From Streptomyces sp. NBC_00820 (GTDB lineage: Bacteria; Actinomycetota; Actinomycetes; Streptomycetales; Streptomycetaceae): a DNA stretch of 64,000 nucleotides. The translations under genes and the position numbers were made by a program. Shown here piece after piece: positions 1 through 64,000 of the stretch (position 1 is the stretch's first letter; every line of letters begins with the position of its first letter). The stretch is from contig NZ_CP108882.1 in NCBI RefSeq assembly GCF_036347055.1, forward strand, positions 7,986,001 through 8,050,000, read 5' to 3'. Under the pieces are notes generated by a model, which saw only the letters and a program-made list of their open reading frames with translations, ran no database searches and was not told where the DNA came from.

Positions 1-276
1 GGGGTCGACGAGACCCTCGAACATGTGGCGGCCGGACGCGGTATCTCTTTCCTGGCCCGCTCGGCGTCCGTGTTCTACTCGCATCCCGACATCGCCTACG
101 TGCCCATCCCGGACCTGGCGCCCGACCAGGTACATCTCGCGGTAGCGGCAACGCATACCTCACCGGTCGTGGACGACTTCATCACCGCGGCTCACTCGGC
201 GGCCGAGATCACGGCAGAATGCGGCAACTACGAAATGTGGCAGCTCGGGGGCGATGCCCTCGCACGGCACGCGTAA
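1..276 (+). CDS. LysR-type regulator, C-terminal fragment
   Basis: The reading frame is open from the first base of the window and ends at TAA 274-276, so only the last 91 codons are present. The residues match the end of a LysR effector-binding domain: GRGISFLARSA is the usual turn before the last strand, followed by a 'YVPIPDLAPDQVHLA' stretch and the terminal helix. The family comprises homo-oligomeric DNA-binding activators or repressors that respond to small ligands. The target cannot be inferred because the HTH and most of the ligand pocket lie outside the window. An IS5-type remnant begins directly after the stop codon. Confidence 0.8.
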   Translation, partial: GVDETLEHVAAGRGISFLARSASVFYSHPDIAYVPIPDLAPDQVHLAVAATHTSPVVDDFITAAHSAAEITAECGNYEMWQLGGDALARHA

Positions 277-340
277 GAGGTCGTTTCATCCTGTTGTTTT
301 ATCCCTGGATGCGGCTTTGGTGTGCTGGTGTCGGGTTTCG

Positions 341-730
341 CTAGGGGATGGTGTTCTTTCCGGGGAGGTGGCGGGCCATCAGGTCGGTTATCGCGCGGTG
401 GATCATGGCTTCGGAACGGTGTGGGTGGGTTTCGTAGTCGCGGGCCGGGCGGCGGTGGGGCATGAGCCAGTCGTAGGTCCGCTCCACTGCCCACCGTTTC
501 GGAGTCGGGGTGAATCTCCTGCTCCCAGGGGTGCGTTGGGCGATTTCGAGGTCGATGCCGAGGGTCGCTGCGGGTTCGGCGAAGTGCTTGCGGTAGCCGC
601 CGTCGACCCAGGCCTTGCGCAGGCTGGGGTGGTTGGCGGCAGCCTGTTGAAGGAGGATGCGGCCAGCCGCGGAGTCCTGGACGCCGGCCGCGGTGACCGG
701 CACCGCCAGCAGCAGGTCGAGGGTGGCATT
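341..730 (-). pseudogene. IS5-family transposase, C-terminal remnant
   Basis: The minus strand encodes about 128 residues matching the second half of an IS5-type DDE transposase: VTAAGVQDSAAG, then WVDGGYRKH around the second catalytic Asp, then KRWAVERTYDWL carrying the catalytic Glu. The first half with the first Asp is absent; the homology runs into the inverted repeat of the neighbouring IS at about 724-735. The sequence beginning near 278 (AGAGGTCGTTTC) is the likely old IS end. The missing half is not found on the far side of the neighbouring IS, so simple insertion is not enough; a deletion or recombination must also have occurred. Confidence 0.75.
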
Positions 731-731
731 T

Positions 732-1481
732 TCAGCGCTGATGTTCCAGGGTGAGGGTGGCGGCGGTGATTGATGTGAGGCGGTTCGGGCTGCAGCGGGT
801 CCGGCGGAAGATCCGCCAGGGCTTCAGTCTCGCGATGTTTCGTTCGACGGGCGCCCGGGTTGCCGACAGGGCTCGGTTGACTGTCAGCTGGGTGGGGGTG
901 AGTTCCTTGAGGGGTGGGCGTTTGAGCGGGGTGGTCACCCAGGGGCCGGCTCCGGTGTAGGCGCGGTCGGCGAGGACTGGCACGCCCTGGCGTTCGCAGA
1001 TCCGGATGATGTGGTGGGTGCGGGCTGCGGTGAGGTCGTGGGTGCGGCCGGGCAACGTGGTTGAGATCCGCAGCAGTTTGCCCTCGGGATGGGTCACGAC
1101 CTGCACGTTCACTCCGTGACGGCGATGCTTCTGGGAGAAATCGGCTCGACTGTCACCGACGCGGTCGTACTCGGCGAGCGTGCCGTCGAGCACGACATAC
1201 TCGGGATCGGCCTCCCGCAGGATTCGCAGCAGCCCGGGTGCCCGACGGGACAGGTGGTCGACGACGGTGGTGGCATAGGCGTGGGCGGTACCCACGGATA
1301 TGCCGAAGCCCGCGGCGATCTGCGTGAGGGTGTCGTGCCGGGGGAGGTAGATCAGGCCGACGAGGGCCCGCTGGTGAGGCGGGAGTTTGCAGCGGCGGTC
1401 ACCCTCACGAGTGACGATGAGCATGGTTACCCACTCGACCAGGGCGTGAGGCAGGTCGAGTGCGGCAGGATATGGGACCAA
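732..1481 (-). CDS. IS5-superfamily transposase
   Basis: 249-residue DDE transposase. An N-terminal helix-turn-helix is visible ([18 protein letters not shown]), followed by the catalytic triad contexts: '[12 protein letters not shown]' (Asp), 'VPVLADRAY' (Asp) and '[11 protein letters not shown]' (Glu). Length is close to full for this Streptomyces family, so it may be active. Translation probably starts at TTG 1481 behind an AGGAG that lies in the stem of a hairpin (see 1481-1544). The enzyme would cut and join the ends of its own IS. Confidence 0.85.
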
Positions 1482-1544
1482 CGAGGCTCCTGTGTTGATG
1501 AGTTGAGACGTCGAACACCTCTCTCAGCGGCACGGGAGCCTCGT
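1481..1544 (-). promoter_or_regulatory. RBS-sequestering hairpin before the transposase
   Basis: The 14-base segment at 1481-1494 is complementary at 13 of 14 positions to 1531-1544. In the transposase mRNA the downstream arm contains the AGGAG ribosome-binding site just before the TTG start. Read-through transcripts entering from outside would carry both arms and bury the start site, whereas a transcript starting in the 36-base loop would not. This type of protection is known for several IS elements; here it is inferred from base pairing only. Confidence 0.5.
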
Positions 1545-1596
1545 GCGTTGCGGACCCAAGCCCGTCACCCGATCAGTGGCCACTCTGAAAGCGCTC

Positions 1597-2043
1597 ACTT
1601 CTTCGGGTTGATGTCACCAACGCCGGGGGTGTGGCGGGAGGGCTGGAGGCGGGGGAGGAGGTTGTCGACCAAGTGGACACGGCGGGGTGTGCTGGTGCGG
1701 CCGGTCAACGGTGGACTTTGCCCGTCTCCGGTTCAAGGCCGCCACTGGGCGGTGCTGTGTCTCAGGAGGCGTGGATGGCGAGGGACTTCGTCATGGCCCG
1801 GTTCGCTCGGTGGTCGAGTCCGGGAATGTAGGACGAGTACGGCTCCTGCATGATCTGTGAACTGTTCGGCCCACCTACAGGCAGCCCCCGGCTACACCGC
1901 TTGCCTGCCCGGACCCGCAGCCTGGGCACGTCCTCGGAGACCGTCGGGTTCAGCGGGGCCCACCACCTGTCGAAAGGGTGGGTGCTCAAGGACGGAGGCC
2001 GGGCTGCCGTGAGGCCGCCGCCCCGGTGACGGTGCGGGACGGC
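1597..2043. other. Gene-free spacer
   Basis: Between the right end of the IS and the stop of the two-HTH protein I see no convincing gene. A minus-strand reading frame at 1762-1989 (75 residues) has G/C-rich third positions but no recognisable motif or ribosome-binding site; it may be a decayed remnant. Confidence 0.4.
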
Positions 2044-3534
2044 TCAGCGGTCTTCCTGACCGCGAGGTGCGCACGGTTGGGTGTCCCGTTGGGTTCGTGT
2101 GTCGGCCGGGGTGTGAGGGGGCGTGTGCGGCCCTGGCCGGGCCGCGGCCGGCTCGCTGTGACGGCGTACGACCACGGGCGGGGTGGGCCGGGAGCCGGGG
2201 ATGCGGATGCGGATGCGGGTCGTCAGCGGCCTGGCTGCCGGGCGGGGGCTGCCCGGGTAGGGTCCGGCGGCGGCCGGATCTTCGCCGTGGTCGGGGCAGT
2301 CGCTGCCCAGCGGGCAGATCACCGGGGCAGGAACGGGCGTGCGGAAGGGCTGCGCGGGGGCAGGCAGGACGCGGGGGGCGAAGAAGTCTCCGGAGCCGGG
2401 AGGTTCGTTGAGGGTGGTCATCGTCGCGGCGTTCAGAGCCGGCGCGGGATGTGATGGGGAGGCCTGGGGCCATGTCCGTGTGGTCTGCCGCCGTGGCAGA
2501 GGGGGCCGCACGCCGGGCACCCGCAGGGACAGGGTGGGGGTGTCCACTCCGCGATCCGGCGACGGACCAGGCCCGGGCCGGCGTAGTACCAGCGTGGGAG
2601 CATCCGCAGGGGCAGCGGGTGCAACGGCCTCTGAACGCGTGGCGGGTGCGCAGCTGGAGCACAGCAGTGAAGTCCACCCGCGTTCGCCGCTGTAACCGAA
2701 GGAGGGGCGGCGACACCGCGGACAGGCGAGCTCTCCACGGCGCTGCGCCTGGTCGACGAGGAGTTCTCGGCTCATCCGCGCGACGGCGTCCGCTTCGGGC
2801 GAGGCCGGGTCGGGCACGTGAACCGTGAGCTTGAGAGCGGGGGTCCTGCGTGAGGTCGACTCCATCTCGCTCATCAGCAACTGCAGGTCTCTGGGGGTGA
2901 CACGGTCGTGGAAGACCAGACGCTGGGTGGTGTCGGGTCTGCGGGAGCGCAGGCGGCTGCTGCGCCGGTCGGCGTCCGCACGGTCCCAGGCCTTCGTCCA
3001 CTCGGGCAGCTCGCTCCTGCGGACGTTGCAGGCCTCGGCGAAGGCCGCGACAAACGTACGGCTGGGCGTGGAACTGCCTTTGAGGACTCGGCCGACGGTG
3101 CTGTGCGGCAGCCGCCCGACGCCCCCCACCCGGGCATCGAGGGAGCGCAGCGGTGGCCGGCCGTCGTCGTGGTGCAGATCGACGAGCGCGGAGTGCAGAT
3201 CAGCGAAGTCCTTGACGACACTGATGTGCACTCCGCTGCGGTGGCCGCCGACCACGCCCTGAGCACGGGCCTCGTCGCGCCGGGCGTGCTTCCACAGCCG
3301 CTCGGCTTCCTTCGTGCTGCGCTCGCAGGCCGCGGCGTAGGCCAGGACCACCGCCGGGTTCTGCGGCACGCTGCGCCCCGAGGCGGCGCGCGCGAGAGTG
3401 TCCGCACTGAACTCGGTACGAGAGGCGAGCTGTTCGTAGGTCAGTGCGGCAGCAGCTCTGCCCTCACGCAGCCAGGTCACCAGAGCACGCAGCGACCGAC
3501 TGCACAGGGGAATCGCGTTCTCGCGGCGCGCCAT
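2044..3534 (-). CDS. Two-HTH, zinc-ribbon DNA-binding protein
   Basis: 496 residues. Residues about 15-75 (AALTYEQLASRTEFSADTLA) and 125-175 (HSTVGRVLKGSSTPSRTF) both look like XRE-type helix-turn-helix units, the second with the longer spacing seen in Streptomyces regulators. Cys271, Cys274, Cys292 and Cys295 form a zinc ribbon. The remaining ~200 residues are Pro/Arg-rich and probably disordered. It is followed 6 bases upstream by the small membrane protein gene, so the two are likely co-transcribed with the membrane gene first. The role is unknown; a DNA-binding regulator is inferred from the domains. Confidence 0.7.
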   Translation of the reverse strand: MARRENAIPLCSRSLRALVTWLREGRAAAALTYEQLASRTEFSADTLARAASGRSVPQNPAVVLAYAAACERSTKEAERLWKHARRDEARAQGVVGGHRSGVHISVVKDFADLHSALVDLHHDDGRPPLRSLDARVGGVGRLPHSTVGRVLKGSSTPSRTFVAAFAEACNVRRSELPEWTKAWDRADADRRSSRLRSRRPDTTQRLVFHDRVTPRDLQLLMSEMESTSRRTPALKLTVHVPDPASPEADAVARMSRELLVDQAQRRGELACPRCRRPSFGYSGERGWTSLLCSSCAPATRSEAVAPAAPADAPTLVLRRPGPGPSPDRGVDTPTLSLRVPGVRPPLPRRQTTRTWPQASPSHPAPALNAATMTTLNEPPGSGDFFAPRVLPAPAQPFRTPVPAPVICPLGSDCPDHGEDPAAAGPYPGSPRPAARPLTTRIRIRIPGSRPTPPVVVRRHSEPAAARPGPHTPPHTPADTRTQRDTQPCAPRGQEDR

Positions 3535-3540
3535 CGCGGA

Positions 3541-3762
3541 TCAGGCCTGCGCGGGCCGCGCCGTGACGGTGCGGGCGCGTCGCAGCTGCATCAGGAGGCG
3601 GTAGCCGAGGGAGAGTGCCTTGAGAGTCATGACGATCACGCCGGCGGCCGGCCAGCCGGCGGCGGCCAGGGAACCGGCGACGATGATGATCACGACGAGG
3701 ACGACGGCCTCAGCCACGGTCAAAGGACGCGCTGTGCCGCAATTGGTGTTGTTCAACTTCAT
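3541..3762 (-). CDS. Small membrane protein
   Basis: 73 residues with two hydrophobic segments at about 15-37 (AVVLVVIIIVAGSLAAAGW) and 37-52, followed by a basic tail (QLRRARTVTARP), so the C terminus is probably cytoplasmic. It precedes the two-HTH protein with a 6-base gap and is likely the first gene of the operon. No family is recognised. The ATG at 3762 has only a weak purine stretch (TTAGG) before it. Confidence 0.55.
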   Translation of the reverse strand: MKLNNTNCGTARPLTVAEAVVLVVIIIVAGSLAAAGWPAAGVIVMTLKALSLGYRLLMQLRRARTVTARPAQA

Positions 3763-4400
3763 GACCTAACTGTTCGTTCTGGACTCAACATCTGCTACTG
3801 CGGGCGTACTTGCCGGTGGTGTGGGCGGTGCTGGTATGCCGGGGCGGTTGCCGCCACCCGCGGTGGTTAGCGATGTTGCAGCATCCCGGCCTCCAGCACT
3901 AACTGCCGGGAACGCATTCCGCAGATGTGTCCCTTTGACCGCGTGGACTCGGCGCGGACTTCTGTGAGGCATCGCGCCTGTTCGTGGGCGGTGACGCAAG
4001 CTTCTTTCCGCAGTTGCGTCCCATCTTTCAGGGACCGCGACTGTCACTGAGGGTGACAATCCGCAGGGATGTCCCGCGATCCACTACAGCTTCCGGACAC
4101 GCCGCAACCCCTGTCACCGCAGCTCGGGGCGGCAATGCCCCTCCCCGTTCCCGCGCCCTCGTCCCGGCCTTGACCTTCGTGCCGACATGCCTGATGTTTG
4201 TGCGTGCCTGACTGCGCGCCTCACGGCCGCCAGTGGGCTCTCCGAAGTACTGCGGGCAACACAGCTACCCAGGAGACCGAGCAGCCCCGTTGCCGCGGGA
4301 CACGCTCGACTGTTCTGGCGCCGCCCATCGCGGCGCCAGACCTTTCTGCGGACCCCGGCCCTGCCACACACCGACCCAGCTCGCCGAAGTCCCTTCCGAC
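3763..4400. other. Intergenic region before the minisatellite
   Basis: About 640 bases with no supported gene. The first part should hold the promoter of the membrane protein operon reading leftward. Overlapping reading frames across 3984-4400 have no motifs and look like G+C-driven shadows. Confidence 0.4.
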
Positions 4401-4787
4401 CCCCGGCCCCTGGCCCACGGCCCCTGGCCCCTGGCCCCTGGCCCCTGGCCCCTGGCCCCTGGCCCCTGGCCCACGGCCCCTGGCCCCTGGCCCCTGGCCC
4501 ACGGCCCCTGGCCCCCCGACCCCTGGCCCACGGCCCCTGGCCCCCCGGCCCCTGGCCCCTGGCCCCTGGCCCACGGCCCCTGGCCCCTGGCCCACGGCCC
4601 CTGGCCCCTGGCCCCTGACCCACGGCCCCTGGCCCCTGACCCACGGCCCCTGGCCCCTGACCCACGGCCCCTGGCCCCTGGCCCCTGACCCACGGCCCCT
4701 GGCCCCTGACCCACGGCCCCTGGCCCCTGGCCCCTGACCCACGGCCCCTGGCCCCTGACCCACGGCCCCTGGCCCCTGACCCACGGC
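4401..4787. repeat. Heptanucleotide minisatellite, G-rich on the minus strand
   Basis: About 55 head-to-tail 7-base units, nearly all one of three variants: CCCCTGG, CCCACGG or CCCCTGA. Because 7 is not a multiple of 3 and no unit makes a stop, long meaningless reading frames cross it in several frames on both strands (repeating Ala-Pro-Gly-Pro-Trp-Pro-Leu or Gly-Gln-Gly-Pro-Gly). The minus strand has runs of four G every seven bases, a strong G-quadruplex pattern. Variant order is not random: the right half is dominated by a CCCACGG-CCCCTGG-CCCCTGA triplet. Confidence 0.9.
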
Positions 4788-4833
4788 TTCCGTGGAGGTT
4801 CAAGAGCCTAAGAGCCCTCTGAAGTGCGAGTTC

Positions 4834-4915
4834 AGTGATCGTTCCGGAATCCGGTGATCGTCGAAGGATTCGCTATTGCCGGGTGGATCAGGCGGAGCGA
4901 GTCTGTGCTGGTCAG
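4834..4915 (+). repeat. Diverged copy of the 15373-15454 repeat
   Basis: 82 bases beginning AGTGATCGTTCCGGA and ending GTGCTGGTCAG line up without large gaps with 15373-15454; roughly three quarters of positions match by eye. The shared core AGTGATCGTT(T/C)C occurs a third time at 15274-15285. This may be the end of an old insertion element; no gene in it is recognised. Confidence 0.45.
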
Positions 4916-5076
4916 GTGGGTGTGGTGGTGTGGGGGAGTGAGGTGGGCCAAGAGCGCGGCTGCGGGCGTGGCCAGTGGTGACAGGCTGTTTGGCTGGCCT
5001 CGCGCAAGGAGGGTGATCTCTGCGAATCCGTGATCAGGAGGAGGACCTGGCAAGGTGCTCGTCGGACCGTTTCCCG

Positions 5077-5298
5077 GTGGGTGGCAGTGCCCGCTCCTGG
5101 GCTGTGGACACGACGTCAGCGAGGCCCGAGCGCCCGGTAGGTGAACTCCTGGGCGATGCCGCCCGGTTGCATCTGGGCGTCCAGGCGGTCGGCGACGCGG
5201 CGGGCCTGGACGAGGCATGGACCGACGGCATCCTGCCCGACCTGGGATCTCAGTACGGGGCCTTCGAGTTCTGTACGAGTGTGGGCTTCGCTGCCTGA
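5077..5298 (+). pseudogene. Relic of the small HTH (Tpg-like) gene
   Basis: The last ~36 residues of this frame (GDAAGLDEAWTDGILPDLGS then QYGAFEFCTSVGFAA) match the C terminus of the 191-residue protein at 62836-63411 (GDHQGLDDAWTADVLPDLGS then QWGQYEYVKNIGFAA) with the same stop position. Nothing of that protein's N-terminal helix-turn-helix is visible upstream, so this is a truncated remnant. It shows that a second copy of the 61.0-63.4 kb operon, or part of it, once sat here. Confidence 0.65.
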
Positions 5299-5759
5299 CC
5301 GCACGAGCTCCCGCGCACAACAGGGCGCTGTCTTTCGCCGTCTCCACGGCATGGCAGAAGGCCGACCTGGTCGCAGGTCGGCCCTCACGGTTGGGTCGGG
5401 TGCTGTCACGCACGCCGGTGCCCGAAGGTTCTGGCCCGTTTGGTAGGGAGGAGTCCGCAGCCGCCGGGGAGTTGGAACCTGTCATGGAGCGTCGCATCCC
5501 TGCCTACGGGGGTGCAAGCTCGCCGTGTCGAAGCTGGGTCGCAGGTGCATCAACTGTGCGGGGTTCCGTACACCGCGCGAGAATTTTGCAGGTCAGCAGG
5601 GCTGATCCGCGTGGATTGCTTACGGAGCCAGCTAACAGGACTGCTTAGAAGCTGTTGTCTTTTCGGGCGTGATCGGTGCGTTTTCGCTGGTCGGGGATAG
5701 CAGTGGTGATTCCGTGGGAGTCGTGGCCTGTCGGGTCGTCGTTCCCCGGGAGGTCACGG

Positions 5760-6296
5760 ATGCCGTCGGTTGTCGGACTGCTGGAACAGCACGAGCTCGC
5801 CGCTCGTCGTCGAGTCGACGGGCTGCGGGAGGAGGCCGACTGCATCCAAGGCGAGCTGGCTGCGGCCGAGCGGGAATGGCAGGAGTGGGCGATCGCGCGC
5901 AGGCGGGTCGACACGGTGCTGGCTCCGGATAGCGGCGACACCGCCGGCACGGAGGCCACTGGCGATCGGCGGGATGCGGACGCGCCGACGGAACCCCGGG
6001 ACGCGGCGAAGCCGAAGTCGCAGGTGCCGGCGTGGCGCCAGGGGCTGGCCTGGTCGGCGCTGTCGGTCGACTACCAGCGCATCCTCACGGCGCTCGCAGA
6101 CCGGGACCGGCTCCATCAAGGGCCGCTGACCTGCCAGGAGATGGCCGCGTTGTTCGGCATGGACGTGGTGCCGGCGCGGGTGGAAGCACTGCGGTCGAAG
6201 GCGAAACGCCTGGTCGCGCGGGGGTGGCTGGCCGAGCGGCAGCCGGGCCGGTTCACCCTCGCGGCAGGCGTGAGCGGGCCAGGCGGCGCGTCATGA
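5760..6296 (+). CDS. IS passenger: coiled-coil, winged-helix-like protein
   Basis: 178 residues starting at ATG 5760 behind GGGAGG. Residues 1-50 are a charged helix likely to form a coiled coil (ELAARRRVDGLREEADCIQG); residues 100-170 look like a winged helix (LTALADRDRLHQGPLTCQEM, then KAKRLVARGWLAERQPGRFT). It lies wholly inside the inverted repeats of the surrounding IS and its 3' end overlaps the transposase stop by 44 bases, convergently. A role in controlling transposition is plausible but inferred. No enzymatic motif is seen. Confidence 0.65.
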   Translation: MPSVVGLLEQHELAARRRVDGLREEADCIQGELAAAEREWQEWAIARRRVDTVLAPDSGDTAGTEATGDRRDADAPTEPRDAAKPKSQVPAWRQGLAWSALSVDYQRILTALADRDRLHQGPLTCQEMAALFGMDVVPARVEALRSKAKRLVARGWLAERQPGRFTLAAGVSGPGGAS

Positions 6297-7170
6297 GCAG
6301 GGTCATCGACCAGTAGATCATCGCCTCGGCGCTGGTGGTGCGCCGCTCGAAGTCGCGCACCAGACGGCGGCTTCGCATCAGGTGGGCGAAGAGGCGCTCG
6401 ACGATCCACCGCTTTGGCAGCACCACGAACCCCTTCTGGTCGTCGCTGCGTTTGACGATCGCCAGGACCAGGGTGAGCGTGGCCAGGCAGTACTCGACGA
6501 GGCTGCCGGTGTAGCCGCCGTCGGCCCAGACCAGTTCGAGGCGGTGGTGCACGTCGGCGACCTGCCCGAGCAGGACCTGGGCGGCGATGCGGTCGCCGGT
6601 GTCCGCGGCGGTGACCATCACGCCCAGCAGCAGACCGAGCGTGTCGACCACGACGTGCCGCTTGCGGCCGTTGATCAGCTTGCCGCCGTCGAAGCCCCGG
6701 CTGTCCCCACCGACGACGGCGTCCGCCTTGACGGACTGCGAATCGATCACCGCGGCCGTCGGCTCCGCATCCCGCCCCAACTCCTCGCGCACTCTCGCGC
6801 GCAACCGGTCGTGGGACTCCTTGACCAGCAAGTTGTCGCGCCAGCGGCGGAAGAATGCGTAAATGTGGTCCCACGGCGGAAAGTCGACGGGCATCGCCCG
6901 CCACTTGATCCCGTTGTCTACGAGATACCGGATCGCATCGAGCATCGCCCGGTGGCAGTACGCCTCCGGCCGGCCGCCCCGGCCACGCATCCAGCCCGGC
7001 ACCGGCAGCAGCGGGCGGATGACGGCCCACTCCCCGTCCGTCATGTCAGTCGGACAGCGAGGCTGCCGCGTCCCGTTGTCAGCGGCGTTTCCGAACCGGT
7101 GAGCCAGGCAGTCACACTCCCAGGTGACCGCACTGGACTGCCCGGCCATCGGCACGCAAGACTGCTGCAC
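6253..7170 (-). CDS. IS5-family transposase
   Basis: 305 residues. The N-terminal IS5 domain is clear (MTDGEWAVIRPLLPVPGWM, 'GIKWRAMPVDFPPWDHIYAF'), and the DDE residues are in VIDSQSVKAD, VWADGGYTG and KRWIVERLFAHL. It appears intact and could be active. The start is uncertain: ATG 7170, or ATG 7149 seven residues later. The gene's 3' end overlaps the convergent passenger gene. Confidence 0.85.
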   Translation of the reverse strand: MQQSCVPMAGQSSAVTWECDCLAHRFGNAADNGTRQPRCPTDMTDGEWAVIRPLLPVPGWMRGRGGRPEAYCHRAMLDAIRYLVDNGIKWRAMPVDFPPWDHIYAFFRRWRDNLLVKESHDRLRARVREELGRDAEPTAAVIDSQSVKADAVVGGDSRGFDGGKLINGRKRHVVVDTLGLLLGVMVTAADTGDRIAAQVLLGQVADVHHRLELVWADGGYTGSLVEYCLATLTLVLAIVKRSDDQKGFVVLPKRWIVERLFAHLMRSRRLVRDFERRTTSAEAMIYWSMTLLMTRRLARSRLPRG

Positions 7171-7333
7171 CAGGGCCTCCTGCTGCTCGGTGATTCGACA
7201 CCAACGAGCTGTTCAGGAGGCCCTGTTCGTATGCGCCCCAGCGTCCCGTGACCACCCGATCGGGACTCCCGTTCGACGCGCATCCCTCAAGATCGAAAAG
7301 ACAACAGCCTCTAACCTCAGCCATTGAAGATCT

Positions 7334-10300
7334 CTAGCGGAAGATCTGCTCGATCCCGAAGACGAGTTGGTGGGCTTGGGGCCATCCGGCGTCGATGAAG
7401 GCGTCGCAGATTTCCCGCAGGGCGGTGAGGTTCTCCGGTGTGTGCAGGATGCTCCTGTGGTCGGCCAGGATGCGTTCCACGAATTTTACGCAGGTGCCCA
7501 GGCCCATCGGGTCCATGGTGTATCCGTCTTGTGTGCCAGCTTGTTTGATGATGTCGCGGATCGTCAGAAGAGCTTTTTGTGGGCGATGGTCGGTGATGTA
7601 TTCGTAGATCTCGACCAGGTGGTGGGTGACGGGTGCTGCGGGAACCTGCGCCAGGATCTGGATCACTGGGTCGGCTTCGTCGACGAGCCTGACTTGGTCC
7701 GATGTGGGTGGTGTGCCTTCCCGGTCGATGGCTCCGCTGCCGGAGAAGAGCTGGAAGGCGATGCCGTCGAGCAGTTGAACTTCGGCTTTCAACTGCTCTT
7801 TCTCGCTGTCGGTGAGCTGGTCTGCGCGCCTGATCGCTTCCTGCGCCGAGCGGAGTGCCGGCTCGGCGAGCTCGTGCATGAAATCTAGGGCGCGCTTGCG
7901 GACGGCGGGGTCATTGTGGGTGAGAGCCTTCTGAGAGCGGAGTATGTGGAGGGAACTTGACCAGGCACTTTGCCCCGGCCAGCTATCGATCATTTGATTG
8001 AGTAGTGTTCTGGCCTCTGGCATGGCGTCATAGACCCAGAGAAGTGCTGCAACTGTTGCGCAGGTTGAGGCGGCAGACTCGCGGGCTTCGCTCGGGTTCA
8101 CGCGAGCCGCTACTTGGGCGAGGAGTTGCGTGCCTCGGTGTCGGTCGCTCATGCGTAGGGCAGCTGCCTCGACCGTTGCGCTCAGGACGGCATCGTCCGA
8201 TTCCTGCTGGGCGAGCAGTTCGAGGAGTTCCCAGGCGGTGTCCGGGGAGCTGCGTGCGACAAACGGTGCTGTTTTGGCGATGGTGTGCCGGATCTGTCCG
8301 ACAGGGTCCGCAGAGAGCTCGAGGATCGCCTTGCCCACCTCCGCGGTGTAGTGCTCGGGCACCAGGCACAGCTGCCCGAGTCCACGGGCTGCCTCGGTGC
8401 GCGGGCCTTGCGGGATGAGCATGGTGTAGTTGGCGTTCTGATCTGTCGGCTCAGGACGTGGGCTGCTCTTCAGCGACAGCAGGATGGACCGGGCGTGGTC
8501 CAGGGCTGATGGCGGCGCCTGGATGGTGCGTGTCCAGATTTCGGCTGCCTTGGCCACGAGGGTTTCTGCTTCGTTGCGCACTGCTACGGAGGATGCCTGG
8601 ACCAGAGCTGCCTCAAGCGCGGTGACGACCGGGACGCAGGAAGTGATCTCGTCCGGAGTCGGGGCGCCGTTGAGGTAGGTGTCGGTGAACCGGCGGACTT
8701 CGTCGCTCAGGATCTGTACGGTCTCGTCTGCAGGGTTGCCGCTGGCCGCGACCGGTGTCGGGTTCAGGCCGGCCCAGGCCAGATCGTCGTCCTCGTCGTC
8801 GTTATCGATGGCTGCGGCCTGGGGCTGGTGGTCGTGGGCCAAGGACTGATCGATGAGGTGTTCTGCCGAGAGCGCGTTGAGGAACATCCGGTACCGGCGA
8901 TCCTCCCGGTCCCAGTCCTGGCTGCCATCGTCGGCGCTGAGGGGCTTCAGCGCGAGCACGGCTGCCTCCAGCCGGCCTGCTTCTGTAGCCCCGAGCGTGG
9001 GATGCAGTGCTCTTGTCAGTGTGGATGCGGGTCCGGCGAGCTCGGGGATGAGTAGCCTCGTCACGAGAGTTGCCGGATCGCTGAAGAAGGCATCGGCGAG
9101 GGCGGGATTGTGGGGCGCGGACAACAGGACACGCCGCCACACGACGGCAGCCTGAGGGGCTGCCGTCAACGCCTCGACCAGCTCCTGGGTTTGCGCGGCG
9201 GTGGCGTTCGACGCGAAGTCCTGAAGGGCGTTGAACAGGGCCGCCGGGTCGTCGTTCGCGTAGCTGGTGCCGAAGTCCGTCAGGTGTGAGCCGTCCTCCT
9301 GGATCGTGACTGCGTGGCTGTTCAAGATCATCTGATGTTCTGTCGGCTGGGTATGTCCGAGGGTGCTCAGCCGGGTGAGGATGGACAGTGCGCGTCGGGA
9401 ATCGGTTCGCAGGAGGTCGGGGAAGTACTGGACTAGGGGATACTTGGCTGCGCCGAAGTCCTGTCGGCGGTTGGACAGCAACGTCAGGACGGCGCCTGAG
9501 CCCATCTGTGTGGTTTCGGAAGAGTTCTCTTCATGGCTGAGCGTTGTGACGTAGAGGTCTTCCACGAGTGCGGGCATTAGCCCTGTCAGCTGTTCGACCT
9601 CGTGGGTCAGGGCCACAAGGTCGTTGTAGCCCCGTTCCTGCAGTTGCGGTGGTTCCAGGGCGCGCCTGAGCAGAGTTTCGGTTGCCTGCGGATCGCTGGT
9701 AGCTGTCTGGATCACTGCGGGGATGGCCAGTCGCGCCCACAGAGTGGGTGGCTGAGTCCAGATATGTTCCAGCAGGCGCCGCGCGGCCAAGCCACACTGT
9801 TGCAGGGACGCCGTAGTGAGGATCGTGTGGTGGGATGCCAAGTCGGTGACCAGGACACCCAACGCGGAGCCGGCGTGCTCGGGTGTGTGGGAAAGCCGCT
9901 CAGCTGCATCCGCCCACACGCCCGGGTTCGCGAGACTGCCTTCTTTGATTCTGATGGAGACGACGACGGCGATCGCCCCCAGCAGTCGCTTCAGCTCCGC
10001 AGTGCTGTCTGGAACGCCGGCGAGCAGCGGTTCGATTTCTGCGGCGTTGCTGCAATTGCGGACCACGACGTCCGCGATCGCCGGTGCCGTCATGCTTGGC
10101 GATGGCGTGGCCATCAGCTCCAACGCAAGTGTGTAGAACGGGGCTGCCCCCTGTTTCCACGCCATCTGCAGGTACACGTCGATGCTGGGTCGGGCGAAGA
10201 GCAGCAGGTCCGGATCTGCCCGCAAGCACTCCGTCAGACCGTCGCTGAAGGAATCGAAGTAGACCGTCCCCACGGCGTAGTCGAACAGCACATGGTGCGC

Positions 10301-12061
10301 GAACTGAATCGGCCCACGCGCAGGGTTCCCCACGGTAAGCGGTACGCGGCTGAGAACGGATCGGGAAAGCAGGCTGTCCAGGACCGTGGCCGCGGCGATA
10401 TCGCCCTCCAGCACTGTCTGGGCCGGTACAGCAAGTTTCCTCTCACGCGCCGTTGCCGCGCACAGTCGCACCAGCAGGGCTTCCCTGGCGGTGCCGCCGG
10501 CCCCGTCCGAAACGCGTGCCTGCCAGTAGCGGTCCAGCAGATCCGGCCTGCTGTCGATCCCGCGAAGATCTGATGCTGCCGAGCCTTCCAGCAGGAGTTC
10601 AGCAGCCAGGCGCAGATTGAAGGTGTTGAGCATCAGCCGTCGCTGCTGTTCGGAGGCCTGGTCCAGCAGGCTCCTCAGCGCCGGAAAGGCATCACTGACT
10701 TGTTTCACCTCGTCGTCTGTCAGGTCCTCCACCAGCACGGGGGCGCCTGGGAAAAGGGTGCGCAGGCGACTCGAGTGCTGTAGGTCCCATGTGCGGATTG
10801 AGGCAACCACTCGCCAGCGGGGCAGCTGTCGACTGACATTGTCGATGACTGTCCGCCACAGTCCGGCTGAGGCGTCCGCTCGTGCCGCGTCCAAAGCGTC
10901 GATGATCAATAGCCCGGTGCTGCCGGGAGACCACTCGGCCAGGACATCGACGAAGGAGTGCTGCAGCCCCAATTCCGTGCGAAGCTCACCAATGCTCTCA
11001 GCAGCAAGGCTACTGACCTGCATGAAGACCAATGGCCGGCCTTGAGCAGCTACCTCACGAGCCAACCCGTGCAGAACCACTGTCTTACCGGCCCCAGGTT
11101 CACCCACGAGGAGGAACGACTCGTCCTGTGAGCGCGCATCCAGCCCAGTCGTCATACTGCGCTCGATTGCCACCGGATCGTGCGGCGCGGGGATGGTGGT
11201 GAGCCCGTGGTCCAACTCGTCGAGAGCCTGCTTCGTGAACTTCGTCAAGAGCTCCACATCTGCGGTGAAATCCTTGATCGTGGCCAGTGCGATGGTGGCC
11301 GACGACAGTTTTTCCTGCAGCTGCGCCACGTCGGCGCCGGAATGCAGGATGGCCAATTGTGCGCAGGCACCGAGGAGCACGTTCCAGGCGGCCTCCGCTT
11401 GAGCGGCGTCGCTGAGTACGGTCATGCGCAGCAGCCCGAGAGCCTCGCGCTCTGCCTGGCCGCCGGACTCTACATCCAGGGTCCAGACGTAGCAGCAGGC
11501 CAAGAATGCCCGGAGCTCGGCAGCCGACGGCGCTGTGCCTCGCTGCTTCTCCCACTGCCGGCGGACATGCGCCACGAACGTGTTGTGAGCGGCGACCTTG
11601 GTGGCGTTGAGGCCCAGGGAGGTCACGTCTTTTTCGACGGGCTCGCCACGGAGCCGGTCCAGGGCTTGGGCGAGATCGACTCTCACCGTTCCTGATGCCT
11701 CGGAGGACGTGACGAGGACCAGACGTTCATGCGCGTGGCCGGGCAGCAGGTGCTGCTGTACGAACTGTGCGGCCGTCTTGGCCATTTCGCTAGTTGCCCG
11801 GATAGACATGCCGATGGTCCGTTTTGCCTGCAGGACCAGGGTGATCCCATCGGAGGTGTCTACCCGGCAGTCATCGACGGGCTCCCCGGTTTCGCACGCA
11901 ACTTGCTGCACCGACCCGGTCCACAGGCCCCGGACGGCGGGGGCAGCCGTGCCAGCCAAGGAGGTAACAGCAAGCCACGCTGCCACGCGATGCTGGTAGT
12001 CGAAGCCTCCCGCTCCGGCGCTGCCACCGGCATCCGACCTCGCTGCCTTGCTCGCAGTCAC
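7334..12061 (-). CDS. Avs-like STAND NTPase with nuclease-like N terminus
   Basis: About 1575 residues from GTG 12061, preferred because GAGGGGA lies 6 bases upstream; an in-frame ATG at 12118 adds 19 residues. Numbered from that ATG: residues 37-42 (GGFDYQ) and the D83/D87...Q97-A-K99 pattern resemble the Cap4/DUF4297 type PD-(D/E)XK nuclease; Walker A GEPGAGKT at 339-346; Walker B LLIIDALD at 403-410; the last ~900 residues are helical repeats. This architecture matches antiviral STAND proteins, which sense phage proteins through C-terminal repeats, oligomerise and degrade DNA. Single gene, divergent from the recombinase relic; an IS sits 20 bases beyond its stop. The exact Avs type is not assigned. 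Confidence 0.7.
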   Translation of the reverse strand: MTASKAARSDAGGSAGAGGFDYQHRVAAWLAVTSLAGTAAPAVRGLWTGSVQQVACETGEPVDDCRVDTSDGITLVLQAKRTIGMSIRATSEMAKTAAQFVQQHLLPGHAHERLVLVTSSEASGTVRVDLAQALDRLRGEPVEKDVTSLGLNATKVAAHNTFVAHVRRQWEKQRGTAPSAAELRAFLACCYVWTLDVESGGQAEREALGLLRMTVLSDAAQAEAAWNVLLGACAQLAILHSGADVAQLQEKLSSATIALATIKDFTADVELLTKFTKQALDELDHGLTTIPAPHDPVAIERSMTTGLDARSQDESFLLVGEPGAGKTVVLHGLAREVAAQGRPLVFMQVSSLAAESIGELRTELGLQHSFVDVLAEWSPGSTGLLIIDALDAARADASAGLWRTVIDNVSRQLPRWRVVASIRTWDLQHSSRLRTLFPGAPVLVEDLTDDEVKQVSDAFPALRSLLDQASEQQRRLMLNTFNLRLAAELLLEGSAASDLRGIDSRPDLLDRYWQARVSDGAGGTAREALLVRLCAATARERKLAVPAQTVLEGDIAAATVLDSLLSRSVLSRVPLTVGNPARGPIQFAHHVLFDYAVGTVYFDSFSDGLTECLRADPDLLLFARPSIDVYLQMAWKQGAAPFYTLALELMATPSPSMTAPAIADVVVRNCSNAAEIEPLLAGVPDSTAELKRLLGAIAVVVSIRIKEGSLANPGVWADAAERLSHTPEHAGSALGVLVTDLASHHTILTTASLQQCGLAARRLLEHIWTQPPTLWARLAIPAVIQTATSDPQATETLLRRALEPPQLQERGYNDLVALTHEVEQLTGLMPALVEDLYVTTLSHEENSSETTQMGSGAVLTLLSNRRQDFGAAKYPLVQYFPDLLRTDSRRALSILTRLSTLGHTQPTEHQMILNSHAVTIQEDGSHLTDFGTSYANDDPAALFNALQDFASNATAAQTQELVEALTAAPQAAVVWRRVLLSAPHNPALADAFFSDPATLVTRLLIPELAGPASTLTRALHPTLGATEAGRLEAAVLALKPLSADDGSQDWDREDRRYRMFLNALSAEHLIDQSLAHDHQPQAAAIDNDDEDDDLAWAGLNPTPVAASGNPADETVQILSDEVRRFTDTYLNGAPTPDEITSCVPVVTALEAALVQASSVAVRNEAETLVAKAAEIWTRTIQAPPSALDHARSILLSLKSSPRPEPTDQNANYTMLIPQGPRTEAARGLGQLCLVPEHYTAEVGKAILELSADPVGQIRHTIAKTAPFVARSSPDTAWELLELLAQQESDDAVLSATVEAAALRMSDRHRGTQLLAQVAARVNPSEARESAASTCATVAALLWVYDAMPEARTLLNQMIDSWPGQSAWSSSLHILRSQKALTHNDPAVRKRALDFMHELAEPALRSAQEAIRRADQLTDSEKEQLKAEVQLLDGIAFQLFSGSGAIDREGTPPTSDQVRLVDEADPVIQILAQVPAAPVTHHLVEIYEYITDHRPQKALLTIRDIIKQAGTQDGYTMDPMGLGTCVKFVERILADHRSILHTPENLTALREICDAFIDAGWPQAHQLVFGIEQIFR

Positions 12062-12291
12062 TGGCGGTCCCCTCGCTTCGGCTGGCTGAGAGAGAAACCT
12101 ACCGGCCCCGTCCGACAATCAGAGTGAACCCGGCTCATCGGCATGACCGGAGCTGATAATTGGTGCGGTGAGGGGCCCTGTAGTCCGCCATTGCCGTGTG
12201 CGAGTGACGTTTGGCGTGGATGTCACCTGGGGGGGATGAATGCTCGCGTGAACCCACGGCCGGTCAGCACCGTGGTGGTTACGGTCCGGGG

Positions 12292-12950
12292 ATGGATCCA
12301 GGGTTCATGGCGGAGCGGGCGATCGACCCGTCCACCAGTGCAGCGCGGTGGGTGGTCGCTGACAGCCTTACGTTGGAGTTGCATCTGGAGGCGTCGGTGT
12401 TCATCACCTCGCTGCGGGCGCGGGACCTCTCGCCGAATACCGAGCGGGCCTACGCGGGGCGGGTCGCATTGTACCTGAGCTACTGCAGTGGCCAGCGCCT
12501 GGACTGGCGGATGCCGAGCTTCCTGTCGTTGTCGGGGTTCCAACGCTGGCTGGTCACTGAGCCGCTGCCGCCGCGCGGGCATCGGGCGCGGGCGGGCAGG
12601 CCGGTGGTGCGTTCGCAGAACACGGCGAACGCGGTGATGACTGCGGTGGCTTCCTTCTTGCGGTTCTGCGTGGCGAACGGCTGGGTACAGCCGAGTGTCG
12701 CCGGCCTGCTGTCGCAGCCCAAGTACCTGATGCAATGTCCCAGCCGGCTACGACGCTGGGAAGCGCGACCAGTTCCGCACCATCGACGCCGCGGCGTTCC
12801 GGTTCCGGGTGACCGAGCCGGGCTACCAGGACCTGGCGCCGACCCAGATTGCCGAGATGATCGCCCTCGCGCCGCGGGCACGGGACCGGTTCCTCATCGC
12901 ACTGCTGGCCTGCATGGGCCTACGGATCGGCGAGGCCCTCGGACTGCACG
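12292..12950 (+). pseudogene. Tyrosine recombinase/integrase, frameshifted and truncated
   Basis: Residues from ATG 12292 give a core-binding SAM-like domain (SLRARDLSPNTERAYAGRVA; ANAVMTAVASFLRFCVANGW). At about 12740 the homology moves to another frame (AGYDAGKRDQFRTI), continuing to the start of the catalytic domain with box I 'GLRIGEALGLH' near 12917-12949. After that the frame loses similarity; the H-x-x-R and Tyr motifs are missing. It is a dead recombinase, probably from an integrative element or integron-like array. Confidence 0.8.
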
Positions 12951-13096
12951 GCCAGAGTGCGGTCGCAGCTTCGACAACGCCCCGCCCTCAGATCCAGGGT
13001 CCGGTAAGCCGGTTGTCCTGATCCGCCCCCGAGTCAGCTTGGCCCTGGGATGATCAGGCCGTTACTGGACAGCAGCGAAAGGTGAGGGGGAGCGCG

Positions 13097-13489
13097 GTGT
13101 GGGACTACTCGGAACTCAGCGCGGAGGCACGCAAGCTAGGAGGCCCTGATGCCCTACGGGCAGCCTACGTCCAGCTCGGGCGGCGGCTAGGCCAGCGGCG
13201 AGCCTTCATTCTCGGTGCCCTTGCCGTCGGCGTGCCGGTGGCTGGGTGGAAGGTCTTGAAGGACTACCGCGACCGCCGCGCCGTCGCCGCTTCCCAGGCC
13301 ACGGTCGTGACCTCCGAGGCCGCGCCCGCGACGGAGGAGGCCGTAGTCGCCGAGGCGGAGGCTGTACTCACGGCCGTCGACGTCACGCCGGTGGTCGATG
13401 AGCCGGAGCCGGAGCCCGCCGCCGAGTCCTCACCCTCGGCCACCGCAGCCCAGTCCACCCCAGCGGCCGGCGGACCATTCAGCGCGTAG
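13097..13489 (+). CDS. Small membrane-anchored protein, acidic tail
   Basis: 130 residues from GTG 13097, chosen because GAGGGGGAG lies just upstream. One transmembrane helix at about 34-53 (AFILGALAVGVPVAGWKVL) is followed by a basic stop-transfer (KDYRDRR) and an Ala/Glu/Pro-rich low-complexity tail. Probably a single-pass protein with its tail on one side of the membrane. No family is recognised; it stands alone between the recombinase relic and an IS. Confidence 0.5.
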   Translation: MWDYSELSAEARKLGGPDALRAAYVQLGRRLGQRRAFILGALAVGVPVAGWKVLKDYRDRRAVAASQATVVTSEAAPATEEAVVAEAEAVLTAVDVTPVVDEPEPEPAAESSPSATAAQSTPAAGGPFSA

Positions 13490-13695
13490 GGGCGCGAACG
13501 CCCCAGCGCTGACTGCTGGGAAGGGCCACGCTAGGACTCCTCGGCCCTCCCTCGCGCAGTGCGCCGGCCACCCGACCGGGGCCTCCCGGTACGGGCGCAG
13601 CTTCGGCAGCAGCTCGGTGAGCGGGGGAGGACGCTAGTAGCCTCGCCTACTCCTCTGACAAATCCGCTAACGATCACTAGGACCTGTCCGGTCGA

Positions 13696-14624
13696 TCATG
13701 TTCGGAGCCAGATGGTGAGGGCTGCAGCGGTTACGGTGCCGAGGTAGACGTAACGGCGCTTGTCATAGCGGGTGGCCACCGCCCGGTGCTGCTTCAGACG
13801 GTTGATGGCCCGCTCGACGGTGTTGCGTTTCTTGTACCGCTCTTCGTCGAAGCCCGGTGGCCGTCCGCCGCTCGACCCTTTGCGTAGGCGGGCGGCCTGG
13901 CTGTCGGTCTTCTCGGGAATCGTGTGCCGGATGCCCCGTTGCCACAGATAGCCGCGGCAGGGCCCGTTGCTGTAGGCCTTGTCGGCCGCGACGCTGTCCG
14001 GCTTCTTGCGCGGCCTGCCCGGCCCGAGCTTCGGGACGCGGATCTTCTCCAGAACCGGCTTGAACTGCGTGCAGTCCGCCCCCTGACCTGGCGTGACGAC
14101 CAGGGACAGCGGGCGACAGCGGCCGTCCGCACTCAGGTGGAGCTTAGTGGTGAACCCGCCTCGCGAGCACCCGAGGCTCTCACCTCCCGCACTACCTCCA
14201 CCAGGCGGGCGTGCAGGCTCTGCCACGGCGTTTCGACCTGATGTCCTGGCTCTTCGGCCCCCTTTGACGCGAGGGGCGGCGGGTCGGTGAGGGCGCCCGC
14301 CGCATGCTGATGCGCCCGCACGATGGTGGAGTCGACCGAGACGTCCCAGTCAATCTCCCCGACCGCGTCGGCCTGGGCCTGGACCTGTTGGAGCAGACGC
14401 TCCCACGTCCCGTCGGCCGACCACATCCGGTGCCGTTCGTAGACGGTCTTCCATGGCCCGACCCGTTCGGGCAGGTCACGCCACTGCACGCCGGTCCGTG
14501 CCCGGTGCAGAATCCCGTCGATCACCTGCCGGTGATCCCGCCACCGGCCACAACGCCTGTTGCTGACCGGCAGGAACGGCCGCAGCCGTGCCCACTCGGC
14601 ATCACTCAGATCACCCCGCCCCAT
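13696..14624 (-). CDS. IS5-family transposase, two overlapping frames
   Basis: The first frame (14624-14133) carries the N-terminal domain (DLSDAEWARLRPFLPVSNRR) and the first catalytic Asp in 'DVSVDSTIVRAHQH'. The second frame (to 13696) carries SRGGFTTKLHLSADGRCRPL, an 'AADKAYSN' Asp region and the Glu in NTVERAINRLKQ. The frames overlap at about 14133-14226. A fused product of about 285 residues would be a normal IS5 transposase, so either programmed frameshifting or a disabling mutation is present. I see no A6-type slippery run in the overlap, which favours mutation slightly. Confidence 0.75.
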
Positions 14625-14680
14625 GACAGGAAGAACGACCAGACCACATGCCGGTCACAAGATCACACGAACCCTGCTCC

Positions 14681-15154
14681 CTACTCCGCGACGAAGGGTG
14701 CGTATCCGACCGGGACCTCGCTCACCTGAAGGTCCGAGAAGAGCAAGGTCAGGTTGTGTGCGTTGGTCTCAATGCGTACCTCATGGAAGTCGATCCCGAG
14801 GGCCTTCGACCAGCGGCGGGTCTCCTCCGACTCAGGAAGGAGCTTGGCTCCCGGGTACAGGCCGTGCCACTTCACGCCCCAGACGTATCCGTCGAGGTCG
14901 ATACCGGTTTCGTGGTCGATGAGCCGGTCGTCCAAAGAGATCCGCCAGGTCTCCGCCGGCACCGACGTCTCGCATCGGGCCTCGACGCAGTACCGGAAGA
15001 GATACCGCAGGTGGGACGGCGTGATACCGGTACGGGGATCAGCCGTCGCGTAGACGATTACCTCGTAGTCGCGCATGTAGTTGGTGTATCCGTGGTGGAC
15101 GACAGCGTGATCGAAGGTCTCGTCCAGCATCTGTTCAAGTACGGCGGTATCCAT
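14681..15154 (-). CDS. IS passenger: conserved hypothetical protein
   Basis: 157 residues, ATG 15154 preceded by GAAGGA. It is a soluble alpha/beta protein with regular coding character: 'DETFDHAVVHHGYTNYMRDYEVIVYATADPRTG' region, then WGVKWHGLYPGAKLLPESEE. I recognise it only as a commonly found Streptomyces hypothetical protein. It lies inside the IS inverted repeats, 56 bases upstream of the transposase start and on the same strand, so it can move with the element and may drive transposase transcription. Confidence 0.65.
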   Translation of the reverse strand: MDTAVLEQMLDETFDHAVVHHGYTNYMRDYEVIVYATADPRTGITPSHLRYLFRYCVEARCETSVPAETWRISLDDRLIDHETGIDLDGYVWGVKWHGLYPGAKLLPESEETRRWSKALGIDFHEVRIETNAHNLTLLFSDLQVSEVPVGYAPFVAE

Positions 15155-15246
15155 GCCGTCCTTCTACCTCACTCGACGAGACCTTCAACAACGAGATCAC
15201 GGGCGTCAGACACCGTCACCTCAAAGATCGACCGGACAGGTCCTAG

Positions 15247-15670
15247 GTGAATGGTGCGCTGACATGTGTATCTAGTGATCGTTTCAGGATCTCTTGCTGC
15301 GGTGTGGCAATGGATCTGACCTGAGGTTTCCTGGGGCAGTTGGCATGCAGGCAGGCTCTGAGGTGCAGATTTAGTGATCGTTTCGGAGCATGGTGATCGG
15401 CTCTGGATTTCGTTATGGCTGCGTGGCCTGGGCGGCTAGGTTTGTGCTGGTCAGACATCCGATGGCGCATCTACGACGGTTGCCGATGTGCGAGCTGAGG
15501 ATCGATCGCTCTTTCGTGGCGCAGGTCGCCGTCTGCTCGCCGGTGCCTGGGATTCTGGCGCCTCCACCTGAACGCGGGGGCGGAGGCCTGTGGACGACCG
15601 TGGCCGAAGGGCTGTGAGGAGGCGGGAAGCCGCGCCCACCGCGCGAGAGTTGCCCCGATCGTTCGGCTGG
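15247..15670. other. Gene-free region with two short repeats
   Basis: No gene is supported. It contains TAGTGATCGTTTC twice (15273-15285 and 15372-15384). The second starts the 82-base segment 15373-15454 that is shared in diverged form with 4834-4915. The segment may be the end of an old mobile element next to which the IS at 13677-15246 landed. Confidence 0.4.
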
Positions 15671-17791
15671 CTACGTCGGCTTGGACTGGCTGCGTGTGCG
15701 ACTCCACCAGCGCCTCTTGTGCTGCTCTCGCCAGTGGGACAGCCGGTTGTCGACCGAGACGGTGTACGGATGGTCGGCGCCGAACGTTGTCCGGCAGCCG
15801 GTGAGGGATCGCTTCAGCAGGGCGGTGGCCGCCGACCTGTCGCCCCGGGACCAGTACAGGACGGCGAGTTTGACTTGGCATTCCAGGGTCGCGGGGTCTC
15901 CAGGCCCCAACAGCCGTGCGCGAACAGCAACGGTGTCCTCCAGCAGTGCAGAGGCATGGACGCGCCCACGGCCAACCGTAGAGGGCTCCTGTCGTTCACG
16001 GGCCAGACGCTCGTCCTGGTGGGCAAAGTCCTCCTGCAGGAGCGTGAAGGCATCCTTGTGACGGTGCGCGAGGAGGCAGGCCCATGCGAGATCGCGTCGA
16101 GCGACGAGGGTCATGGGGTGAGCGCGGCCCAACAGTTGCTCGCTGATGCCGATCAGCTGCTGCCCGTAGGGAACTGCAGTGGCAAGGCCGACACTGATCA
16201 GACTGCGCAAAGTCCAGCGCAGGAGGTAATGGCCTTCGACATTCCACAGCAGGTCCCCGGCGCAGGCATCGACGCTGTCGATGTTGGTGCGCAGCACGGC
16301 TGTCGTCTCACGGTCGAACCACGGGACCTCGTCGCACAGTTCCCTCAACGAGTCGACGGCGGTTTTCACCACCGCCTGCACCGTGGCGTCGGGAGTGCAC
16401 TCGCGTACGGCTCGTGCGGTCAGGGCGTGCAGCCGCACCGCGCGGGAACCAGCCTGAGCGTGATCGGAGAGCAGGCCGTAGCGGTGCAGAAGTCGCAGGG
16501 CTGCCCGCACCTGGTCAGGATCAACGGCGGCGGTAACTCCGTTGGGAGGTGCGGTGCGTTGGGTATCGAGGTAGTGGGTGACGGCGTCGCTGGCCCACAG
16601 GGAACGGGGGTGTCCGGCCGGGTCCAGAACGGCGGCCAGACGCATGACCGGAACAGCCAGGCCGACGGGCTCGCTCGCTTGAGCGACATCCAATGAGAGC
16701 AGAAGAGCCGCGGCGACCTGCCGCCCGTAGCCCTCGGTGTCTGCCGTGCGTGGCAGTAGGTCGTCCAGGCGTGCTGTGCTGCCGTTGAAGCGGTGCAGAT
16801 ACTCCGTACAAGGGACGTCTTCGTTGACCATGTAGGCGGCCGCGTGTGACAGAGCCAGCGGCAGGTAGCCCAGTGCTGCGGCCAGTTCACCGGCCTGAGA
16901 GTCCATGAGATGGGCAGCGTGCGCCGAGTCGAGCCGCTCGTGCAGATAGGCCTCGGCCTCTTCCGCGCTGTAGGTGTCGATGTCCACCACGGCTCGGCCG
17001 CCGCCGGACAGCACCGCGTCGTGGCGGCGGGTCGTCGCCACGACGCGGCCGCAACCGAAAGCGGAGGACGGCGGCCACCACTTCTGCATGGCCTCTGGAT
17101 CGGTGAGGTCGTCAAGGACGAGCAGCCACGGGCGTCGGGTGGTCGCCAGCCACTGAAGGAACACTCCGGCGTCGGACTCAGCACTCTTGCCCAGAAGGTG
17201 TTCCGCCGCCGCTTCCACGACGTGTGCGGCGTGCGCGTAACGTGCGATGACCTGCTCGATGTCACTGGCGTCGACCCACACCACCAGGTCGATGCCGTCT
17301 TCCAGGGCCTGGTGGGCGTAGGCGGCAGCGAGTTGGGTCTTGCCCACGCCCCCGCCGCCGGACAGGACCTGGGCCAGCACCACCGTGGTATGGCCTGCCC
17401 TGGCCTGATCGATCCGATCGCGCACCAAAGACCGGTCCTGGAACGCAGATGCAAGCACGGGTACCGAGCCCAACCGGACGGGCCAATGCAACGGCTGGCG
17501 CGGCGGGGGAGCGGAGACCAGCACTTGGCTGACATTGCCACTGATGGCCACCGCATGGGCGGCCGCGGCGATCGCATCGCCTGACCGTTCCACCCGCACG
17601 GCCCGGCCATCCGCCTGGGGGCCCGGGCCGCGGTAGCCGCTCAGCGCATCGCCGCCACCCGTGGCGACGGCATCACCGCTCTCGCTGACGCTGACGGGCG
17701 GCGCCGTTTGCTCGGTGCCGTCCTGGCCACGGGTCGGGCGCCTCACCCGGAACCGTTTCATCGGCCCTCTCACCATCCACCCCGCCGCCAT
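15671..17791 (-). CDS. NB-ARC/TPR STAND ATPase
   Basis: 706 residues from ATG 17791 (AAGG five bases before). Residues 36-90 hold two copies of a 'SGDAVATGGG...SGYRGP' type element common at the N terminus of Streptomyces STAND proteins. Walker A GGGGVGKT at 145-152 and Walker B LLVLDDL at 223-229 define the NB-ARC ATPase, followed by a winged-helix region. The last ~180 residues are kinesin-light-chain-like TPRs (HPMTLVARRDLAWACLLAHR; GPGDPATLECQVKLAVLYWS). Such proteins act as signal-responsive switches, some in phage defence. The start lies 8 bases after the stop of the two-TM gene, so they are co-transcribed. No catalytic effector domain is visible in this chain. Confidence 0.75.
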   Translation of the reverse strand: MAAGWMVRGPMKRFRVRRPTRGQDGTEQTAPPVSVSESGDAVATGGGDALSGYRGPGPQADGRAVRVERSGDAIAAAAHAVAISGNVSQVLVSAPPPRQPLHWPVRLGSVPVLASAFQDRSLVRDRIDQARAGHTTVVLAQVLSGGGGVGKTQLAAAYAHQALEDGIDLVVWVDASDIEQVIARYAHAAHVVEAAAEHLLGKSAESDAGVFLQWLATTRRPWLLVLDDLTDPEAMQKWWPPSSAFGCGRVVATTRRHDAVLSGGGRAVVDIDTYSAEEAEAYLHERLDSAHAAHLMDSQAGELAAALGYLPLALSHAAAYMVNEDVPCTEYLHRFNGSTARLDDLLPRTADTEGYGRQVAAALLLSLDVAQASEPVGLAVPVMRLAAVLDPAGHPRSLWASDAVTHYLDTQRTAPPNGVTAAVDPDQVRAALRLLHRYGLLSDHAQAGSRAVRLHALTARAVRECTPDATVQAVVKTAVDSLRELCDEVPWFDRETTAVLRTNIDSVDACAGDLLWNVEGHYLLRWTLRSLISVGLATAVPYGQQLIGISEQLLGRAHPMTLVARRDLAWACLLAHRHKDAFTLLQEDFAHQDERLARERQEPSTVGRGRVHASALLEDTVAVRARLLGPGDPATLECQVKLAVLYWSRGDRSAATALLKRSLTGCRTTFGADHPYTVSVDNRLSHWREQHKRRWWSRTRSQSKPT

Positions 17792-17798
17792 GGCAGCC

Positions 17799-18149
17799 TT
17801 AGCCGGTGTAGTCGATGCCGGTGCCGGCCCTGCTTCCCTGCCCGCGGGCGCTCGCATCCCCGCTCTGCTCCACACTCCCCTCTCCGCTGCCTCCATGACG
17901 ACGGCGAATGCCGGTGTGGGCCTCTCCGCCGCCGTACGCTTCAGCCCGCCCCGTCCGTGTGACGGTGTCCCGTGCCCGTGCGGCTGGCTGGATCCAGGCC
18001 CACAACAAGGCGCACACCCCTGTGGCGCCCTGCACCGAAGCCCCCACCATCTGCCCGGCATTCGGCCCATCGAGCAGCCAGAAAGCGGGAGTTGAGGCGA
18101 TAACGGCCACAGCGGCAACCGTCACCGTGACTCTGCGCCCACGCGACAT
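17799..18149 (-). CDS. Two-TM partner of the NB-ARC protein
   Basis: 116 residues starting at the second ATG of an ATGGACATG pair (18149) because GAGAGGG is well spaced from it. Two membrane segments: about 7-27 (VTVTVAAVAVIASTPAFWLL) and 33-55 (VGASVQGATGVCALLWAWI). The C-terminal half is polar with the same 'SGDASA' style as the N terminus of the next gene. The gene ends 8 bases before the NB-ARC start. The pairing suggests a membrane effector or anchor controlled by the ATPase; this is inferred. Confidence 0.6.
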   Translation of the reverse strand: MSRGRRVTVTVAAVAVIASTPAFWLLDGPNAGQMVGASVQGATGVCALLWAWIQPAARARDTVTRTGRAEAYGGGEAHTGIRRRHGGSGEGSVEQSGDASARGQGSRAGTGIDYTG

Positions 18150-18410
18150 GTCCATCCCTCTCTTACCGTGCGCCACCTCTTGCAGCTCCCGAACCCCGGC
18201 AACCAGCGGTCACGGGATGAAGGACGGTTCCTGCGATCACAGCAGTTCCCGTAGTACCCGACGCATGATGTGGCTTTCGGTCACGATCGCACCCGCGTGC
18301 AGGAGACGAGCGACGGACTGCCTTCCGCCATGCCTCCTTGCCGGTCGGCGGGTTTGGCTCTTGGCCACTGATCACAGAATCGACCCTAGCGACAGGCACT
18401 GACATGGCCG

Positions 18411-21143
18411 TCAGGGCTCGACGTTGATGCCGTAGTCCGCGGCCAGGCCGGCAAGCCCGGTGTCGTAGCCCTGGCCGACAGCACGTACTTTCCAGCCCGA
18501 ACCATGCCGGTAGATCTCCATAGCGATGGTGACGGTCTCGCCCGAGACGAACGGGACAGGCGTGAAGGCGAGTCCGCCGCCAACGGGTTGGGTGACCTCG
18601 ACGTGCCACGTGGTGTTCTGGTCGAAGGAAGCGGCGGGTTGGGCTTCGAGGTCGATGCTGGTGATGACGGCCACGGTGTGGACGTCATCGGGCACGTGCG
18701 GCAGATCTGCGGTGACCGTGTCGCCGCTGGTGCGGACTCCGTCGTGGTGCGGGTGGTGGTAGAAGACCAGGTCGTGGTCGCTGCGTACTTTGCCGTGGCT
18801 GGTGAGGAGTACGGCAGAGACATCGACTGGCACGCCGGTGGTGATGAGGCGCACCGCTACCGATTCGGTTCGCAGAGGGGCGTTGGCTCCCTTGGCCAGC
18901 ACGTGCTTGGTGTTGTCCAGCAGGCGTGGGGCGGCCTCGGCCGTCCCTGCGGCAGGTTCACTTGCGGGCGGGCTGGTATTGGTCAGAGCGGCGAGGGTGT
19001 GCTGGAAGAGCGGCCAGCCCTCAGTTTCCTCTCCGGGCCATGGCCAGGCCAGGCGTGAAGAGCCGAACTGTTTGCCCGTTGGGGGCTGTCCGAGCGCTTC
19101 GTGGAGCTGCAGGTATCGCAGGCTTTCGACGGCTAGGCGGCTGAGTTGCCACTGCCGTCGGGCTTCTTCGGGCTGGTTCATGCGCAGGTCGTTGTCGACC
19201 GTGGTGCCGCCGAGCGCGGTGTAGACGCGCTGGGCGACGTCATAGCCGTCACCCGGCAGCAGACGGGCCGGGTGCAGTTGCTGGGCGGGTGCGGGTTCCC
19301 CGATCGCGGTGTAGAGAGCGCCGAGGTCGCCGCCGGTCCACTGGTTGGCTGCGGCGGTGGCGAACTGGGCGAACTGGATCAGGGTGGGCGGACGGCCCTT
19401 CGCGGCCACGAACCGGTGGTGCGCCTGGGCGACGCCTTCCAGGGAGGTGCGCCAGCGCTGCTGCAGGTAGGTGTCGAAGTACCGCTCGGCCCAGGCACGA
19501 CGATGGCGGGTGACGATGTCGCGGACCCGTTCGAAGCCTTCGCGGCGGCTGCCGCCGCTGATGGTCGACGTCATGGTGAAGGCGCCGATGGCGGTGTCCA
19601 CCGGGAGCTCTGTGCGCTCCTTGACGATCATCTCTTCGGGGCCCAGATGCTGCTCAGCGATGCGCAGTTCCTCGAACAAGTCCGGGGGGACCGGGCAGCC
19701 GGCGGCAGTCAGCGCGGTAAGGGTGCGGCTGTAGTAGTCGGCCACACCGGACAGGGGAGCGCGGGAGTAGGGGCCTTCGCACACAAACCAGGCGGTCAGC
19801 GCGACGCCGTGCCAGAACTCCAGGGCGGGGCCGAGGGCTTCGGCCATCAGCTGGTGGGGGCGGGGGTTGCTGACGAGGCTCTTGGCGTGCCGCTGCAGCG
19901 TCACCGACTGCCACAGCCGGTCCACCTGCTCGTTGACGGAAGAGGGCAGCACCTGCCGGTACAGCTGCTGGGTGAAGCCGTGTTCGTCCTGCCAGGAAAA
20001 GGCCATGATGTTGTCGTCGACGAGCCCCCACAGCGGCCGCATGCCGGGTTTCTGGGCGGCGTGCGCCTGGTCGAAGGCCGTCCACCACTCGCGCAGAGCC
20101 GCCACGCGTTCTTCGACGGGGGAGAGGGAGGTCGGGCCGCCGAGGAAGGCCGCGAGCATCGCGTGGATCTCGTCCTCTGGGATGCCTGCCTCGGCTGCCA
20201 TGTCGGCCGCCTGGGCGGACATTCCCACATACAGGCGCGGTTCGGGCAGCGCGGTGATGACCTCCTCGTCCGGGTGCGGCGGCGCCTGCAGGTAGTCCAG
20301 CGTGGCCAGCCAGTCGCCGGCGAAGTAGCCGGAGACAACCGGCTGCAGTGCGCGCGTCACAACCCGGCGCGCGAGGGCGGTGCCGGTCTTGGATTTCTTG
20401 GCGAAGCCGGCCATCAGCGCCTGCAGTTGCAGGATGCGATGGCGGGTGACGAGCTGCAGCGGATCAACGGCCGCCAAAGCGTCCAGGAGGCGCAGGCGGG
20501 CGTGCTGCTGGCCGTGCCGGTCCAGCCGGTGCCATCCGCCGCCGAAGCGGAAGGCGTCCAGAACATCGCCGGCGATGCCCAGCAGCCGGTAGCGTTCCTC
20601 GATGCCGGACCACAGTTGCCGCTGGTCGTCGGTTGTCTTCCCAGGCCCCGCTGCCCGAACCCGGATCGGTTCGATCAGTGTCTCGAACAACGGGACCAGC
20701 ACTGCCCACAGCAGCACCGCATCGGCTGCGCCGTCCACCAGGCTCACGCCGGCCGAGTCGTCAGCGGCCAGCGTCAGGGCATGGGCTGGCCGTTCACGCA
20801 CCAGCCGGGGCAGGTTCACCGCCCCGGCGTTCAGTGACAGCTTCTGCGGCAGGTACCAGGCACCGCGCCGCTGCTGCTCCGGCACCCCGAACGTTTCAGC
20901 ACACCACGCCTTCTCCTGGGAGCTGAGCCCCAGCACCTCGACGTGGTCCGCAGCCTGCGGCCCGGTGCTGCGGACCACCGAGACCGTGGGCTGGCCGTGG
21001 AGCGCTGCAGTCAGCAACCGGGTGGCGAGCGTGTCGAGCTGGACGAACCTCTGCTGCTGGCCGGCAGCTGCCTCGAGGGCAAGCGCGTCTTCGGGGCACG
21101 CATCGATAACGGGTTGCCACCAGCGCGGCTGGTCACTGGCCAC
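18411..21143 (-). CDS. Large protein with C-terminal TerD domain
   Basis: 910 residues. Residues about 763-910 form a TerD-type domain: VDVSAVLLTSHGKVRSDHDL, then an Asp-rich calcium-binding-like 'DDVHTVAVITSIDLE' and GETVTIAMEIYRHGSGWKVR. The first ~740 residues are mostly helical and not recognised. TerD domains bind calcium and occur in stress and defence-linked ter systems; here the domain is a fusion, not a tellurite-resistance operon. The start overlaps the end of the nuclease-helicase gene by 11 bases, making it the third gene of a tight operon. Confidence 0.7.
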   Translation of the reverse strand: MASDQPRWWQPVIDACPEDALALEAAAGQQQRFVQLDTLATRLLTAALHGQPTVSVVRSTGPQAADHVEVLGLSSQEKAWCAETFGVPEQQRRGAWYLPQKLSLNAGAVNLPRLVRERPAHALTLAADDSAGVSLVDGAADAVLLWAVLVPLFETLIEPIRVRAAGPGKTTDDQRQLWSGIEERYRLLGIAGDVLDAFRFGGGWHRLDRHGQQHARLRLLDALAAVDPLQLVTRHRILQLQALMAGFAKKSKTGTALARRVVTRALQPVVSGYFAGDWLATLDYLQAPPHPDEEVITALPEPRLYVGMSAQAADMAAEAGIPEDEIHAMLAAFLGGPTSLSPVEERVAALREWWTAFDQAHAAQKPGMRPLWGLVDDNIMAFSWQDEHGFTQQLYRQVLPSSVNEQVDRLWQSVTLQRHAKSLVSNPRPHQLMAEALGPALEFWHGVALTAWFVCEGPYSRAPLSGVADYYSRTLTALTAAGCPVPPDLFEELRIAEQHLGPEEMIVKERTELPVDTAIGAFTMTSTISGGSRREGFERVRDIVTRHRRAWAERYFDTYLQQRWRTSLEGVAQAHHRFVAAKGRPPTLIQFAQFATAAANQWTGGDLGALYTAIGEPAPAQQLHPARLLPGDGYDVAQRVYTALGGTTVDNDLRMNQPEEARRQWQLSRLAVESLRYLQLHEALGQPPTGKQFGSSRLAWPWPGEETEGWPLFQHTLAALTNTSPPASEPAAGTAEAAPRLLDNTKHVLAKGANAPLRTESVAVRLITTGVPVDVSAVLLTSHGKVRSDHDLVFYHHPHHDGVRTSGDTVTADLPHVPDDVHTVAVITSIDLEAQPAASFDQNTTWHVEVTQPVGGGLAFTPVPFVSGETVTIAMEIYRHGSGWKVRAVGQGYDTGLAGLAADYGINVEP

Positions 21144-23205
21144 CGGTCAGCCTCCGCATGTAGTCGACGAACTTCTCAAACGGCATCGGAGCCGCGGTGT
21201 TTTGCGCGTAGACGGCGTAGCGCTGGGCCATCAGCTGCATTTCCCGCTCCGCCCGCCGGGCCTCCACCCGGTCAAGGTCATGCACGACCCGCTGCTCGAC
21301 ACGCCCCTGCTCGTACAGCACGAACGCGTCGACTCCGCCCGGGAGCGCACTGTCAGAGTCGCCTTCCCCGAGGCCGTTACCGCCGGCGAAGTCCGCCTCC
21401 AGCGTGGAGATGTTGATCAAGGGAACGCCGAGCAGCAGCGCGGGATCCATGTCGTTGTCCGCGCACATGGCCTCCAGATGGTCCTCGAGGCCGAGTTCGG
21501 CATGGCAGACCACATCCAGATACTGCTGATCGGCTGCCAGACCCGGCTGGCGCAGCACCCGCACGCCACGTCCGATGAATTGGTAGAACTCGCCGAAACT
21601 GCCATAGGGACGCACGGGCACGACGACGGTGATGGGCGGGAAGTCGTAGCCCTGGCCAAGCATCCGCAGCTGCACGATGCCCTGCAGATCACCCGCGTCC
21701 GACTCGAAGCGCCGCCGGGTGGCTTTGATCGACGACGGCGACATGCTGTGGTGCAGCGTGGCGCAGGGAATGCCGTGCTCTTCGGCGATCCGGGCGATCT
21801 GCCGGGCATGGGCCTCACCCATCGCCGCAAACAGCGCCCGGGGTTTGACCGGAGCCAGCAGCTTGGCCTGCGCATCCAGACAGGCCCGCGTCACCATCAT
21901 CACCTGCCGGATCGAGGCATCGGACTGCGCGGTGATGCGGGCCATCCTCCGCTCGTTACCCAACGCGGCCAACAGCGCATCGCGGCCGGTGATCTGCTCG
22001 CGTCGCCCGTCGGGCCACACCGCCTCGTACACCGTCGTCGCCGCGTCCGGGGCGAACCGGTGCACGCGCAGGTTCTTCGCCGAGCCGTCCGCGACGGAGT
22101 CCACCAGCCGGTAGCGGTAGACGACATCGGCGTCGATCGGCTTGCCGTCCAGACGCTGGAAGCACGCCGACATCAACAGCGTGCGCGCATCCCGGAAGTG
22201 GGCGAACAGCCGCTGGTAGGAGGCGCTGGCCGCGATATGGGCCTCGTCGACAACGATGAAGTCGACATCGCCCGGCTCCAGCTTTGCCAGCAGGTCCCCG
22301 CCCTTGTCGCCAGTACCCAGCGCATGGAAGTTGGTGACCAGCACGTCCGCAGCCAGCAACCGCTGCCGACTCACCTGGCTGATCTGCTCGTCATCCGCGT
22401 CCAGCACCAGTGTGGCCGGCGGCTGGGCACCCGGCAGCAGGGGCCCGCCCGCCAGTCCGTACAGGACATTGCCCGGCACACCGGGGTCGAGTGCCTTGGC
22501 GAAGGTGCCGCGGATGACCGAGCCCGGCGTCACCACCAGCGCTCGCCGCCTGGTGAAGGACAATGCGGCCGCCACCCCCAGCGCGGTCTTGCCGGCCCCG
22601 ACCGCCATCACCGTGGCCGCATGCCGACCGCCGGAAGCGTAGTAGTTGGCCAGCGCGGCCAGGGCCTCGTCCTGGCAGGTACGCAACGGCTCTCGGGTCA
22701 CCTGAGCGCGCACACCGGCGAAGTAGGCCTCATCTGCAGATGACCGGGTACCCCGAGGCGGATCGGCCGCCCGCAGGGGATCGCCCACCATCTCCGGGAC
22801 CTCGACGCGCGGCGCGGCGATGACCAGTGGCGAGAGCACGGCATCCTGGCGCAGCATCGCCTGCAACTGCGCGACGCAGCGGGCGGTGTCCAGGCGCACC
22901 GCGTCGTAGGAAAACCGCAGCACCGTCAGCCCCGTGGCCGCCAGGTCGTTCTGCCGCAACCGGTCGTAGGTGAAGGCGGCCCGGTCACTGTGGAAGGTGA
23001 ACCCGTCCAACTCCACGGCCAGATGCAGCGACTCGCCAGCGATCAGATAGTCCAGCCGGTAGGTCCGCTCGTTGACCGTCACCGGATGCTGACTGTGTAC
23101 ATGCGCCACGATGCCCCGCTGCGCGGCTGGAGTGAGCACCCAGCGCAGGAAGGCCTCTTCCAGGTAGGACGCCGAGGGGATCAGCAGCTCCAGCCCGGCA
23201 CTCAT
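21133..23205 (-). CDS. DUF559/Vsr-like nuclease fused to SF2 helicase
   Basis: 690 residues. The N terminus has an endonuclease-like core with Asp52 (YRLDYLI) and Glu65 (AVELDG) followed by RLRQNDLAATGLTVLRFSYD, the DUF559/Vsr pattern. A superfamily 2 helicase follows: Walker A GAGKT at 203-207, DEAH at 320-323, 'LMSACFQR' near 345 as motif III, and QFIGRGVRVLR near 545 as motif VI. The likely activity is ATP-driven DNA translocation coupled to DNA cleavage. The ATG overlaps the upstream stop (ATGA) and its end overlaps the TerD-tailed gene, so the three genes are translationally coupled. Confidence 0.75.
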   Translation of the reverse strand: MSAGLELLIPSASYLEEAFLRWVLTPAAQRGIVAHVHSQHPVTVNERTYRLDYLIAGESLHLAVELDGFTFHSDRAAFTYDRLRQNDLAATGLTVLRFSYDAVRLDTARCVAQLQAMLRQDAVLSPLVIAAPRVEVPEMVGDPLRAADPPRGTRSSADEAYFAGVRAQVTREPLRTCQDEALAALANYYASGGRHAATVMAVGAGKTALGVAAALSFTRRRALVVTPGSVIRGTFAKALDPGVPGNVLYGLAGGPLLPGAQPPATLVLDADDEQISQVSRQRLLAADVLVTNFHALGTGDKGGDLLAKLEPGDVDFIVVDEAHIAASASYQRLFAHFRDARTLLMSACFQRLDGKPIDADVVYRYRLVDSVADGSAKNLRVHRFAPDAATTVYEAVWPDGRREQITGRDALLAALGNERRMARITAQSDASIRQVMMVTRACLDAQAKLLAPVKPRALFAAMGEAHARQIARIAEEHGIPCATLHHSMSPSSIKATRRRFESDAGDLQGIVQLRMLGQGYDFPPITVVVPVRPYGSFGEFYQFIGRGVRVLRQPGLAADQQYLDVVCHAELGLEDHLEAMCADNDMDPALLLGVPLINISTLEADFAGGNGLGEGDSDSALPGGVDAFVLYEQGRVEQRVVHDLDRVEARRAEREMQLMAQRYAVYAQNTAAPMPFEKFVDYMRRLTGGQ

Positions 23206-23813
23206 GCGGCCCCGCCAGCCGTCGCCTCGGCCGCCAGTGCGCCGATCTTCTCTGAGAGACGGTCCACCGCATCCTCACCCTGCTCGAAACGGGCCAGCCG
23301 CCGCGCCACTTCGAGGGCGTCGGTGAAGGCGCCTTCGCGTTCCAGCAGCATCACCAGCCGGGGAACGGACGTCACGTGAACGAACGAGGTCGGGACGGAG
23401 CCGGTGTCAAAGGAGACGGCTTGCGGGGCAGCCTCCATCAACTCCAAGTCCAGCAGCGCGAACACCTCAAGCAGCTCAAGCCCGTCAGGGTAGGAGCGTC
23501 GGCCGCTCCACAAGCGGTCCACCGCGCCTTGGAGGACGAAGTGGTAGTCCATCGCCCCACCGGGAAGCTCCAGCGCCTCCCAGACCCGGGTGACCAGGTC
23601 CGTTCCGCTCGCCTCCACCGGCACATGCCGGCTGGCCGGCGTTGCCGACGTACGGCCCTCAGCAGACGGCCACGTCAGCGAGCCGTACGACACCTTCGGA
23701 CGGACGCGGGCCTCTGTGAGCGCTTCGCGGACGACACCAGGGCTTCCGGTGAACCGCACACCAGGAATCGCTGCCATACGTTCGAACCACGTCGCCATGT
23801 CCCCCCCGCTCAT
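23202..23813 (-). CDS. First gene of the helicase/TerD operon, unknown
   Basis: 203 residues from ATG 23813 with GGGAG upstream; a second ATG at 23798 is possible. The sequence is soluble, with 'MDYHFVLQGAVDRLWSGRR', an acidic Leu-rich helix (LELLEVFALLDLELMEA) and a C-terminal helix that could be a short coiled coil. No known domain is recognised. The stop codon overlaps the next start by one base in ATGA, so it is almost certainly part of the same functional unit. Confidence 0.65.
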   Translation of the reverse strand: MSGGDMATWFERMAAIPGVRFTGSPGVVREALTEARVRPKVSYGSLTWPSAEGRTSATPASRHVPVEASGTDLVTRVWEALELPGGAMDYHFVLQGAVDRLWSGRRSYPDGLELLEVFALLDLELMEAAPQAVSFDTGSVPTSFVHVTSVPRLVMLLEREGAFTDALEVARRLARFEQGEDAVDRLSEKIGALAAEATAGGAA

Positions 23814-24382
23814 CCCACTCCCGCAGCGTCCACCGCCATCCAACCCCCACAGACATGCTGGGGTTCGGCCGGTCCGGGAACCATGCGTCTTCGGTGACCT
23901 ACTGCGTACTGCCCACCGATCCAGTGCATCCTCTCGCGGAGCCCCCGGTCGGGCGCAGGATTCTCCAGAACAGCACACCGATTGAGCGACGGCCGCTCCG
24001 TACAGCGCGAGCTGCCGCATCTCTAACCGGGGGCGGAGGAGTTGGTCCGACGGGCCATCCGGTCGAGGCCGTGCGGATGCGGCGAGTTCTGGATCGGCCA
24101 GTCCAAGCCCCCTCCGCGGGGACGGAGTTCATGCATACGGGTAACGGCAGCAGCGATCCGCCTTTGACGGCCGGTGTCTGTTCCTACGCTGGCATAGTGA
24201 AGATCGCTCAGCGGCGTCTGGCCGCTGACGGTGCTCGCAGTGCGGGACGCACTGGCCCTGCCAGACGGCATGGGGCGCCGTGACGGATGGCAGATCCCCC
24301 TTCATCTGACGCTCTGCTCCAGCTGCTTGCCGCCAGCCGGCGCCGTAGCAGGCAACTTGCCGCTGTCCGTCTTGCCGCCTTG
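23814..24382. other. Gene-free spacer between two defence units
   Basis: About 570 bases. It must contain the promoter of the three-gene operon reading leftward and the end of the 747-residue gene. Frames seen here have no ribosome-binding sites or motifs. No strong hairpin was noted. Confidence 0.4.
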
Positions 24383-26626
24383 TCAGGGCGATGGCCTTGA
24401 GGCTGTGCCTGCCGGGCCGTTGGGCGTATTGAATAGATCCTGATAGGCGCGTAGTTCCTCACCGGTCAGTTCCGGGTCGCCGCTGATGGCACTCATGGTG
24501 GTGTCCCATTCCCGGTAGCCGTCGGCGCGGGGAGTGAGCAGCGCACCGACCGACATGAGCTGGGCGAGGTTCGCATGCTCGCCGCGTTCGTGATGGCGCA
24601 GCTGAAGCCAGGCGGAGAACGCGGCGCGGGTGTGGTCGGTCAGGGCGGAACAGACGGCGAAGCCAAGCTGATCCAGGTCAGGCCCGGCGATGAAGGTGCG
24701 CATCCGCCATACCGTGGTGCCTGGCTCCGGCTCGGCGACCGCGGCCAGCGCGTCCAGCAGAAATCGGCCCAGATCTGTGCGGTACCCGACCGGCAGGCTG
24801 TCGAGAGAGGCCAGGACGCGTTGCCGGGTATCCCACTCGTCCGGGTCCAGTGGGCTGGTAGCTACGTCCTCGAGCATGATGCGGACCATGGTGTGGGCCT
24901 CGTCGTCGTCACTGCCGGCCGGGGCGGCGGGCAGCAGCGGCACGCTGTGCGGCTGTCCGCCGCGCCGAGTCCAGGATGGATCCGCCTCTTCCGCTGCTGC
25001 CTCGGCATCCGCGGCGGCCAGCTCGTAGTAACGCTCCGGCTCGCCGCCCAGAACGGGCGCCGACGTGCCGACCCGGTGCAGATAGCCGACGACGGCGTGG
25101 GTGGAGCGAAGCTGGTTGAACAGAAACTCCCAGTCACGCCGCAGCAGGGCGATCACCGGCGTGTTCCCGTGGTGTTCGGGGACAGCCAACTCCTGCGGGG
25201 GAACGGGGTGTTCGATGATGGTGACGCCTACCCAGTCGATGGCCGGGCTGTCGATGCTGAGACGATGGCCGCGTCCGTTGACCATCTGCACGCCCTGCGT
25301 TTTCAGCCGGCGTACGGTGCCGTGGATCTGCTTGCCCGCCGCGGTCAGCTGTTTGAGGACCCAGGACGTCTCCCGCTCCACGGTGGCGGGTTCGCCCTCG
25401 CGGGCCTTGATCTGCACGACCACACCGCGGTCGCCGACCACCAGCAGTCCGTCACTGATCTCCCGCACCCCACGGCCTTTGCGCTCCACGCTCGGGGCCA
25501 TCACAAAATCGGGCAGGCCCCAGGTGGCGGCCGCATCCTTGACGGCTGTCTCCGCGGCCGTGCCCCGCCGGTCGTGCTGGCGCAGGGGTGTCGAGTGCGG
25601 GACGACCCGCTCGAACACACCGCCGGGCGTGCTCACCATCAGCGTGAGCGTGTCGGCGTCCTGGACCCGCCCCAGGCCAATGTCCGAGGAGGCCAGCGCG
25701 GCAAGTTCCTCGGCGGACCAGTGCCTCGACGAGCGCGTGGCCTCAATCCAGGTATCCGTAGCGCCGACGCGTCCGGCAGACAACACGCGCCGGCTGCCCG
25801 GCACCTGGCTGGACAGCCACGCGAACGAGGTGGCGAACCGGGTGACCGCCTCGATCACCAGCGACAGCCGCTGATCGAAGGTGTCCTCGTCATCGGCCGG
25901 GGCGAACCCCTCGGTGAAACACAGATCGACCCAGGTGCCGGCCTGCGCGTTCACAGCGCACCCGCTCTGGTAGGAGCTCAGCCGGTAGCGGGCCAGCACA
26001 CGCTCTTGTCCGTCGAGCGCACCGGGCTGCGCCGCCTCCACGCTCTCGAGCACCGCGGGCGCCGCGGCATGGACCTGCGGTTCGACGGGAGTCGCCCAGG
26101 CGCCCATCACCGCACCCGAATCCAGCGCCGCCTCCCACTCCAGCAGATAGCCCAGCCCGCGGTGGATCCTGTCGATGACCTCGTCGCCGTCGCCGTCGCT
26201 GTCCTGGAAGGGCTGGCAATCCTCCACCATCGCCACGTGCGAGCGCAGGGTGCCGTCCATGCACGACTCGGCCAGTGACGCCCTGAACCCCTCGAGAGAA
26301 TCAGCGACCGGAAAGAACCGGGGACACTCCGGCCTGCGCAGCCGCTGCAGCGCACTGAACGCCTCAACCGACTCCGCCACCAGCGCATCCAGACACGCCC
26401 ACAACTCCCGCACACACCCGCGGAACAGCTCGGTCAGTTCCGCCTGCCCGCCTGGTGGCCAGGCCAGCCAGGCACCGATGACCCCCGACCCGTCCGGATG
26501 CGTGACCACGCTCTCCTCGACGAGTCCGTCCTTGAGGAGCGTGCTCCACAGCGGCGCCATCGCCATCTTGGCCTGCTGCGCGTCGCGCAGGTGCTGCCAC
26601 GCCCGCGGGTAGTACTCCCTGATCAC
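24383..26626 (-). CDS. Putative nuclease-containing protein, 747 aa
   Basis: Start taken as GTG 26626 because AGGG precedes it; an ATG at 26656 would add ten residues. Near residues 386-410 there is a PD-(D/E)XK-like pattern: GVREISDGLLVVGDRGVVVQ then IKARE, giving D392 and a Q405-x-K407 motif, followed by a helix with many Lys/Gln. Long helical regions flank it on both sides. The gene lies between the three-gene helicase operon and a divergent GmrSD-type gene. A DNA-targeting defence role is inferred from the motif and neighbours; the family is not recognised. Confidence 0.55.
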   Translation of the reverse strand: MIREYYPRAWQHLRDAQQAKMAMAPLWSTLLKDGLVEESVVTHPDGSGVIGAWLAWPPGGQAELTELFRGCVRELWACLDALVAESVEAFSALQRLRRPECPRFFPVADSLEGFRASLAESCMDGTLRSHVAMVEDCQPFQDSDGDGDEVIDRIHRGLGYLLEWEAALDSGAVMGAWATPVEPQVHAAAPAVLESVEAAQPGALDGQERVLARYRLSSYQSGCAVNAQAGTWVDLCFTEGFAPADDEDTFDQRLSLVIEAVTRFATSFAWLSSQVPGSRRVLSAGRVGATDTWIEATRSSRHWSAEELAALASSDIGLGRVQDADTLTLMVSTPGGVFERVVPHSTPLRQHDRRGTAAETAVKDAAATWGLPDFVMAPSVERKGRGVREISDGLLVVGDRGVVVQIKAREGEPATVERETSWVLKQLTAAGKQIHGTVRRLKTQGVQMVNGRGHRLSIDSPAIDWVGVTIIEHPVPPQELAVPEHHGNTPVIALLRRDWEFLFNQLRSTHAVVGYLHRVGTSAPVLGGEPERYYELAAADAEAAAEEADPSWTRRGGQPHSVPLLPAAPAGSDDDEAHTMVRIMLEDVATSPLDPDEWDTRQRVLASLDSLPVGYRTDLGRFLLDALAAVAEPEPGTTVWRMRTFIAGPDLDQLGFAVCSALTDHTRAAFSAWLQLRHHERGEHANLAQLMSVGALLTPRADGYREWDTTMSAISGDPELTGEELRAYQDLFNTPNGPAGTASRPSP

Positions 26627-26904
26627 AGCACCGACCCTAACGGCGGGTACTGACACCGCCCCCTTCAGTCGCGGCTGCCATCACCCACAACGTTGGCCTG
26701 CCCGCAGCCCGCACGGCTGGGGGCAAACGTGCGCCGCAGCAGCGGCTGGGACCGTAGTCGGGAAAAACAGCGGGCTGGGGATGACACCGTCGCCTGCGCC
26801 GATATTTTTCTGCATGCCGTCGACCAGACTCCCGCGCCGTCTGTACGCCGTGGCGCCGGATTGGGAGCATGACGGGATATGCCTGGCAGGTGAGGGGTGG
26901 TTGC

Positions 26905-29121
26905 GTGGGGGCGGACGAGATCAGGTCTCAGGGATTCAGCCTGAACGAGCTGTTCCGTGACGTGACGTACGAGATTGATTACTACCAGCGTGACTACACC
27001 TGGGGTGACGAAGAAGTCCGCACCCTGCTGCGGGATTTGTGCGACTCGTTCAAGCACTGGTTGGGCGACTCCGCGTACCGGCGCCGCCCCCACACCGCGC
27101 CGCAGTACTTCCTCGGCCCCTTCGTCTACCACGAGCCGTCGAAAAAGCGCCGCTTCCTCGTCGACGGTCAGCAGCGCTTCGTCACTTTGCACCTGCTCTT
27201 TTTGCAGCTGAGACTGTCGGCCCGGGAGGCCGGTGATACGCACACGGTTGACCAGCTCAACCGTGTGATCACGACCGATGGCAAGCACTTCAGCGTCGGC
27301 ATCACCGACCACGACCCCGTCCTTCAATCCGTCAGCGAGGGCCGTAAATACGAGACCGGCGCGGGGGACTCCCTCTCCCGCCGCAACCTGTGGGCACGCG
27401 GCCAGCAGATCGAATCCCAGCTTGCCGAGGAACTCGACGCCGAGAAGCTCCACCCCTTCACCGAATGGCTCCTGACCCGCGTAGTCCTGGTGGGCATCCG
27501 GGCGGCAGGCCCCGACCACGGCTACCGCATGTTCGAGACGATGAATGACCGCGGCGCCCGCCTCACCGCCGTCGACCTCCTCAAGAGCCATCTGCTGTCC
27601 AACGTCGGCTCCGCTGAAGATCAGCTGAATACCCAGTGGCAGGAGATGCTGCGGGAACTCTCCACCGACCGCGATGACCCCCAGGCGGCATCCCGCTTCA
27701 TCAAGGCATACCTCCTTGCCCGCTGCGCGCGCGAGGACTGTGACGAGGACCGCCGCCAGATCACCACCAACCTCAACGTGTGGGTACGCCACAACGCGGA
27801 GTACCTCGGCCTGACCCCGGGACGCCCCGACCACTTCCTCAACTTCGTACAGAATCTGCTGAAGACGGCCCGTCTGTACAGGCCCGTCCTCGCCGCCACC
27901 CGCACCCTGAAGATGGACGGCGACCGCCTGGAAACGGTGCTGTTCAACGAGCGCAACGGCCTCGGCGTCCAGTCCGTCGCCGTGCTCGCCGCCATCGCCC
28001 CCGACGACCGGCCCACCGACGCCAAGGACAAGGGCCGCCTCGTCGCCTCCTACATCGACCGCTGGTACGCCCTGCGGATCCTGCAGGACCTGCCCGTCCA
28101 GTCCGCCGACGCCGACGCCCTGGTCCACACCGAGCTCGTCCCCCTCCTGCGCGGCTGCCGCACCGTCGCCGACGTCGCCTCCACACTGGGCGACCTCGCC
28201 CAGCACAACGGGAACCCGGTGCGCGAAGCAATCACCCTGGGCCTGAGAGGCAACAACGCCCATCAGATCCGCTATCTCCTCACCCGCGCCACCGCTTACG
28301 CCGACGAGGCCTGCAAAAAACCCTTCGACATCCTCGCCTACCTCGACCGCGACCAGTTCCACATAGAACACCTATGGGCCAACCACCACCATCGCGTCGC
28401 CGGTGACATCCCAGACCCGGTCGTCTTCCGCAGCCGCCGCAACCAACTCGGTGGCCTCGGCCTGCTGAGAGGCCGCGAGAACTCCAGCATCAATGACCTC
28501 CCCTTCCACGACAAGAACCGCCTCTACGCCCGCAACAACGTCCTCCTGGGCGTCCTGGCCCCTCAATACGATCACCGCAACCCTGAACTGCGCGACTTCA
28601 TCAAGGCACACCAACTCGACAAGCACATGCGGGCCTTCGGGCCGACAGAGACCATGACCACGGTCATCGAGACCCGACAGGAGCTGTATCTGCGCCTGTT
28701 CGAACACATCTGGAAACCCGAACGCCTGGGGTTGCCCGTCTCTGCTGCCGTTGCACCTCCGGGGCCTGACGCCGGCCAGCCAGTCGCCCGTCCGCGCCAG
28801 GCCCCTCCGCGGCGCAGAGCGGCTTCTGGCCGACGCACCGACGTGGCCAGGATGATCGACGCCCAAGTTCTGACAGCCGGCACCCGGATCGTGCTCACCT
28901 ACCGCGCCACCGAGCACTGGGCCACCATCGACGCGAACGGCGGCATCATCCTCGCCGCGACCGGAGGCACACCCTACGGCCGGGCCGACGAGGCCGGGGC
29001 CGTCGCCCGCGGCACCAAGACCTGCCAGGGAATGAACGAATGGCACATCGAAGAAGAGAACGGAGTACGCGTCAGCCTGCGGACCATCCGCGACCGCGCG
29101 GCGGCGGCCGGCGCGCTGTAG
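26905..29121 (+). CDS. GmrSD-type (DUF262/DUF1524) restriction enzyme
   Basis: 738 residues from GTG 26905 with GAGGGG eight bases upstream. The N-terminal GmrS-like domain has the VDGQQRFVTL signature (DGQQR 87-91), which acts in nucleotide hydrolysis. The GmrD-like HNH nuclease shows HIEHL at 486-490, NQLGGLGLL at 513 and Asn530 in the usual spacing. A separate ~85-residue C-terminal module (LTAGTRIVLTYRATEHWATI onward) resembles RAMA-type modification-sensing domains. Known relatives are Type IV enzymes that cut glucosylated or otherwise modified phage DNA; single-chain fusions are common. It is divergent from the putative nuclease at 24383-26626. Confidence 0.85.
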   Translation: MGADEIRSQGFSLNELFRDVTYEIDYYQRDYTWGDEEVRTLLRDLCDSFKHWLGDSAYRRRPHTAPQYFLGPFVYHEPSKKRRFLVDGQQRFVTLHLLFLQLRLSAREAGDTHTVDQLNRVITTDGKHFSVGITDHDPVLQSVSEGRKYETGAGDSLSRRNLWARGQQIESQLAEELDAEKLHPFTEWLLTRVVLVGIRAAGPDHGYRMFETMNDRGARLTAVDLLKSHLLSNVGSAEDQLNTQWQEMLRELSTDRDDPQAASRFIKAYLLARCAREDCDEDRRQITTNLNVWVRHNAEYLGLTPGRPDHFLNFVQNLLKTARLYRPVLAATRTLKMDGDRLETVLFNERNGLGVQSVAVLAAIAPDDRPTDAKDKGRLVASYIDRWYALRILQDLPVQSADADALVHTELVPLLRGCRTVADVASTLGDLAQHNGNPVREAITLGLRGNNAHQIRYLLTRATAYADEACKKPFDILAYLDRDQFHIEHLWANHHHRVAGDIPDPVVFRSRRNQLGGLGLLRGRENSSINDLPFHDKNRLYARNNVLLGVLAPQYDHRNPELRDFIKAHQLDKHMRAFGPTETMTTVIETRQELYLRLFEHIWKPERLGLPVSAAVAPPGPDAGQPVARPRQAPPRRRAASGRRTDVARMIDAQVLTAGTRIVLTYRATEHWATIDANGGIILAATGGTPYGRADEAGAVARGTKTCQGMNEWHIEEENGVRVSLRTIRDRAAAAGAL

Positions 29122-29205
29122 CCGGTCAGGCAGGTCTGCCGGCGGCTGCCCCGATCCCGGTCAGCGAAGTGAGCAGGGGATCGTTTCGGCAGAGTATGTC
29201 CTGGC

Positions 29206-29337
29206 ATGGCGAGCAAGACGGTCGTGGCTGTGCTGTTTCCGGGGATCGATGTGCGAGTGGAGCGCGTCAGCGACTCCTCCGACGTCCGGCTGCCCGCTGG
29301 CAGGCCCCCGGTCGGGCGTGCCGTCCGTCACTGCTGA
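29206..29337 (+). pseudogene. Possible ISL3-family transposase N-terminal scrap
   Basis: A 43-residue frame begins ATG 29206: VVAVLFPGIDVRVERVSDSS. This resembles the first strand pair of ISL3 transposases, which is normally followed by a Cys-rich zinc finger that is missing here. The stop overlaps the end of the convergent MerR-like gene. It is too short to be sure. Confidence 0.3.
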
Positions 29338-30197
29338 CGCTGCCTCAGCAGGAGGCCCACGGTGTACAGCAGCCGTTTGCCGGCGGTGTTGACCTGTTCG
29401 TCCAGGGTGGGGGAGCGGAAGGCGTCGGCGAGGGACCCGGCCGCCGCCTCGAGACCGGGGCGCTCGGCGAGATAGTCGGCCGTCCAGGCTCGGGCCGCGG
29501 CGCGCGCTTCTTCCAGGAGTTGCTCACTCACGCCCGCGCGCAGGACGTGCTGCACGGCCAGGCTGATGATCTCGGCGTGGGCGACGACGTGCTCGCACGT
29601 CATCGGGGCCCCCACGGGACCCACGGCGCGCACCATCCCGCTGGCGGCGAACACGCTGTCGGGTTCCATCACCTCCCGCACCGCGTCCACCAGTTCGGCC
29701 CGCCCTCGTGGGGTCAGGGCCTGGCCGTTGCCCAGGTGGGTGACCAGCCGTACCAGGCGGGTGCGTGCCGTCGGTGTGGCCAGCGGGTGGTCGATCTGCC
29801 GCAGCAGTCCCACAGCCCCATCGCGGGCGACGTCCTTGTTGCGCTGGCCGCGCCCGAGCCAGGTGGAAAACGCCCGCTGCGCCTGTTGCAAGGCCACGTA
29901 CTCCTCGCCCCACCACAGCCACAGGGCCAGCGGGATCTGGGCAAGGGAGTTCAGCTTCAGCTCCGGCGACCGGCGGCGTTTGTCGAGCACGATGAGCAGC
30001 AGCTTGCGCTGATGGGCGCTGTGCAGGGCTTTGTCGGAGCCGCGGTGCAGGGTGCGTACCTGCGGGCTGCCCAGGATGCCCTTGGCGATCCACGCATGGG
30101 CCAGCCGCGCGTTGAAGTCCGCGTGGCCCGCCGCGTGCGCGTCGGCTACCAGTTCGTCGATGGTGCCAGGTCCGGTGATGCTCTCCCAGTACTGCAC
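29328..30197 (-). CDS. MerR-like DNA-binding protein near the Tn7-like core
   Basis: About 289 residues if translation starts at GTG 30197; the frame is open further upstream and the start is uncertain. Residues 10-75 (TIDELVADAHAAGHADFNAR, 'AWIAKGILGSPQVRTLHRGSD', HQRKLLLIVLDKRR) resemble a MerR-like winged helix in which the wing carries GSP and the following helix begins at the SAHQ. The rest is helical. It lies downstream of the TniB gene on the same strand, so it may belong to the transposition module as a regulator or target-site factor. I do not see TniQ signatures in it. Confidence 0.55.
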   Translation of the reverse strand: MQYWESITGPGTIDELVADAHAAGHADFNARLAHAWIAKGILGSPQVRTLHRGSDKALHSAHQRKLLLIVLDKRRRSPELKLNSLAQIPLALWLWWGEEYVALQQAQRAFSTWLGRGQRNKDVARDGAVGLLRQIDHPLATPTARTRLVRLVTHLGNGQALTPRGRAELVDAVREVMEPDSVFAASGMVRAVGPVGAPMTCEHVVAHAEIISLAVQHVLRAGVSEQLLEEARAAARAWTADYLAERPGLEAAAGSLADAFRSPTLDEQVNTAGKRLLYTVGLLLRQRQQ

Positions 30198-30380
30198 GAT
30201 CTGGAAAATACAGCGTTTCCGCCCCAGACAGAGCCGCTTTGAGCGTGCGTCAGCCGCACGGTCGCTGCCACGATCGAAAGCACAGGCCACCTGGCAGCCC
30301 GCCCGGTCGACAGTCCGCCGTCTTTCCCTGTTCCTGGCCGGATTCTGGGTGCCTGCCATCCACCCAGAGAGGACTTCTCC

Positions 30381-30557
30381 ATGACCACAGCAGAGCCCGC
30401 GAGCCACAACTGCCCCGGCACCTCGCCCGCGCAGTCCGATCCCTGCCAGCGAGGTATGTCCTGGCCACGTCTGATGTCCCTGAGCCTCCTCTCCGGCGCT
30501 TTCCGGCATGTCGGATCGCTACTGGTCGGCTGGGTGCTCGCCCAATGGCACGGCTGA
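30381..30557 (+). CDS. Small hypothetical protein, 58 aa
   Basis: ATG 30381 is preceded by GAGAGGA at ideal spacing, and the frame runs to TGA 30555-30557. The sequence has a polar N terminus (MTTAEPASHNCPGTSPAQSD) and a hydrophobic C terminus (LMSLSLLSGAFRHVGSLLVG then WVLAQWHG) that could span or lie on the membrane. It sits on the opposite strand between the MerR-like gene and tniB. Function unknown. Confidence 0.45.
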   Translation: MTTAEPASHNCPGTSPAQSDPCQRGMSWPRLMSLSLLSGAFRHVGSLLVGWVLAQWHG

Positions 30558-30754
30558 ATTCCCCGCCCGCCGGATCGTTGCACCCGCCTTCGCCGCCCGG
30601 AGACCTTCACCGGCATCGGACGCCTGATCGAGGGCAATCCGCCGGTGCCGCAGAACCCCGCGCTGCTGGGCGAGCGGACCACACGGACGCCGGGCTCCCG
30701 CCGTCCGGCAGCCGCGGGCGTGAACGGGGCCCAGCTTGTCCGCTGCGGTTCGTT

Positions 30755-31876
30755 TCAGGGGCTGAGTTGGGCTGTCGCGGCGGCGATCTCCTTCTCGGTG
30801 ATGTTCTCGCTGCCGCTGCGGATCGCGATGACGGCGGCGGTGGAGATGACGTAGGTGAGGGCTTTGAAGTAGCCGCCGGTGCGCTGGTGCAGTGTGACGG
30901 CGTGTTTGCTCAGGGCGTTCTCCTCCAGCCGGTACAGGCTCAGGTCGGCCTCGAAGCTCGCCAGGACGCGCCGGAAAGTCTCGTCGTCTTCGGTGTCCAG
31001 GGGCAGGGGGTGCAGCCAGGTCACCGGCAGCAGGGCGGTGGGGGAGGGCGAGACGGGTCCGGCTGGCTGTCCCGCCTGTTCGAGCCGTACCTTGTTCTCC
31101 TCGCTGACCCGGGTCAGGTCCTGGGCCAGGATGCGGGCCTGGTGCAGGCGGTGGCTGGCGCCGGTGCCGCAGAAGACGAGCGAGATGCCCAGCTTGTCGC
31201 GCAGGTAGTCGAAGTAGGGCAGCACGTTCGCCAGGTGCTGCGGCGAGGCGCGGTCGATGTCGTCGATGAGCAGCAGGCGGGTCTGTGCGGTTTCCAGGAC
31301 GTAGTTGACCGGCAGGGTCACGTCCTGGTGCTTGCGCATGTCCAGGACTTCCACGAGGCTTTTCGGCTCAGGGTTGAGACCCAGGTAGGAGCCGATTTCC
31401 CAGAGCCAGTTCACCCTCGGCTCCGGGTCCGCGGGGGTGGTGATGTGCACCACCGGGATCGTGTTCTGGCGCCTGCCGCCCATGGCGGCTTCGATCTCCC
31501 TCTGGGCAGTGCGTCCAATCGCCCGCAGCAGACAGGTCTTGCCGGTGCCCGCGGGGCCGTCGATGACATGGTCCATCAGCCCGTCACGGCGCCCGCTGTT
31601 GGAGTGGACCGCCTCGACGACCATCTCCTGCATGTGGGTCACTGCGTCGGTGGGCACCATCCGTAGATGCCGGTGGTAGGCGATGGCCTGTTCGTCCGTC
31701 TTCCTGTCCTCAGTGGGACTGCTGCCGGCCGCCAGTGCGGGTGGCTCCACTTCCTCGTCGACGAAGTGGGTCCAGCCGGTGAGCTGGAACAGCGGCAGAG
31801 GCCGCATCGGGGTGTCCTTGAGCTGCTGACGCAGACGGGCTTCACGTTTGTCACGCAGTTCGATGGATGCCTTCAT
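30755..31876 (-). CDS. tniB: TniB/TnsC-like transposition ATPase
   Basis: 373 residues; start ATG 31876 (a GTG lies one codon upstream) with GAGAGAAG before it. AAA+ features: Walker A DGPAGTGKT at about 106-114, Walker B LLLIDDID at 201-208, sensor region 'ISLVFCGTGASHRLHQAR'. In Tn7- and Tn5053-like elements this ATPase binds target DNA, selects insertion sites and activates the transposase. It follows tnsB on the same strand after a 129-base gap. The N terminus contains a short basic helix (RDKREARLRQQLKDTP) as expected for transposase contact. Confidence 0.85.
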   Translation of the reverse strand: MKASIELRDKREARLRQQLKDTPMRPLPLFQLTGWTHFVDEEVEPPALAAGSSPTEDRKTDEQAIAYHRHLRMVPTDAVTHMQEMVVEAVHSNSGRRDGLMDHVIDGPAGTGKTCLLRAIGRTAQREIEAAMGGRRQNTIPVVHITTPADPEPRVNWLWEIGSYLGLNPEPKSLVEVLDMRKHQDVTLPVNYVLETAQTRLLLIDDIDRASPQHLANVLPYFDYLRDKLGISLVFCGTGASHRLHQARILAQDLTRVSEENKVRLEQAGQPAGPVSPSPTALLPVTWLHPLPLDTEDDETFRRVLASFEADLSLYRLEENALSKHAVTLHQRTGGYFKALTYVISTAAVIAIRSGSENITEKEIAAATAQLSP

Positions 31877-32005
31877 CACGCTTCTCTCTCGTCACGGTCC
31901 TGCCCGTACCCGTACCCGCACCCGCAGACTGGCTCCGGACCGTAAAACCTGGCCGCTCTCGGGGCCGGCCTGGGGCTACGTCGTCACGGCTTCTGTCCTC
32001 GATCG

Positions 32006-34369
32006 CTATATCTCCCATACGTCGTCTTCGGCCTCGTTGCCGTCATCGCCGTCCGGATCGAGGTCGTCGAGGAGTTCCGCCTCGACGACCTCGTAGATAG
32101 CTGCCGGTGTGCCGGTCGCGGAGGCATTCGGCGGGCTGTCGTCGCCGTCGTCGGGGAAGAGTGCTGCCAGCGGATGCGGAGTCTGTCCGCTGTCCGAGGG
32201 CCGCTCCACGTTGCTCGGGCCGGCGGGGAGCGCTGGCGGGGTGGCTGCGGGCGGGGAAGCCAGGGGGGAGATGGGCAGTGCCGGGTAGGGACGCAGCGTC
32301 GACAGGTCGAACTCCTCCAGGCCCGCGTAGGGGTCCTGGGAGGGCTGTTCGGTCTCCAACTCCAGTCCCTGGAAGGGCGGTTCGGCTCCCGTGCGCTTGG
32401 GTGGCGGTCTGCGACTGCGCCGTCGCCGGTCACGCTGCGCCAGGGACAGGGCGATCGCCTCCTCGTCCTTCGCGCTTCCGCCTGCCGCACGGTGCTGCTC
32501 GGCGTGTTCCTGCCACATGTCCGCGGTCCACGGATCGTGCAGCAGGTGCCGGAGCCGGAAATCGCAGGTCACCCAGGTGTCGGCCGTGTGGTCGTACAAC
32601 CACACCCGCTCGGGACGGTAGGGGTTGAAGCGGCATTCCCACTGCTTCTCCCGGCCGGGCAGCTTCGAGTCGCCACGCAGGAGGATCTCCCGGTAGTGCC
32701 CGGCGTCCTGCGCGATGGGCTGATAGGTCCGATAGTCGATCATGAAGCCGCCCTTGCCGGGGATGACCCACTGCCGCAGCAGGAAGAAGCGGTTCTGGGC
32801 GGGGGAGAGCGGCACCGCACGGTAGCCGCTGCGGGCCACCTGGACCGCGTACATCTCGTTGGGTGACAGCACGACGCCTGGCCGGAACGGGTCGCGCAGC
32901 CCCGCGTCGGGGGTCTGCTGGTACTCCAGCGCCACCCACTCCTGGGCCATCTGCTGGAGCTCGGCGATCGTGTACAGCGGCATCCGGTCGATGCCGCGGC
33001 CGCGTTTCTTGTGGCTGCGGCCCTGCCAGCCGTGCGTGACGTGCTGACTGAAGCGGTGCGCGAGGGTGACGAAGAAGTGCTCGGGGAGCGGCTTGTCGGT
33101 CGGGGTCTTCTTACGCGCCGGGCGGCGGGCGATGCGCAGCCGGTCGCAGACCTCGGTGAAGTGCTCGCTCACATAGGGGCTGCCCTGGTCGTAGATGATC
33201 AGCTCGGGGCGGATGACAGGGCGGGCGGCGGTGGCCTCGGTGAACCGCTCGTCCGCCGCCCGCAGCGCCCCGAACGGCAGACTGGAGGCGGCGGCCGCAC
33301 TCAGTGGGTCCCAGCCGGGCATCACCGGCCAGGGCGCGAGAGCCTGGGCCAGCATCAGGGTCAAGTCGATCGCCCGGGTCGCCTGGCCCGCCTGCCCGCT
33401 CTCGGCGTCCCGGGGACGGCTGGGCGTGATCATCAGCGCGCACGCGCTGTGGTTGGCCACATCGATGAGCGTGGTCAGCTCCGTGGCGGTGGGCCGGCCG
33501 TCGTCGCCGCGGGCCAGAATCCGCAGCGGCGTGGTGTCTGCCTGGGTCACCTGTCCCGGCCGCAGCACGACCTCGCGCCCGCCATGGGGCAGCGGCGGCG
33601 TGGAGGCCAGAGCGGCCCGGGCCCGTGTCGGCTGGTCCAGGGCATCGGCCAGGCCGGACTCCTTCATCCGCAGGTAGAAGGTGGAACGGGAGGGCAGCAG
33701 AGCCGCCACGGCAGCCGAGCCGAGTTCCTCGGCGTACCGCGAGTGCAGCAGGTCCTCGACTTCCTCGCGGATCACGTCGATGGTCACGTCCGACGCGTGT
33801 GCGCGCCGGGCCACCACCTCCTGCATGGCGGTCAGACACCGCGGGTCGGTGAAGCCCCCCGGCCGTTTGTCCCGCGGCCCGGGCAGCAGGACGACCGGGT
33901 TCTCCCCGGCCGCTTTCCACTTGCGCCGCTTGTCGGCGAGGGTGTGGGCGGAGCAGCGGACGCCGTCGGCGGCCAGCCGCGCCGACATCGCGGCGCACCG
34001 CTGGGCCAGCGTCGTGCCCGGCCCGAATCCCCGCGCATGCTCACTCCTGCCCGGCGCCAGACCGGTGTCGATCTCCACCATGCGCGCCTGCCACAGCGCG
34101 GCCTCCTCCCGGCCCTCCTGCCGCCCCCAGCCGCCAAGGGCCGCACCGTCCGCGACGGGTGCCCCACCGCCGCTGACGACGGCGAAGTCCTCCGCGCCCA
34201 CCAGCCACCGGTACGACACCGCCCGGGGCACCTCCTGGCCGCCGTCCTGCGGCACCAGCGTGACCTGCGCCCCCTGCCACGCCACCACCTCCCACTCGCG
34301 CCCCTGCCAGCGAACCCCCGCCCCGATGGACAGCGACCCCGCAAGCCGGCCCTCACCTGATCCCGCCAT
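32006..34369 (-). CDS. tnsB: TnsB/TniA-like DDE transposase
   Basis: 787 residues. N-terminal DNA-binding HTH region (TLAQRCAAMSARLAADGVRC), rve-type catalytic core with Asp278 (TQADTTPLRI), Asp394 (IIYDQGSPYVSE) and Glu430 (KPLPEHFF), then a Mu-transposase C-terminal beta-barrel (YRAVPLSPAQNRFFLLRQWV; RFNPYRPERVWLYDH). The acidic tail (last ~60 residues) may contact the ATPase. It would cut the 3' ends and join them to target DNA. Its start lies 16 bases after the tnsA stop, so tnsA-tnsB-tniB form one operon. Confidence 0.9.
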   Translation of the reverse strand: MAGSGEGRLAGSLSIGAGVRWQGREWEVVAWQGAQVTLVPQDGGQEVPRAVSYRWLVGAEDFAVVSGGGAPVADGAALGGWGRQEGREEAALWQARMVEIDTGLAPGRSEHARGFGPGTTLAQRCAAMSARLAADGVRCSAHTLADKRRKWKAAGENPVVLLPGPRDKRPGGFTDPRCLTAMQEVVARRAHASDVTIDVIREEVEDLLHSRYAEELGSAAVAALLPSRSTFYLRMKESGLADALDQPTRARAALASTPPLPHGGREVVLRPGQVTQADTTPLRILARGDDGRPTATELTTLIDVANHSACALMITPSRPRDAESGQAGQATRAIDLTLMLAQALAPWPVMPGWDPLSAAAASSLPFGALRAADERFTEATAARPVIRPELIIYDQGSPYVSEHFTEVCDRLRIARRPARKKTPTDKPLPEHFFVTLAHRFSQHVTHGWQGRSHKKRGRGIDRMPLYTIAELQQMAQEWVALEYQQTPDAGLRDPFRPGVVLSPNEMYAVQVARSGYRAVPLSPAQNRFFLLRQWVIPGKGGFMIDYRTYQPIAQDAGHYREILLRGDSKLPGREKQWECRFNPYRPERVWLYDHTADTWVTCDFRLRHLLHDPWTADMWQEHAEQHRAAGGSAKDEEAIALSLAQRDRRRRSRRPPPKRTGAEPPFQGLELETEQPSQDPYAGLEEFDLSTLRPYPALPISPLASPPAATPPALPAGPSNVERPSDSGQTPHPLAALFPDDGDDSPPNASATGTPAAIYEVVEAELLDDLDPDGDDGNEAEDDVWEI

Positions 34370-34385
34370 GCGCCCCCTTCCGTCT

Positions 34386-35144
34386 TCAGGCCGTCCAGGC
34401 CACGGCGTCGGGCAACAGCGGCCGCGCGATATCGAACAGCAGCCGCCGCTGCCACAGCATCCGGTAGGCGAGGTCCAGACCCGTCAGCTCGTCCAGCCCG
34501 CTCGCCGCGACCCCCGCCCGCAGACCTGCCGGCTGCCTGAACACCTCCAGCAGCGCCCGCCCCTGGCCGCTCTCGTCGCCTTCGGGGAACCGGTAGCCGG
34601 CCAGCCATCCCAGATTGCGCCCGCGCAGCCCCGACGGCTCACGCACCTGCCGCACCCGCCAGCCGGCCGCCCGCGCCACCTCCTCGAGCACCTGAAGCCT
34701 CGACTCGGGCAGGCTCTCCTGGCCAGGCGGCTTCAGCACCAGCACCTCACGCACGCCATCGGCCGTGCGCGCCAGGAAATCCGGGCGCCACCGGCGAAGG
34801 CGGCCTCCCGCCCGCCACCGCAGTTCCACCGGGCCGGCACTGAACGCCACCCAGCCCGGCTCGAAGTCCAGCTCCACCGCCAGCCGCCACTGCCGCAGAC
34901 TGCCGCACACCACGGTCTGCTCCCGGGTCGCCACCGGCCAGTAGGTGATGATGCCCTTGCGGCCCCGGTAGGGCACCGGCTCGCTCACCGGCCCGAACTC
35001 CTCCAGCGCCACCCCCCGAAGCCCGGCCGCGCCGCACGAGTGCACCGGCCCGTACGGCTCGCGGTACAGAGCCACGACGCCCTGCCCCGCGCCCGGCACT
35101 GTCTCACCGTCCACCAGGTCGCCGGGGGCGCGCACCGTGCTCAC
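34386..35144 (-). CDS. tnsA: TnsA-like heteromeric transposase endonuclease
   Basis: 252 residues from GTG 35144, whose GTGA overlaps the stop of a small upstream frame. The TnsA catalytic residues are in order: Glu91 (AVELDF), Asp122 (RWRPDFLA) and Lys138 (VLVLKP). A C-terminal helical domain follows (LTGLDLAYRMLWQRRLLFD). TnsA cuts the 5' ends of the transposon, allowing cut-and-paste rather than replicative movement. The presence of TnsA with TnsB and TnsC marks a Tn7-like rather than a plain Tn5053-like element. Confidence 0.8.
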   Translation of the reverse strand: MSTVRAPGDLVDGETVPGAGQGVVALYREPYGPVHSCGAAGLRGVALEEFGPVSEPVPYRGRKGIITYWPVATREQTVVCGSLRQWRLAVELDFEPGWVAFSAGPVELRWRAGGRLRRWRPDFLARTADGVREVLVLKPPGQESLPESRLQVLEEVARAAGWRVRQVREPSGLRGRNLGWLAGYRFPEGDESGQGRALLEVFRQPAGLRAGVAASGLDELTGLDLAYRMLWQRRLLFDIARPLLPDAVAWTA

Positions 35145-35257
35145 GCCGCCCACCTCTTGTCGCGCCGCAGCGCGGTCCCGCGGGCCTGCCCGGCCGCCAG
35201 TTCCTCCGGTTCCAGTCCCTGACCGTGCATCAGTCGGCGCCCGAATCCGCCCGCCAC
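35141..35257 (-). CDS. Small protein coupled to tnsA
   Basis: 38 residues if started at GTG 35257, six bases after GGAGG; an upstream ATG (35326) would give 61. The sequence is basic (MHGQGLEPEELAAGQARGTA then LRRDKRWAA). Its TGA overlaps the tnsA GTG, which suggests translational coupling. No family is recognised and it may be only a leader frame. Confidence 0.35.
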   Translation of the reverse strand: MAGGFGRRLMHGQGLEPEELAAGQARGTALRRDKRWAA

Positions 35258-35708
35258 CATCGGCCTCCGTACCGGCAGCGGCCGACGAGAGCCGGATCGC
35301 CAGTCCTCCGCCACCTGTTCACCCACCCCTCTGGCCTCTTCCGGGTGATGACCGCTTGCGGCAGCCCGGTATCCCCATGCTGCGCCGCACCGCGCTACGA
35401 GAACGTCACCGCCCGCCGGATACGCCTGAAAGGGTGAACAGGCTGGCGAATAGGGAGGGCGTCGGGTAGTGGCCGCCCGCGTCGTGCGTGTCGGTTTGGC
35501 TGTTGAACTCGCCCGCCAAGAAGCCGACTTGGCTCTGCGGGAGGCATCCTGCGCCGATCAGTCCTGGGAAAGAGAGAAGAGGTCCAACTGCGGACGAACG
35601 CGCCTGCGGTTCCCGGTCCAGGGCGTGTTGCCTGGTGTGGCTGAGACGGCAGGTGTATGCAGACAGGAAGCCTGGCTCACGCGGTCCGGGCGGGTCGGGG
35701 GTGAGCCG
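35258..35708. other. Divergent intergenic region, possible transposon end
   Basis: 450 bases between the tnsA operon (leftward) and the sigma-like gene (rightward). By analogy with Tn7 the transposon end and TnsB sites would be near here, but I could not identify repeated binding sites or a terminal repeat by eye. A short inverted motif around 35490-35535 (GTCGGTTTGGC...GCCAAGAAGCCGAC) is imperfect. Confidence 0.35.
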
Positions 35709-36674
35709 GTGACGGGTGGAGCGTACGAAGAGCTGTCGCAGACGGGCGAACCCGGGCCGAAGACGCTGGAACTGCTGCTGCGCATGGTCCACCAGGTGCG
35801 CCGTGCGTCGGGGTTTCCCCCGCCCGAGGGCTACACGCAGTGGAGCGACGACGCGGCCTACGACGTGATCACGGCCATGCTGACTCGCAAGGGCGCAGGC
35901 CAGAAGTTCGTGACCGCCTGCTTCGCGCTGGCCATCAGCGAGGCCACGCTGGAGCGGCTGTTCCTCGCGTCGATCAAGAACTTCCTCATCGACGAGGCGA
36001 AAAAGACCCCACGGGGCAAACTGCGGCGCCGCATCGCCCGGTTGATGAGCGAGGACACGTCCTTCCGCCGCAGGCCGGGCTCCCCGCCGCGGTGGGCACT
36101 GAGCGGCCTGCCCGAGGACGCGGTGTGGCAGGGCGACCTCGACGATCTCATCGCCGAGGCCTCGCGCGTGGACGGCGTCGGGATCACCCGCTGGAACCGC
36201 TCCGGGCCCACACCCCGTAAAACGGTCCAGGCCCTCATGACCGTTCTCACGCGGGTCCTCCGGCACGCCCAGGGGGCGGTGCGGGAGGAAGACCTCGCCA
36301 AGGTCCTCGAGTCACGGTTCGGGCTGTTGGCCCCGGCCCGTTTCGCCACGCTCTTCGCCGACGACGGGGCATTCGTCGATCCGGCCGAAACCGGCACGGC
36401 GGCGACCCTTGCCGACTCCACGGGCGTCGGCGGCGACGCTGAAGACATCTGGCAGCGGCTGACTGCCAACGAGCGGCTACTGCTGCCCTACCTGGACGAA
36501 AACGCCCATCATGCAGCGCAGCTGCTGGAGATCGGACAGGCCCAGGCCGATGCCGTTCTGGCAGGGCTGAAGGAAAAGCTCCGGCTTGCCCTGTCCGAGG
36601 ACAGGGACCGGGAAGCGGTCATGCGAGCGCTGCTACGACGCTGCGAGGACCCACCCCCTGAGCCGCCCCTGTGA
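35709..36674 (+). CDS. Sigma-factor-like hypothetical protein
   Basis: 321 residues from GTG 35709. The segment 'ATLERLFLASIKNFLIDEAKKTPRGKLRRRI' resembles sigma region 2-like helices; a later part 'ANERLLLPYLDENAHHAAQLLEIG' with QADAVLAGLKEKLRLAL looks like a degenerate region 4 HTH. Similarity is weak and I assign it only by pattern. The gene is followed 66 bases later by an HTH protein and an ImmA-type protease, a grouping that suggests a proteolysis-controlled regulatory circuit. Confidence 0.45.
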   Translation: MTGGAYEELSQTGEPGPKTLELLLRMVHQVRRASGFPPPEGYTQWSDDAAYDVITAMLTRKGAGQKFVTACFALAISEATLERLFLASIKNFLIDEAKKTPRGKLRRRIARLMSEDTSFRRRPGSPPRWALSGLPEDAVWQGDLDDLIAEASRVDGVGITRWNRSGPTPRKTVQALMTVLTRVLRHAQGAVREEDLAKVLESRFGLLAPARFATLFADDGAFVDPAETGTAATLADSTGVGGDAEDIWQRLTANERLLLPYLDENAHHAAQLLEIGQAQADAVLAGLKEKLRLALSEDRDREAVMRALLRRCEDPPPEPPL

Positions 36675-36740
36675 CGTCGTCCGTATCCAGTGAGAAGAGA
36701 ATGCGCAGATGGACCACAGCCGAGGAGAGGGGGAGACACG

Positions 36741-37646
36741 ATGAACCCTGCCCAGAGCAGCGCCTACGAGCGGCTGGTAGCTGCTGCGGCGGGACTGAAA
36801 GTGCCCGACGCCGTCCGGGAGGTCGCCACTGCGCCGCCCCGGGATCCTGAGCCCAGCCAGATCTGGAGAGCGGTCTGGGACGACACCATCCAGCTGCTGG
36901 TGATCACCGCGGTCGCAGACGACACGGTGCAGGCTGTTCCAGTCTCCTTCGAACGCTACGCCGACACGGACACCCTGCTGCTGCCCGCCGGCGCCTCCAC
37001 ACTGGAGCAGCCGCTGGCCCTGTGGTGGGGACTGCAACTGTCCCTGCCCTGGTACGTGCTGGACCGCCAGATCAGCCAGTTGACCCTGCCACTGCCCGCC
37101 TCCACGGGCCTGACCCGCCCCCACGAGGTGCCGCCGGGCGCGACATGGGGGAGCACCACGCCGCACCCCACGGCCGCAGCGGCCGAGTACCGGGCCGTCC
37201 TTGCTGACGGCCTCGCGGAACTGAGCGGCGCACAGTGGGTGCCACACGGATCGGGGGTCCTGCCCGAACTGCTGCAGCGCCGAGGCATCACCATCAAACA
37301 GCTGGCCTCACAACTGAACCTGCAGCCCCCCCACGCCCTGGCGGTGTGGCGGGGACAAGCACCGCTCGCACCCGAGCAGGCAGAAAACCTCGCCGCAGTA
37401 CTCGGCCTCGGCACCGATGAGGTCCTGGCAGCCAATCCGGCCCTGCCCGCCCCCGTGATCCACGAACTCGGCCGCCCCTCGCGCCGCCCCCAGGTACGCG
37501 CCCTCGCCACCCGCACCGCGACGAGCGAGCCCGACGCCCGACGCCGTGCCGCCTTCGGTATCTACGCCCTGGCGGCACGCCAGGAAGGCACCACCACCGA
37601 CTGGAGCGCGAGAGCGGACCGCTACTTCGAACTCCATCTGCGCTAA
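36741..37646 (+). CDS. HTH protein upstream of the ImmA-type protease
   Basis: 301 residues from ATG 36741 behind GAGAGGGGGAG. The N-terminal half is an unrecognised alpha/beta region (IWRAVWDDTIQLLVITAVAD). Residues about 170-225 form an XRE-type HTH (LPELLQRRGITIKQLASQLN, then APEQAENLAAVLGLGTDEVL). It ends 11 bases before the protease gene. In ICEBs1-like modules an HTH repressor (ImmR) is the substrate of the ImmA protease; here the HTH lies in a larger protein, so substrate status is inferred. Confidence 0.6.
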   Translation: MNPAQSSAYERLVAAAAGLKVPDAVREVATAPPRDPEPSQIWRAVWDDTIQLLVITAVADDTVQAVPVSFERYADTDTLLLPAGASTLEQPLALWWGLQLSLPWYVLDRQISQLTLPLPASTGLTRPHEVPPGATWGSTTPHPTAAAAEYRAVLADGLAELSGAQWVPHGSGVLPELLQRRGITIKQLASQLNLQPPHALAVWRGQAPLAPEQAENLAAVLGLGTDEVLAANPALPAPVIHELGRPSRRPQVRALATRTATSEPDARRRAAFGIYALAARQEGTTTDWSARADRYFELHLR

Positions 37647-37657
37647 CGAGGTCAGCT

Positions 37658-38686
37658 GTGGTCAACTACGTACTCGCGGCCGCCGCACGTCACCAGGCCA
37701 CCGCGATGCTGGCGGAACTGGAGACGCACACCCCGGGCGCAGCACAGCGCCTGGCGCGCTCAGCCTTCACCGAACTGCAGACCTGGCCGGAGCTGACCGT
37801 CGACCTCGTCCCCGAAACCCAGACCGGCTCCCGCTGCAGTGTGGCAGGCGCCTACGACTTCGGACCGCCTGCGCTGATCTCCGTCGCCGACGCGGCCAGC
37901 CCCGCCCGCCGGGACTTCACCGCCCTGCACGAGCTGGGCCACCACTTCCAGAAGCACAGCCTCGACCTGATGGAAGCCTTCGAGAGCCAGTCCGACGGCG
38001 GCCTGCAACTGGAGGACGCGGCCTGCGACGCCTTCGCCGCCGAGATCCTGCTCCCCACCCCGCTCGTCGACCACCACCTGGATGCCACCGGCCCCACCGC
38101 TGACACGGTCGCCGACCTGTGGCGGGCGGGAGCCGCCTCCCGCATGGCCGTATGCGTGCGCGCCGTCCAGCGTCTGCCCGCCCCCGGACACATCCTCCTG
38201 CTCGACGGCAGCGGCCGGATCGCCTTCGCCGCCTCCCACGGTCTGCGGCCCCTGCGCCGAGGAAGCTTCCAGGGCGACATCCCGGTCATCGACCGGGCCC
38301 GCTCCTCCGGCCGGGGGCGCGCGCAGGGGCGCACCCAAGTCCGTTACCGCGACGGCATCCTGGGACGGGAACTGCACGCGCAGACCGCGCCGATGGGCGG
38401 CTACCTGGTCGCCGTCCTCGTCACCGACTCCGCCCCCTGGCGCCGCTTCACGCCCCCCACCAAGGACACCGGACCCCAGGCAGGCGACTACCTCTGCGCG
38501 CACTGCGACGAGGAGTACCGCTCCTTCGATCCCGCCTGCTCCGCATGCCGCGTCCCCCACTGCCCCGAGTGCGGCCGCTGCTCATGCACACCGCGTGTGA
38601 ACGAACACCTGTGCCCGGGATGCTTCATCAAGCATCCGCCCGCGATGTTCGCCGACGGCAGCGACCGCTGCCTCGACTGCTCCTGA
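37658..38686 (+). CDS. ImmA/IrrE-type metallopeptidase with zinc ribbons
   Basis: 342 residues from GTG 37658. The HEXXH zinc site is 'LHELGHHF' (His91, Glu92, His95) and the third ligand region is DAFAAEILLP near 128-137. Residues ~285-341 add two Cys-rich clusters (CAHCDEEY, CSACRVPHCPECGRCSCTPR, CPGCFIKH), unusual for plain ImmA proteins and likely metal-binding. Expected to cleave a regulator, probably the HTH protein encoded just upstream or the sigma-like protein. Confidence 0.75.
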   Translation: MVNYVLAAAARHQATAMLAELETHTPGAAQRLARSAFTELQTWPELTVDLVPETQTGSRCSVAGAYDFGPPALISVADAASPARRDFTALHELGHHFQKHSLDLMEAFESQSDGGLQLEDAACDAFAAEILLPTPLVDHHLDATGPTADTVADLWRAGAASRMAVCVRAVQRLPAPGHILLLDGSGRIAFAASHGLRPLRRGSFQGDIPVIDRARSSGRGRAQGRTQVRYRDGILGRELHAQTAPMGGYLVAVLVTDSAPWRRFTPPTKDTGPQAGDYLCAHCDEEYRSFDPACSACRVPHCPECGRCSCTPRVNEHLCPGCFIKHPPAMFADGSDRCLDCS

Positions 38687-38830
38687 CGTCCCGCCAGCCC
38701 CTCCGGAACACTCCCGTTCCGCTACCCGCGAGTTACGTCGTCCGTCCCAGGCGAAGCACCCCGCACCCGGGGTGACGGGTCCCGGCGCCGGCTCCGGAAC
38801 CCCATCGGGCAAGGCCGGCAGAAGAGAACC

Positions 38831-39112
38831 ATGGCCATCCAGATCACCGCGGTACGCCTGTCCGGCGGCACCATGCACGAGCACATCACCCACCTGTGGT
38901 GGACCAATCCGGCGGACGGCAAGACCGGCGACAACACCCGGGCGCAGATCGTCACCTGGATCGAAGACAAGAAGGGCCAGGCATACACGAGCGATGCGGG
39001 CGGGCACCGGGCGGAGGTCGTCGTGGTGACCCCGCCGCGCGGCGAGAAGTACCTGCAGACCCGCGCCGACGGGCGGTTGACCAACAACCTCCTGGCCCTT
39101 CCCCGCCGCTGA
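38831..39112 (+). CDS. DUF3892 protein
   Basis: 93 residues beginning MAIQITAVRLSGGTMHEHIT, followed by LWW and YTSDAGGHRAEVVVV. This matches the small DUF3892 fold, a beta-rich domain of unknown function often near mobile elements. GGCAGAAGAGAACC precedes the start. Two hairpin terminators follow. Confidence 0.7.
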   Translation: MAIQITAVRLSGGTMHEHITHLWWTNPADGKTGDNTRAQIVTWIEDKKGQAYTSDAGGHRAEVVVVTPPRGEKYLQTRADGRLTNNLLALPRR

Positions 39113-39115
39113 GTA

Positions 39116-39135
39116 CTCCCGCCCCGGGGCGGGAG
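39116..39135 (+). terminator. Short GC hairpin after the DUF3892 gene
   Basis: A perfect 20-base palindrome (CTCCCGCCCC/GGGGCGGGAG) begins three bases after the stop codon. No U-tract follows, which is normal for Streptomyces. Confidence 0.5.
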
Positions 39136-39145
39136 GAGAGCAAGG

Positions 39146-39185
39146 CCGGGCCGCTGCTGGGGTGCACTGGCCAGCAGCGGCCCGG
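39146..39185. terminator. Second hairpin between convergent genes
   Basis: A 15-base-pair stem (CCGGGCCGCTGCTGG paired with 39171-39185) with a 10-base loop. Together with the preceding palindrome it separates the plus-strand DUF3892 gene from the convergent zinc-ribbon gene ending at 39412. Confidence 0.6.
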
Positions 39186-39411
39186 ACTTCCGGCTCGGCC
39201 GGCGGACCTCGCCCGATGACTTCGAGGCGGCGATCGCGGAACCAGGAAAACAGAGATGAGACGCCGCCCTGCCGCGGACGAGGGGGCGCGACGCCGCTGA
39301 AGGCGCTGCCTACCGCGGCCACCTGCGTTTCCTGCATGACGGTCATGACTCTTGATCCAGCCTGTTGCTTCGGCATTGCGCCGTCGGCAGCGGTCCGGGC
39401 TTTCACAGAAC

Positions 39412-40494
39412 TCACGGGCCGTCACGGACCGCTTCTCGGCTGCCGTGAGAAGGCTTCGGATCGTGCGGTGTCTCTTCGCCGGGCGGAGAGTGCGCGGGCA
39501 GCTCCCACCGGACCTCGTCGCCGTCGTGATGGTGGCGCCAGACGGTCACGAGACGGGCGCGGACCAGCTGGTCGAGGAGATCCTCCAGCTGCGGAGGCGA
39601 CTGCCCGCACTGGCGGGCGAGAGCATCGACCTCACCCCCGCCCGCCCCGGCGGTGCTGTGAGCGGCCAGGACGAGTGCGGTCAGCCGCAGAGCGGAGGGC
39701 AGGGCGGGCGAGACGGCCAGCGGGGCGGGGGACAGGGCCCATTGGGCGGCGCGGATGCGCGCGGTGCGTCCGGGATCCTGATGGAGGACGGCGGCATCGA
39801 GCAATTGCGCCTGGATGGGGGAGTATCTGCGTCTGGAGCGGTGCAGCCAGTCGGCGTGCTCCAGCTCGAGCCACAGTTCTACGCGGCCGTGCAGCCGCAT
39901 GCCGCGCAGGAACCCGTGGGGCAGACGGACCTGCCCGCGGCGGTCGGCGCGCAGCGCGCACTGCAGGGCCAGCAGCCGGGCGGCGGGGGAGGAGAAGCGG
40001 GGCAGGGCCGTGGCGAGGTAGGTGAGCATTTCGCGTACGCGCTGCTGTTCGGCTGGGCCGAACGCAGGCGTGGTGCGCGCAGAGCGCGACATGCCGGCGG
40101 TCTGCCGGGCGCGGCGGGTGCCGGGCAGGGTGGGCGGTACGACGGCGGTGTGGCTCATCGCCGCCGCGCAGGCGGCGCAGGCATCGGCCAGCCGCCACAC
40201 GCGGCCGCTGCGGTCGCAGGTCAGGGCGAGCAGGACGGGTCCCGCGCAGCCGCGGTGGCGGGGGTGCCAGTGGCAGCCCCGCGTCCGGCACTGGCAGGTG
40301 CGCAGGTGTCCGGGCAGCGCGTCGGCGCGGGCGTGGCGGGCCAGATGGGTGAGGGCGGCCGAGCGGGCGGAGCCGGCCGGCAGGACGGGGCTGTGTGTGC
40401 AGCGGGGGCAGGTCAGGGCCGGTCCGCCCGTCTGCGGGCGCAGGTGCACTGTCCAGATGCGCTGCACCGTGGCGTGTGTGCTGGCAAGCCGCAT
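39412..40494 (-). CDS. Zinc-ribbon protein with winged-helix tail
   Basis: 360 residues from ATG 40494; GGAGGG is 11 bases upstream. Cys29/Cys32 (TCPRCTHSP), then a cluster CQCRTRGCHWHPRHRGC at 67-83 and CAACA near 106-110 suggest two or more zinc sites. The C-terminal ~90 residues look like a winged helix (VDALARQCGQSPPQLEDLLD, 'LVRARLVTVWRHH'). The first half superficially resembles Cys-rich N termini of TniQ proteins, so a target-selection role for the Tn7-like element is conceivable but unproven. It is divergent from a small HTH gene across a palindrome-rich control region. Confidence 0.6.
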   Translation of the reverse strand: MRLASTHATVQRIWTVHLRPQTGGPALTCPRCTHSPVLPAGSARSAALTHLARHARADALPGHLRTCQCRTRGCHWHPRHRGCAGPVLLALTCDRSGRVWRLADACAACAAAMSHTAVVPPTLPGTRRARQTAGMSRSARTTPAFGPAEQQRVREMLTYLATALPRFSSPAARLLALQCALRADRRGQVRLPHGFLRGMRLHGRVELWLELEHADWLHRSRRRYSPIQAQLLDAAVLHQDPGRTARIRAAQWALSPAPLAVSPALPSALRLTALVLAAHSTAGAGGGEVDALARQCGQSPPQLEDLLDQLVRARLVTVWRHHHDGDEVRWELPAHSPPGEETPHDPKPSHGSREAVRDGP

Positions 40495-40579
40495 CGGCTC
40501 GTTGTCCCTCCGGTCTGGTCCGCGCCGGCCTCGTGCGGCGGTCTCCCGGTACGGGCACGCGGGAGCCGCCCGCACCGTA

Positions 40580-40674
40580 GTGCAGATCTCTGCACCCGTG
40601 CAGCGTGAGCGCCCGACGCGCTCACCTGCGCTGATAGTGCAGAAATCCGCACTGACAGGGCAGGTGTCTGCACC
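40580..40674 (+). promoter_or_regulatory. Three operator-like palindromes
   Basis: Site 1, 40580-40595, is a perfect 16-base palindrome GTGCAGATCTCTGCAC. Site 2, 40637-40652, is GTGCAGAAATCCGCAC. Site 3, 40663-40674, is GGTGTCTGCACC. They lie between divergent genes, 14 to 108 bases before the small HTH gene, and share GTGCAGA/TCTGCAC half-sites. The HTH protein at 40688-40951 is the obvious candidate binder. Confidence 0.6.
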
Positions 40675-40687
40675 GTCGGATGGTGGG

Positions 40688-40951
40688 GTGACGATCTTGC
40701 CGCCCGACCCGGACCGCGACGCCCTGCGTGTGACGCTGGCGCGGCTGAGGAACGAACGCGGGTGGACCTTCGACGAACTCGCCGACCGCAGCGGCCTGGC
40801 CCGGCGCACACTGATCGACCTCGAACACGGCCGCGCCGCCGGCACCGTCACCACCTGGCACGCCCTCGCGCACGCCCTCGATGTCCCCATCGAGCAGCTG
40901 CTCGGCCCGCTCTGCGGCAACCACACCCCACCCGGACCCAAGGGCGCCTGA
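40688..40951 (+). CDS. Small XRE-type HTH regulator
   Basis: 87 residues from GTG 40688. Almost the whole protein is a single XRE helix-turn-helix (LRNERGWTFDELADRSGLAR, TLIDLEHGRAAGTVTTWHAL). It directly follows three palindromic sites and is divergent from the zinc-ribbon gene, so it probably controls both promoters. The C terminus is a short Pro-rich tail. Confidence 0.75.
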   Translation: MTILPPDPDRDALRVTLARLRNERGWTFDELADRSGLARRTLIDLEHGRAAGTVTTWHALAHALDVPIEQLLGPLCGNHTPPGPKGA

Positions 40952-41120
40952 CTCCGGTCGAGCCCTGCCTGGCACGCCACGCAAATCACCCGAACCGGCG
41001 AACACGCATGAAACACACACTCGCTGAATCGTGTTGCTGTTCGATAGCGCTGGGCCGCCCGGGGGACTGTCCGCCCGCCAGCCCCGCCCTCGGGGCGTGT
41101 CGCCTGGCACGGTCCTCGCC

Positions 41121-41975
41121 ATGCACCCCAACACCCTCTCCACTGGCTGTCCCTGGGACGGCAGCCCCCGCACCGCACTGGCGCGCCGTCCGCTGCGGGT
41201 GGCCGCCACCAGCCCCAGCCGCCTGCTGCGCGCCGGCCAGAGCGGCCGCTGCCGGCACTGCGGCAACCGCATCGACCTCTACCCGCGTGCCGACGGGCAG
41301 CCCATCGCCCTGCATCCCGCCGAACTGGTCACCGCCCACGTCCCCGCCGCCTGCCACTGGCACCTGAGTTCCGGCATCGCCCACCCGCACAGCGACGGCA
41401 GCGCCTGGTGCCGCATTCCGCATGCCGTGCTCTGCCCGCAGCGCACGCCCGTCTGCCGGATCAGCCCACCCCTCACGTCGGTGCGCCGCCAACTCGCCGT
41501 ACGAACCCGCCGCCTGATCGACACCGGTGTCTTCACCACTCCCACGGCTGCTCCCACCAGTGCAGAGCCTGACGGTCCCGGCCGCCCGGTCGTGCGGATG
41601 CTGCTGGGCCACTACCTCGCCGACGGCCCCGTGGAGGCCATCCGCTGCGTAGCCCAGACGAGCCACCGACACCGCTGCTCCCGTCCTGTCCTGGCCCCGG
41701 ACTCCCCGCCCGGATCCTGGAGGCTGCTGCCCATCGGCCCCCAGCGCGGCCAACTCGCCCTGCCCGAGCAGACGACGGCCGTCTACGACCTCAGCCAACT
41801 GCCCCATGCCGAACAACGGCGCTGGCGCATGCAGCGCTGCCCCGCGCATGCCACCACCCACGGCGCCGCCGACCTGGCCCTGGCCGGATGGCAGGTCGTC
41901 GATCCGCTCCTGCACGCGCAGCACCTGCGTACCGGTCTGCCGTACCCGCCGGCACACGGCAGCGGGGAGAGGTGA
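41121..41975 (+). CDS. DUF6083 zinc-ribbon protein
   Basis: 284 residues from ATG 41121. The DUF6083 pattern is clear: CRHCGNRIDLYPRADGQPIA at 44-63, then a 'WHLSSGIAHPHSDGSAWCRI' segment. The C-terminal half has a second Cys/His-containing region (EQRRWRMQRCPAHATTHG). These proteins are common in Streptomyces accessory DNA and their role is unknown. The stop is 2 bases before the next gene, so it starts an operon ending in the UvrD-like helicase. Confidence 0.65.
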   Translation: MHPNTLSTGCPWDGSPRTALARRPLRVAATSPSRLLRAGQSGRCRHCGNRIDLYPRADGQPIALHPAELVTAHVPAACHWHLSSGIAHPHSDGSAWCRIPHAVLCPQRTPVCRISPPLTSVRRQLAVRTRRLIDTGVFTTPTAAPTSAEPDGPGRPVVRMLLGHYLADGPVEAIRCVAQTSHRHRCSRPVLAPDSPPGSWRLLPIGPQRGQLALPEQTTAVYDLSQLPHAEQRRWRMQRCPAHATTHGAADLALAGWQVVDPLLHAQHLRTGLPYPPAHGSGER

Positions 41976-41977
41976 CG

Positions 41978-42454
41978 ATGCCGCACCACGCCCTGGAAAT
42001 CCTCCTGACCCGACCCCTGGCCCCGGCCGAACTCCGCGACGCCGCCCGCGTGCTGCCGCTCGCGACCAACCACGACACCACCCGCCTCATGACCCTCGTA
42101 CGCGCCAAAACCCCCGGCCGCGCCGCACACCGGCTGCGCCAGCGCCTCGCCACTCGGCTCCCCGTGGACGTGATCACCACTCACTACCCGGACGCCGACG
42201 GGCAGGTCCTGCTCAACCTCGCCTTCCCGCCCGCCGTCCAGGCCACGATCCGCCAGGCCGCCCAGGAAGCGGGGCAGAGCCCGGAACTCTTCGTGAAGCT
42301 GGCCCTGCACCGTGCACTGGCCCAGCACGCCAGCGACGAGGCCGACCGGCTCGACCGGGCCGTGCAGCACCTGCTCGCCCACACCACGGCCGCACACCTC
42401 CTGGCAGCCGTCGGACACGCCCTGACCCGTACCCCCGGAGCAGCCTCCGCATGA
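41978..42454 (+). CDS. Hypothetical protein in the UvrD operon
   Basis: 158 residues from ATG 41978, preceded by GAGAGGTGA. A segment FPPAVQATIRQAAQEAGQSP followed by ELFVKLALHRAL resembles a ribbon-helix-helix or short helical DNA-binding module, but no signature is decisive. The last codons overlap the start of the UvrD-like gene (ATGA at 42451-42454). Confidence 0.55.
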   Translation: MPHHALEILLTRPLAPAELRDAARVLPLATNHDTTRLMTLVRAKTPGRAAHRLRQRLATRLPVDVITTHYPDADGQVLLNLAFPPAVQATIRQAAQEAGQSPELFVKLALHRALAQHASDEADRLDRAVQHLLAHTTAAHLLAAVGHALTRTPGAASA

Positions 42455-43917
42455 ACCCGACCGATGAACAGACGGCCGCGGCCGACGCCTTCCATGCCGG
42501 CCAGCACCTCGCCCTGCAGGCCGGCGCGGGTACCGGCAAAACCACCACGCTGACCCTGCTCGCCCGCATCACCAAACGCCGTGGCCGCTACCTCGCCTAC
42601 AACCGGGCCATTGCCCAGGACGCACGCGCCCGCTTCCCCGACACCGTGCAGTGCAAGACCGCCCACGCCCTCGCCTACGCCGCCGTCGGCCACCGGTACA
42701 CCCGCCGTCTGAACGCCCCCCGCCGCCCGGCCTGGCAGACCGGGCAGGCCCTCGGTATCACCAAGGCGATCCGCATCGGTGAACGTGACCTCTCACAAAA
42801 GACTCTCTCCAACGCCACGCTGCGCACCGTGGCCGGCTTCTGCCACACCGCCGATGAGACGATCACCCGCCATCACGTCCCCCGCCTGCGCGGCCTGGAG
42901 GACAAAGACCCGCACACCCAACTCGCCGCCCACATCGTGCCGTTCGCCGAGAAGGCCTGGGCCGACCTGCAGCACCCCGACGACGGGGCCGTGCGCTTCG
43001 ACCACGACCACTACCTGAAGATCTGGGCTCTCAGCCGGCCGAAGATCGACGCCGACTTCCTGCTGCTGGACGAGGCCCAGGACACCAACCCCGTCGTCGA
43101 GCAGATCTTCCTCGATCAGCGCGGCCACGCCCAGCTGGTGATGGTCGGCGACTCCGCCCAGGCCATCTACGACTGGCGCGGCGCCAAAGACGTCATGACC
43201 GGCTTCGACGGCGCCCAGCTCGTCCTGTCGCAGTCCTTCCGTTTCGGTCCCTATCTGGCCCAGGAGGCCAACCGCTGGCTGGCCATCGCGCAGGCCCCGA
43301 TCCGCCTGACCGGCGCCCCCGAGGTGTCCACCGAACTCGGGCACCTCGTCCGGCCCGACGCTGTGCTGTGCCGCACCAACGTCGGCGCCATGGCCCACGT
43401 CATGGACCTGCTGGCCGCCGGACACCGGGTGGGGCTGGCCGGGGGAGGGGACAGCCTGCGTGCCCTGGCCCTGGCCGCTCGCGACCTCAAGGAGGGCCGC
43501 CGCACCTCCCACCCCGAGCTGGTGCTGTTCCCCTCCTGGGGCGAACTACAGGACTACGCCGCCCACGACCCAGCCGGACGTGACCTGCAACCGCTGGTCG
43601 ACCTCGTCGACACCCATGGCACCGACGCCATCCTGGCCGCCCTCGCTCACCTCACGCCAGAGCAACAGGCCGAGGTGACCGTGTCAACCGCCCACAAGGC
43701 CAAAGGCCGTGAATGGCCCTGCGTGAAGATCGCCGACGACTTCACCCCGCCGAAGGACACCGACCAGCACGACGACACCGGCCGCCCCGTCCCCGGACCG
43801 ATCAGCGACAGCGAAGCCCGGCTCGCCTATGTCGCCGTCACCCGCGCTCGCCGGCGCCTCGACCTCGGCGGCCTCTCCTGGATCCACGAGCACCCCGACG
43901 GCACCCCGCCCAGCTAG
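42451..43917 (+). CDS. UvrD/Rep-like superfamily 1 helicase
   Basis: 488 residues. Motif Q/I: 'NPTDEQTAAADAF' and GAGTGKTTTL (25-34); motif II LLLDEAQDTNP; motif III MVGDSAQAIYDWRGA; motif IV QSFRFGPYLA; motif V STAHKAKGREW; motif VI YVAVTRARRRLD. It is shorter than chromosomal UvrD (about 700 residues) and resembles compact SF1 helicases on mobile elements. The expected role is 3'-5' DNA unwinding in replication, repair or phage defence. Its start overlaps the upstream stop. Confidence 0.85.
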   Translation: MNPTDEQTAAADAFHAGQHLALQAGAGTGKTTTLTLLARITKRRGRYLAYNRAIAQDARARFPDTVQCKTAHALAYAAVGHRYTRRLNAPRRPAWQTGQALGITKAIRIGERDLSQKTLSNATLRTVAGFCHTADETITRHHVPRLRGLEDKDPHTQLAAHIVPFAEKAWADLQHPDDGAVRFDHDHYLKIWALSRPKIDADFLLLDEAQDTNPVVEQIFLDQRGHAQLVMVGDSAQAIYDWRGAKDVMTGFDGAQLVLSQSFRFGPYLAQEANRWLAIAQAPIRLTGAPEVSTELGHLVRPDAVLCRTNVGAMAHVMDLLAAGHRVGLAGGGDSLRALALAARDLKEGRRTSHPELVLFPSWGELQDYAAHDPAGRDLQPLVDLVDTHGTDAILAALAHLTPEQQAEVTVSTAHKAKGREWPCVKIADDFTPPKDTDQHDDTGRPVPGPISDSEARLAYVAVTRARRRLDLGGLSWIHEHPDGTPPS

Positions 43918-44268
43918 GGGCCGCCCTCAGCGATCATGGGACGGTGGGTCACGATGAGGCGGTTCACCGTCATGAAGCCACCAGCCAAGAGCGGAAGCCG
44001 TTCACTCCACCGACACCGAGGACCGTGACAGGCAGACGCAGTCGGCGGGCCATTGACGGGGCGGTCCAAAGTACTCGGATCGGGACGCCGCAAGTCCACA
44101 CAGCCGAAGGACGCGGTTGGCCAAAGCGCACGGCAGCGCCTCGGCTCGCCACGGAGAAAACAACGTCAACGACAGTCCGCGACCCCGCGTTGGCGGCCAC
44201 GCCGAATGGGCTTTCATCGAAGATCGTCAGGCTTGGGCCTCTCGCGGCGGCCCTGCTCGGGTTCTCCG
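43918..44268. other. Gap between convergent genes
   Basis: 350 bases between the UvrD-like gene and the end of the Avs-like gene. Minus-strand frames exist but none has a family pattern. This is a plausible junction between mobile units; no repeat was identified. Confidence 0.35.
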
Positions 44269-47200
44269 CTATCTGAAGCTTCTCCTGAGTGCGGTGACGG
44301 TTGTTCCCGGTGTCCGTTGCCCATCTGCGGCGTGGCCCGCCGTCTGGCTGAATTCCCTCCAGATACGGGGGTGTTCGGGTGTGACGGTCTGCCGCTCGCC
44401 GCGCATCCCCTGGACCAGGCAGTGGCCGCTTCGTTGGAGCCGCTGTTCGAGCCACTCCCGGGAGACAAGGAGGCTGTGGGCCGTGCCGGTTGGGCGGTCC
44501 CACGACAGGTACTGCACTTGGAGCCGCCCGTCGGTGTCGTACCAGAAGGGGTGGTCGGGGTCCCGTTGGAGTCCGCTGTCTCTCAGGAGCGGGTCATTGA
44601 GCAGCGTCACGGATACGGGTGCGTCGAGGGAGCAGTCGTAGCCTTGTGCACCCCAGCTGTAGGTCTGGGTGGTCGGGATAGCCGTTACGGGTTGCCCGGC
44701 GGGGTCTGCGGCGTGGTCGATCTGGGCTTGCGGCTGTGCGGCAAGGGTGCGCTCCAGCCAGGTGTCCTCGTCGTCGACGGGGCCGTCTGCCCACTGCTCT
44801 GCGAGGTCTGCCAGGGACTCGGTTCGCTTCGTTTCTCTCTTCTCCCTCCAGATGGCGAGGGCGTCGACGGGCTCGGCGGCAGCAGCTGGTGCGGGGGTTG
44901 TCTCCGGCGTGGCCAGGTCGTCGTCATCGACTGGACCATCGAGGCCATCCGGCCTGTCGGGGCCGGGGCCGGGTTCTTGGTCCGAGTACTGGAAGGTACT
45001 CACGTGCCAGGTATCGGGTTCAGGGTCCGTCCAGGGGCCGGGCACGGTGGGGAAATCGGCGAACAGGAGGCTGTGGCGGTCGGGTCCTTCGGGCATCAGC
45101 CGGTTCGTGAGGGAGCGGCCCTTGAGCCATGTGAGCAGACTGGTGAACTGGTCGTCGGAAACGGTCCAGCTCGTGACGCGGTGCCACTGCTCAGCCTGTC
45201 CATGGGTGATGCTCCAGCCTCGGCCGTCGTGGTCATCCGTGGCCTGTTCGTCGAGCACGACCCACTCCCTGCCCTGGCTGTCGGTCCGGACGGCCAGTTC
45301 CTCGAGACCGGGCAGGTTGTTCGGACGGCTGATCCACTCGTCGATCCCGTCGTCGTCCGGCAGTGCCGGGACAGGCGGTGCGAGAGGGTGCGCAGGGTCG
45401 GCGGGCGGAAAGGTTGCGTTGTCCGCTTCGCTGTGGCCGCTTGCGTCGTCGGCAGCGTCGAACGGGTGGCGGGCCGGAGGGAGGGAGGGATCGATGTCGA
45501 GCAGGGACAGCCGTGCCGCTCCCTCGTATTGGGCGGCGTCGTGCTCAGAGGTCCGGTGGGGGTGACGGTGGTTCGCCAGCCGCTCCACCAACTCGTGGAG
45601 GGCCATCCACTGGTACTTCTTGCCGATCCGTTCGCCCTTGTGGGACTGGCGGCCGCCGGACATGCGTCCACGGGTAGCGTCGAATTCGGCGAAGAGCTCG
45701 GGCGACCATCCAAGGTCGGCGACGCGGGCGAGCACCCACCTCGCGGCCCACGCAGCGTCCACCTCGGTTTCAGCGAGGCGTTCGTCGTCGGCGGGCGGCA
45801 CCCGGCAGTCCCGCAGCAGCGCGTACTGGCCCCGGTCGAGGACCTGCTGCGCCTTCCACCCGGTGAGGAGCTGCGCGACCGCGGCCGACGTGCCCAGGGC
45901 AGGCCGGACGGACTCCGGGAGGCTTTCTGCGAAAGCCGGGATACGGTCGGTGTCCACCGAGACCGGATCATCGCGGCGCTGCCACGATGGCCGGCGGGGA
46001 TAGCCGGACGCCAGAGGCAGCATGCTGAAGTGGTGGACGGTCGGACGGACTTCGTAGTCCGCGAAGTCTCCCAGCGATGACAGGGACGAGCGAATCGATC
46101 CCCACAGGGGCCTGTCTTCCTCCCGCCGTGGGAAGAGATCGTCAAGAGCCTCCTCCGCAGGGGCCTGACCGATGTCCGGGCAGGCATGCGGATGCCTGAC
46201 CACCCCAGCTTCTTCGTCAGTGATGATCCTTGCGCCGTGCGCCATGGTGACAATGCGGGTCGCCGCATCGCACAGCAGCGCGTTCCTCGAGGCGTGCGCG
46301 GGCGAATCGGTATCACCGTAGACGTACTCGGTGATCCGCCGCGCAACCTGACCCAGGAGGCCGCGCTGCCACTCGCTCCCGCCACGCCGGGCCACCACCC
46401 CGTACGCGACCCACACCAGGCGCTCGAAGAGGTAGGGGTCGTCCACCTTCTCGGCGTCCTCGTGCAGGAATCTGTCCAGGAGAGACACGAGAACGTCCCC
46501 GTGCGACAGAAGCAGTTGCCCGAGGGCTTTGGTCGCACGGTCCCGGAGAAACCGGTTGGAGGACGTGAGGGCCCAAACAAGCGTCGTGGCCGCCAGCCGG
46601 GCCACTTCCTCGGTGTCGCCAGGCGCTGTCACGGGCCGGCCTGTCCGGGCCCCGAGCCGGGGTCGGGCCGGACGGGACGCGGGGTGGAGATCCTGCGGGG
46701 TGGGGTACTGCTCGGCCCAGCGCAGCAGCCGGTGCAGTGCCGTGACGTCCCACACCATCGGGTAAGTCTCGACACCCCACCATGCGTCGCGTTCGGGCCG
46801 CGGCCTCCTCGCCAGCACCCGGTGGAGACGGTCGGCGTTCAGCAGATGCCCCGGCTCAGCGGTGACCGCCAGGACAGCCTCCAGTACGTCGGAGTTGCGT
46901 CCGTGACGGGCGGCCGTCTCGTTGAGGAGCGCGATGGTGCGTTCGTTGACACTCCGTGTGCTGCGCAGGGGAAGCGTTTCCAAAAAGCTCCGGGCCAGCA
47001 GATAGTGCTGCATGTCCGCACGGCCGTCGGGCCCGGATGTGTCCGTCGCGGGCCCGGGAGGGGAAGCCAGGAGGTCGATGAGCTCCGTGTCGGCCTGCTC
47101 GGGCAGGAGAATCGACGCGGCCTCCTGATAGTTCGGGGAGGCCTCACGCAGCCAGTTCCGCAGAGGGGAGCCGGCGGCCAGATGCCGGCCCTGACGGAGC

Positions 47201-49299
47201 GACTCGATCTCGTCCTGGTGGGCAGCGAAGACCGACCGCACGACGCGGTCGTCGCTGAACGCCTGGTAGGGGAAACCGATGCCGCTACCGGCCTCGGCCC
47301 CGTAGGTCCGCTCGTTGGACACGATGCCCTGAGCGAGGAGCTGCCCGAGCATGGTGTCCGGCCATGCCGTGGCCGCAGGAGCGCAGGCGTCGGCAAGGTC
47401 ACGGGCCTCGCCACGCGGAAGCACGGAAAGGTGTTCGGCGGCCATGCGCGAGGCAAGAGCATCTACCGCACGGTGCACGGGCCGCTCAAGAGGGTCCAGC
47501 CCCAGCCGGGTACAGATGGCCTCCGCCCGGTGATCGACATAGGCGTCGAACACCGCGCTACGGTCACGCGGACGGCCGCCCGAGCCGGCTGTACTCTGGT
47601 TCCGGCTCCTGCTCAGACTGTCCGCGTACAGCTTCACGAACAGCGGGTTGGTGAAGACCGAGGCAAGCAGGGGCGTGTTGGGAAGAGCAGCCGGATTCCT
47701 CCGAAGGTAGCTCTCAAGGCCTTCCATCTCCCGGCCCGCGAAGCCGGAGTGCACCGAAGCCGGCCCGTCGAAACGGTCCGGCACCACGAGGGAACTGAAG
47801 GTCGAACGGCAGGACACCGTCAGAGCGATGTGCCGGTACCCGGCCAGATGCCCCTGGAGAGCGAGCAGTTCACTCTTCCAGTGCCCGGCATCGGCGGAGT
47901 CATTGAGGGCATCGATGATCAACAGGAAGCGGCACCCGCTGGCCGCGCCCGCGGCGTCCATCGCCTGGAGGAAGTCCCGCTCGGGCAGCTGGCCCAGCCC
48001 GCACCTCTGCGCGATCTCGCTCAAGGTCCTGTGCCCGCTGAGCTCCTGCCCGAACACCACCAGTGCCGGCCGACCTTCGTCCACAGCCCTTCGCGCGGCA
48101 TCGACCAGCAGATGCGTCTTGCCCTGGCCGGCTTCCCCCAACAGCAGCCACGCTCCCTTCTCCGCTGCTTGGGCAGCGCTGCCCCGCAGCAGGGCCAGTA
48201 CCTGCTCGCAGGCGTTGCTGGCACGAGCGAGGGCACCCTCACGCATCGACTCCACGCTCTCGGACGCTGTCCGGGCGCTGCTTGTGCGCGGCTGTGACAG
48301 AGGCGGTGCCGGAACGTCACCGCTCCCGGTCGGTTCCCCGACGAACCGGTCGGCCAAGCCGCTGAATTCACCCAGCCGATTCAGCATGTCCTCAGCCACA
48401 GCAACTGCCTGCTCGGCGGGGAAACCAGAACCCGCGGATGCCGCAGACAGGTCCTGGACCAAAGCGTCCGCGCCCTCCCGCAGCGGAGGCGTCCACAACC
48501 GCACCCACTGCGACAGCGCTTCGTGCGCTGGACTGCTGTCCGGCGCGGGATAGCGGTCACGCCACCACGACATCTCGGCCAGGAGCGTCTCGACAACGGC
48601 CCGCAGGTCCCGGGCCCGCTGTGCGAATTGCCGCAGAAATTCCTGTGGCAGGGCGCACGCGTCCGCCACCTGAGCCAGTGGCAACGCCACGTGATGTTCG
48701 GGCGTGTACCGCGACTCGGCCAGACGCTCAGCAAGCGTGACCTGTTCTCGGAACCACTCCGTGCCCAGTGCGCGATTCTCGAAGAAGAACCACTGGCGTC
48801 CCTCGTTACCGGGCCGGGTCAGGCGTTCCAGCAGTTCGCCACCACCGACATAGCGGATGTCGACACCGGCGAGACCGGGCAGTTCCTCCTTCCACTTGGC
48901 GATGTGGATGTTCCACCGCTCCCGTGCGCCGGTACGCGGCTTCCCGCTCGGGGTGAAAGGGGCGGGGTCGGAGAGGTCGAAGGGCGTCAGGAACTCAAGC
49001 CGGACGATTTTGCGGTGGGCGATGTTCTCGCCGACCGTCTTGGCGCTCTTCCTCGCCTGAGGGAGCAAGTCCTCGATGCGCTGGACGAACTTGACCTGGT
49101 ATCCGTGTGCGGCGCTGCCGTCGGGCGCCTGGTTGTACCATTCGACACCGCCGTCCGGGGCAGCCGTCTTGATCGTCTCCCAGCCTGGAGGGGCTGCCTC
49201 GCGCAGCTGGAAGCACAGTTCTTCAAAGGCGCGATGCTGGCTCCCGTCCCACTCCCGGATGCTCTGCCAGTTGTGCGCCCTGCCGCCGTTCTCCGCCAC
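44269..49299 (-). CDS. Avs-like STAND NTPase with Mrr-like nuclease
   Basis: 1676 residues, start GTG 49299 with GAGGA upstream. The N terminus is a PD-(D/E)XK restriction-like domain: FEELCFQL at 25-32, PDGGVEWY at 48-55, GYQVKF at 66-71 (Gln-x-Lys catalytic pattern). Walker A GEAGQGKT is at 388-395 and Walker B LLIIDALND at 459-467. About 900 residues of helical repeats follow, then an acidic linker and a C-terminal 'FWYDTDGRLQVQYLSWDRP' domain. Known Avs proteins recognise phage terminase or portal and then degrade DNA. It is the last gene of the minus-strand defence island. Type not assigned; the C-terminal beta-rich region is unusual. Confidence 0.75.
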   Translation of the reverse strand: MAENGGRAHNWQSIREWDGSQHRAFEELCFQLREAAPPGWETIKTAAPDGGVEWYNQAPDGSAAHGYQVKFVQRIEDLLPQARKSAKTVGENIAHRKIVRLEFLTPFDLSDPAPFTPSGKPRTGARERWNIHIAKWKEELPGLAGVDIRYVGGGELLERLTRPGNEGRQWFFFENRALGTEWFREQVTLAERLAESRYTPEHHVALPLAQVADACALPQEFLRQFAQRARDLRAVVETLLAEMSWWRDRYPAPDSSPAHEALSQWVRLWTPPLREGADALVQDLSAASAGSGFPAEQAVAVAEDMLNRLGEFSGLADRFVGEPTGSGDVPAPPLSQPRTSSARTASESVESMREGALARASNACEQVLALLRGSAAQAAEKGAWLLLGEAGQGKTHLLVDAARRAVDEGRPALVVFGQELSGHRTLSEIAQRCGLGQLPERDFLQAMDAAGAASGCRFLLIIDALNDSADAGHWKSELLALQGHLAGYRHIALTVSCRSTFSSLVVPDRFDGPASVHSGFAGREMEGLESYLRRNPAALPNTPLLASVFTNPLFVKLYADSLSRSRNQSTAGSGGRPRDRSAVFDAYVDHRAEAICTRLGLDPLERPVHRAVDALASRMAAEHLSVLPRGEARDLADACAPAATAWPDTMLGQLLAQGIVSNERTYGAEAGSGIGFPYQAFSDDRVVRSVFAAHQDEIESLRQGRHLAAGSPLRNWLREASPNYQEAASILLPEQADTELIDLLASPPGPATDTSGPDGRADMQHYLLARSFLETLPLRSTRSVNERTIALLNETAARHGRNSDVLEAVLAVTAEPGHLLNADRLHRVLARRPRPERDAWWGVETYPMVWDVTALHRLLRWAEQYPTPQDLHPASRPARPRLGARTGRPVTAPGDTEEVARLAATTLVWALTSSNRFLRDRATKALGQLLLSHGDVLVSLLDRFLHEDAEKVDDPYLFERLVWVAYGVVARRGGSEWQRGLLGQVARRITEYVYGDTDSPAHASRNALLCDAATRIVTMAHGARIITDEEAGVVRHPHACPDIGQAPAEEALDDLFPRREEDRPLWGSIRSSLSSLGDFADYEVRPTVHHFSMLPLASGYPRRPSWQRRDDPVSVDTDRIPAFAESLPESVRPALGTSAAVAQLLTGWKAQQVLDRGQYALLRDCRVPPADDERLAETEVDAAWAARWVLARVADLGWSPELFAEFDATRGRMSGGRQSHKGERIGKKYQWMALHELVERLANHRHPHRTSEHDAAQYEGAARLSLLDIDPSLPPARHPFDAADDASGHSEADNATFPPADPAHPLAPPVPALPDDDGIDEWISRPNNLPGLEELAVRTDSQGREWVVLDEQATDDHDGRGWSITHGQAEQWHRVTSWTVSDDQFTSLLTWLKGRSLTNRLMPEGPDRHSLLFADFPTVPGPWTDPEPDTWHVSTFQYSDQEPGPGPDRPDGLDGPVDDDDLATPETTPAPAAAAEPVDALAIWREKRETKRTESLADLAEQWADGPVDDEDTWLERTLAAQPQAQIDHAADPAGQPVTAIPTTQTYSWGAQGYDCSLDAPVSVTLLNDPLLRDSGLQRDPDHPFWYDTDGRLQVQYLSWDRPTGTAHSLLVSREWLEQRLQRSGHCLVQGMRGERQTVTPEHPRIWREFSQTAGHAADGQRTPGTTVTALRRSFR

Positions 49300-49589
49300 T
49301 GCCGTCCTCAGACCGTTCTGCCGCCCCGTCGCGCATGAAATTCCAGCGTAGAGGGCCAGACTGACAGGCGAGAGCGTGCCACTGCCGGGGGACGGCAGGT
49401 GCGGGCAGTTCCGCTGCGGTTGGACCTGCAGATGCCGTCAGCGGTTCGAGGCCGAGTGTTGCCACGATGCTGGCTGCTGGGCAGTACGTAAGGGGGCAGG
49501 CCTGTGGTGAACTCGCCCTGACTTTAGCCTGGTTCCCGCTGTACTGGCTTCTCAGACGGCATGGGCGCAGTGATGTGACCGAGTTCGGA

Positions 49590-50834
49590 CTATCGTCGTC
49601 GTCCCGTGCGCGGTCTGGCCCTGGCTGTGGTGGGGCGGCCGATGGTGCGACCGCGGCTGAACCCGAGGCGGTCGCTGAATTCGCCGGCCTTTGCGAGTTC
49701 GATCTCGTACCGCGGCTCGAAGTGATCGTCCGTGACGCTCAGACCGCTGATCCGGTAGTGGAAGAAGGACTTGATGCCGGGACGAGAGCGCCCGCCGGTG
49801 CGGTCGTAGACGTACAGATACTCCTGCGCGACCCCGTCCTCGCGTCTTTTGAAACGCAGGGCATAGGGCTCAACCAGGCGCTGCCGCCCCTCGTAGGTCA
49901 GGAGCATCAGTTTCTGCTCGGCACCGGCCTCCATGATCGGTGTCCGTAGGTGCGCTGGATAGAAGGCGGCTTGAGTGCTGTGGCCGGTGCGGAAATCGGC
50001 GAAGAGTAGGTCCAGTTCGCTTTTCCAGCGTGCCACCGTGCTGGTGAACTCAGGCAGGCTGTCACGGGCGCAGGTGATCGTCGTGTCCCACAGGGACTGC
50101 ATGCCGTCGAAGGGAATGGCAGTGAGCAGGTTCAGGGCCGCAGCGGGGCTGGGAGAGAAGATGGTCTTCCGGAGGAACGTTCTGACCAGGCTGCGCCGGT
50201 TGACGGGGATCTCACTGTTGACGAACGTCGAATAGGTGAGGTCGAACAAGTCGCGGATGGAGCGGCGCTGCAGGAGACACTTGAGTTTGTCCGCAAGAGC
50301 CTCTTCCAAGCTGATCACCGTCAGGTCCGCAGTGCAGGCCGCATGGTCGCTGTAGGGGTGAATGAGCGTGCGCGACTGCGGGGGCAGTTGAAGGCGGGTG
50401 AACTCGGTGACGTCCAGGTGCAGGGTCACAGGCATGCTGCTGGTCGTGCCGTAGAAGTCGGTGAAGAGCAACTGGTACGTGTAGACCGTCTGTTCCCGGT
50501 TGATCCTGTGCCTGCTGAGCTGCTCAGTGCGATCGAGATGGAACTGGACCCCTGTTCTGGCCTGCGCCATCCGCCCGATCTCGTTGAGCGCTTCACGGAA
50601 GTCCTGGGCGTCGATAGGGCCGGGGGAGGCGAAATCGAGATCTTCGGAGAAGCGCGTCGCCCCGAAATACCCCTTCCGTAAAGCGTTTCCGCCCTTGAGG
50701 ACGAGACGGTCGGCGAGCCGGCTCTCTCCGTAGAGCCCGGCGAGGAACCAGCCGAAGACGTAGTCCCGCTGAACATGGGACGGGTCGACTCCGAGTTCCG
50801 CGCTTTTCGCGTCGATCTCGTCACGGCTGATCAT
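49590..50834 (-). CDS. AbiEii-type nucleotidyltransferase with WYL-like tail
   Basis: 414 residues from ATG 50834 with GGGAGAGG five bases upstream. The nucleotidyltransferase motif is clear: LKGGNALRKGYFGATRFSED then LDF (GGNALRK 48-54, SEDLDF 63-68), with 'EEALADKLKCLLQRRSIRDLFDL' as the second AbiEii signature. The last ~110 residues resemble a WYL ligand-binding domain (LVEPYALRFKRRED, YLYVYDRTGGRSRPGIKSFF, FEPRYEIE). AbiEii/MenT toxins modify tRNA ends; they normally pair with an AbiEi antitoxin, which I do not see beside it. Acquired regulation by the WYL-like part is an inference. Confidence 0.75.
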   Translation of the reverse strand: MISRDEIDAKSAELGVDPSHVQRDYVFGWFLAGLYGESRLADRLVLKGGNALRKGYFGATRFSEDLDFASPGPIDAQDFREALNEIGRMAQARTGVQFHLDRTEQLSRHRINREQTVYTYQLLFTDFYGTTSSMPVTLHLDVTEFTRLQLPPQSRTLIHPYSDHAACTADLTVISLEEALADKLKCLLQRRSIRDLFDLTYSTFVNSEIPVNRRSLVRTFLRKTIFSPSPAAALNLLTAIPFDGMQSLWDTTITCARDSLPEFTSTVARWKSELDLLFADFRTGHSTQAAFYPAHLRTPIMEAGAEQKLMLLTYEGRQRLVEPYALRFKRREDGVAQEYLYVYDRTGGRSRPGIKSFFHYRISGLSVTDDHFEPRYEIELAKAGEFSDRLGFSRGRTIGRPTTARARPRTGRRR

Positions 50835-51156
50835 GGAAAGCCTCTCCCAATGACGTGCTACCGGCGCGGCTTCCTCAGGCGACGCACAGGCGTGACCACG
50901 ATACCGGCCCTCGGCCTGATCGATTGACGGCGAGCGTTCTCGTGGATGCAACTCCTGCCTGCTGTCGGGGTCTGTTCACCTGGACCGGATGGCGTGCACG
51001 CTGCTGTGCCGCATTCGGTCCCAAAACGGGCTCAACGGGGCGACCGGGGAGGACGATTCCAGGGACGCCGCCGAGTCACGCACAGGACCGAGCTGAGATA
51101 AAGCGCGGATCGCTCACGCTGACCGGAATAGTTGACTGGACCGTCTGCAAAGCAAG
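50835..51156. other. Promoter region of the AbiEii-type gene
   Basis: 322 bases with no supported gene on either strand. It separates the CD-NTase stop from the AbiEii start, so the nucleotidyltransferase gene probably has its own promoter here. Confidence 0.4.
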
Positions 51157-52026
51157 TCAGCGGCTGGGGAAACGGCCCCCGAAGAGCAGACTGAGATAGG
51201 TGAACGCGGTGGCGTGATCGTCCTTGTGATAAGCGTCGAGTGCCTTCCTGGCGCGGATTGCTCCCGTCCTGAGCTTGGAGAGTGCGTCTTGACGAGTCGC
51301 ATCGCTGGAGCATGCGGCGAAGCGTCCGGCTTTGTTCTTGGGGTCGTTCATGGACGCGAGTTGATGGTCATCCAGCTTCTCCAGGAGACCGCATATGTCC
51401 CAGACCGCGATGAAGTTCGGCTCACCTGCCATGTACTGGGCGGCGCGCATCTCCAGGTAGAAGGAGGAGACCGGCACGTTGTTGTAGTACTTCCAGGCCT
51501 TGGCCAACCGGGCGAGCTTCTTGGCGCCGCCGACCGCAACAGGCCGCTGGTTGACTTCGTTCACGTACTCCAGGTGCGCCGTGGGGGCGGTGTCCATCCA
51601 CCCGCCGGCGGCTCCGGGGATGTCGTAGACCGACGTGTCACCACCGCGAAATGTAAGAAAAGCGGGAAGAACCTCCCATGTCTCCGCGCCGGCAGTGAAT
51701 CGAATCTGGACTGTAGGGCGCCGTATGACGACCTGGGTGGAGGGAAAACTCGCCTGGAGAGCCGACTTCACCCAGCCCAGGGCGGTGTCCGAACTGTTCG
51801 GGCGGCCTGCCTTGATGCTGGCCAGAAGATCTACGTCGCAGTGCCCGCGGACCCCCGTCCCATGAGTGAACGACCCTGTCTCTCGGAACAGAGATACTCC
51901 GAAGGCCGCGGCCTGCAACGAGGTCTCCACACTGCGCCGATGGCGCGCCTTGGCGTCGCGCTCGCCCGCGGTGGGCGTCAACTGCTGCAAGAAGAGGTCG
52001 AACCCCTGATTCACGGAGAGTGCCAT
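51157..52026 (-). CDS. CD-NTase (cGAS/DncV-like), CBASS
   Basis: 289 residues. The active site is G51-S52 followed by D64-x-D66 in TGSFTHGTGVRGHCDVDLLA, and an acidic residue (E118) in 'TWEVLPAF' at the third metal position. A C-terminal helical OAS-like domain follows (AHLEYVNEVNQRPVAVGGAK, 'LAKAWKYYNNV'). On phage infection such enzymes make cyclic di- or oligonucleotides that switch on an effector. The gene starts 9 bases after the SLATT gene, so the two form a minimal two-gene CBASS-like operon with no HORMA, TRIP13, Cap2 or Cap3. Confidence 0.8.
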   Translation of the reverse strand: MALSVNQGFDLFLQQLTPTAGERDAKARHRRSVETSLQAAAFGVSLFRETGSFTHGTGVRGHCDVDLLASIKAGRPNSSDTALGWVKSALQASFPSTQVVIRRPTVQIRFTAGAETWEVLPAFLTFRGGDTSVYDIPGAAGGWMDTAPTAHLEYVNEVNQRPVAVGGAKKLARLAKAWKYYNNVPVSSFYLEMRAAQYMAGEPNFIAVWDICGLLEKLDDHQLASMNDPKNKAGRFAACSSDATRQDALSKLRTGAIRARKALDAYHKDDHATAFTYLSLLFGGRFPSR

Positions 52027-52035
52027 ATCTGCTCT

Positions 52036-52581
52036 CTAGTGCCCTTCGGGCTGGTTGGCGGACGTGTCGACCGCGTAGGATTGGCCGCCGCCGTCGACAT
52101 TCGCTTTGCCACGCAGGTAGGAGCGTCGGCTGGGAGGTTCGGCGGTCTTGTTCTGTTCGTCGCGTCGCGCAGTGATTTCAGCCAGCCCGCTCCGAGCCTC
52201 TTCCACGGTCCATGCCGGGAGATCGATTTCACGGGCCTGGCGAGCGGCGGTTTGGATCTCGAGGTAGGCGTTTGCTGCGGCGGCGGCCTGGTTCATCCGG
52301 TGCGATGCGTTGATGGTGGTCAAGATTGCCCCCAGGACAGCGGCAGCGAGGGCAACCAGCCCGGCGATCACGCGCCCGGCGGCCGTCACCAGGGCCATGG
52401 CACCGGCGATGGCCGCCAGACCGCTTGCCGGCACGCCCAGCCATAGATTGATTAGGCGCCAACGCTTGGCTTGCTCGAACTGAGATTGCGCGCTGTACTT
52501 CGCACTCTCCTCAAGGCGTTCCAGCTCGTCTGAGATGGCCTGGCGACGTTCGGCTTCGGTCGGCTGGGAGGTTTCCGGCAT
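52036..52581 (-). CDS. SLATT two-TM effector, CBASS
   Basis: 181 residues. A charged N-terminal helix (residues 8-40) is followed by two adjacent membrane segments at about 43-66 (LINLWLGVPASGLAAIAGAM) and 70-91 (VIAGLVALAAAVLGAILTTI), then a long cytoplasmic helix (HRMNQAAAAANAYLEIQTAA). This is the SLATT (SMODS- and SLOG-associating 2TM) arrangement. When paired with a CD-NTase it is expected to oligomerise into a pore on binding the nucleotide signal and collapse the membrane. It precedes the CD-NTase by 9 bases. Confidence 0.8.
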   Translation of the reverse strand: MPETSQPTEAERRQAISDELERLEESAKYSAQSQFEQAKRWRLINLWLGVPASGLAAIAGAMALVTAAGRVIAGLVALAAAVLGAILTTINASHRMNQAAAAANAYLEIQTAARQAREIDLPAWTVEEARSGLAEITARRDEQNKTAEPPSRRSYLRGKANVDGGGQSYAVDTSANQPEGH

Positions 52582-52649
52582 GCAGGAACGCTACCGGTAC
52601 GCACTGACACCAGCGCTTGTGTATCTCTTGTCCGGATGGCACGAGGCCT

Positions 52650-53774
52650 TCAGCGTGTCCAGGGCGACGGCCAGGGCTGGGGAAACGCCGGCGTGGTCGG
52701 TCTTTGCTGCGGGGCGCCGTCGCGCAGCTGAGGCAGCAGGGGCGCACCCGGAGCGAGTAGCGCGCGGAGACAGGGCAGGGGGAGGGCTTCTTGTCGCAGA
52801 ACCAGGCCGTCGGTGAGCAGCTGCGCGACTGACGGTGCGATGTGGGGCGGGAGCCAGGCGGCCGCGGCGAGGGCTTCGTCGGTGGTGGCGGGTGGGTGAG
52901 GGCGCGGCCGCCCGGTGAGGAGGGCATGGTAGAGGCCGGTGGCGGGCAGCAGCGGGGGAAGGCCGGCGGCCTGTGCGCGGTGGCTGGTCTGCTGGGCGCA
53001 GTGCAGGCCGTCGAGGTCGAGGTCCGCGTACATCAACAGGGTCTCCACAGGGTGGTCGCGTTCGCGGAAGGAAGTCAGGGCGGTGGGGATGGAGGCGACG
53101 AGCTGGTCACCGGATCCGAAGCCGAGCCAGCCCACCTGGCTGCGGTCGGGCCAGGCGCCGAAGATCTCCCGCAGGCTGGTGAACGCGGCGGTGTTCTCCA
53201 CGACGAGCATCCAGGGTGCGGGCCCGAGTTCGAACATGGCCAGCGGGGCGGGGGTGGGCCGGGCCCGAAGATGCACGGCGACGTCGAGGAGCCCTTTGAC
53301 CACGAGATGGTGGCGGTCGATGTCCTTGAGGCGTTTCTCGTCGCCGTACAACTGGTAGGAGCGGTCGGCGATCGGAACGATCTCGGCATCCGGCTGGTCC
53401 CGCAGCAGCGTGTTGAGGGGGCCGAGAAGCGCGTGGTCGGCGGCGGTCAGGTTCAGGGTGCCGGCGAAGGACAGCTGTTCCACGAACGCCCGGGGCGCCG
53501 GCCGGGGCCGGGACGAGCGGGCGGACTGCAGGCGCTTGACCCACCGGGGCAGCGGCGGGTGGGCGCTGCAGTCCCAGCCGGCGCTGCCCTTGGGCAACTG
53601 GGCCAGGCCACGCTGTTGGAGGGTCTGAGCCGCGTCGGCGAGGATGCGGCGGCGCCCGGGCGAGGTGGCCAGACTGGAGTCGCCTGCGTCGGCGGCGCCC
53701 GCCAGCGCATCGAAGTCGACGCGCTGGCGGGACTGCTGGGCGAGGTGGACGGCCATACGGTCGGCGGCGCTCAT
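52650..53774 (-). CDS. jetD: JetD-like Toprim nuclease, Wadjet
   Basis: 374 residues. The C-terminal half has the Toprim-type pattern of JetD/DUF2220-DUF2399: VVENTAAFTSL (Glu near 193), GFGSGDQL, and 'LLMYADLDLDGL' with the DxD metal site. The N-terminal half (SRQRVDFDALAGAADAGDSS onward) is an arm-like helical region. In Wadjet, JetD cuts plasmid DNA that the JetABC motor has extruded into loops. The start overlaps the jetC stop by ATGA. Subtype is not assigned. Confidence 0.8.
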   Translation of the reverse strand: MSAADRMAVHLAQQSRQRVDFDALAGAADAGDSSLATSPGRRRILADAAQTLQQRGLAQLPKGSAGWDCSAHPPLPRWVKRLQSARSSRPRPAPRAFVEQLSFAGTLNLTAADHALLGPLNTLLRDQPDAEIVPIADRSYQLYGDEKRLKDIDRHHLVVKGLLDVAVHLRARPTPAPLAMFELGPAPWMLVVENTAAFTSLREIFGAWPDRSQVGWLGFGSGDQLVASIPTALTSFRERDHPVETLLMYADLDLDGLHCAQQTSHRAQAAGLPPLLPATGLYHALLTGRPRPHPPATTDEALAAAAWLPPHIAPSVAQLLTDGLVLRQEALPLPCLRALLAPGAPLLPQLRDGAPQQRPTTPAFPQPWPSPWTR

Positions 53775-56700
53775 CCGGCATCCCCGGCATCCACTTCGGG
53801 GGTTTGTGGGGCGTCAGGAGCAAGGACGCTGCGGCGCAGGAGGCGGGCGGAGGCGATGCCCTCGTCCTGGGCGCGGGTGACACCGTCCGCGACGGCGTCA
53901 CCGTAGCGCTCGAGGATCTGGACGTAGCGGCGCTTGGTGTGCAGGTCCATACCATTGCGCATGCGGACGATGAGGGGGAAACGGCCCAGTGCCGGGCGAT
54001 CGTTGGAACCGGTGGTGTACACGAGCTGGATGCCGTGGGCACCGGCGACGCGGCGCTGCAGATCGACGAACGGCCCGTAGTTGGCCTTTCCGAAAGGGTT
54101 GTCCAGGACGAGTGTGCCCACGCCGCCGGGGACGCGGCGGTCGCGCTGGGCGGCACGCATCCGGGCGAGTGTGCAGTACAGCAGCACGGAGACGGTCAGG
54201 AGTTCGCCGCCGCTGAATTTCTGGATCTCGGTGACGGACTCACGTTCGACGGTGTCCAGGTTCTGTGTCGGCTTGATGATGCGCGCGATGATGTTGCCGT
54301 GGCCGCCGAGCGCCGCCAGGACCAGCTGCTTGGCCAGTGGCATCGCGTCGGGCAGGGCGCTGGCCCGGCCGGCGGCGCCGGCCGGCAGCGAGGAGATGAG
54401 CCGGTCGACCTCGGCGGACAGCCTGCGCGCGAGTTCGTCCCCGCGGGCGCGCTGGCGCAGCTCCAGCGACAGGAACCGCTGCTTGGACCAGCTGCCCAGA
54501 TTCCCGGGCAGCCGGGAGTGGCGTGCTACTTCCTCCACACTGTCGAGGACGGCTTCGACCGTGCTCGCGCAGGCGTCGACGACCCGGGCATGGTCCTCCT
54601 CGGACTCGGCGAGCAGCCCGGTGACCTGTCGTTCGCGTTCCTCGATGTCCTCCAGCAGCGCGGCCAGCCGGGGCTGCAGGCTGAGGTCCTGTTGCAGGCG
54701 TTCGCGCAGTCGGCCGTCGACGACGGCCGCGTACTCCGGCTGCAGGGCGAGCCGTTCCACTTGCTGTACGTACTTGCGCAGGGCGTTCTTGGCGTCGTCG
54801 TGGGCGCGGATCGCCTGGAAGACCTCGCGGGTGATGACGTCCTTGATTCGCTCGGCGTCCTGCGGCTGCAGGGACCGCACGGTGAGGGCGGACAGGCCGT
54901 GCCGTTCAAGGAGCAGCGCGTCCACGCCCGGTTCCAGGTCGCCGTCGTTGCCCTGGCCGGGCTGGCGGTCGGCGGCCGCGTTGAGACTGCCCGCCGACTG
55001 CCGAAGCTGTGCGGCCTGGCCGGCCGCCAGGTCGGCGGAGCGGTGCGTGCGCTCGGTGTCCAGGCGCCGCACCTGGGCCAGCGTGCGGTCCTGCTCCAGC
55101 CGCTCCTCTTCTGCGCGCAGTTCCTCCTGGGCGGCTCGGACGCTGGGGAAGGAGATCCGCTCCGTGCCGGGAGCAAGGTCGTCCAGGGCTTCGGCCGCCT
55201 TCTGGTGAGCCTCCAGGGCCTGGCGGTGGAGGAGATCCGCTTCGTGCTCGGCCCGGTCGGCCTTCCTGCGAGCCTCCGCTGCGCAGGCGATGCGGTCAGT
55301 GAGGCGGTCGGTGTCGGCTGCCCCGGCCTGCTGGGCGAGCTCTGCCGCCCGCGCGCGTGCCGCGGAACCAGCCCGTGAAAGGTCCTGGTTGAGAGCGTCG
55401 ATGGCCGTCTGGGCGGCGGTGAGCCGCTGCTGCAGCGTGGTGTCGCTGATGCCGTCGCGCCAGTCCCGACGGGCCTGGCCCCAGCGCTCACGCAGCGCCT
55501 GCAGGCTCCCGCCCGGTACCGTGGCCGGATGTGTCCGGCTGCGGACTTCATCCGTGAGTTCCTGGCGGATCTCTTCCAGCCAGCCGGCCCAGCGTTCCCC
55601 ACGCTCCCGGCACTGCCCAAGCGTTGCCTCCGCGGTCCGTCTTTGCCCCTCGGCGTTCGTGCACCGCTTCTTCAACTGCTGCACGGCGGCGCGGTGTTCG
55701 CGTGCCTCGGTCCGGGCCTGCCGGCGTTCTGCCGTCCAGTGCGCAGTGGCGCGGACCGCCACTTCCAGGGCCCGGACCTGGGGAAGCGTCTGGGCGAGCG
55801 CCATCAGCGTGTCCGTGTGCTGGGCGAGCCGTCGTTCCGCTTGGCCCGCGCTTTGCGCGGCTTCCTCTGCCTCGCGGGCCAGCATGCTGGTGCGTTCGGT
55901 GAGCGTGTTCACTTCGTCGTCGAGCCGGCTGAGCAGTTCCTCCCGCGCGGCGCGTGCCCGGGGCCCGAACGATTCCAGGTGCGCCCGCAGCCGCCCGCAG
56001 AGGGCACGGTCGCCCTCGCGCCGTTTGGTGACGGCCCGGAGGCGGTCCTCCAGTGTGTCCAAACGCGCGGTGACGCGGCGCAGTTCCTCCTCTCCCGCCT
56101 CCAGGTCGAGAGCCGAGGGGCGGACGGGCAGGACGGCGATGTTTCCCGGTTCCCGCAAGAGCAGAGCCCGCGCCTCGTCGTCGCTGCTCACGGCGATCAC
56201 CGTGGGCAGCGAGACGTCGGCCTGCCGGGCCAGAGCCGCCAGGTCACCACCGGGCACCGGCCCGCAGATGACCACCCCGCCGATCAGCTGGGGGATGGCC
56301 GCGATGACCTCGTCGTGCCGGTGGGCGGGCAGGGTCTCGCGCAGGAACTGCATTCCCGAAACGGCGTTGGCACCGCGGTTCTGCAGGGCGGCAACCGCCC
56401 GTTCGACCTCCCGGGGCGGCGGACAGAACCCGTCCTGCTCCAGCGCGTCGCGCAGCCGCCGGTCCTCCGACGCCCGGGCATGCTCGGCGGCCAGTTCCGT
56501 GTCTGCGTGGGCGACCTGGTCGGTGAGCAGCGCGATGAGGTCGCTGCCCACCGCGTCCACATCCACCGATTCGCCGCCGGTGCCCGCCAGTTCTGCCAGA
56601 CGCGGCTCGGCTGCCAGGTCACGGCGTTCGCGCGCCAATGCGTTCCACTGGTCCCACACTTGGTCGTGCCGCTGCCGTGCGGTACTGAGCTGGTCGGCGC

Positions 56701-58342
56701 ACGACAGACGTTCTGTCGCGATGCCGGTGCTCCGCTCCCGTGCTGCCTCCCGTTGGCGCCGCGCCTGCTCCACCTGTTCCCGGGAGGTCTCTTCCTCGCG
56801 GGTGAGGCGTTCCAGAGCGGCATGCGGCTCCTCCTGCCCTCCGAGAACCCCGCTCGCACGGGCGGCCACGATCTCCGCCTCTCCTTCCGCGCAGCGGGCT
56901 TCGGCCGAGGCCGCGCGGCTGTCCGCGCGGCCGATCGCGCTCACCGTCTTCTCGAACTCCCGCTCGGCCGCCTGGAGCCGGGCGGCGGCCGTCTCAAGTT
57001 CGGCGCGGGCCTGTTCCTCCTCGCCCGAGAGCCGGCCGAGCCCCTCTTCGAGCCTCGCGTACAGGGCGGTGCCCGCCTGCTCCACGGCCTCCCGCAGCGG
57101 GGCCTGCTCGCTGTGGAGATCTTCCAGCAACTGTTTGACCTGCCGCAGCTCGGTCTCCCGGCCCGCCAGGTCCATGAGCAGGGGAACCGCCTGCCATGCC
57201 GTGTGTTCCCGCTCGGCGGAGTCGGCCGCCTCGATGCGCCCGGCATGCTCGCTCGCACAGTCGCTCACCCGCAGCCGCGCGGCCGCCTCGCTCACCGCGG
57301 CCACGCGGTGGCCCCGGCCCTCGACCCGGTCGTCGGCCTCCTGTGCCTCCTGCGCGTAGGCCTCGGCGCGTTCGCGCAATGAGCCCGACTCCTGCTCCAG
57401 ATGGGCGGCCTGGGTCTGGAAGTGCTCGCCGGCACGTCGGGCCAGCTGGACCTGCCGGCCCAGTGCCTGCTCGGCGAGGGCGGCTTCCGCCGTGGCCTTC
57501 TGCACCGGTCGCAGCCGCAGGACGGCCTCGGCGAGGAACCGCTGTTCCAGTTCCCGTGCGGGCCGGGCCGCCAGTTTGTCGGCGTGTTTGGACAGCGCCG
57601 CACGTGCTGCCGTGGGTGCGGCGGCATCGACGATCATGTCGATGAGGAAGTTGATGAACTCCTCGGCCGTGCGGAACTTGAACAGCTCGGTGATCCCTCC
57701 TTCTTCCTGGTTCATGACCTTCTGGATCATGAAGACCTGAGGGTCCAGACCGTGATTGCTCAGCTGCTCCTCCCAGCTGTACTGCTCCTCCGCGACCACC
57801 AACTGCAGCCGCCGCTGCAGTTGGTGCGCGGCTTCCAGGGCCTTGACGTAGGAGGTCATGCTGAGCTGGAGATCCTCGGCACGCACGGGCAGGGAGTCCA
57901 GTTCCAGCCCGCCGGGCTGAGGCCGCAGAAGATACCAGCGGCGTTCCAGCCGTTCCCACCCGCTGCTCAGGTCGGCCGGGCGCTGTCCGTCGCGCCACTG
58001 GTAGACCCCGCCGGTCACCAGTACCGCGCCGGCCGTGGGCCGTTCGGAGTCTCCCCATTCAGCGATCACGTGCGAGACCTGCTCGCCGGGAATGTACTCG
58101 GCGAGCGACTTGGACTTGAGCGCCCCGATGAAGTCCTTCTTGGCGGGCAGTAGCAGGCTGAAGAACAGAGAGAGCAGACTGGACTTGCCGCCGCCGTTGC
58201 GCAGCCAAAGGATCACGTCCACGGGCTGCATGGGCCGGCCGTCGATCGAGCCCGGACCGCCGGTCAGGTCCAGGACGAGCGATTTGAAACCGGCCGCGCG
58301 GTGGCCGATGTTCTCCAGACGAATACGTCGCAGTTGGAGCAT
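53771..58342 (-). CDS. jetC: JetC-like SMC ATPase, Wadjet
   Basis: 1523 residues. N-terminal ABC head with LRLENIGHR..., Walker A LRNGGGKSSLL at 48-58, then about 1200 residues of heptad coiled coil with hinge-like breaks around 560-720. The C-terminal head has the signature KFSGGELLTVSVLLY and Walker B TLVLDNPFGKANY. It is the MukB/SMC-type loop-extruding motor of a Wadjet plasmid-defence complex. Coupled on both sides: 3-base gap to jetB and ATGA overlap with jetD. Length exceeds the typical ~1100-1350 residues. Confidence 0.85.
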   Translation of the reverse strand: MLQLRRIRLENIGHRAAGFKSLVLDLTGGPGSIDGRPMQPVDVILWLRNGGGKSSLLSLFFSLLLPAKKDFIGALKSKSLAEYIPGEQVSHVIAEWGDSERPTAGAVLVTGGVYQWRDGQRPADLSSGWERLERRWYLLRPQPGGLELDSLPVRAEDLQLSMTSYVKALEAAHQLQRRLQLVVAEEQYSWEEQLSNHGLDPQVFMIQKVMNQEEGGITELFKFRTAEEFINFLIDMIVDAAAPTAARAALSKHADKLAARPARELEQRFLAEAVLRLRPVQKATAEAALAEQALGRQVQLARRAGEHFQTQAAHLEQESGSLRERAEAYAQEAQEADDRVEGRGHRVAAVSEAAARLRVSDCASEHAGRIEAADSAEREHTAWQAVPLLMDLAGRETELRQVKQLLEDLHSEQAPLREAVEQAGTALYARLEEGLGRLSGEEEQARAELETAAARLQAAEREFEKTVSAIGRADSRAASAEARCAEGEAEIVAARASGVLGGQEEPHAALERLTREEETSREQVEQARRQREAARERSTGIATERLSCADQLSTARQRHDQVWDQWNALARERRDLAAEPRLAELAGTGGESVDVDAVGSDLIALLTDQVAHADTELAAEHARASEDRRLRDALEQDGFCPPPREVERAVAALQNRGANAVSGMQFLRETLPAHRHDEVIAAIPQLIGGVVICGPVPGGDLAALARQADVSLPTVIAVSSDDEARALLLREPGNIAVLPVRPSALDLEAGEEELRRVTARLDTLEDRLRAVTKRREGDRALCGRLRAHLESFGPRARAAREELLSRLDDEVNTLTERTSMLAREAEEAAQSAGQAERRLAQHTDTLMALAQTLPQVRALEVAVRATAHWTAERRQARTEAREHRAAVQQLKKRCTNAEGQRRTAEATLGQCRERGERWAGWLEEIRQELTDEVRSRTHPATVPGGSLQALRERWGQARRDWRDGISDTTLQQRLTAAQTAIDALNQDLSRAGSAARARAAELAQQAGAADTDRLTDRIACAAEARRKADRAEHEADLLHRQALEAHQKAAEALDDLAPGTERISFPSVRAAQEELRAEEERLEQDRTLAQVRRLDTERTHRSADLAAGQAAQLRQSAGSLNAAADRQPGQGNDGDLEPGVDALLLERHGLSALTVRSLQPQDAERIKDVITREVFQAIRAHDDAKNALRKYVQQVERLALQPEYAAVVDGRLRERLQQDLSLQPRLAALLEDIEERERQVTGLLAESEEDHARVVDACASTVEAVLDSVEEVARHSRLPGNLGSWSKQRFLSLELRQRARGDELARRLSAEVDRLISSLPAGAAGRASALPDAMPLAKQLVLAALGGHGNIIARIIKPTQNLDTVERESVTEIQKFSGGELLTVSVLLYCTLARMRAAQRDRRVPGGVGTLVLDNPFGKANYGPFVDLQRRVAGAHGIQLVYTTGSNDRPALGRFPLIVRMRNGMDLHTKRRYVQILERYGDAVADGVTRAQDEGIASARLLRRSVLAPDAPQTPEVDAGDAG

Positions 58343-58345
58343 TCT

Positions 58346-59092
58346 TCAGTCCTCCTCGACCAGATGGGCGCGGCGCAGGTCGCACAGCACGGTGAACGCC
58401 GCCGAGGCGGCTGCCTCTCGTACCTGCACGCGGAAGCGGTGGGCGAGCCGGTAGTGGCCCGCCCCCAGGTCGTCGGCCCGCTGGGCCATCCCCTGTTCCA
58501 CCAGCCAGTCGAGCGCCTCCTTGATCACCCGTCGGGTGCTCGACTCCGACAGCCGTCCCGTCGGTGTGGGGCGCGATGCGGGGAGTTTGGCGTAGACCCG
58601 CCAGGCGGCCTGGAGTTCGGGATGGGCCACGGTCAGCCCGTCCGCGTCCTTGGAGGCTTCACGGAGCCGGTCGGTGAGCCGGCGCAGGAAGTCGTCGACC
58701 TCGGCCAGCGAGATCCGTCTGACGCTCTGCTCCTCCAGGTCGGCGGGAGTGGGGTAGGCGCGGGCCGCGATCGCCACATGCGCGAGTCCCAGGACGAGGC
58801 GGTCCTTGACCCCCAGCTTGGGATGATCCTTGAGGCGGTAGGACAGCCAGGATCCCTCGCGGGGGTGCAGGATCAGTCCTTCGCTCTGATGGGCCTCGAT
58901 CACGTCCAGGTCGAGGCCGTCGGCGACGGCGTCCGCCGCGTCGCGGAACGGGCCGTCCATCCGGTAGCGCTGCAGCAGGGCCCGGTAGCGGGGGAGACTC
59001 AGGGGACGCAGACGCGGCTGGCAGCCGAAGCACACCAGGGCGGAGGCGTCGGCCAGGTCGGCCGGGGAGTAGACGTTCGCGGCAGTTGTCAT
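58346..59092 (-). CDS. jetB: JetB-like KITE subunit, Wadjet
   Basis: 248 residues with winged-helix-rich KITE character: an N-terminal part 'SALVCFGCQPRLRPLSLPRYRALL', a central HTH, and a C-terminal winged helix STRRVIKEALDWLVEQGMAQ followed by GHYRLAHRFR. It matches the MksE/DUF4194 position in the four-gene order. It would bridge the kleisin and the SMC heads. The start overlaps the jetA stop (ATGA). Confidence 0.7.
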   Translation of the reverse strand: MTTAANVYSPADLADASALVCFGCQPRLRPLSLPRYRALLQRYRMDGPFRDAADAVADGLDLDVIEAHQSEGLILHPREGSWLSYRLKDHPKLGVKDRLVLGLAHVAIAARAYPTPADLEEQSVRRISLAEVDDFLRRLTDRLREASKDADGLTVAHPELQAAWRVYAKLPASRPTPTGRLSESSTRRVIKEALDWLVEQGMAQRADDLGAGHYRLAHRFRVQVREAAASAAFTVLCDLRRAHLVEED

Positions 59093-60726
59093 GCCAGGAC
59101 CTCCACGTCGTCCTCGGCGCGGGCGGGACCGGGGATTAGCGACTGGGCGGGGACGAGCAGCAGGTCGCTGCCGGCGACCGCTCCGAGATCGAACACGGTG
59201 CCGTCATCGAGGACCACCAGATGTTCCTCCAGCAGGTCAGCCAATTCGTCAGCCGTCCCTTCCTCCTCCTCGTCCTCCGGATCCGGCGCGAAGGCCCGCA
59301 GGACACAGACGGCCAGGAGGTCGGCGGCCTGGAGGCTGTGCGCCAGCGCCTGTTCCAGCAGCCGGGACAGGCGCACCGGCATGCCCAGGGCCTGCGTGAG
59401 GAGGCTGCGGGCGACTGCGACGTCCTCATTGCTGAAGAGGCCGAACTCACCGGGGTCATCCGCGATCAGCTCGATCTCCTCGTCCGCGAACGCCTCCCGC
59501 ACCGCGCGTGCCGGAGCCAGCAGCGAGGCCCACCAGTCCCGCAGCCGCGGCCGGTGCGCGACCACCGGTCCGCCGGCCGCGTCCGCGAAGATGCTCGCGA
59601 CCGCCTCGGCGTCGTCGGCGCCGAGGTCCAGCAGCGGTTCCAGCACGTCCTCCTGCATCCCCACCAGCGCAAGGCGTGGGGGAGGCCTGAAGCGCTGCTC
59701 GGCCTGGGAGCGCAGGAACGCCGGGCGGGCGTCGATGACTTTCTCCAGGAGCTGGGTGTGCCGCAGATGGGCCCGTCCCAGCAACCGCAGGATCCGCTCG
59801 CAGGTGCGCCGTACCTCCGCGTCGTCCACATCGTTGCGGACCTCACGCATCCACTCCATCAGGTCGCGCTCCACCCGGTGGCGTTCGCGAAGATGCGCAC
59901 GGGAAGTCTGAAGCAGCCTGGGGACGTCCTGTCCCCAGTCCACGGCCCGTACATCGCGCTCGGTCTCCTCCAGTACCGCCCGTACCCGTTCGCAGTACAT
60001 GAGGGACAGCTTCAGGCTCTCCGCCGCGCTCTCCTCGGCACGTCCCCACCGGTGGGTGCTCACCTGGCGGCGCAGCATCAGGTCCTTCGCCGCCTGCACG
60101 TCCTCCAGATCGTGTTCGAGTCCGGACAGCAGGAGATTGATGGCCGGGGTCGTGGCCCGCAGCACGGCCTGGCCGCGTCGCCCGAATCCCTCCTCCAACA
60201 GCCGCACGGACAAGGTCACCCTGCTGTGGCCCTCGCGGTAGTCGCTGTAGGAGACGTCGAACTCCTCCCCGTCCTGCGCGTCGTTGAGCAGCTCACGCAG
60301 GACGAACCGAGCCACCGCCAGATGCTCCGAGGCATCCCGCGCGGGCGCCGCTGACGCCGCCAGGGAGGCGAGGAACTGAATCACCTCCTCCGTGGTCGCC
60401 TCCGCCTCCATCTCCTGCTGGCTGACCACTGCCTCCAGCGCGGCCAGGGCGAGCGTGCGAGGGTCGTAGAGCCCTCGGGGGAACCGCTGCCAGGCGCTGC
60501 GTTGATCGATGCGGTGCAACGGCACCCCGCGGGCGAGAACCGAACTGCGCCGGACGAAACCCGGCTCAGCAACCAGCGCACGCCACTCGTCGACTCCGTC
60601 GGGAGCCGCCGGCACCGAGACCAGCAGCCGCCGCTCCTCCCGGTCCAGCAGGGCCTGGAGCATCGTGTCGGGACCGTCGTCCTGCGTACAGTCCGGGCCG
60701 TGGGGGGATGCCTTCGTCTCTGTCAT
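59089..60726 (-). CDS. jetA: JetA-like kleisin subunit, Wadjet
   Basis: 545 residues from ATG 60726; no strong ribosome-binding site is seen, so the start is less certain. The protein is helical, with long amphipathic stretches (AKDLMLRRQVSTHRWGRAEE, 'RVRAVLEETERDVRAVDWGQDVPRLLQ') as in MukF/MksF-type kleisins, and an acidic C terminus. Assignment rests mainly on its position as the first gene of a four-gene operon with JetB, JetC and JetD. The promoter is in the divergent region 60727-61024, which contains an A/T-rich tract just upstream. Confidence 0.65.
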   Translation of the reverse strand: MTETKASPHGPDCTQDDGPDTMLQALLDREERRLLVSVPAAPDGVDEWRALVAEPGFVRRSSVLARGVPLHRIDQRSAWQRFPRGLYDPRTLALAALEAVVSQQEMEAEATTEEVIQFLASLAASAAPARDASEHLAVARFVLRELLNDAQDGEEFDVSYSDYREGHSRVTLSVRLLEEGFGRRGQAVLRATTPAINLLLSGLEHDLEDVQAAKDLMLRRQVSTHRWGRAEESAAESLKLSLMYCERVRAVLEETERDVRAVDWGQDVPRLLQTSRAHLRERHRVERDLMEWMREVRNDVDDAEVRRTCERILRLLGRAHLRHTQLLEKVIDARPAFLRSQAEQRFRPPPRLALVGMQEDVLEPLLDLGADDAEAVASIFADAAGGPVVAHRPRLRDWWASLLAPARAVREAFADEEIELIADDPGEFGLFSNEDVAVARSLLTQALGMPVRLSRLLEQALAHSLQAADLLAVCVLRAFAPDPEDEEEEGTADELADLLEEHLVVLDDGTVFDLGAVAGSDLLLVPAQSLIPGPARAEDDVEVLA

Positions 60727-60986
60727 GGAGTCAGTGCAGCAGCTGCCACTGACAAATAGAACAAAAGACCCTTGTTGGGGCATCCGTTCGGGCGCAGTCA
60801 AGGGGGTGAAGCGGGGGCCGGTCCGTGAGCGCCCTCTTGGTGCCGGTGGGGGTGTCTGTGCTCCCGTCCGGTCGGCGGGTCCCTGGCGCCCCCTCGTTAG
60901 GCGGTTGCCGACGACGCTGCAGTCCGCCATCGGCGGCAGGCTTCATGTAGGTGGTATTCGCATTCTCGTGTGCTTATTGCTGATTC

Positions 60987-61005
60987 TCATGCATTTTCCG
61001 CATGA
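60987..61005 (+). promoter_or_regulatory. Inverted repeat before the HTH operon
   Basis: TCATGC at 60987-60992 and GCATGA at 61000-61005 form a 6-base dyad around an A/T-rich centre, 20 bases before the first start codon. It lies in an unusually A/T-rich 60-base stretch and is a likely operator overlapping the promoter of the three-gene operon; the HTH protein it precedes could bind it. Confidence 0.4.
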
Positions 61006-61024
61006 AGTCTGGTAAGGTGAAGGC

Positions 61025-61312
61025 ATGGGATTGGGGCTGGAGGAGTCGCTGCGGCTCACGGTGGCCGCACTGATGCAGGCGACAGGTGAGCCGCAGCGGG
61101 CGGTGGCGGACGTGCTTGGACTGACCCAGACGCAGGTCTCGCGTCGGCAATCGGGTGCCACTTCGTGGACTCTGCGTGATGTCGACACGCTGGCCGGACA
61201 TTACGGCGTCGCTGCGCTCGATCTGTTGTCCGGGCCGACCAGGGCGTGCGAAGCGCTGTCGGTCGGCCGCCGCCGCGGTATCCGGTCCGAGATGAAGAGG
61301 GCCGGCCGGTGA
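61025..61312 (+). CDS. HTH protein, first gene of a three-gene operon
   Basis: 95 residues from ATG 61025 with AAGGTGAAGG upstream. XRE-type helix-turn-helix: QRAVADVLGLTQTQVSRRQS, then 'LRDVDTLAGHYGVAALDLLSG'. The basic C terminus (RRRGIRSEMKRAGR) may add DNA contacts. GTGA overlap (61309-61312) couples it to the large gene downstream. It may autoregulate through the dyad at 60987-61005. Confidence 0.75.
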   Translation: MGLGLEESLRLTVAALMQATGEPQRAVADVLGLTQTQVSRRQSGATSWTLRDVDTLAGHYGVAALDLLSGPTRACEALSVGRRRGIRSEMKRAGR

Positions 61313-62835
61313 GCGACTACGACGCGATCGACTCACTGCTGGCCTCCGTCGGCCCGCAGGTGGAACTCCCGGCCCCGGAGCTCCGCCGTGGCCTGCGGGA
61401 GCGGGCGGGGCTGTCTAAAGCGCAGGTGGCCCGTGCGCTGGGAGTGGGCCCGTCCACGGTCGGCGGCTGGGAGAGCGGCCGGGACCCGGCCGGTGAGACT
61501 CGCGCCAAGTACGCGTACCTGCTGGAGGGTCTGACTACCAAGCTCGCCGAGGCCGATATGGCAATGCCGCCCGCTGAGCAGCCCGTGGCGGACGGCTTGG
61601 TAGACGCGGCATCGTCACCGGAGCCCGCGCAGGACTTCGACGAGGTGGAGACACTCACTGCTTTGCAGCCGTGCGTCTTGTGCGGTGCCCCGGCAGGTCA
61701 GCGGGTGGCGGGATTCGTCCAGCACCTGGACCCCTCCGACTGCCAGACAGTCCCCGCCGGAACTCCGAAGCCCCCGCCTGTCAGGGAAGCCCAAGTCCCG
61801 CGCACTGCACGCCCGCCCCGTCCGGCCGACGGGAAAGGCGCGGCCCCGCGCGGTCGGGCGTTCCAGGAGCCGTCCGGGCCTGCCGACTTGATCCACGAAG
61901 CGGTGCACGCCGTGCTCGCCGAGCACCAGGGCGATGTCGAAGCGGCGAGCGCCGCGTTGCTGAAGCGGGCCATCCCGGACGCGATGCGCCTGCTGGACGA
62001 GACCCGCAAGGGCGCCCGCTACGACGTGATCGCCCATCCCTGGATCCCCGACATCCTCAAGAAGCAGACCTCCAAGGGCGCCGACCAGATCTGGGAGGCC
62101 CGCCCCAAGTGGACGCGGCCCGAACTGCCGCCCGGGAAGCATGAGGTCACCGCACTCGACATCAACGGCGCCTATTTGAGCGCACTCAAGACCCACCTCC
62201 CGCTCGGCCAGCTGGAACACTCCACGGGCTTTGCACACGACCGGCGCCGCGCCGGAGTCCACCTGATCACCCCGCCCGCCTGGGAGCACGACGCGGTGCT
62301 GCCCAACCCGATCGGCCAGCGCGACGAACCAGGACCCCTGTGGGTCAGCGAACCGACCCTGCGCCTGCTGCTGCGCCTGTCCGGCCCGAAGCACCGCCTG
62401 TGCGAGCCGCCCGAGATCCACGAGTCCTACACTTCGGGCGCCACCGAGAACCTCCTGGAGAAGTTCCGGATCGCCCTCAAGGACGCCCGCGACACCGCGA
62501 TCGCAGACGGCGACGAGCTGACGCTTCAGTACGTGAAGGCGATGTACTCCAAGTTCGTGTCCACGATGGGGGAGTCGAACTACAACCGGGAGCTCTACCG
62601 CCCGGATTGGATGCACATCATCCGCTCCCAGGCCTTCGCCAACCTCTGGATGAAGGCACTCAAGGCACACGACGGGGGACTGGCTGTCGTACGGGCGATG
62701 GGCACCGACGAGCTCCACGTCATCGGAGACTGGCGCCGTGTCTTCCCCGAAGGCCGCTCGGTTACCGAGGTCAAGGTCAAGGACACTTACACCGCAGGAA
62801 CCGGCACCGACGCCGACACGGGGCAGGAGCAGTAA
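61309..62835 (+). CDS. HTH + zinc finger + PolB-like domain protein
   Basis: 508 residues. An XRE HTH spans residues 25-72 (RAGLSKAQVARALGVGPSTV). C122xxC125...H139...C145 looks like a zinc site. The C-terminal ~230 residues follow the order of a protein-primed family B DNA polymerase palm: motif A LDINGAYLSALKTHLPLG (Asp284), an LWVSEPTLRLLLRL strand, motif B K410-x2-Y413-SKF, and motif C 'MGTDELHV' with Asp467 where one of the two usual Asp residues is Gly. No exonuclease domain is visible. Gene order and size resemble tap of the Streptomyces telomere operon. The stop TAA directly abuts the next ATG. The polymerase relation is my reading by eye and must be tested. Confidence 0.6.
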   Translation: MSDYDAIDSLLASVGPQVELPAPELRRGLRERAGLSKAQVARALGVGPSTVGGWESGRDPAGETRAKYAYLLEGLTTKLAEADMAMPPAEQPVADGLVDAASSPEPAQDFDEVETLTALQPCVLCGAPAGQRVAGFVQHLDPSDCQTVPAGTPKPPPVREAQVPRTARPPRPADGKGAAPRGRAFQEPSGPADLIHEAVHAVLAEHQGDVEAASAALLKRAIPDAMRLLDETRKGARYDVIAHPWIPDILKKQTSKGADQIWEARPKWTRPELPPGKHEVTALDINGAYLSALKTHLPLGQLEHSTGFAHDRRRAGVHLITPPAWEHDAVLPNPIGQRDEPGPLWVSEPTLRLLLRLSGPKHRLCEPPEIHESYTSGATENLLEKFRIALKDARDTAIADGDELTLQYVKAMYSKFVSTMGESNYNRELYRPDWMHIIRSQAFANLWMKALKAHDGGLAVVRAMGTDELHVIGDWRRVFPEGRSVTEVKVKDTYTAGTGTDADTGQEQ

Positions 62836-63411
62836 ATGCCGGAGAAGAACATCGACTTCGGGAAATTCGGAGCCCGGGGCATCAGAGGCAGCGACGCCGT
62901 CGCCCGCCAGCTCGACCGACTCGCCGGCCACATCGCCACCCCGGTGACCGCCAAACGGGGCCTGATGGCACGCCTGCACTACCTGACGACATCGGACAGG
63001 ACCTGGCAGGCCGCCAAAGACGCCGGACTGACCGTGAGCGACCGGACACTGAAGGCATGGCTGGAGGACAGACGCCGTCCGTCGAAGGCCAACCTGGAAC
63101 GCATCGACGCCGCATACAGGGCGGTGCGGCGCCGCAACGTCGCCCGCCACCTCACCGCCCGCCTCAACCGTGAGGGCCGCGGCACCCGGGTGGAAATCCA
63201 CCCTCTCGACCAGTCCGGCGTGGCGCGCCCGCTCCAGCGTGTGGTGGAACACCGGTCGATGAACGTGCGCGGCTGGGACAAGATCGTCGGGTCCTGGGCG
63301 GCCGGCGACCATCAGGGACTGGACGACGCCTGGACCGCCGATGTCCTGCCCGACCTCGGCTCCCAGTGGGGCCAGTACGAGTACGTCAAAAACATCGGCT
63401 TCGCCGCGTAG
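62836..63411 (+). CDS. Small HTH protein, Tpg-like in size and position
   Basis: 191 residues starting immediately after the previous stop (TAAATG). Residues ~55-95 form an HTH (WQAAKDAGLTVSDRTLKAWL, 'RRRPSKANLERIDAAYRAVRR') of the type seen at the N terminus of Streptomyces terminal proteins, which are about 185 residues. The C terminus (LPDLGSQWGQYEYVKNIGFA) is shared with the relic at 5077-5298. Close similarity to known Tpg is not obvious outside the HTH, so a terminal-protein role is an inference from HTH, size and order. tRNA-fMet begins 65 bases later. Confidence 0.6.
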   Translation: MPEKNIDFGKFGARGIRGSDAVARQLDRLAGHIATPVTAKRGLMARLHYLTTSDRTWQAAKDAGLTVSDRTLKAWLEDRRRPSKANLERIDAAYRAVRRRNVARHLTARLNREGRGTRVEIHPLDQSGVARPLQRVVEHRSMNVRGWDKIVGSWAAGDHQGLDDAWTADVLPDLGSQWGQYEYVKNIGFAA

Positions 63412-63476
63412 AAGCCGACCCCGCAAGTCAATGGTCTCCAGCGTCTGCCAGCATGGCGTACGGTGGTGCGAACCGA

Positions 63477-63550
63477 CGCGGGGTGGAGCAGCTCGGTAGC
63501 TCGCTGGGCTCATAACCCAGAGGTCGCAGGTTCAAATCCTGTCCCCGCTA
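63477..63550 (+). tRNA. tRNA-fMet (CAU), initiator
   Basis: 74 bases fold into a full cloverleaf: acceptor CGCGGGG/CCCCGCT with an unpaired first position, D arm GAGC/GCTC, anticodon arm CTGGG-CTCATAA-CCCAG, T arm GCAGG-TTCAAAT-CCTGT. The C1:U72 mismatch and the three G-C pairs at the base of the anticodon stem mark it as the initiator. CCA is not encoded. tRNA genes are frequent integration sites, but no second copy of its 3' end was found in the window. Confidence 0.97.
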
Positions 63551-63556
63551 CTGCCA

Positions 63557-63594
63557 GGTGGAGGGCCACAACCGTACGGTTGTGGCCCTCCACC
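63557..63594. terminator. Perfect hairpin after tRNA-fMet
   Basis: 38-base perfect palindrome: a 17-base-pair stem GGTGGAGGGCCACAACC closing on GTAC. It starts 7 bases after the tRNA and lies between the tRNA and a convergent gene, so it can end transcription from both sides. The stem is unusually long and perfect. Confidence 0.8.
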
Positions 63595-63604
63595 CGTATG
63601 CGGC

Positions 63605-64000
63605 CTACATGTCGGCAGCAGCCATGCCCAACTGCCAGGTCAGGCACGAGCGTTCGCTCACCGAACCGGTCCGGGACGCGATCCGGTCGTGCCCCGACGC
63701 CAGCATCAGTTGACACCGGTCGGCCGGACGGGACGGGGCGGGCACTCCCGTACGGTGGCGCCCCAGCCACACCAGCAGCGCCTGACGGCCTTCAGCCACA
63801 TCCACCCCCCACCGGACCATCAACTGCTCCACGCCCGCGAGCCATCGGGCACGGCCCGCCGCATCCCGCTGCCCCACCCGTTCGAAGTCCAGCATGGCGC
63901 CCGCGAGCTGCGCCGCCTCCGGGTAGATCACCAGCGGGGCCGCCCGCATCTCCCGCGCACCCAGCCCAGCCGTCCAGGCCCGCTGCACCCAGCACACGGT
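63605..64000 (-). CDS. Hypothetical protein, C-terminal part
   Basis: The frame is open through the right edge of the window, so the N terminus is missing; about 132 residues remain. It contains CWVQRAWTAGLGAREMRAAP and a Trp-rich stretch 'RARWLAGVEQLMVRWGVDV', helical in character. The style recalls C-terminal parts of Streptomyces Cys-rich proteins that accompany transposition modules, but no family is recognised. Confidence 0.5.
   Translation of the reverse strand, partial: TVCWVQRAWTAGLGAREMRAAPLVIYPEAAQLAGAMLDFERVGQRDAAGRARWLAGVEQLMVRWGVDVAEGRQALLVWLGRHRTGVPAPSRPADRCQLMLASGHDRIASRTGSVSERSCLTWQLGMAAADM

Follow-up and report, generated by a model that had tools for sequence, protein, structure and literature searches.

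A putative second telomere-replication gene pair near the ends of a linear Streptomyces-type chromosome

Within a stretch of 64,000 nucleotides (the window) from a linear Streptomyces-type chromosome, two adjacent genes, orfB and orfC, probably constitute a second, divergent telomere-replication pair of that chromosome. The assignment is based on gene order, sequence motifs, a predicted family B DNA polymerase (PolB) fold, homology of the orfB C-terminal domain to those of Tap and pAL1.101, the terminal location, and the linkage to a gene of terminal protein (TP) size. There is good support for the gene order, the predicted fold and the homology of the domain, and the function of the pair is strongly suggested. 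The pair can be regarded as a variant of the terminal-protein-primed telomere polymerases, the added result being that Tap itself appears, from fold and profile evidence, to be a divergent family B polymerase.

The pair belongs to an operon of three genes, all on the plus strand. The first, orfA (61025-61312; 95 aa, P0003), codes for a BetR-like HTH protein (PF08667, E 2.4e-6 with Pfam) which is likely the operon regulator. It is followed by orfB (61309-62835; 508 aa, P0001, GTG start), which combines an HTH, a zinc site and a PolB-like palm and is a putative terminal-protein-primed polymerase, and by orfC (62836-63411; 191 aa, P0002), whose product is the putative terminal protein (primer). 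The orfA/orfB junction is a GTGA overlap and the orfB/orfC junction is TAA-ATG, in agreement with the coupled three-gene set described in the first-pass annotation. A total of 181 places in GTDB genomes encode an orfB relative, and the locus counts out of 80 given here refer to the best 80 of these; an orfA homolog lies directly upstream of the orfB relative in 50 of them.

Residues 216-499 of orfB (61954-62805, plus strand) form a PolB-like polymerase domain matching residues 186-495 of phi29 DNA polymerase. Motif A (residues 280-293, with D284; 62146-62187) aligns to FDVNSLYP of phi29, the motif B region (residues 408-421, YVKAMYSKFVSTMG; 62530-62571) to NSLYGKF, and motif C (residues 462-472, RAMGTDELHVI; 62692-62724) to YCDTDSIHL, all on the plus strand. 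The motifs, which the first reading had placed in protein-primed order, are kept throughout a 120-row alignment of close homologs (LDINGAYLSAL, KAMYSKF and GTDELHV). Amongst 23 diverse rows, D284 is present in every one, in a DxxSLYP-like context where LDINGAYLSA is in register with phi29, while K410 and Y413 of motif B are found in 20 and 21 rows, respectively, and the second Asp of motif C, D467, again in all 23. The two invariant Asp align with D249 and D458 of phi29, which we take to be metal ligands. The degeneracy of motif C seen at first reading is a feature of the family: its first Asp is G465 in orfB (GTDEL, and not YxDTDS with two Asp), and this position is Gly in 17 of the 23 rows and Asp in none.

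The nine best matches of the predicted orfB structure in the PDB were all phi29 DNA polymerase, and the model displays the palm fold of PolB. The structural alignment spans phi29 residues 186-495, a range that includes the TPR1 and TPR2 insertions of phi29, for which orfB may perhaps have counterparts. An N-terminal 3'-5' exonuclease domain is absent from orfB, the alignment starting at phi29 residue 176-187, and the last part of the phi29 chain is likewise left uncovered. These uncovered parts, the missing first Asp of motif C, and the phi29 motif B Lys having no counterpart in orfB (by eye) would all suit a degenerate, non-catalytic PolB relative whose only tasks are telomere hairpin binding and recruitment of the terminal protein, the chemistry being left to another polymerase. 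We consider this improbable, as the two Asp aligned with the metal ligands are invariant in all 23 rows, which are very diverse. Furthermore, Tap, which is also without the first Asp (Ser, SDC), polymerises in vitro, as described in PMC4513846.

The comparison of profiles with hhalign links the domain to phage polymerases. An alignment of the C-terminal domains of 23 members (A5: 17 orfB-like and 6 distant, the latter with pAL1.101 and a protein from a Brachybacterium plasmid among them) matched one of seven phage polymerases (A9: phi29, Voltaire, Curie, Cp-1, PRD1, BadAargau2 and LuzDeMundo) with a probability of 94.9 and an E of 4.6e-8 over 203 columns, placing D284 on the motif A Asp of phi29, MYSKF on LYGKF, and GTDELHVIG on DTDSIHLTG. 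The controls gave E 0.46 for the reversed A9 and 0.19 for the best of 30 column shuffles. Since the motifs are conserved and aligned in register with the phage polymerases, with these controls, their presence in orfB is beyond chance. When subsets were compared with A9, the distant rows alone reached 91.2% and the orfB-like rows alone 49.0% (E 1.7e-4); the orfB-centred alignment of 84 rows (A8) did not reach the link by itself (3.5%, E 0.012), and the Tap C-termini alone gave 0.3%. The sequence evidence for PolB is therefore carried by the diverse set, and the structure evidence, taken from the predicted model, stands for orfB by itself. In searches against PDB sequences, profile A1 returned HTH matches and A5 none. 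Pfam found no polymerase domain in orfB, and one of the 23 A5 members matches DNA_pol_B_2 weakly (E 0.16), which is a lead only.

A whole-protein hhalign of orfB against Tap aligned the HTH alone, so the domains were compared separately. The C-terminal domain of Tap is homologous to that of orfB by profile, as a comparison proposed in the first-pass annotation now indicates (74.1%, E 2.8e-5 with the orfB-like rows alone), and is akin to it by fold as well. The pAL1 and Brachybacterium rows match the orfB-like rows with a probability of 98.1 and an E of 1.3e-13. The profiles thus link the orfB domain to PolB, pAL1.101 and Tap, and not to a firm regulator family. Of the two outcomes which the first-pass annotation had named as refuting, a structure lacking the palm and a secure assignment to regulators, neither was obtained. 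According to the available text of PMC4513846, both Tap and Tac carry out polymerisation on their terminal proteins; its authors detected no polymerase motif in them and described them as a new class. The fold and profile evidence obtained here names D453 and D669 of Tap (numbering of this genome's copy) as targets for mutation. A literature search, with most subscription journals outside its scope, turned up no recognisable report in which Tap or the orfB family is named a family B polymerase, which is weak evidence of absence.

The N-terminal part of orfB contains an XRE-type HTH (residues 24-77; 61378-61539, plus strand), as had been read from the letters (PF13560, E 5.4e-10; PF01381, E 4.6e-8). 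It is followed by a possible zinc site, C122-C125-H139-C145 (61672-61743, plus strand), which had likewise been suspected and is invariant in 84 of 84 rows of A8. The Tap equivalog model NF047542 matches residues 4-196 (E 1e-21), with 77.4 bits against a curated cut-off of 600. This match was rejected as proof of Tap identity: it rests mainly on the HTH, and 73-80 bits are likewise reached by many Streptomyces HTH proteins over the first ~150 model positions. Scans of the three proteins with Pfam, NCBIfam and PHROGs gave HTH, other weak families and the sub-cut-off Tap match. The homologs of P0001 (1913 at E<=1e-5 amongst 7993 candidates scored) and of P0002 (860 at E<=1e-3) are mostly named helix-turn-helix for the former, in so far as these bear a name, and transcriptional regulators or hypothetical for the latter, amongst the best 120 listed for each. 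Such names, together with the HTH in both orfA and orfB, are what a transcription-regulator module consisting of an XRE regulator and an accessory protein would predict. This alternative, already raised at first reading, is now hardly credible, as about 280 of the 508 residues of orfB make up a PolB domain which ranks above all other listed folds and holds many residues invariant in its family.

The proposal that the third gene is Tpg-like holds for size and position (191 aa, directly behind a tap-like gene, Tpg having ~185 aa in the same position), but much less for sequence: the HTH match of orfC (PF01381, E 0.031) lies below the Pfam cut-off, and Tpg profiles gave probabilities of only 6.7-15.7% over 54-56 HTH columns (E 0.0017-0.0054, the best of 10 shuffles giving 0.012). 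The likeness between orfC and Tpg would thus be an analogy of gene order, size and location, with a weak HTH match. T117 of orfC is conserved in 121 of 121 aligned homologs and is T or S in 18 of 19 diverse relatives, and its position in the chain is similar to that of T114, the priming residue of Tpg as reported in PMC3572947. On this conservation, T117 is the best candidate for the priming residue, although other conserved hydroxyls (Y49, Y94 and S176) are also possible. S127 was considered as the counterpart of T114 and set aside in favour of T117 because, while present in 120 of 121 close homologs, it is unconserved in diverse relatives. A survey of neighbours across genomes, as had been suggested, found an orfC homolog within 300 bp behind the orfB relative in 63 of the 80 loci (best 80 of 181) and none in 17. 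The latter include L060, L066 and L098, despite 3.6-6 kb of sequence behind the gene; in such cases the primer protein may be made elsewhere, or the orfB relative may have another role.

The linkage to a TP-sized gene extends to plasmids. In the plasmid collection, 156 records match orfB, 78 of them over at least 80% of the query, and the segment of residues ~190-491 alone matches longer plasmid proteins, whose annotations read DnaB-like helicase, acyltransferase or hypothetical. We considered 22 plasmid loci (21 from the match listing and pAL1 by accession), 19 of which are annotated (L175, L181 and L191 are without annotation). In all 19, the palm gene is directly followed by a gene for a protein of 173-241 aa; 16 of these records are labelled linear and 3 circular. 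Many plasmid copies sit mid-replicon, and of the 52 listed copies covered to 90% or more (a duplicate record omitted), 30 are within 10% of a record end, where an even spread would place 20%. The binomial p of 2.6e-9 overstates this bias, since near-identical strains and two or more circular-labelled records are among the rows. A primer-independent or repair-type PolB (piPolB-like), with orfC unused as primer, would also be a compact PolB without exonuclease, and some copies do stand without orfC. We find it very unlikely in view of the TP-sized partner in 63 of 80 genomic loci (best 80 of 181) and in all 19 annotated plasmid loci, the terminal bias, and the homology to Tap and pAL1.101.

Four of the longer palm proteins were scanned for domains: one contains DnaB_C and AAA, one DUF927, pAL1.101 has a sub-cut-off match to a DnaG zinc-ribbon, and one gave no match. 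In a 338 kb linear plasmid (L102), an AAA/DnaB_C helicase and the C-terminal palm occur in one large protein, followed by a TP-sized gene, and a 15 kb linear plasmid (L108) has a DUF927 region and a C-terminal palm, again followed by a TP-sized gene; these two proteins are possibly one-polypeptide helicase-polymerase telomere replicases. A protein of 1722 aa (L179) is similar in look to both fusions. By published description, the pRL2-type Streptomyces plasmid, with its Tap- and helicase-like protein and Tpg-like partner (PMC8743542), recalls the palm-DnaB_C fusion and TP-sized gene found here, while orfB has no helicase.

The relatives of this genome in the searches are Streptomyces. In a phylum sample of 396 genomes, 38 had a match at E<=1e-3, and outside the genus the listed matches fall only in the first ~156 profile positions, that is, in the HTH; the spread beyond Streptomycetaceae therefore rests on the plasmid matches, where one Brachybacterium locus and pAL1 were examined. 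Amongst 101 genomes of the genus, Tap scores over the curated cut-off in 67, and A5 matches at E<=1e-8 in 94. With a non-Tap palm defined as an A5 match at E<1e-35 (the best Tap match being 2.9e-28 and the weakest counted 9.2e-39), the gene occurs in 24 of the 34 genomes that have no Tap above the cut-off, compared to 19 of the 67 that have one (Fisher p 9.4e-5, a test which ignores relatedness, includes draft assemblies, and uses an E limit set after seeing the table). Neither gene is found in 10 of the 34. In three single-contig genomes of these 34 (G458, G443 and G460), mirrored palm genes lie at both ends, at distances of 1.2, 3.7 and 14.3 kb from them, and in each the left copy has a TP-sized homolog towards the telomere, the left ends being those read. 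For the G458 match, the counted TAG is the gene's own stop, where the open frame ends.

The location of the operon in its own genome agrees with a role at replicon ends. The genome is a single contig of 8,106,388 bases, in which the window corresponds to positions 56389-120388 on the minus strand (G000:C1). The genes for P0001 and P0002 occur in two copies, at 57.0-59.1 kb and mirrored at 8047309-8048832 and 8048836-8049408; exact mirroring also holds for a short fragment resembling P0002 at 115.1 kb (115094-115216). Because of these mirror positions, the operon appears to be inside a terminal inverted repeat (TIR) of at least 115 kb, with its second copy at the other chromosome end. A full-length P0002 paralog, 68% identical, stands alone at 24.8 kb (G000:C1:24773-25342; L190:771-1343) and, like the fragment, lies in the TIR and resembles the isolated tpg variants known for Tpg. 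At the two contig ends, the terminal 1500 bases are identical and hairpin-rich by eye, GCTGCGC-type hairpins being frequent in G000:C1:1-180 and its mirror. The archetypal 13-base palindrome I motif is absent from the contig ends, which may be truncated: either the assembly does not reach the true end or the telomere belongs to a different class.

The genome also contains three canonical Tap genes, namely one per TIR arm at ~19 kb and a third at 7.72 Mb, and a gene of tpg size follows Tap at the two loci inspected. The ends of this genome could thus be served without orfB, and any assignment of the replicon ends served in this strain is presumptive. The canonical copies, the many relatives on plasmids and the absence of orfC next door in 17 of 80 copies (best 80 of 181) could also reflect a relic or hitch-hiker, recombined from a linear plasmid onto the chromosome end, functional on plasmids and idle here. 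This is compatible with our explanation for the family, though not for this copy, and we hold it to be unlikely, if with an appreciable chance: the three genes are open with coupled junctions, and the two TIR arms give identical protein matches, where idle genes would be expected to decay. The first-pass idea of a priming or end-maintenance system for a linear or integrated element is supported by the palm fold, the profile links to Tap and pAL1.101 and the TIR location, and can be narrowed to the TIR of a linear-type chromosome and to many plasmids, most of those examined being labelled linear.

For a functional telomere-replication pair, the mechanism that we infer is drawn by analogy with Tap-Tpg and phi29. 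The orfB protein would be a minimal family-B-derived polymerase with palm, fingers and perhaps TPR-like parts, and without an exonuclease domain. Its HTH and zinc site would recognise and bind the folded 3' overhang of the telomere and position orfC, to a hydroxyl of which (T117 being the best candidate) the first nucleotide would be transferred by two-metal chemistry through D284 and D467. The primed orfC would then be extended by a few nucleotides and the patch completed by the host polymerase, as for Tap with Tpg, with orfA regulating the operon.

Tap-Tpg shares with orfB-orfC the N-terminal HTH, the homologous C-terminal PolB-like domain, a TP-sized gene directly downstream, and a location often near replicon ends. 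It differs in that Tap has ~740 aa compared to 508 for orfB, which has no exonuclease-like region and carries a CxxC-H-C site. The Arthrobacter linear plasmid pAL1 encodes a telomere-associated protein of 1707 aa, which we take to be pAL1.101, with a C-terminal domain homologous to that of orfB; directly behind its gene, as orfC is behind orfB, lies a gene for 210 aa, presumably that of the terminal protein, pAL1.102. In pAL1.101, the weak DnaG zinc-ribbon match stands in place of the HTH and zinc site of orfB. From work by Kolkenbrock in 2010, pAL1.101 reportedly keeps PolB motifs in its C-terminus and labels its TP, and the novelty of that part is therefore lower. The phi29-type systems have the palm/fingers fold, the motif order and the polymerase-TP gene pair in common with orfB-orfC, while orfB has GTD for DTD in motif C, and orfB-orfC occurs at bacterial chromosome ends and on plasmids.

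On balance, we lean towards grouping all the actinobacterial telomere-associated proteins considered here (Tap, pAL1.101, the HTH-zinc family and its helicase-fused relatives) in one lineage of divergent protein-priming family B polymerases. Tap would then be a hidden phi29-type enzyme, and the orfB family and its kin would supply the end-patching function missing so far for many linear replicons of Streptomyces without tap-tpg, including telomere classes without known proteins. According to the available text of PMC8743542, tap-tpg is missing from several telomere classes of Streptomyces and from many closed genomes, whose end-patching proteins are unknown. The palm family is a ready candidate for this role in 24 of the 34 sampled genomes that lack full Tap; its members carry the annotations HTH, helicase, acyltransferase or hypothetical. 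A compact protein-primed polymerase devoid of exonuclease might also find technical applications.

Outside the system, 65 bp behind orfC, lies a tRNA-Met gene (CAT; 63477-63551, plus strand), for which the first-pass assignment to tRNA-fMet fits, the GGG/CCC anticodon-stem pairs and the unpaired first acceptor pair (by eye) being initiator-like. A tRNA-Met is found behind the orfB-orfC pair in 13 of 80 loci (best 80 of 181), on the same strand, starting ~0.64-0.73 kb past the end of orfB in 9, as in the window, and at 1.6-1.9 kb in 4. On the other side, back to back with the telomere pair and within the TIR, a Wadjet type III-like anti-plasmid operon occupies 52650-60930 on the minus strand, with matches to JetA3 (59089-60930, E 1.2e-104) and JetC3 (53771-58342, E 1.5e-225). 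An ORF of 248 aa between these two genes gave no match in the scan, and one of 374 aa lies behind the set. Wadjet acts on circular DNA, and here it adjoins a putative system for linear ends.
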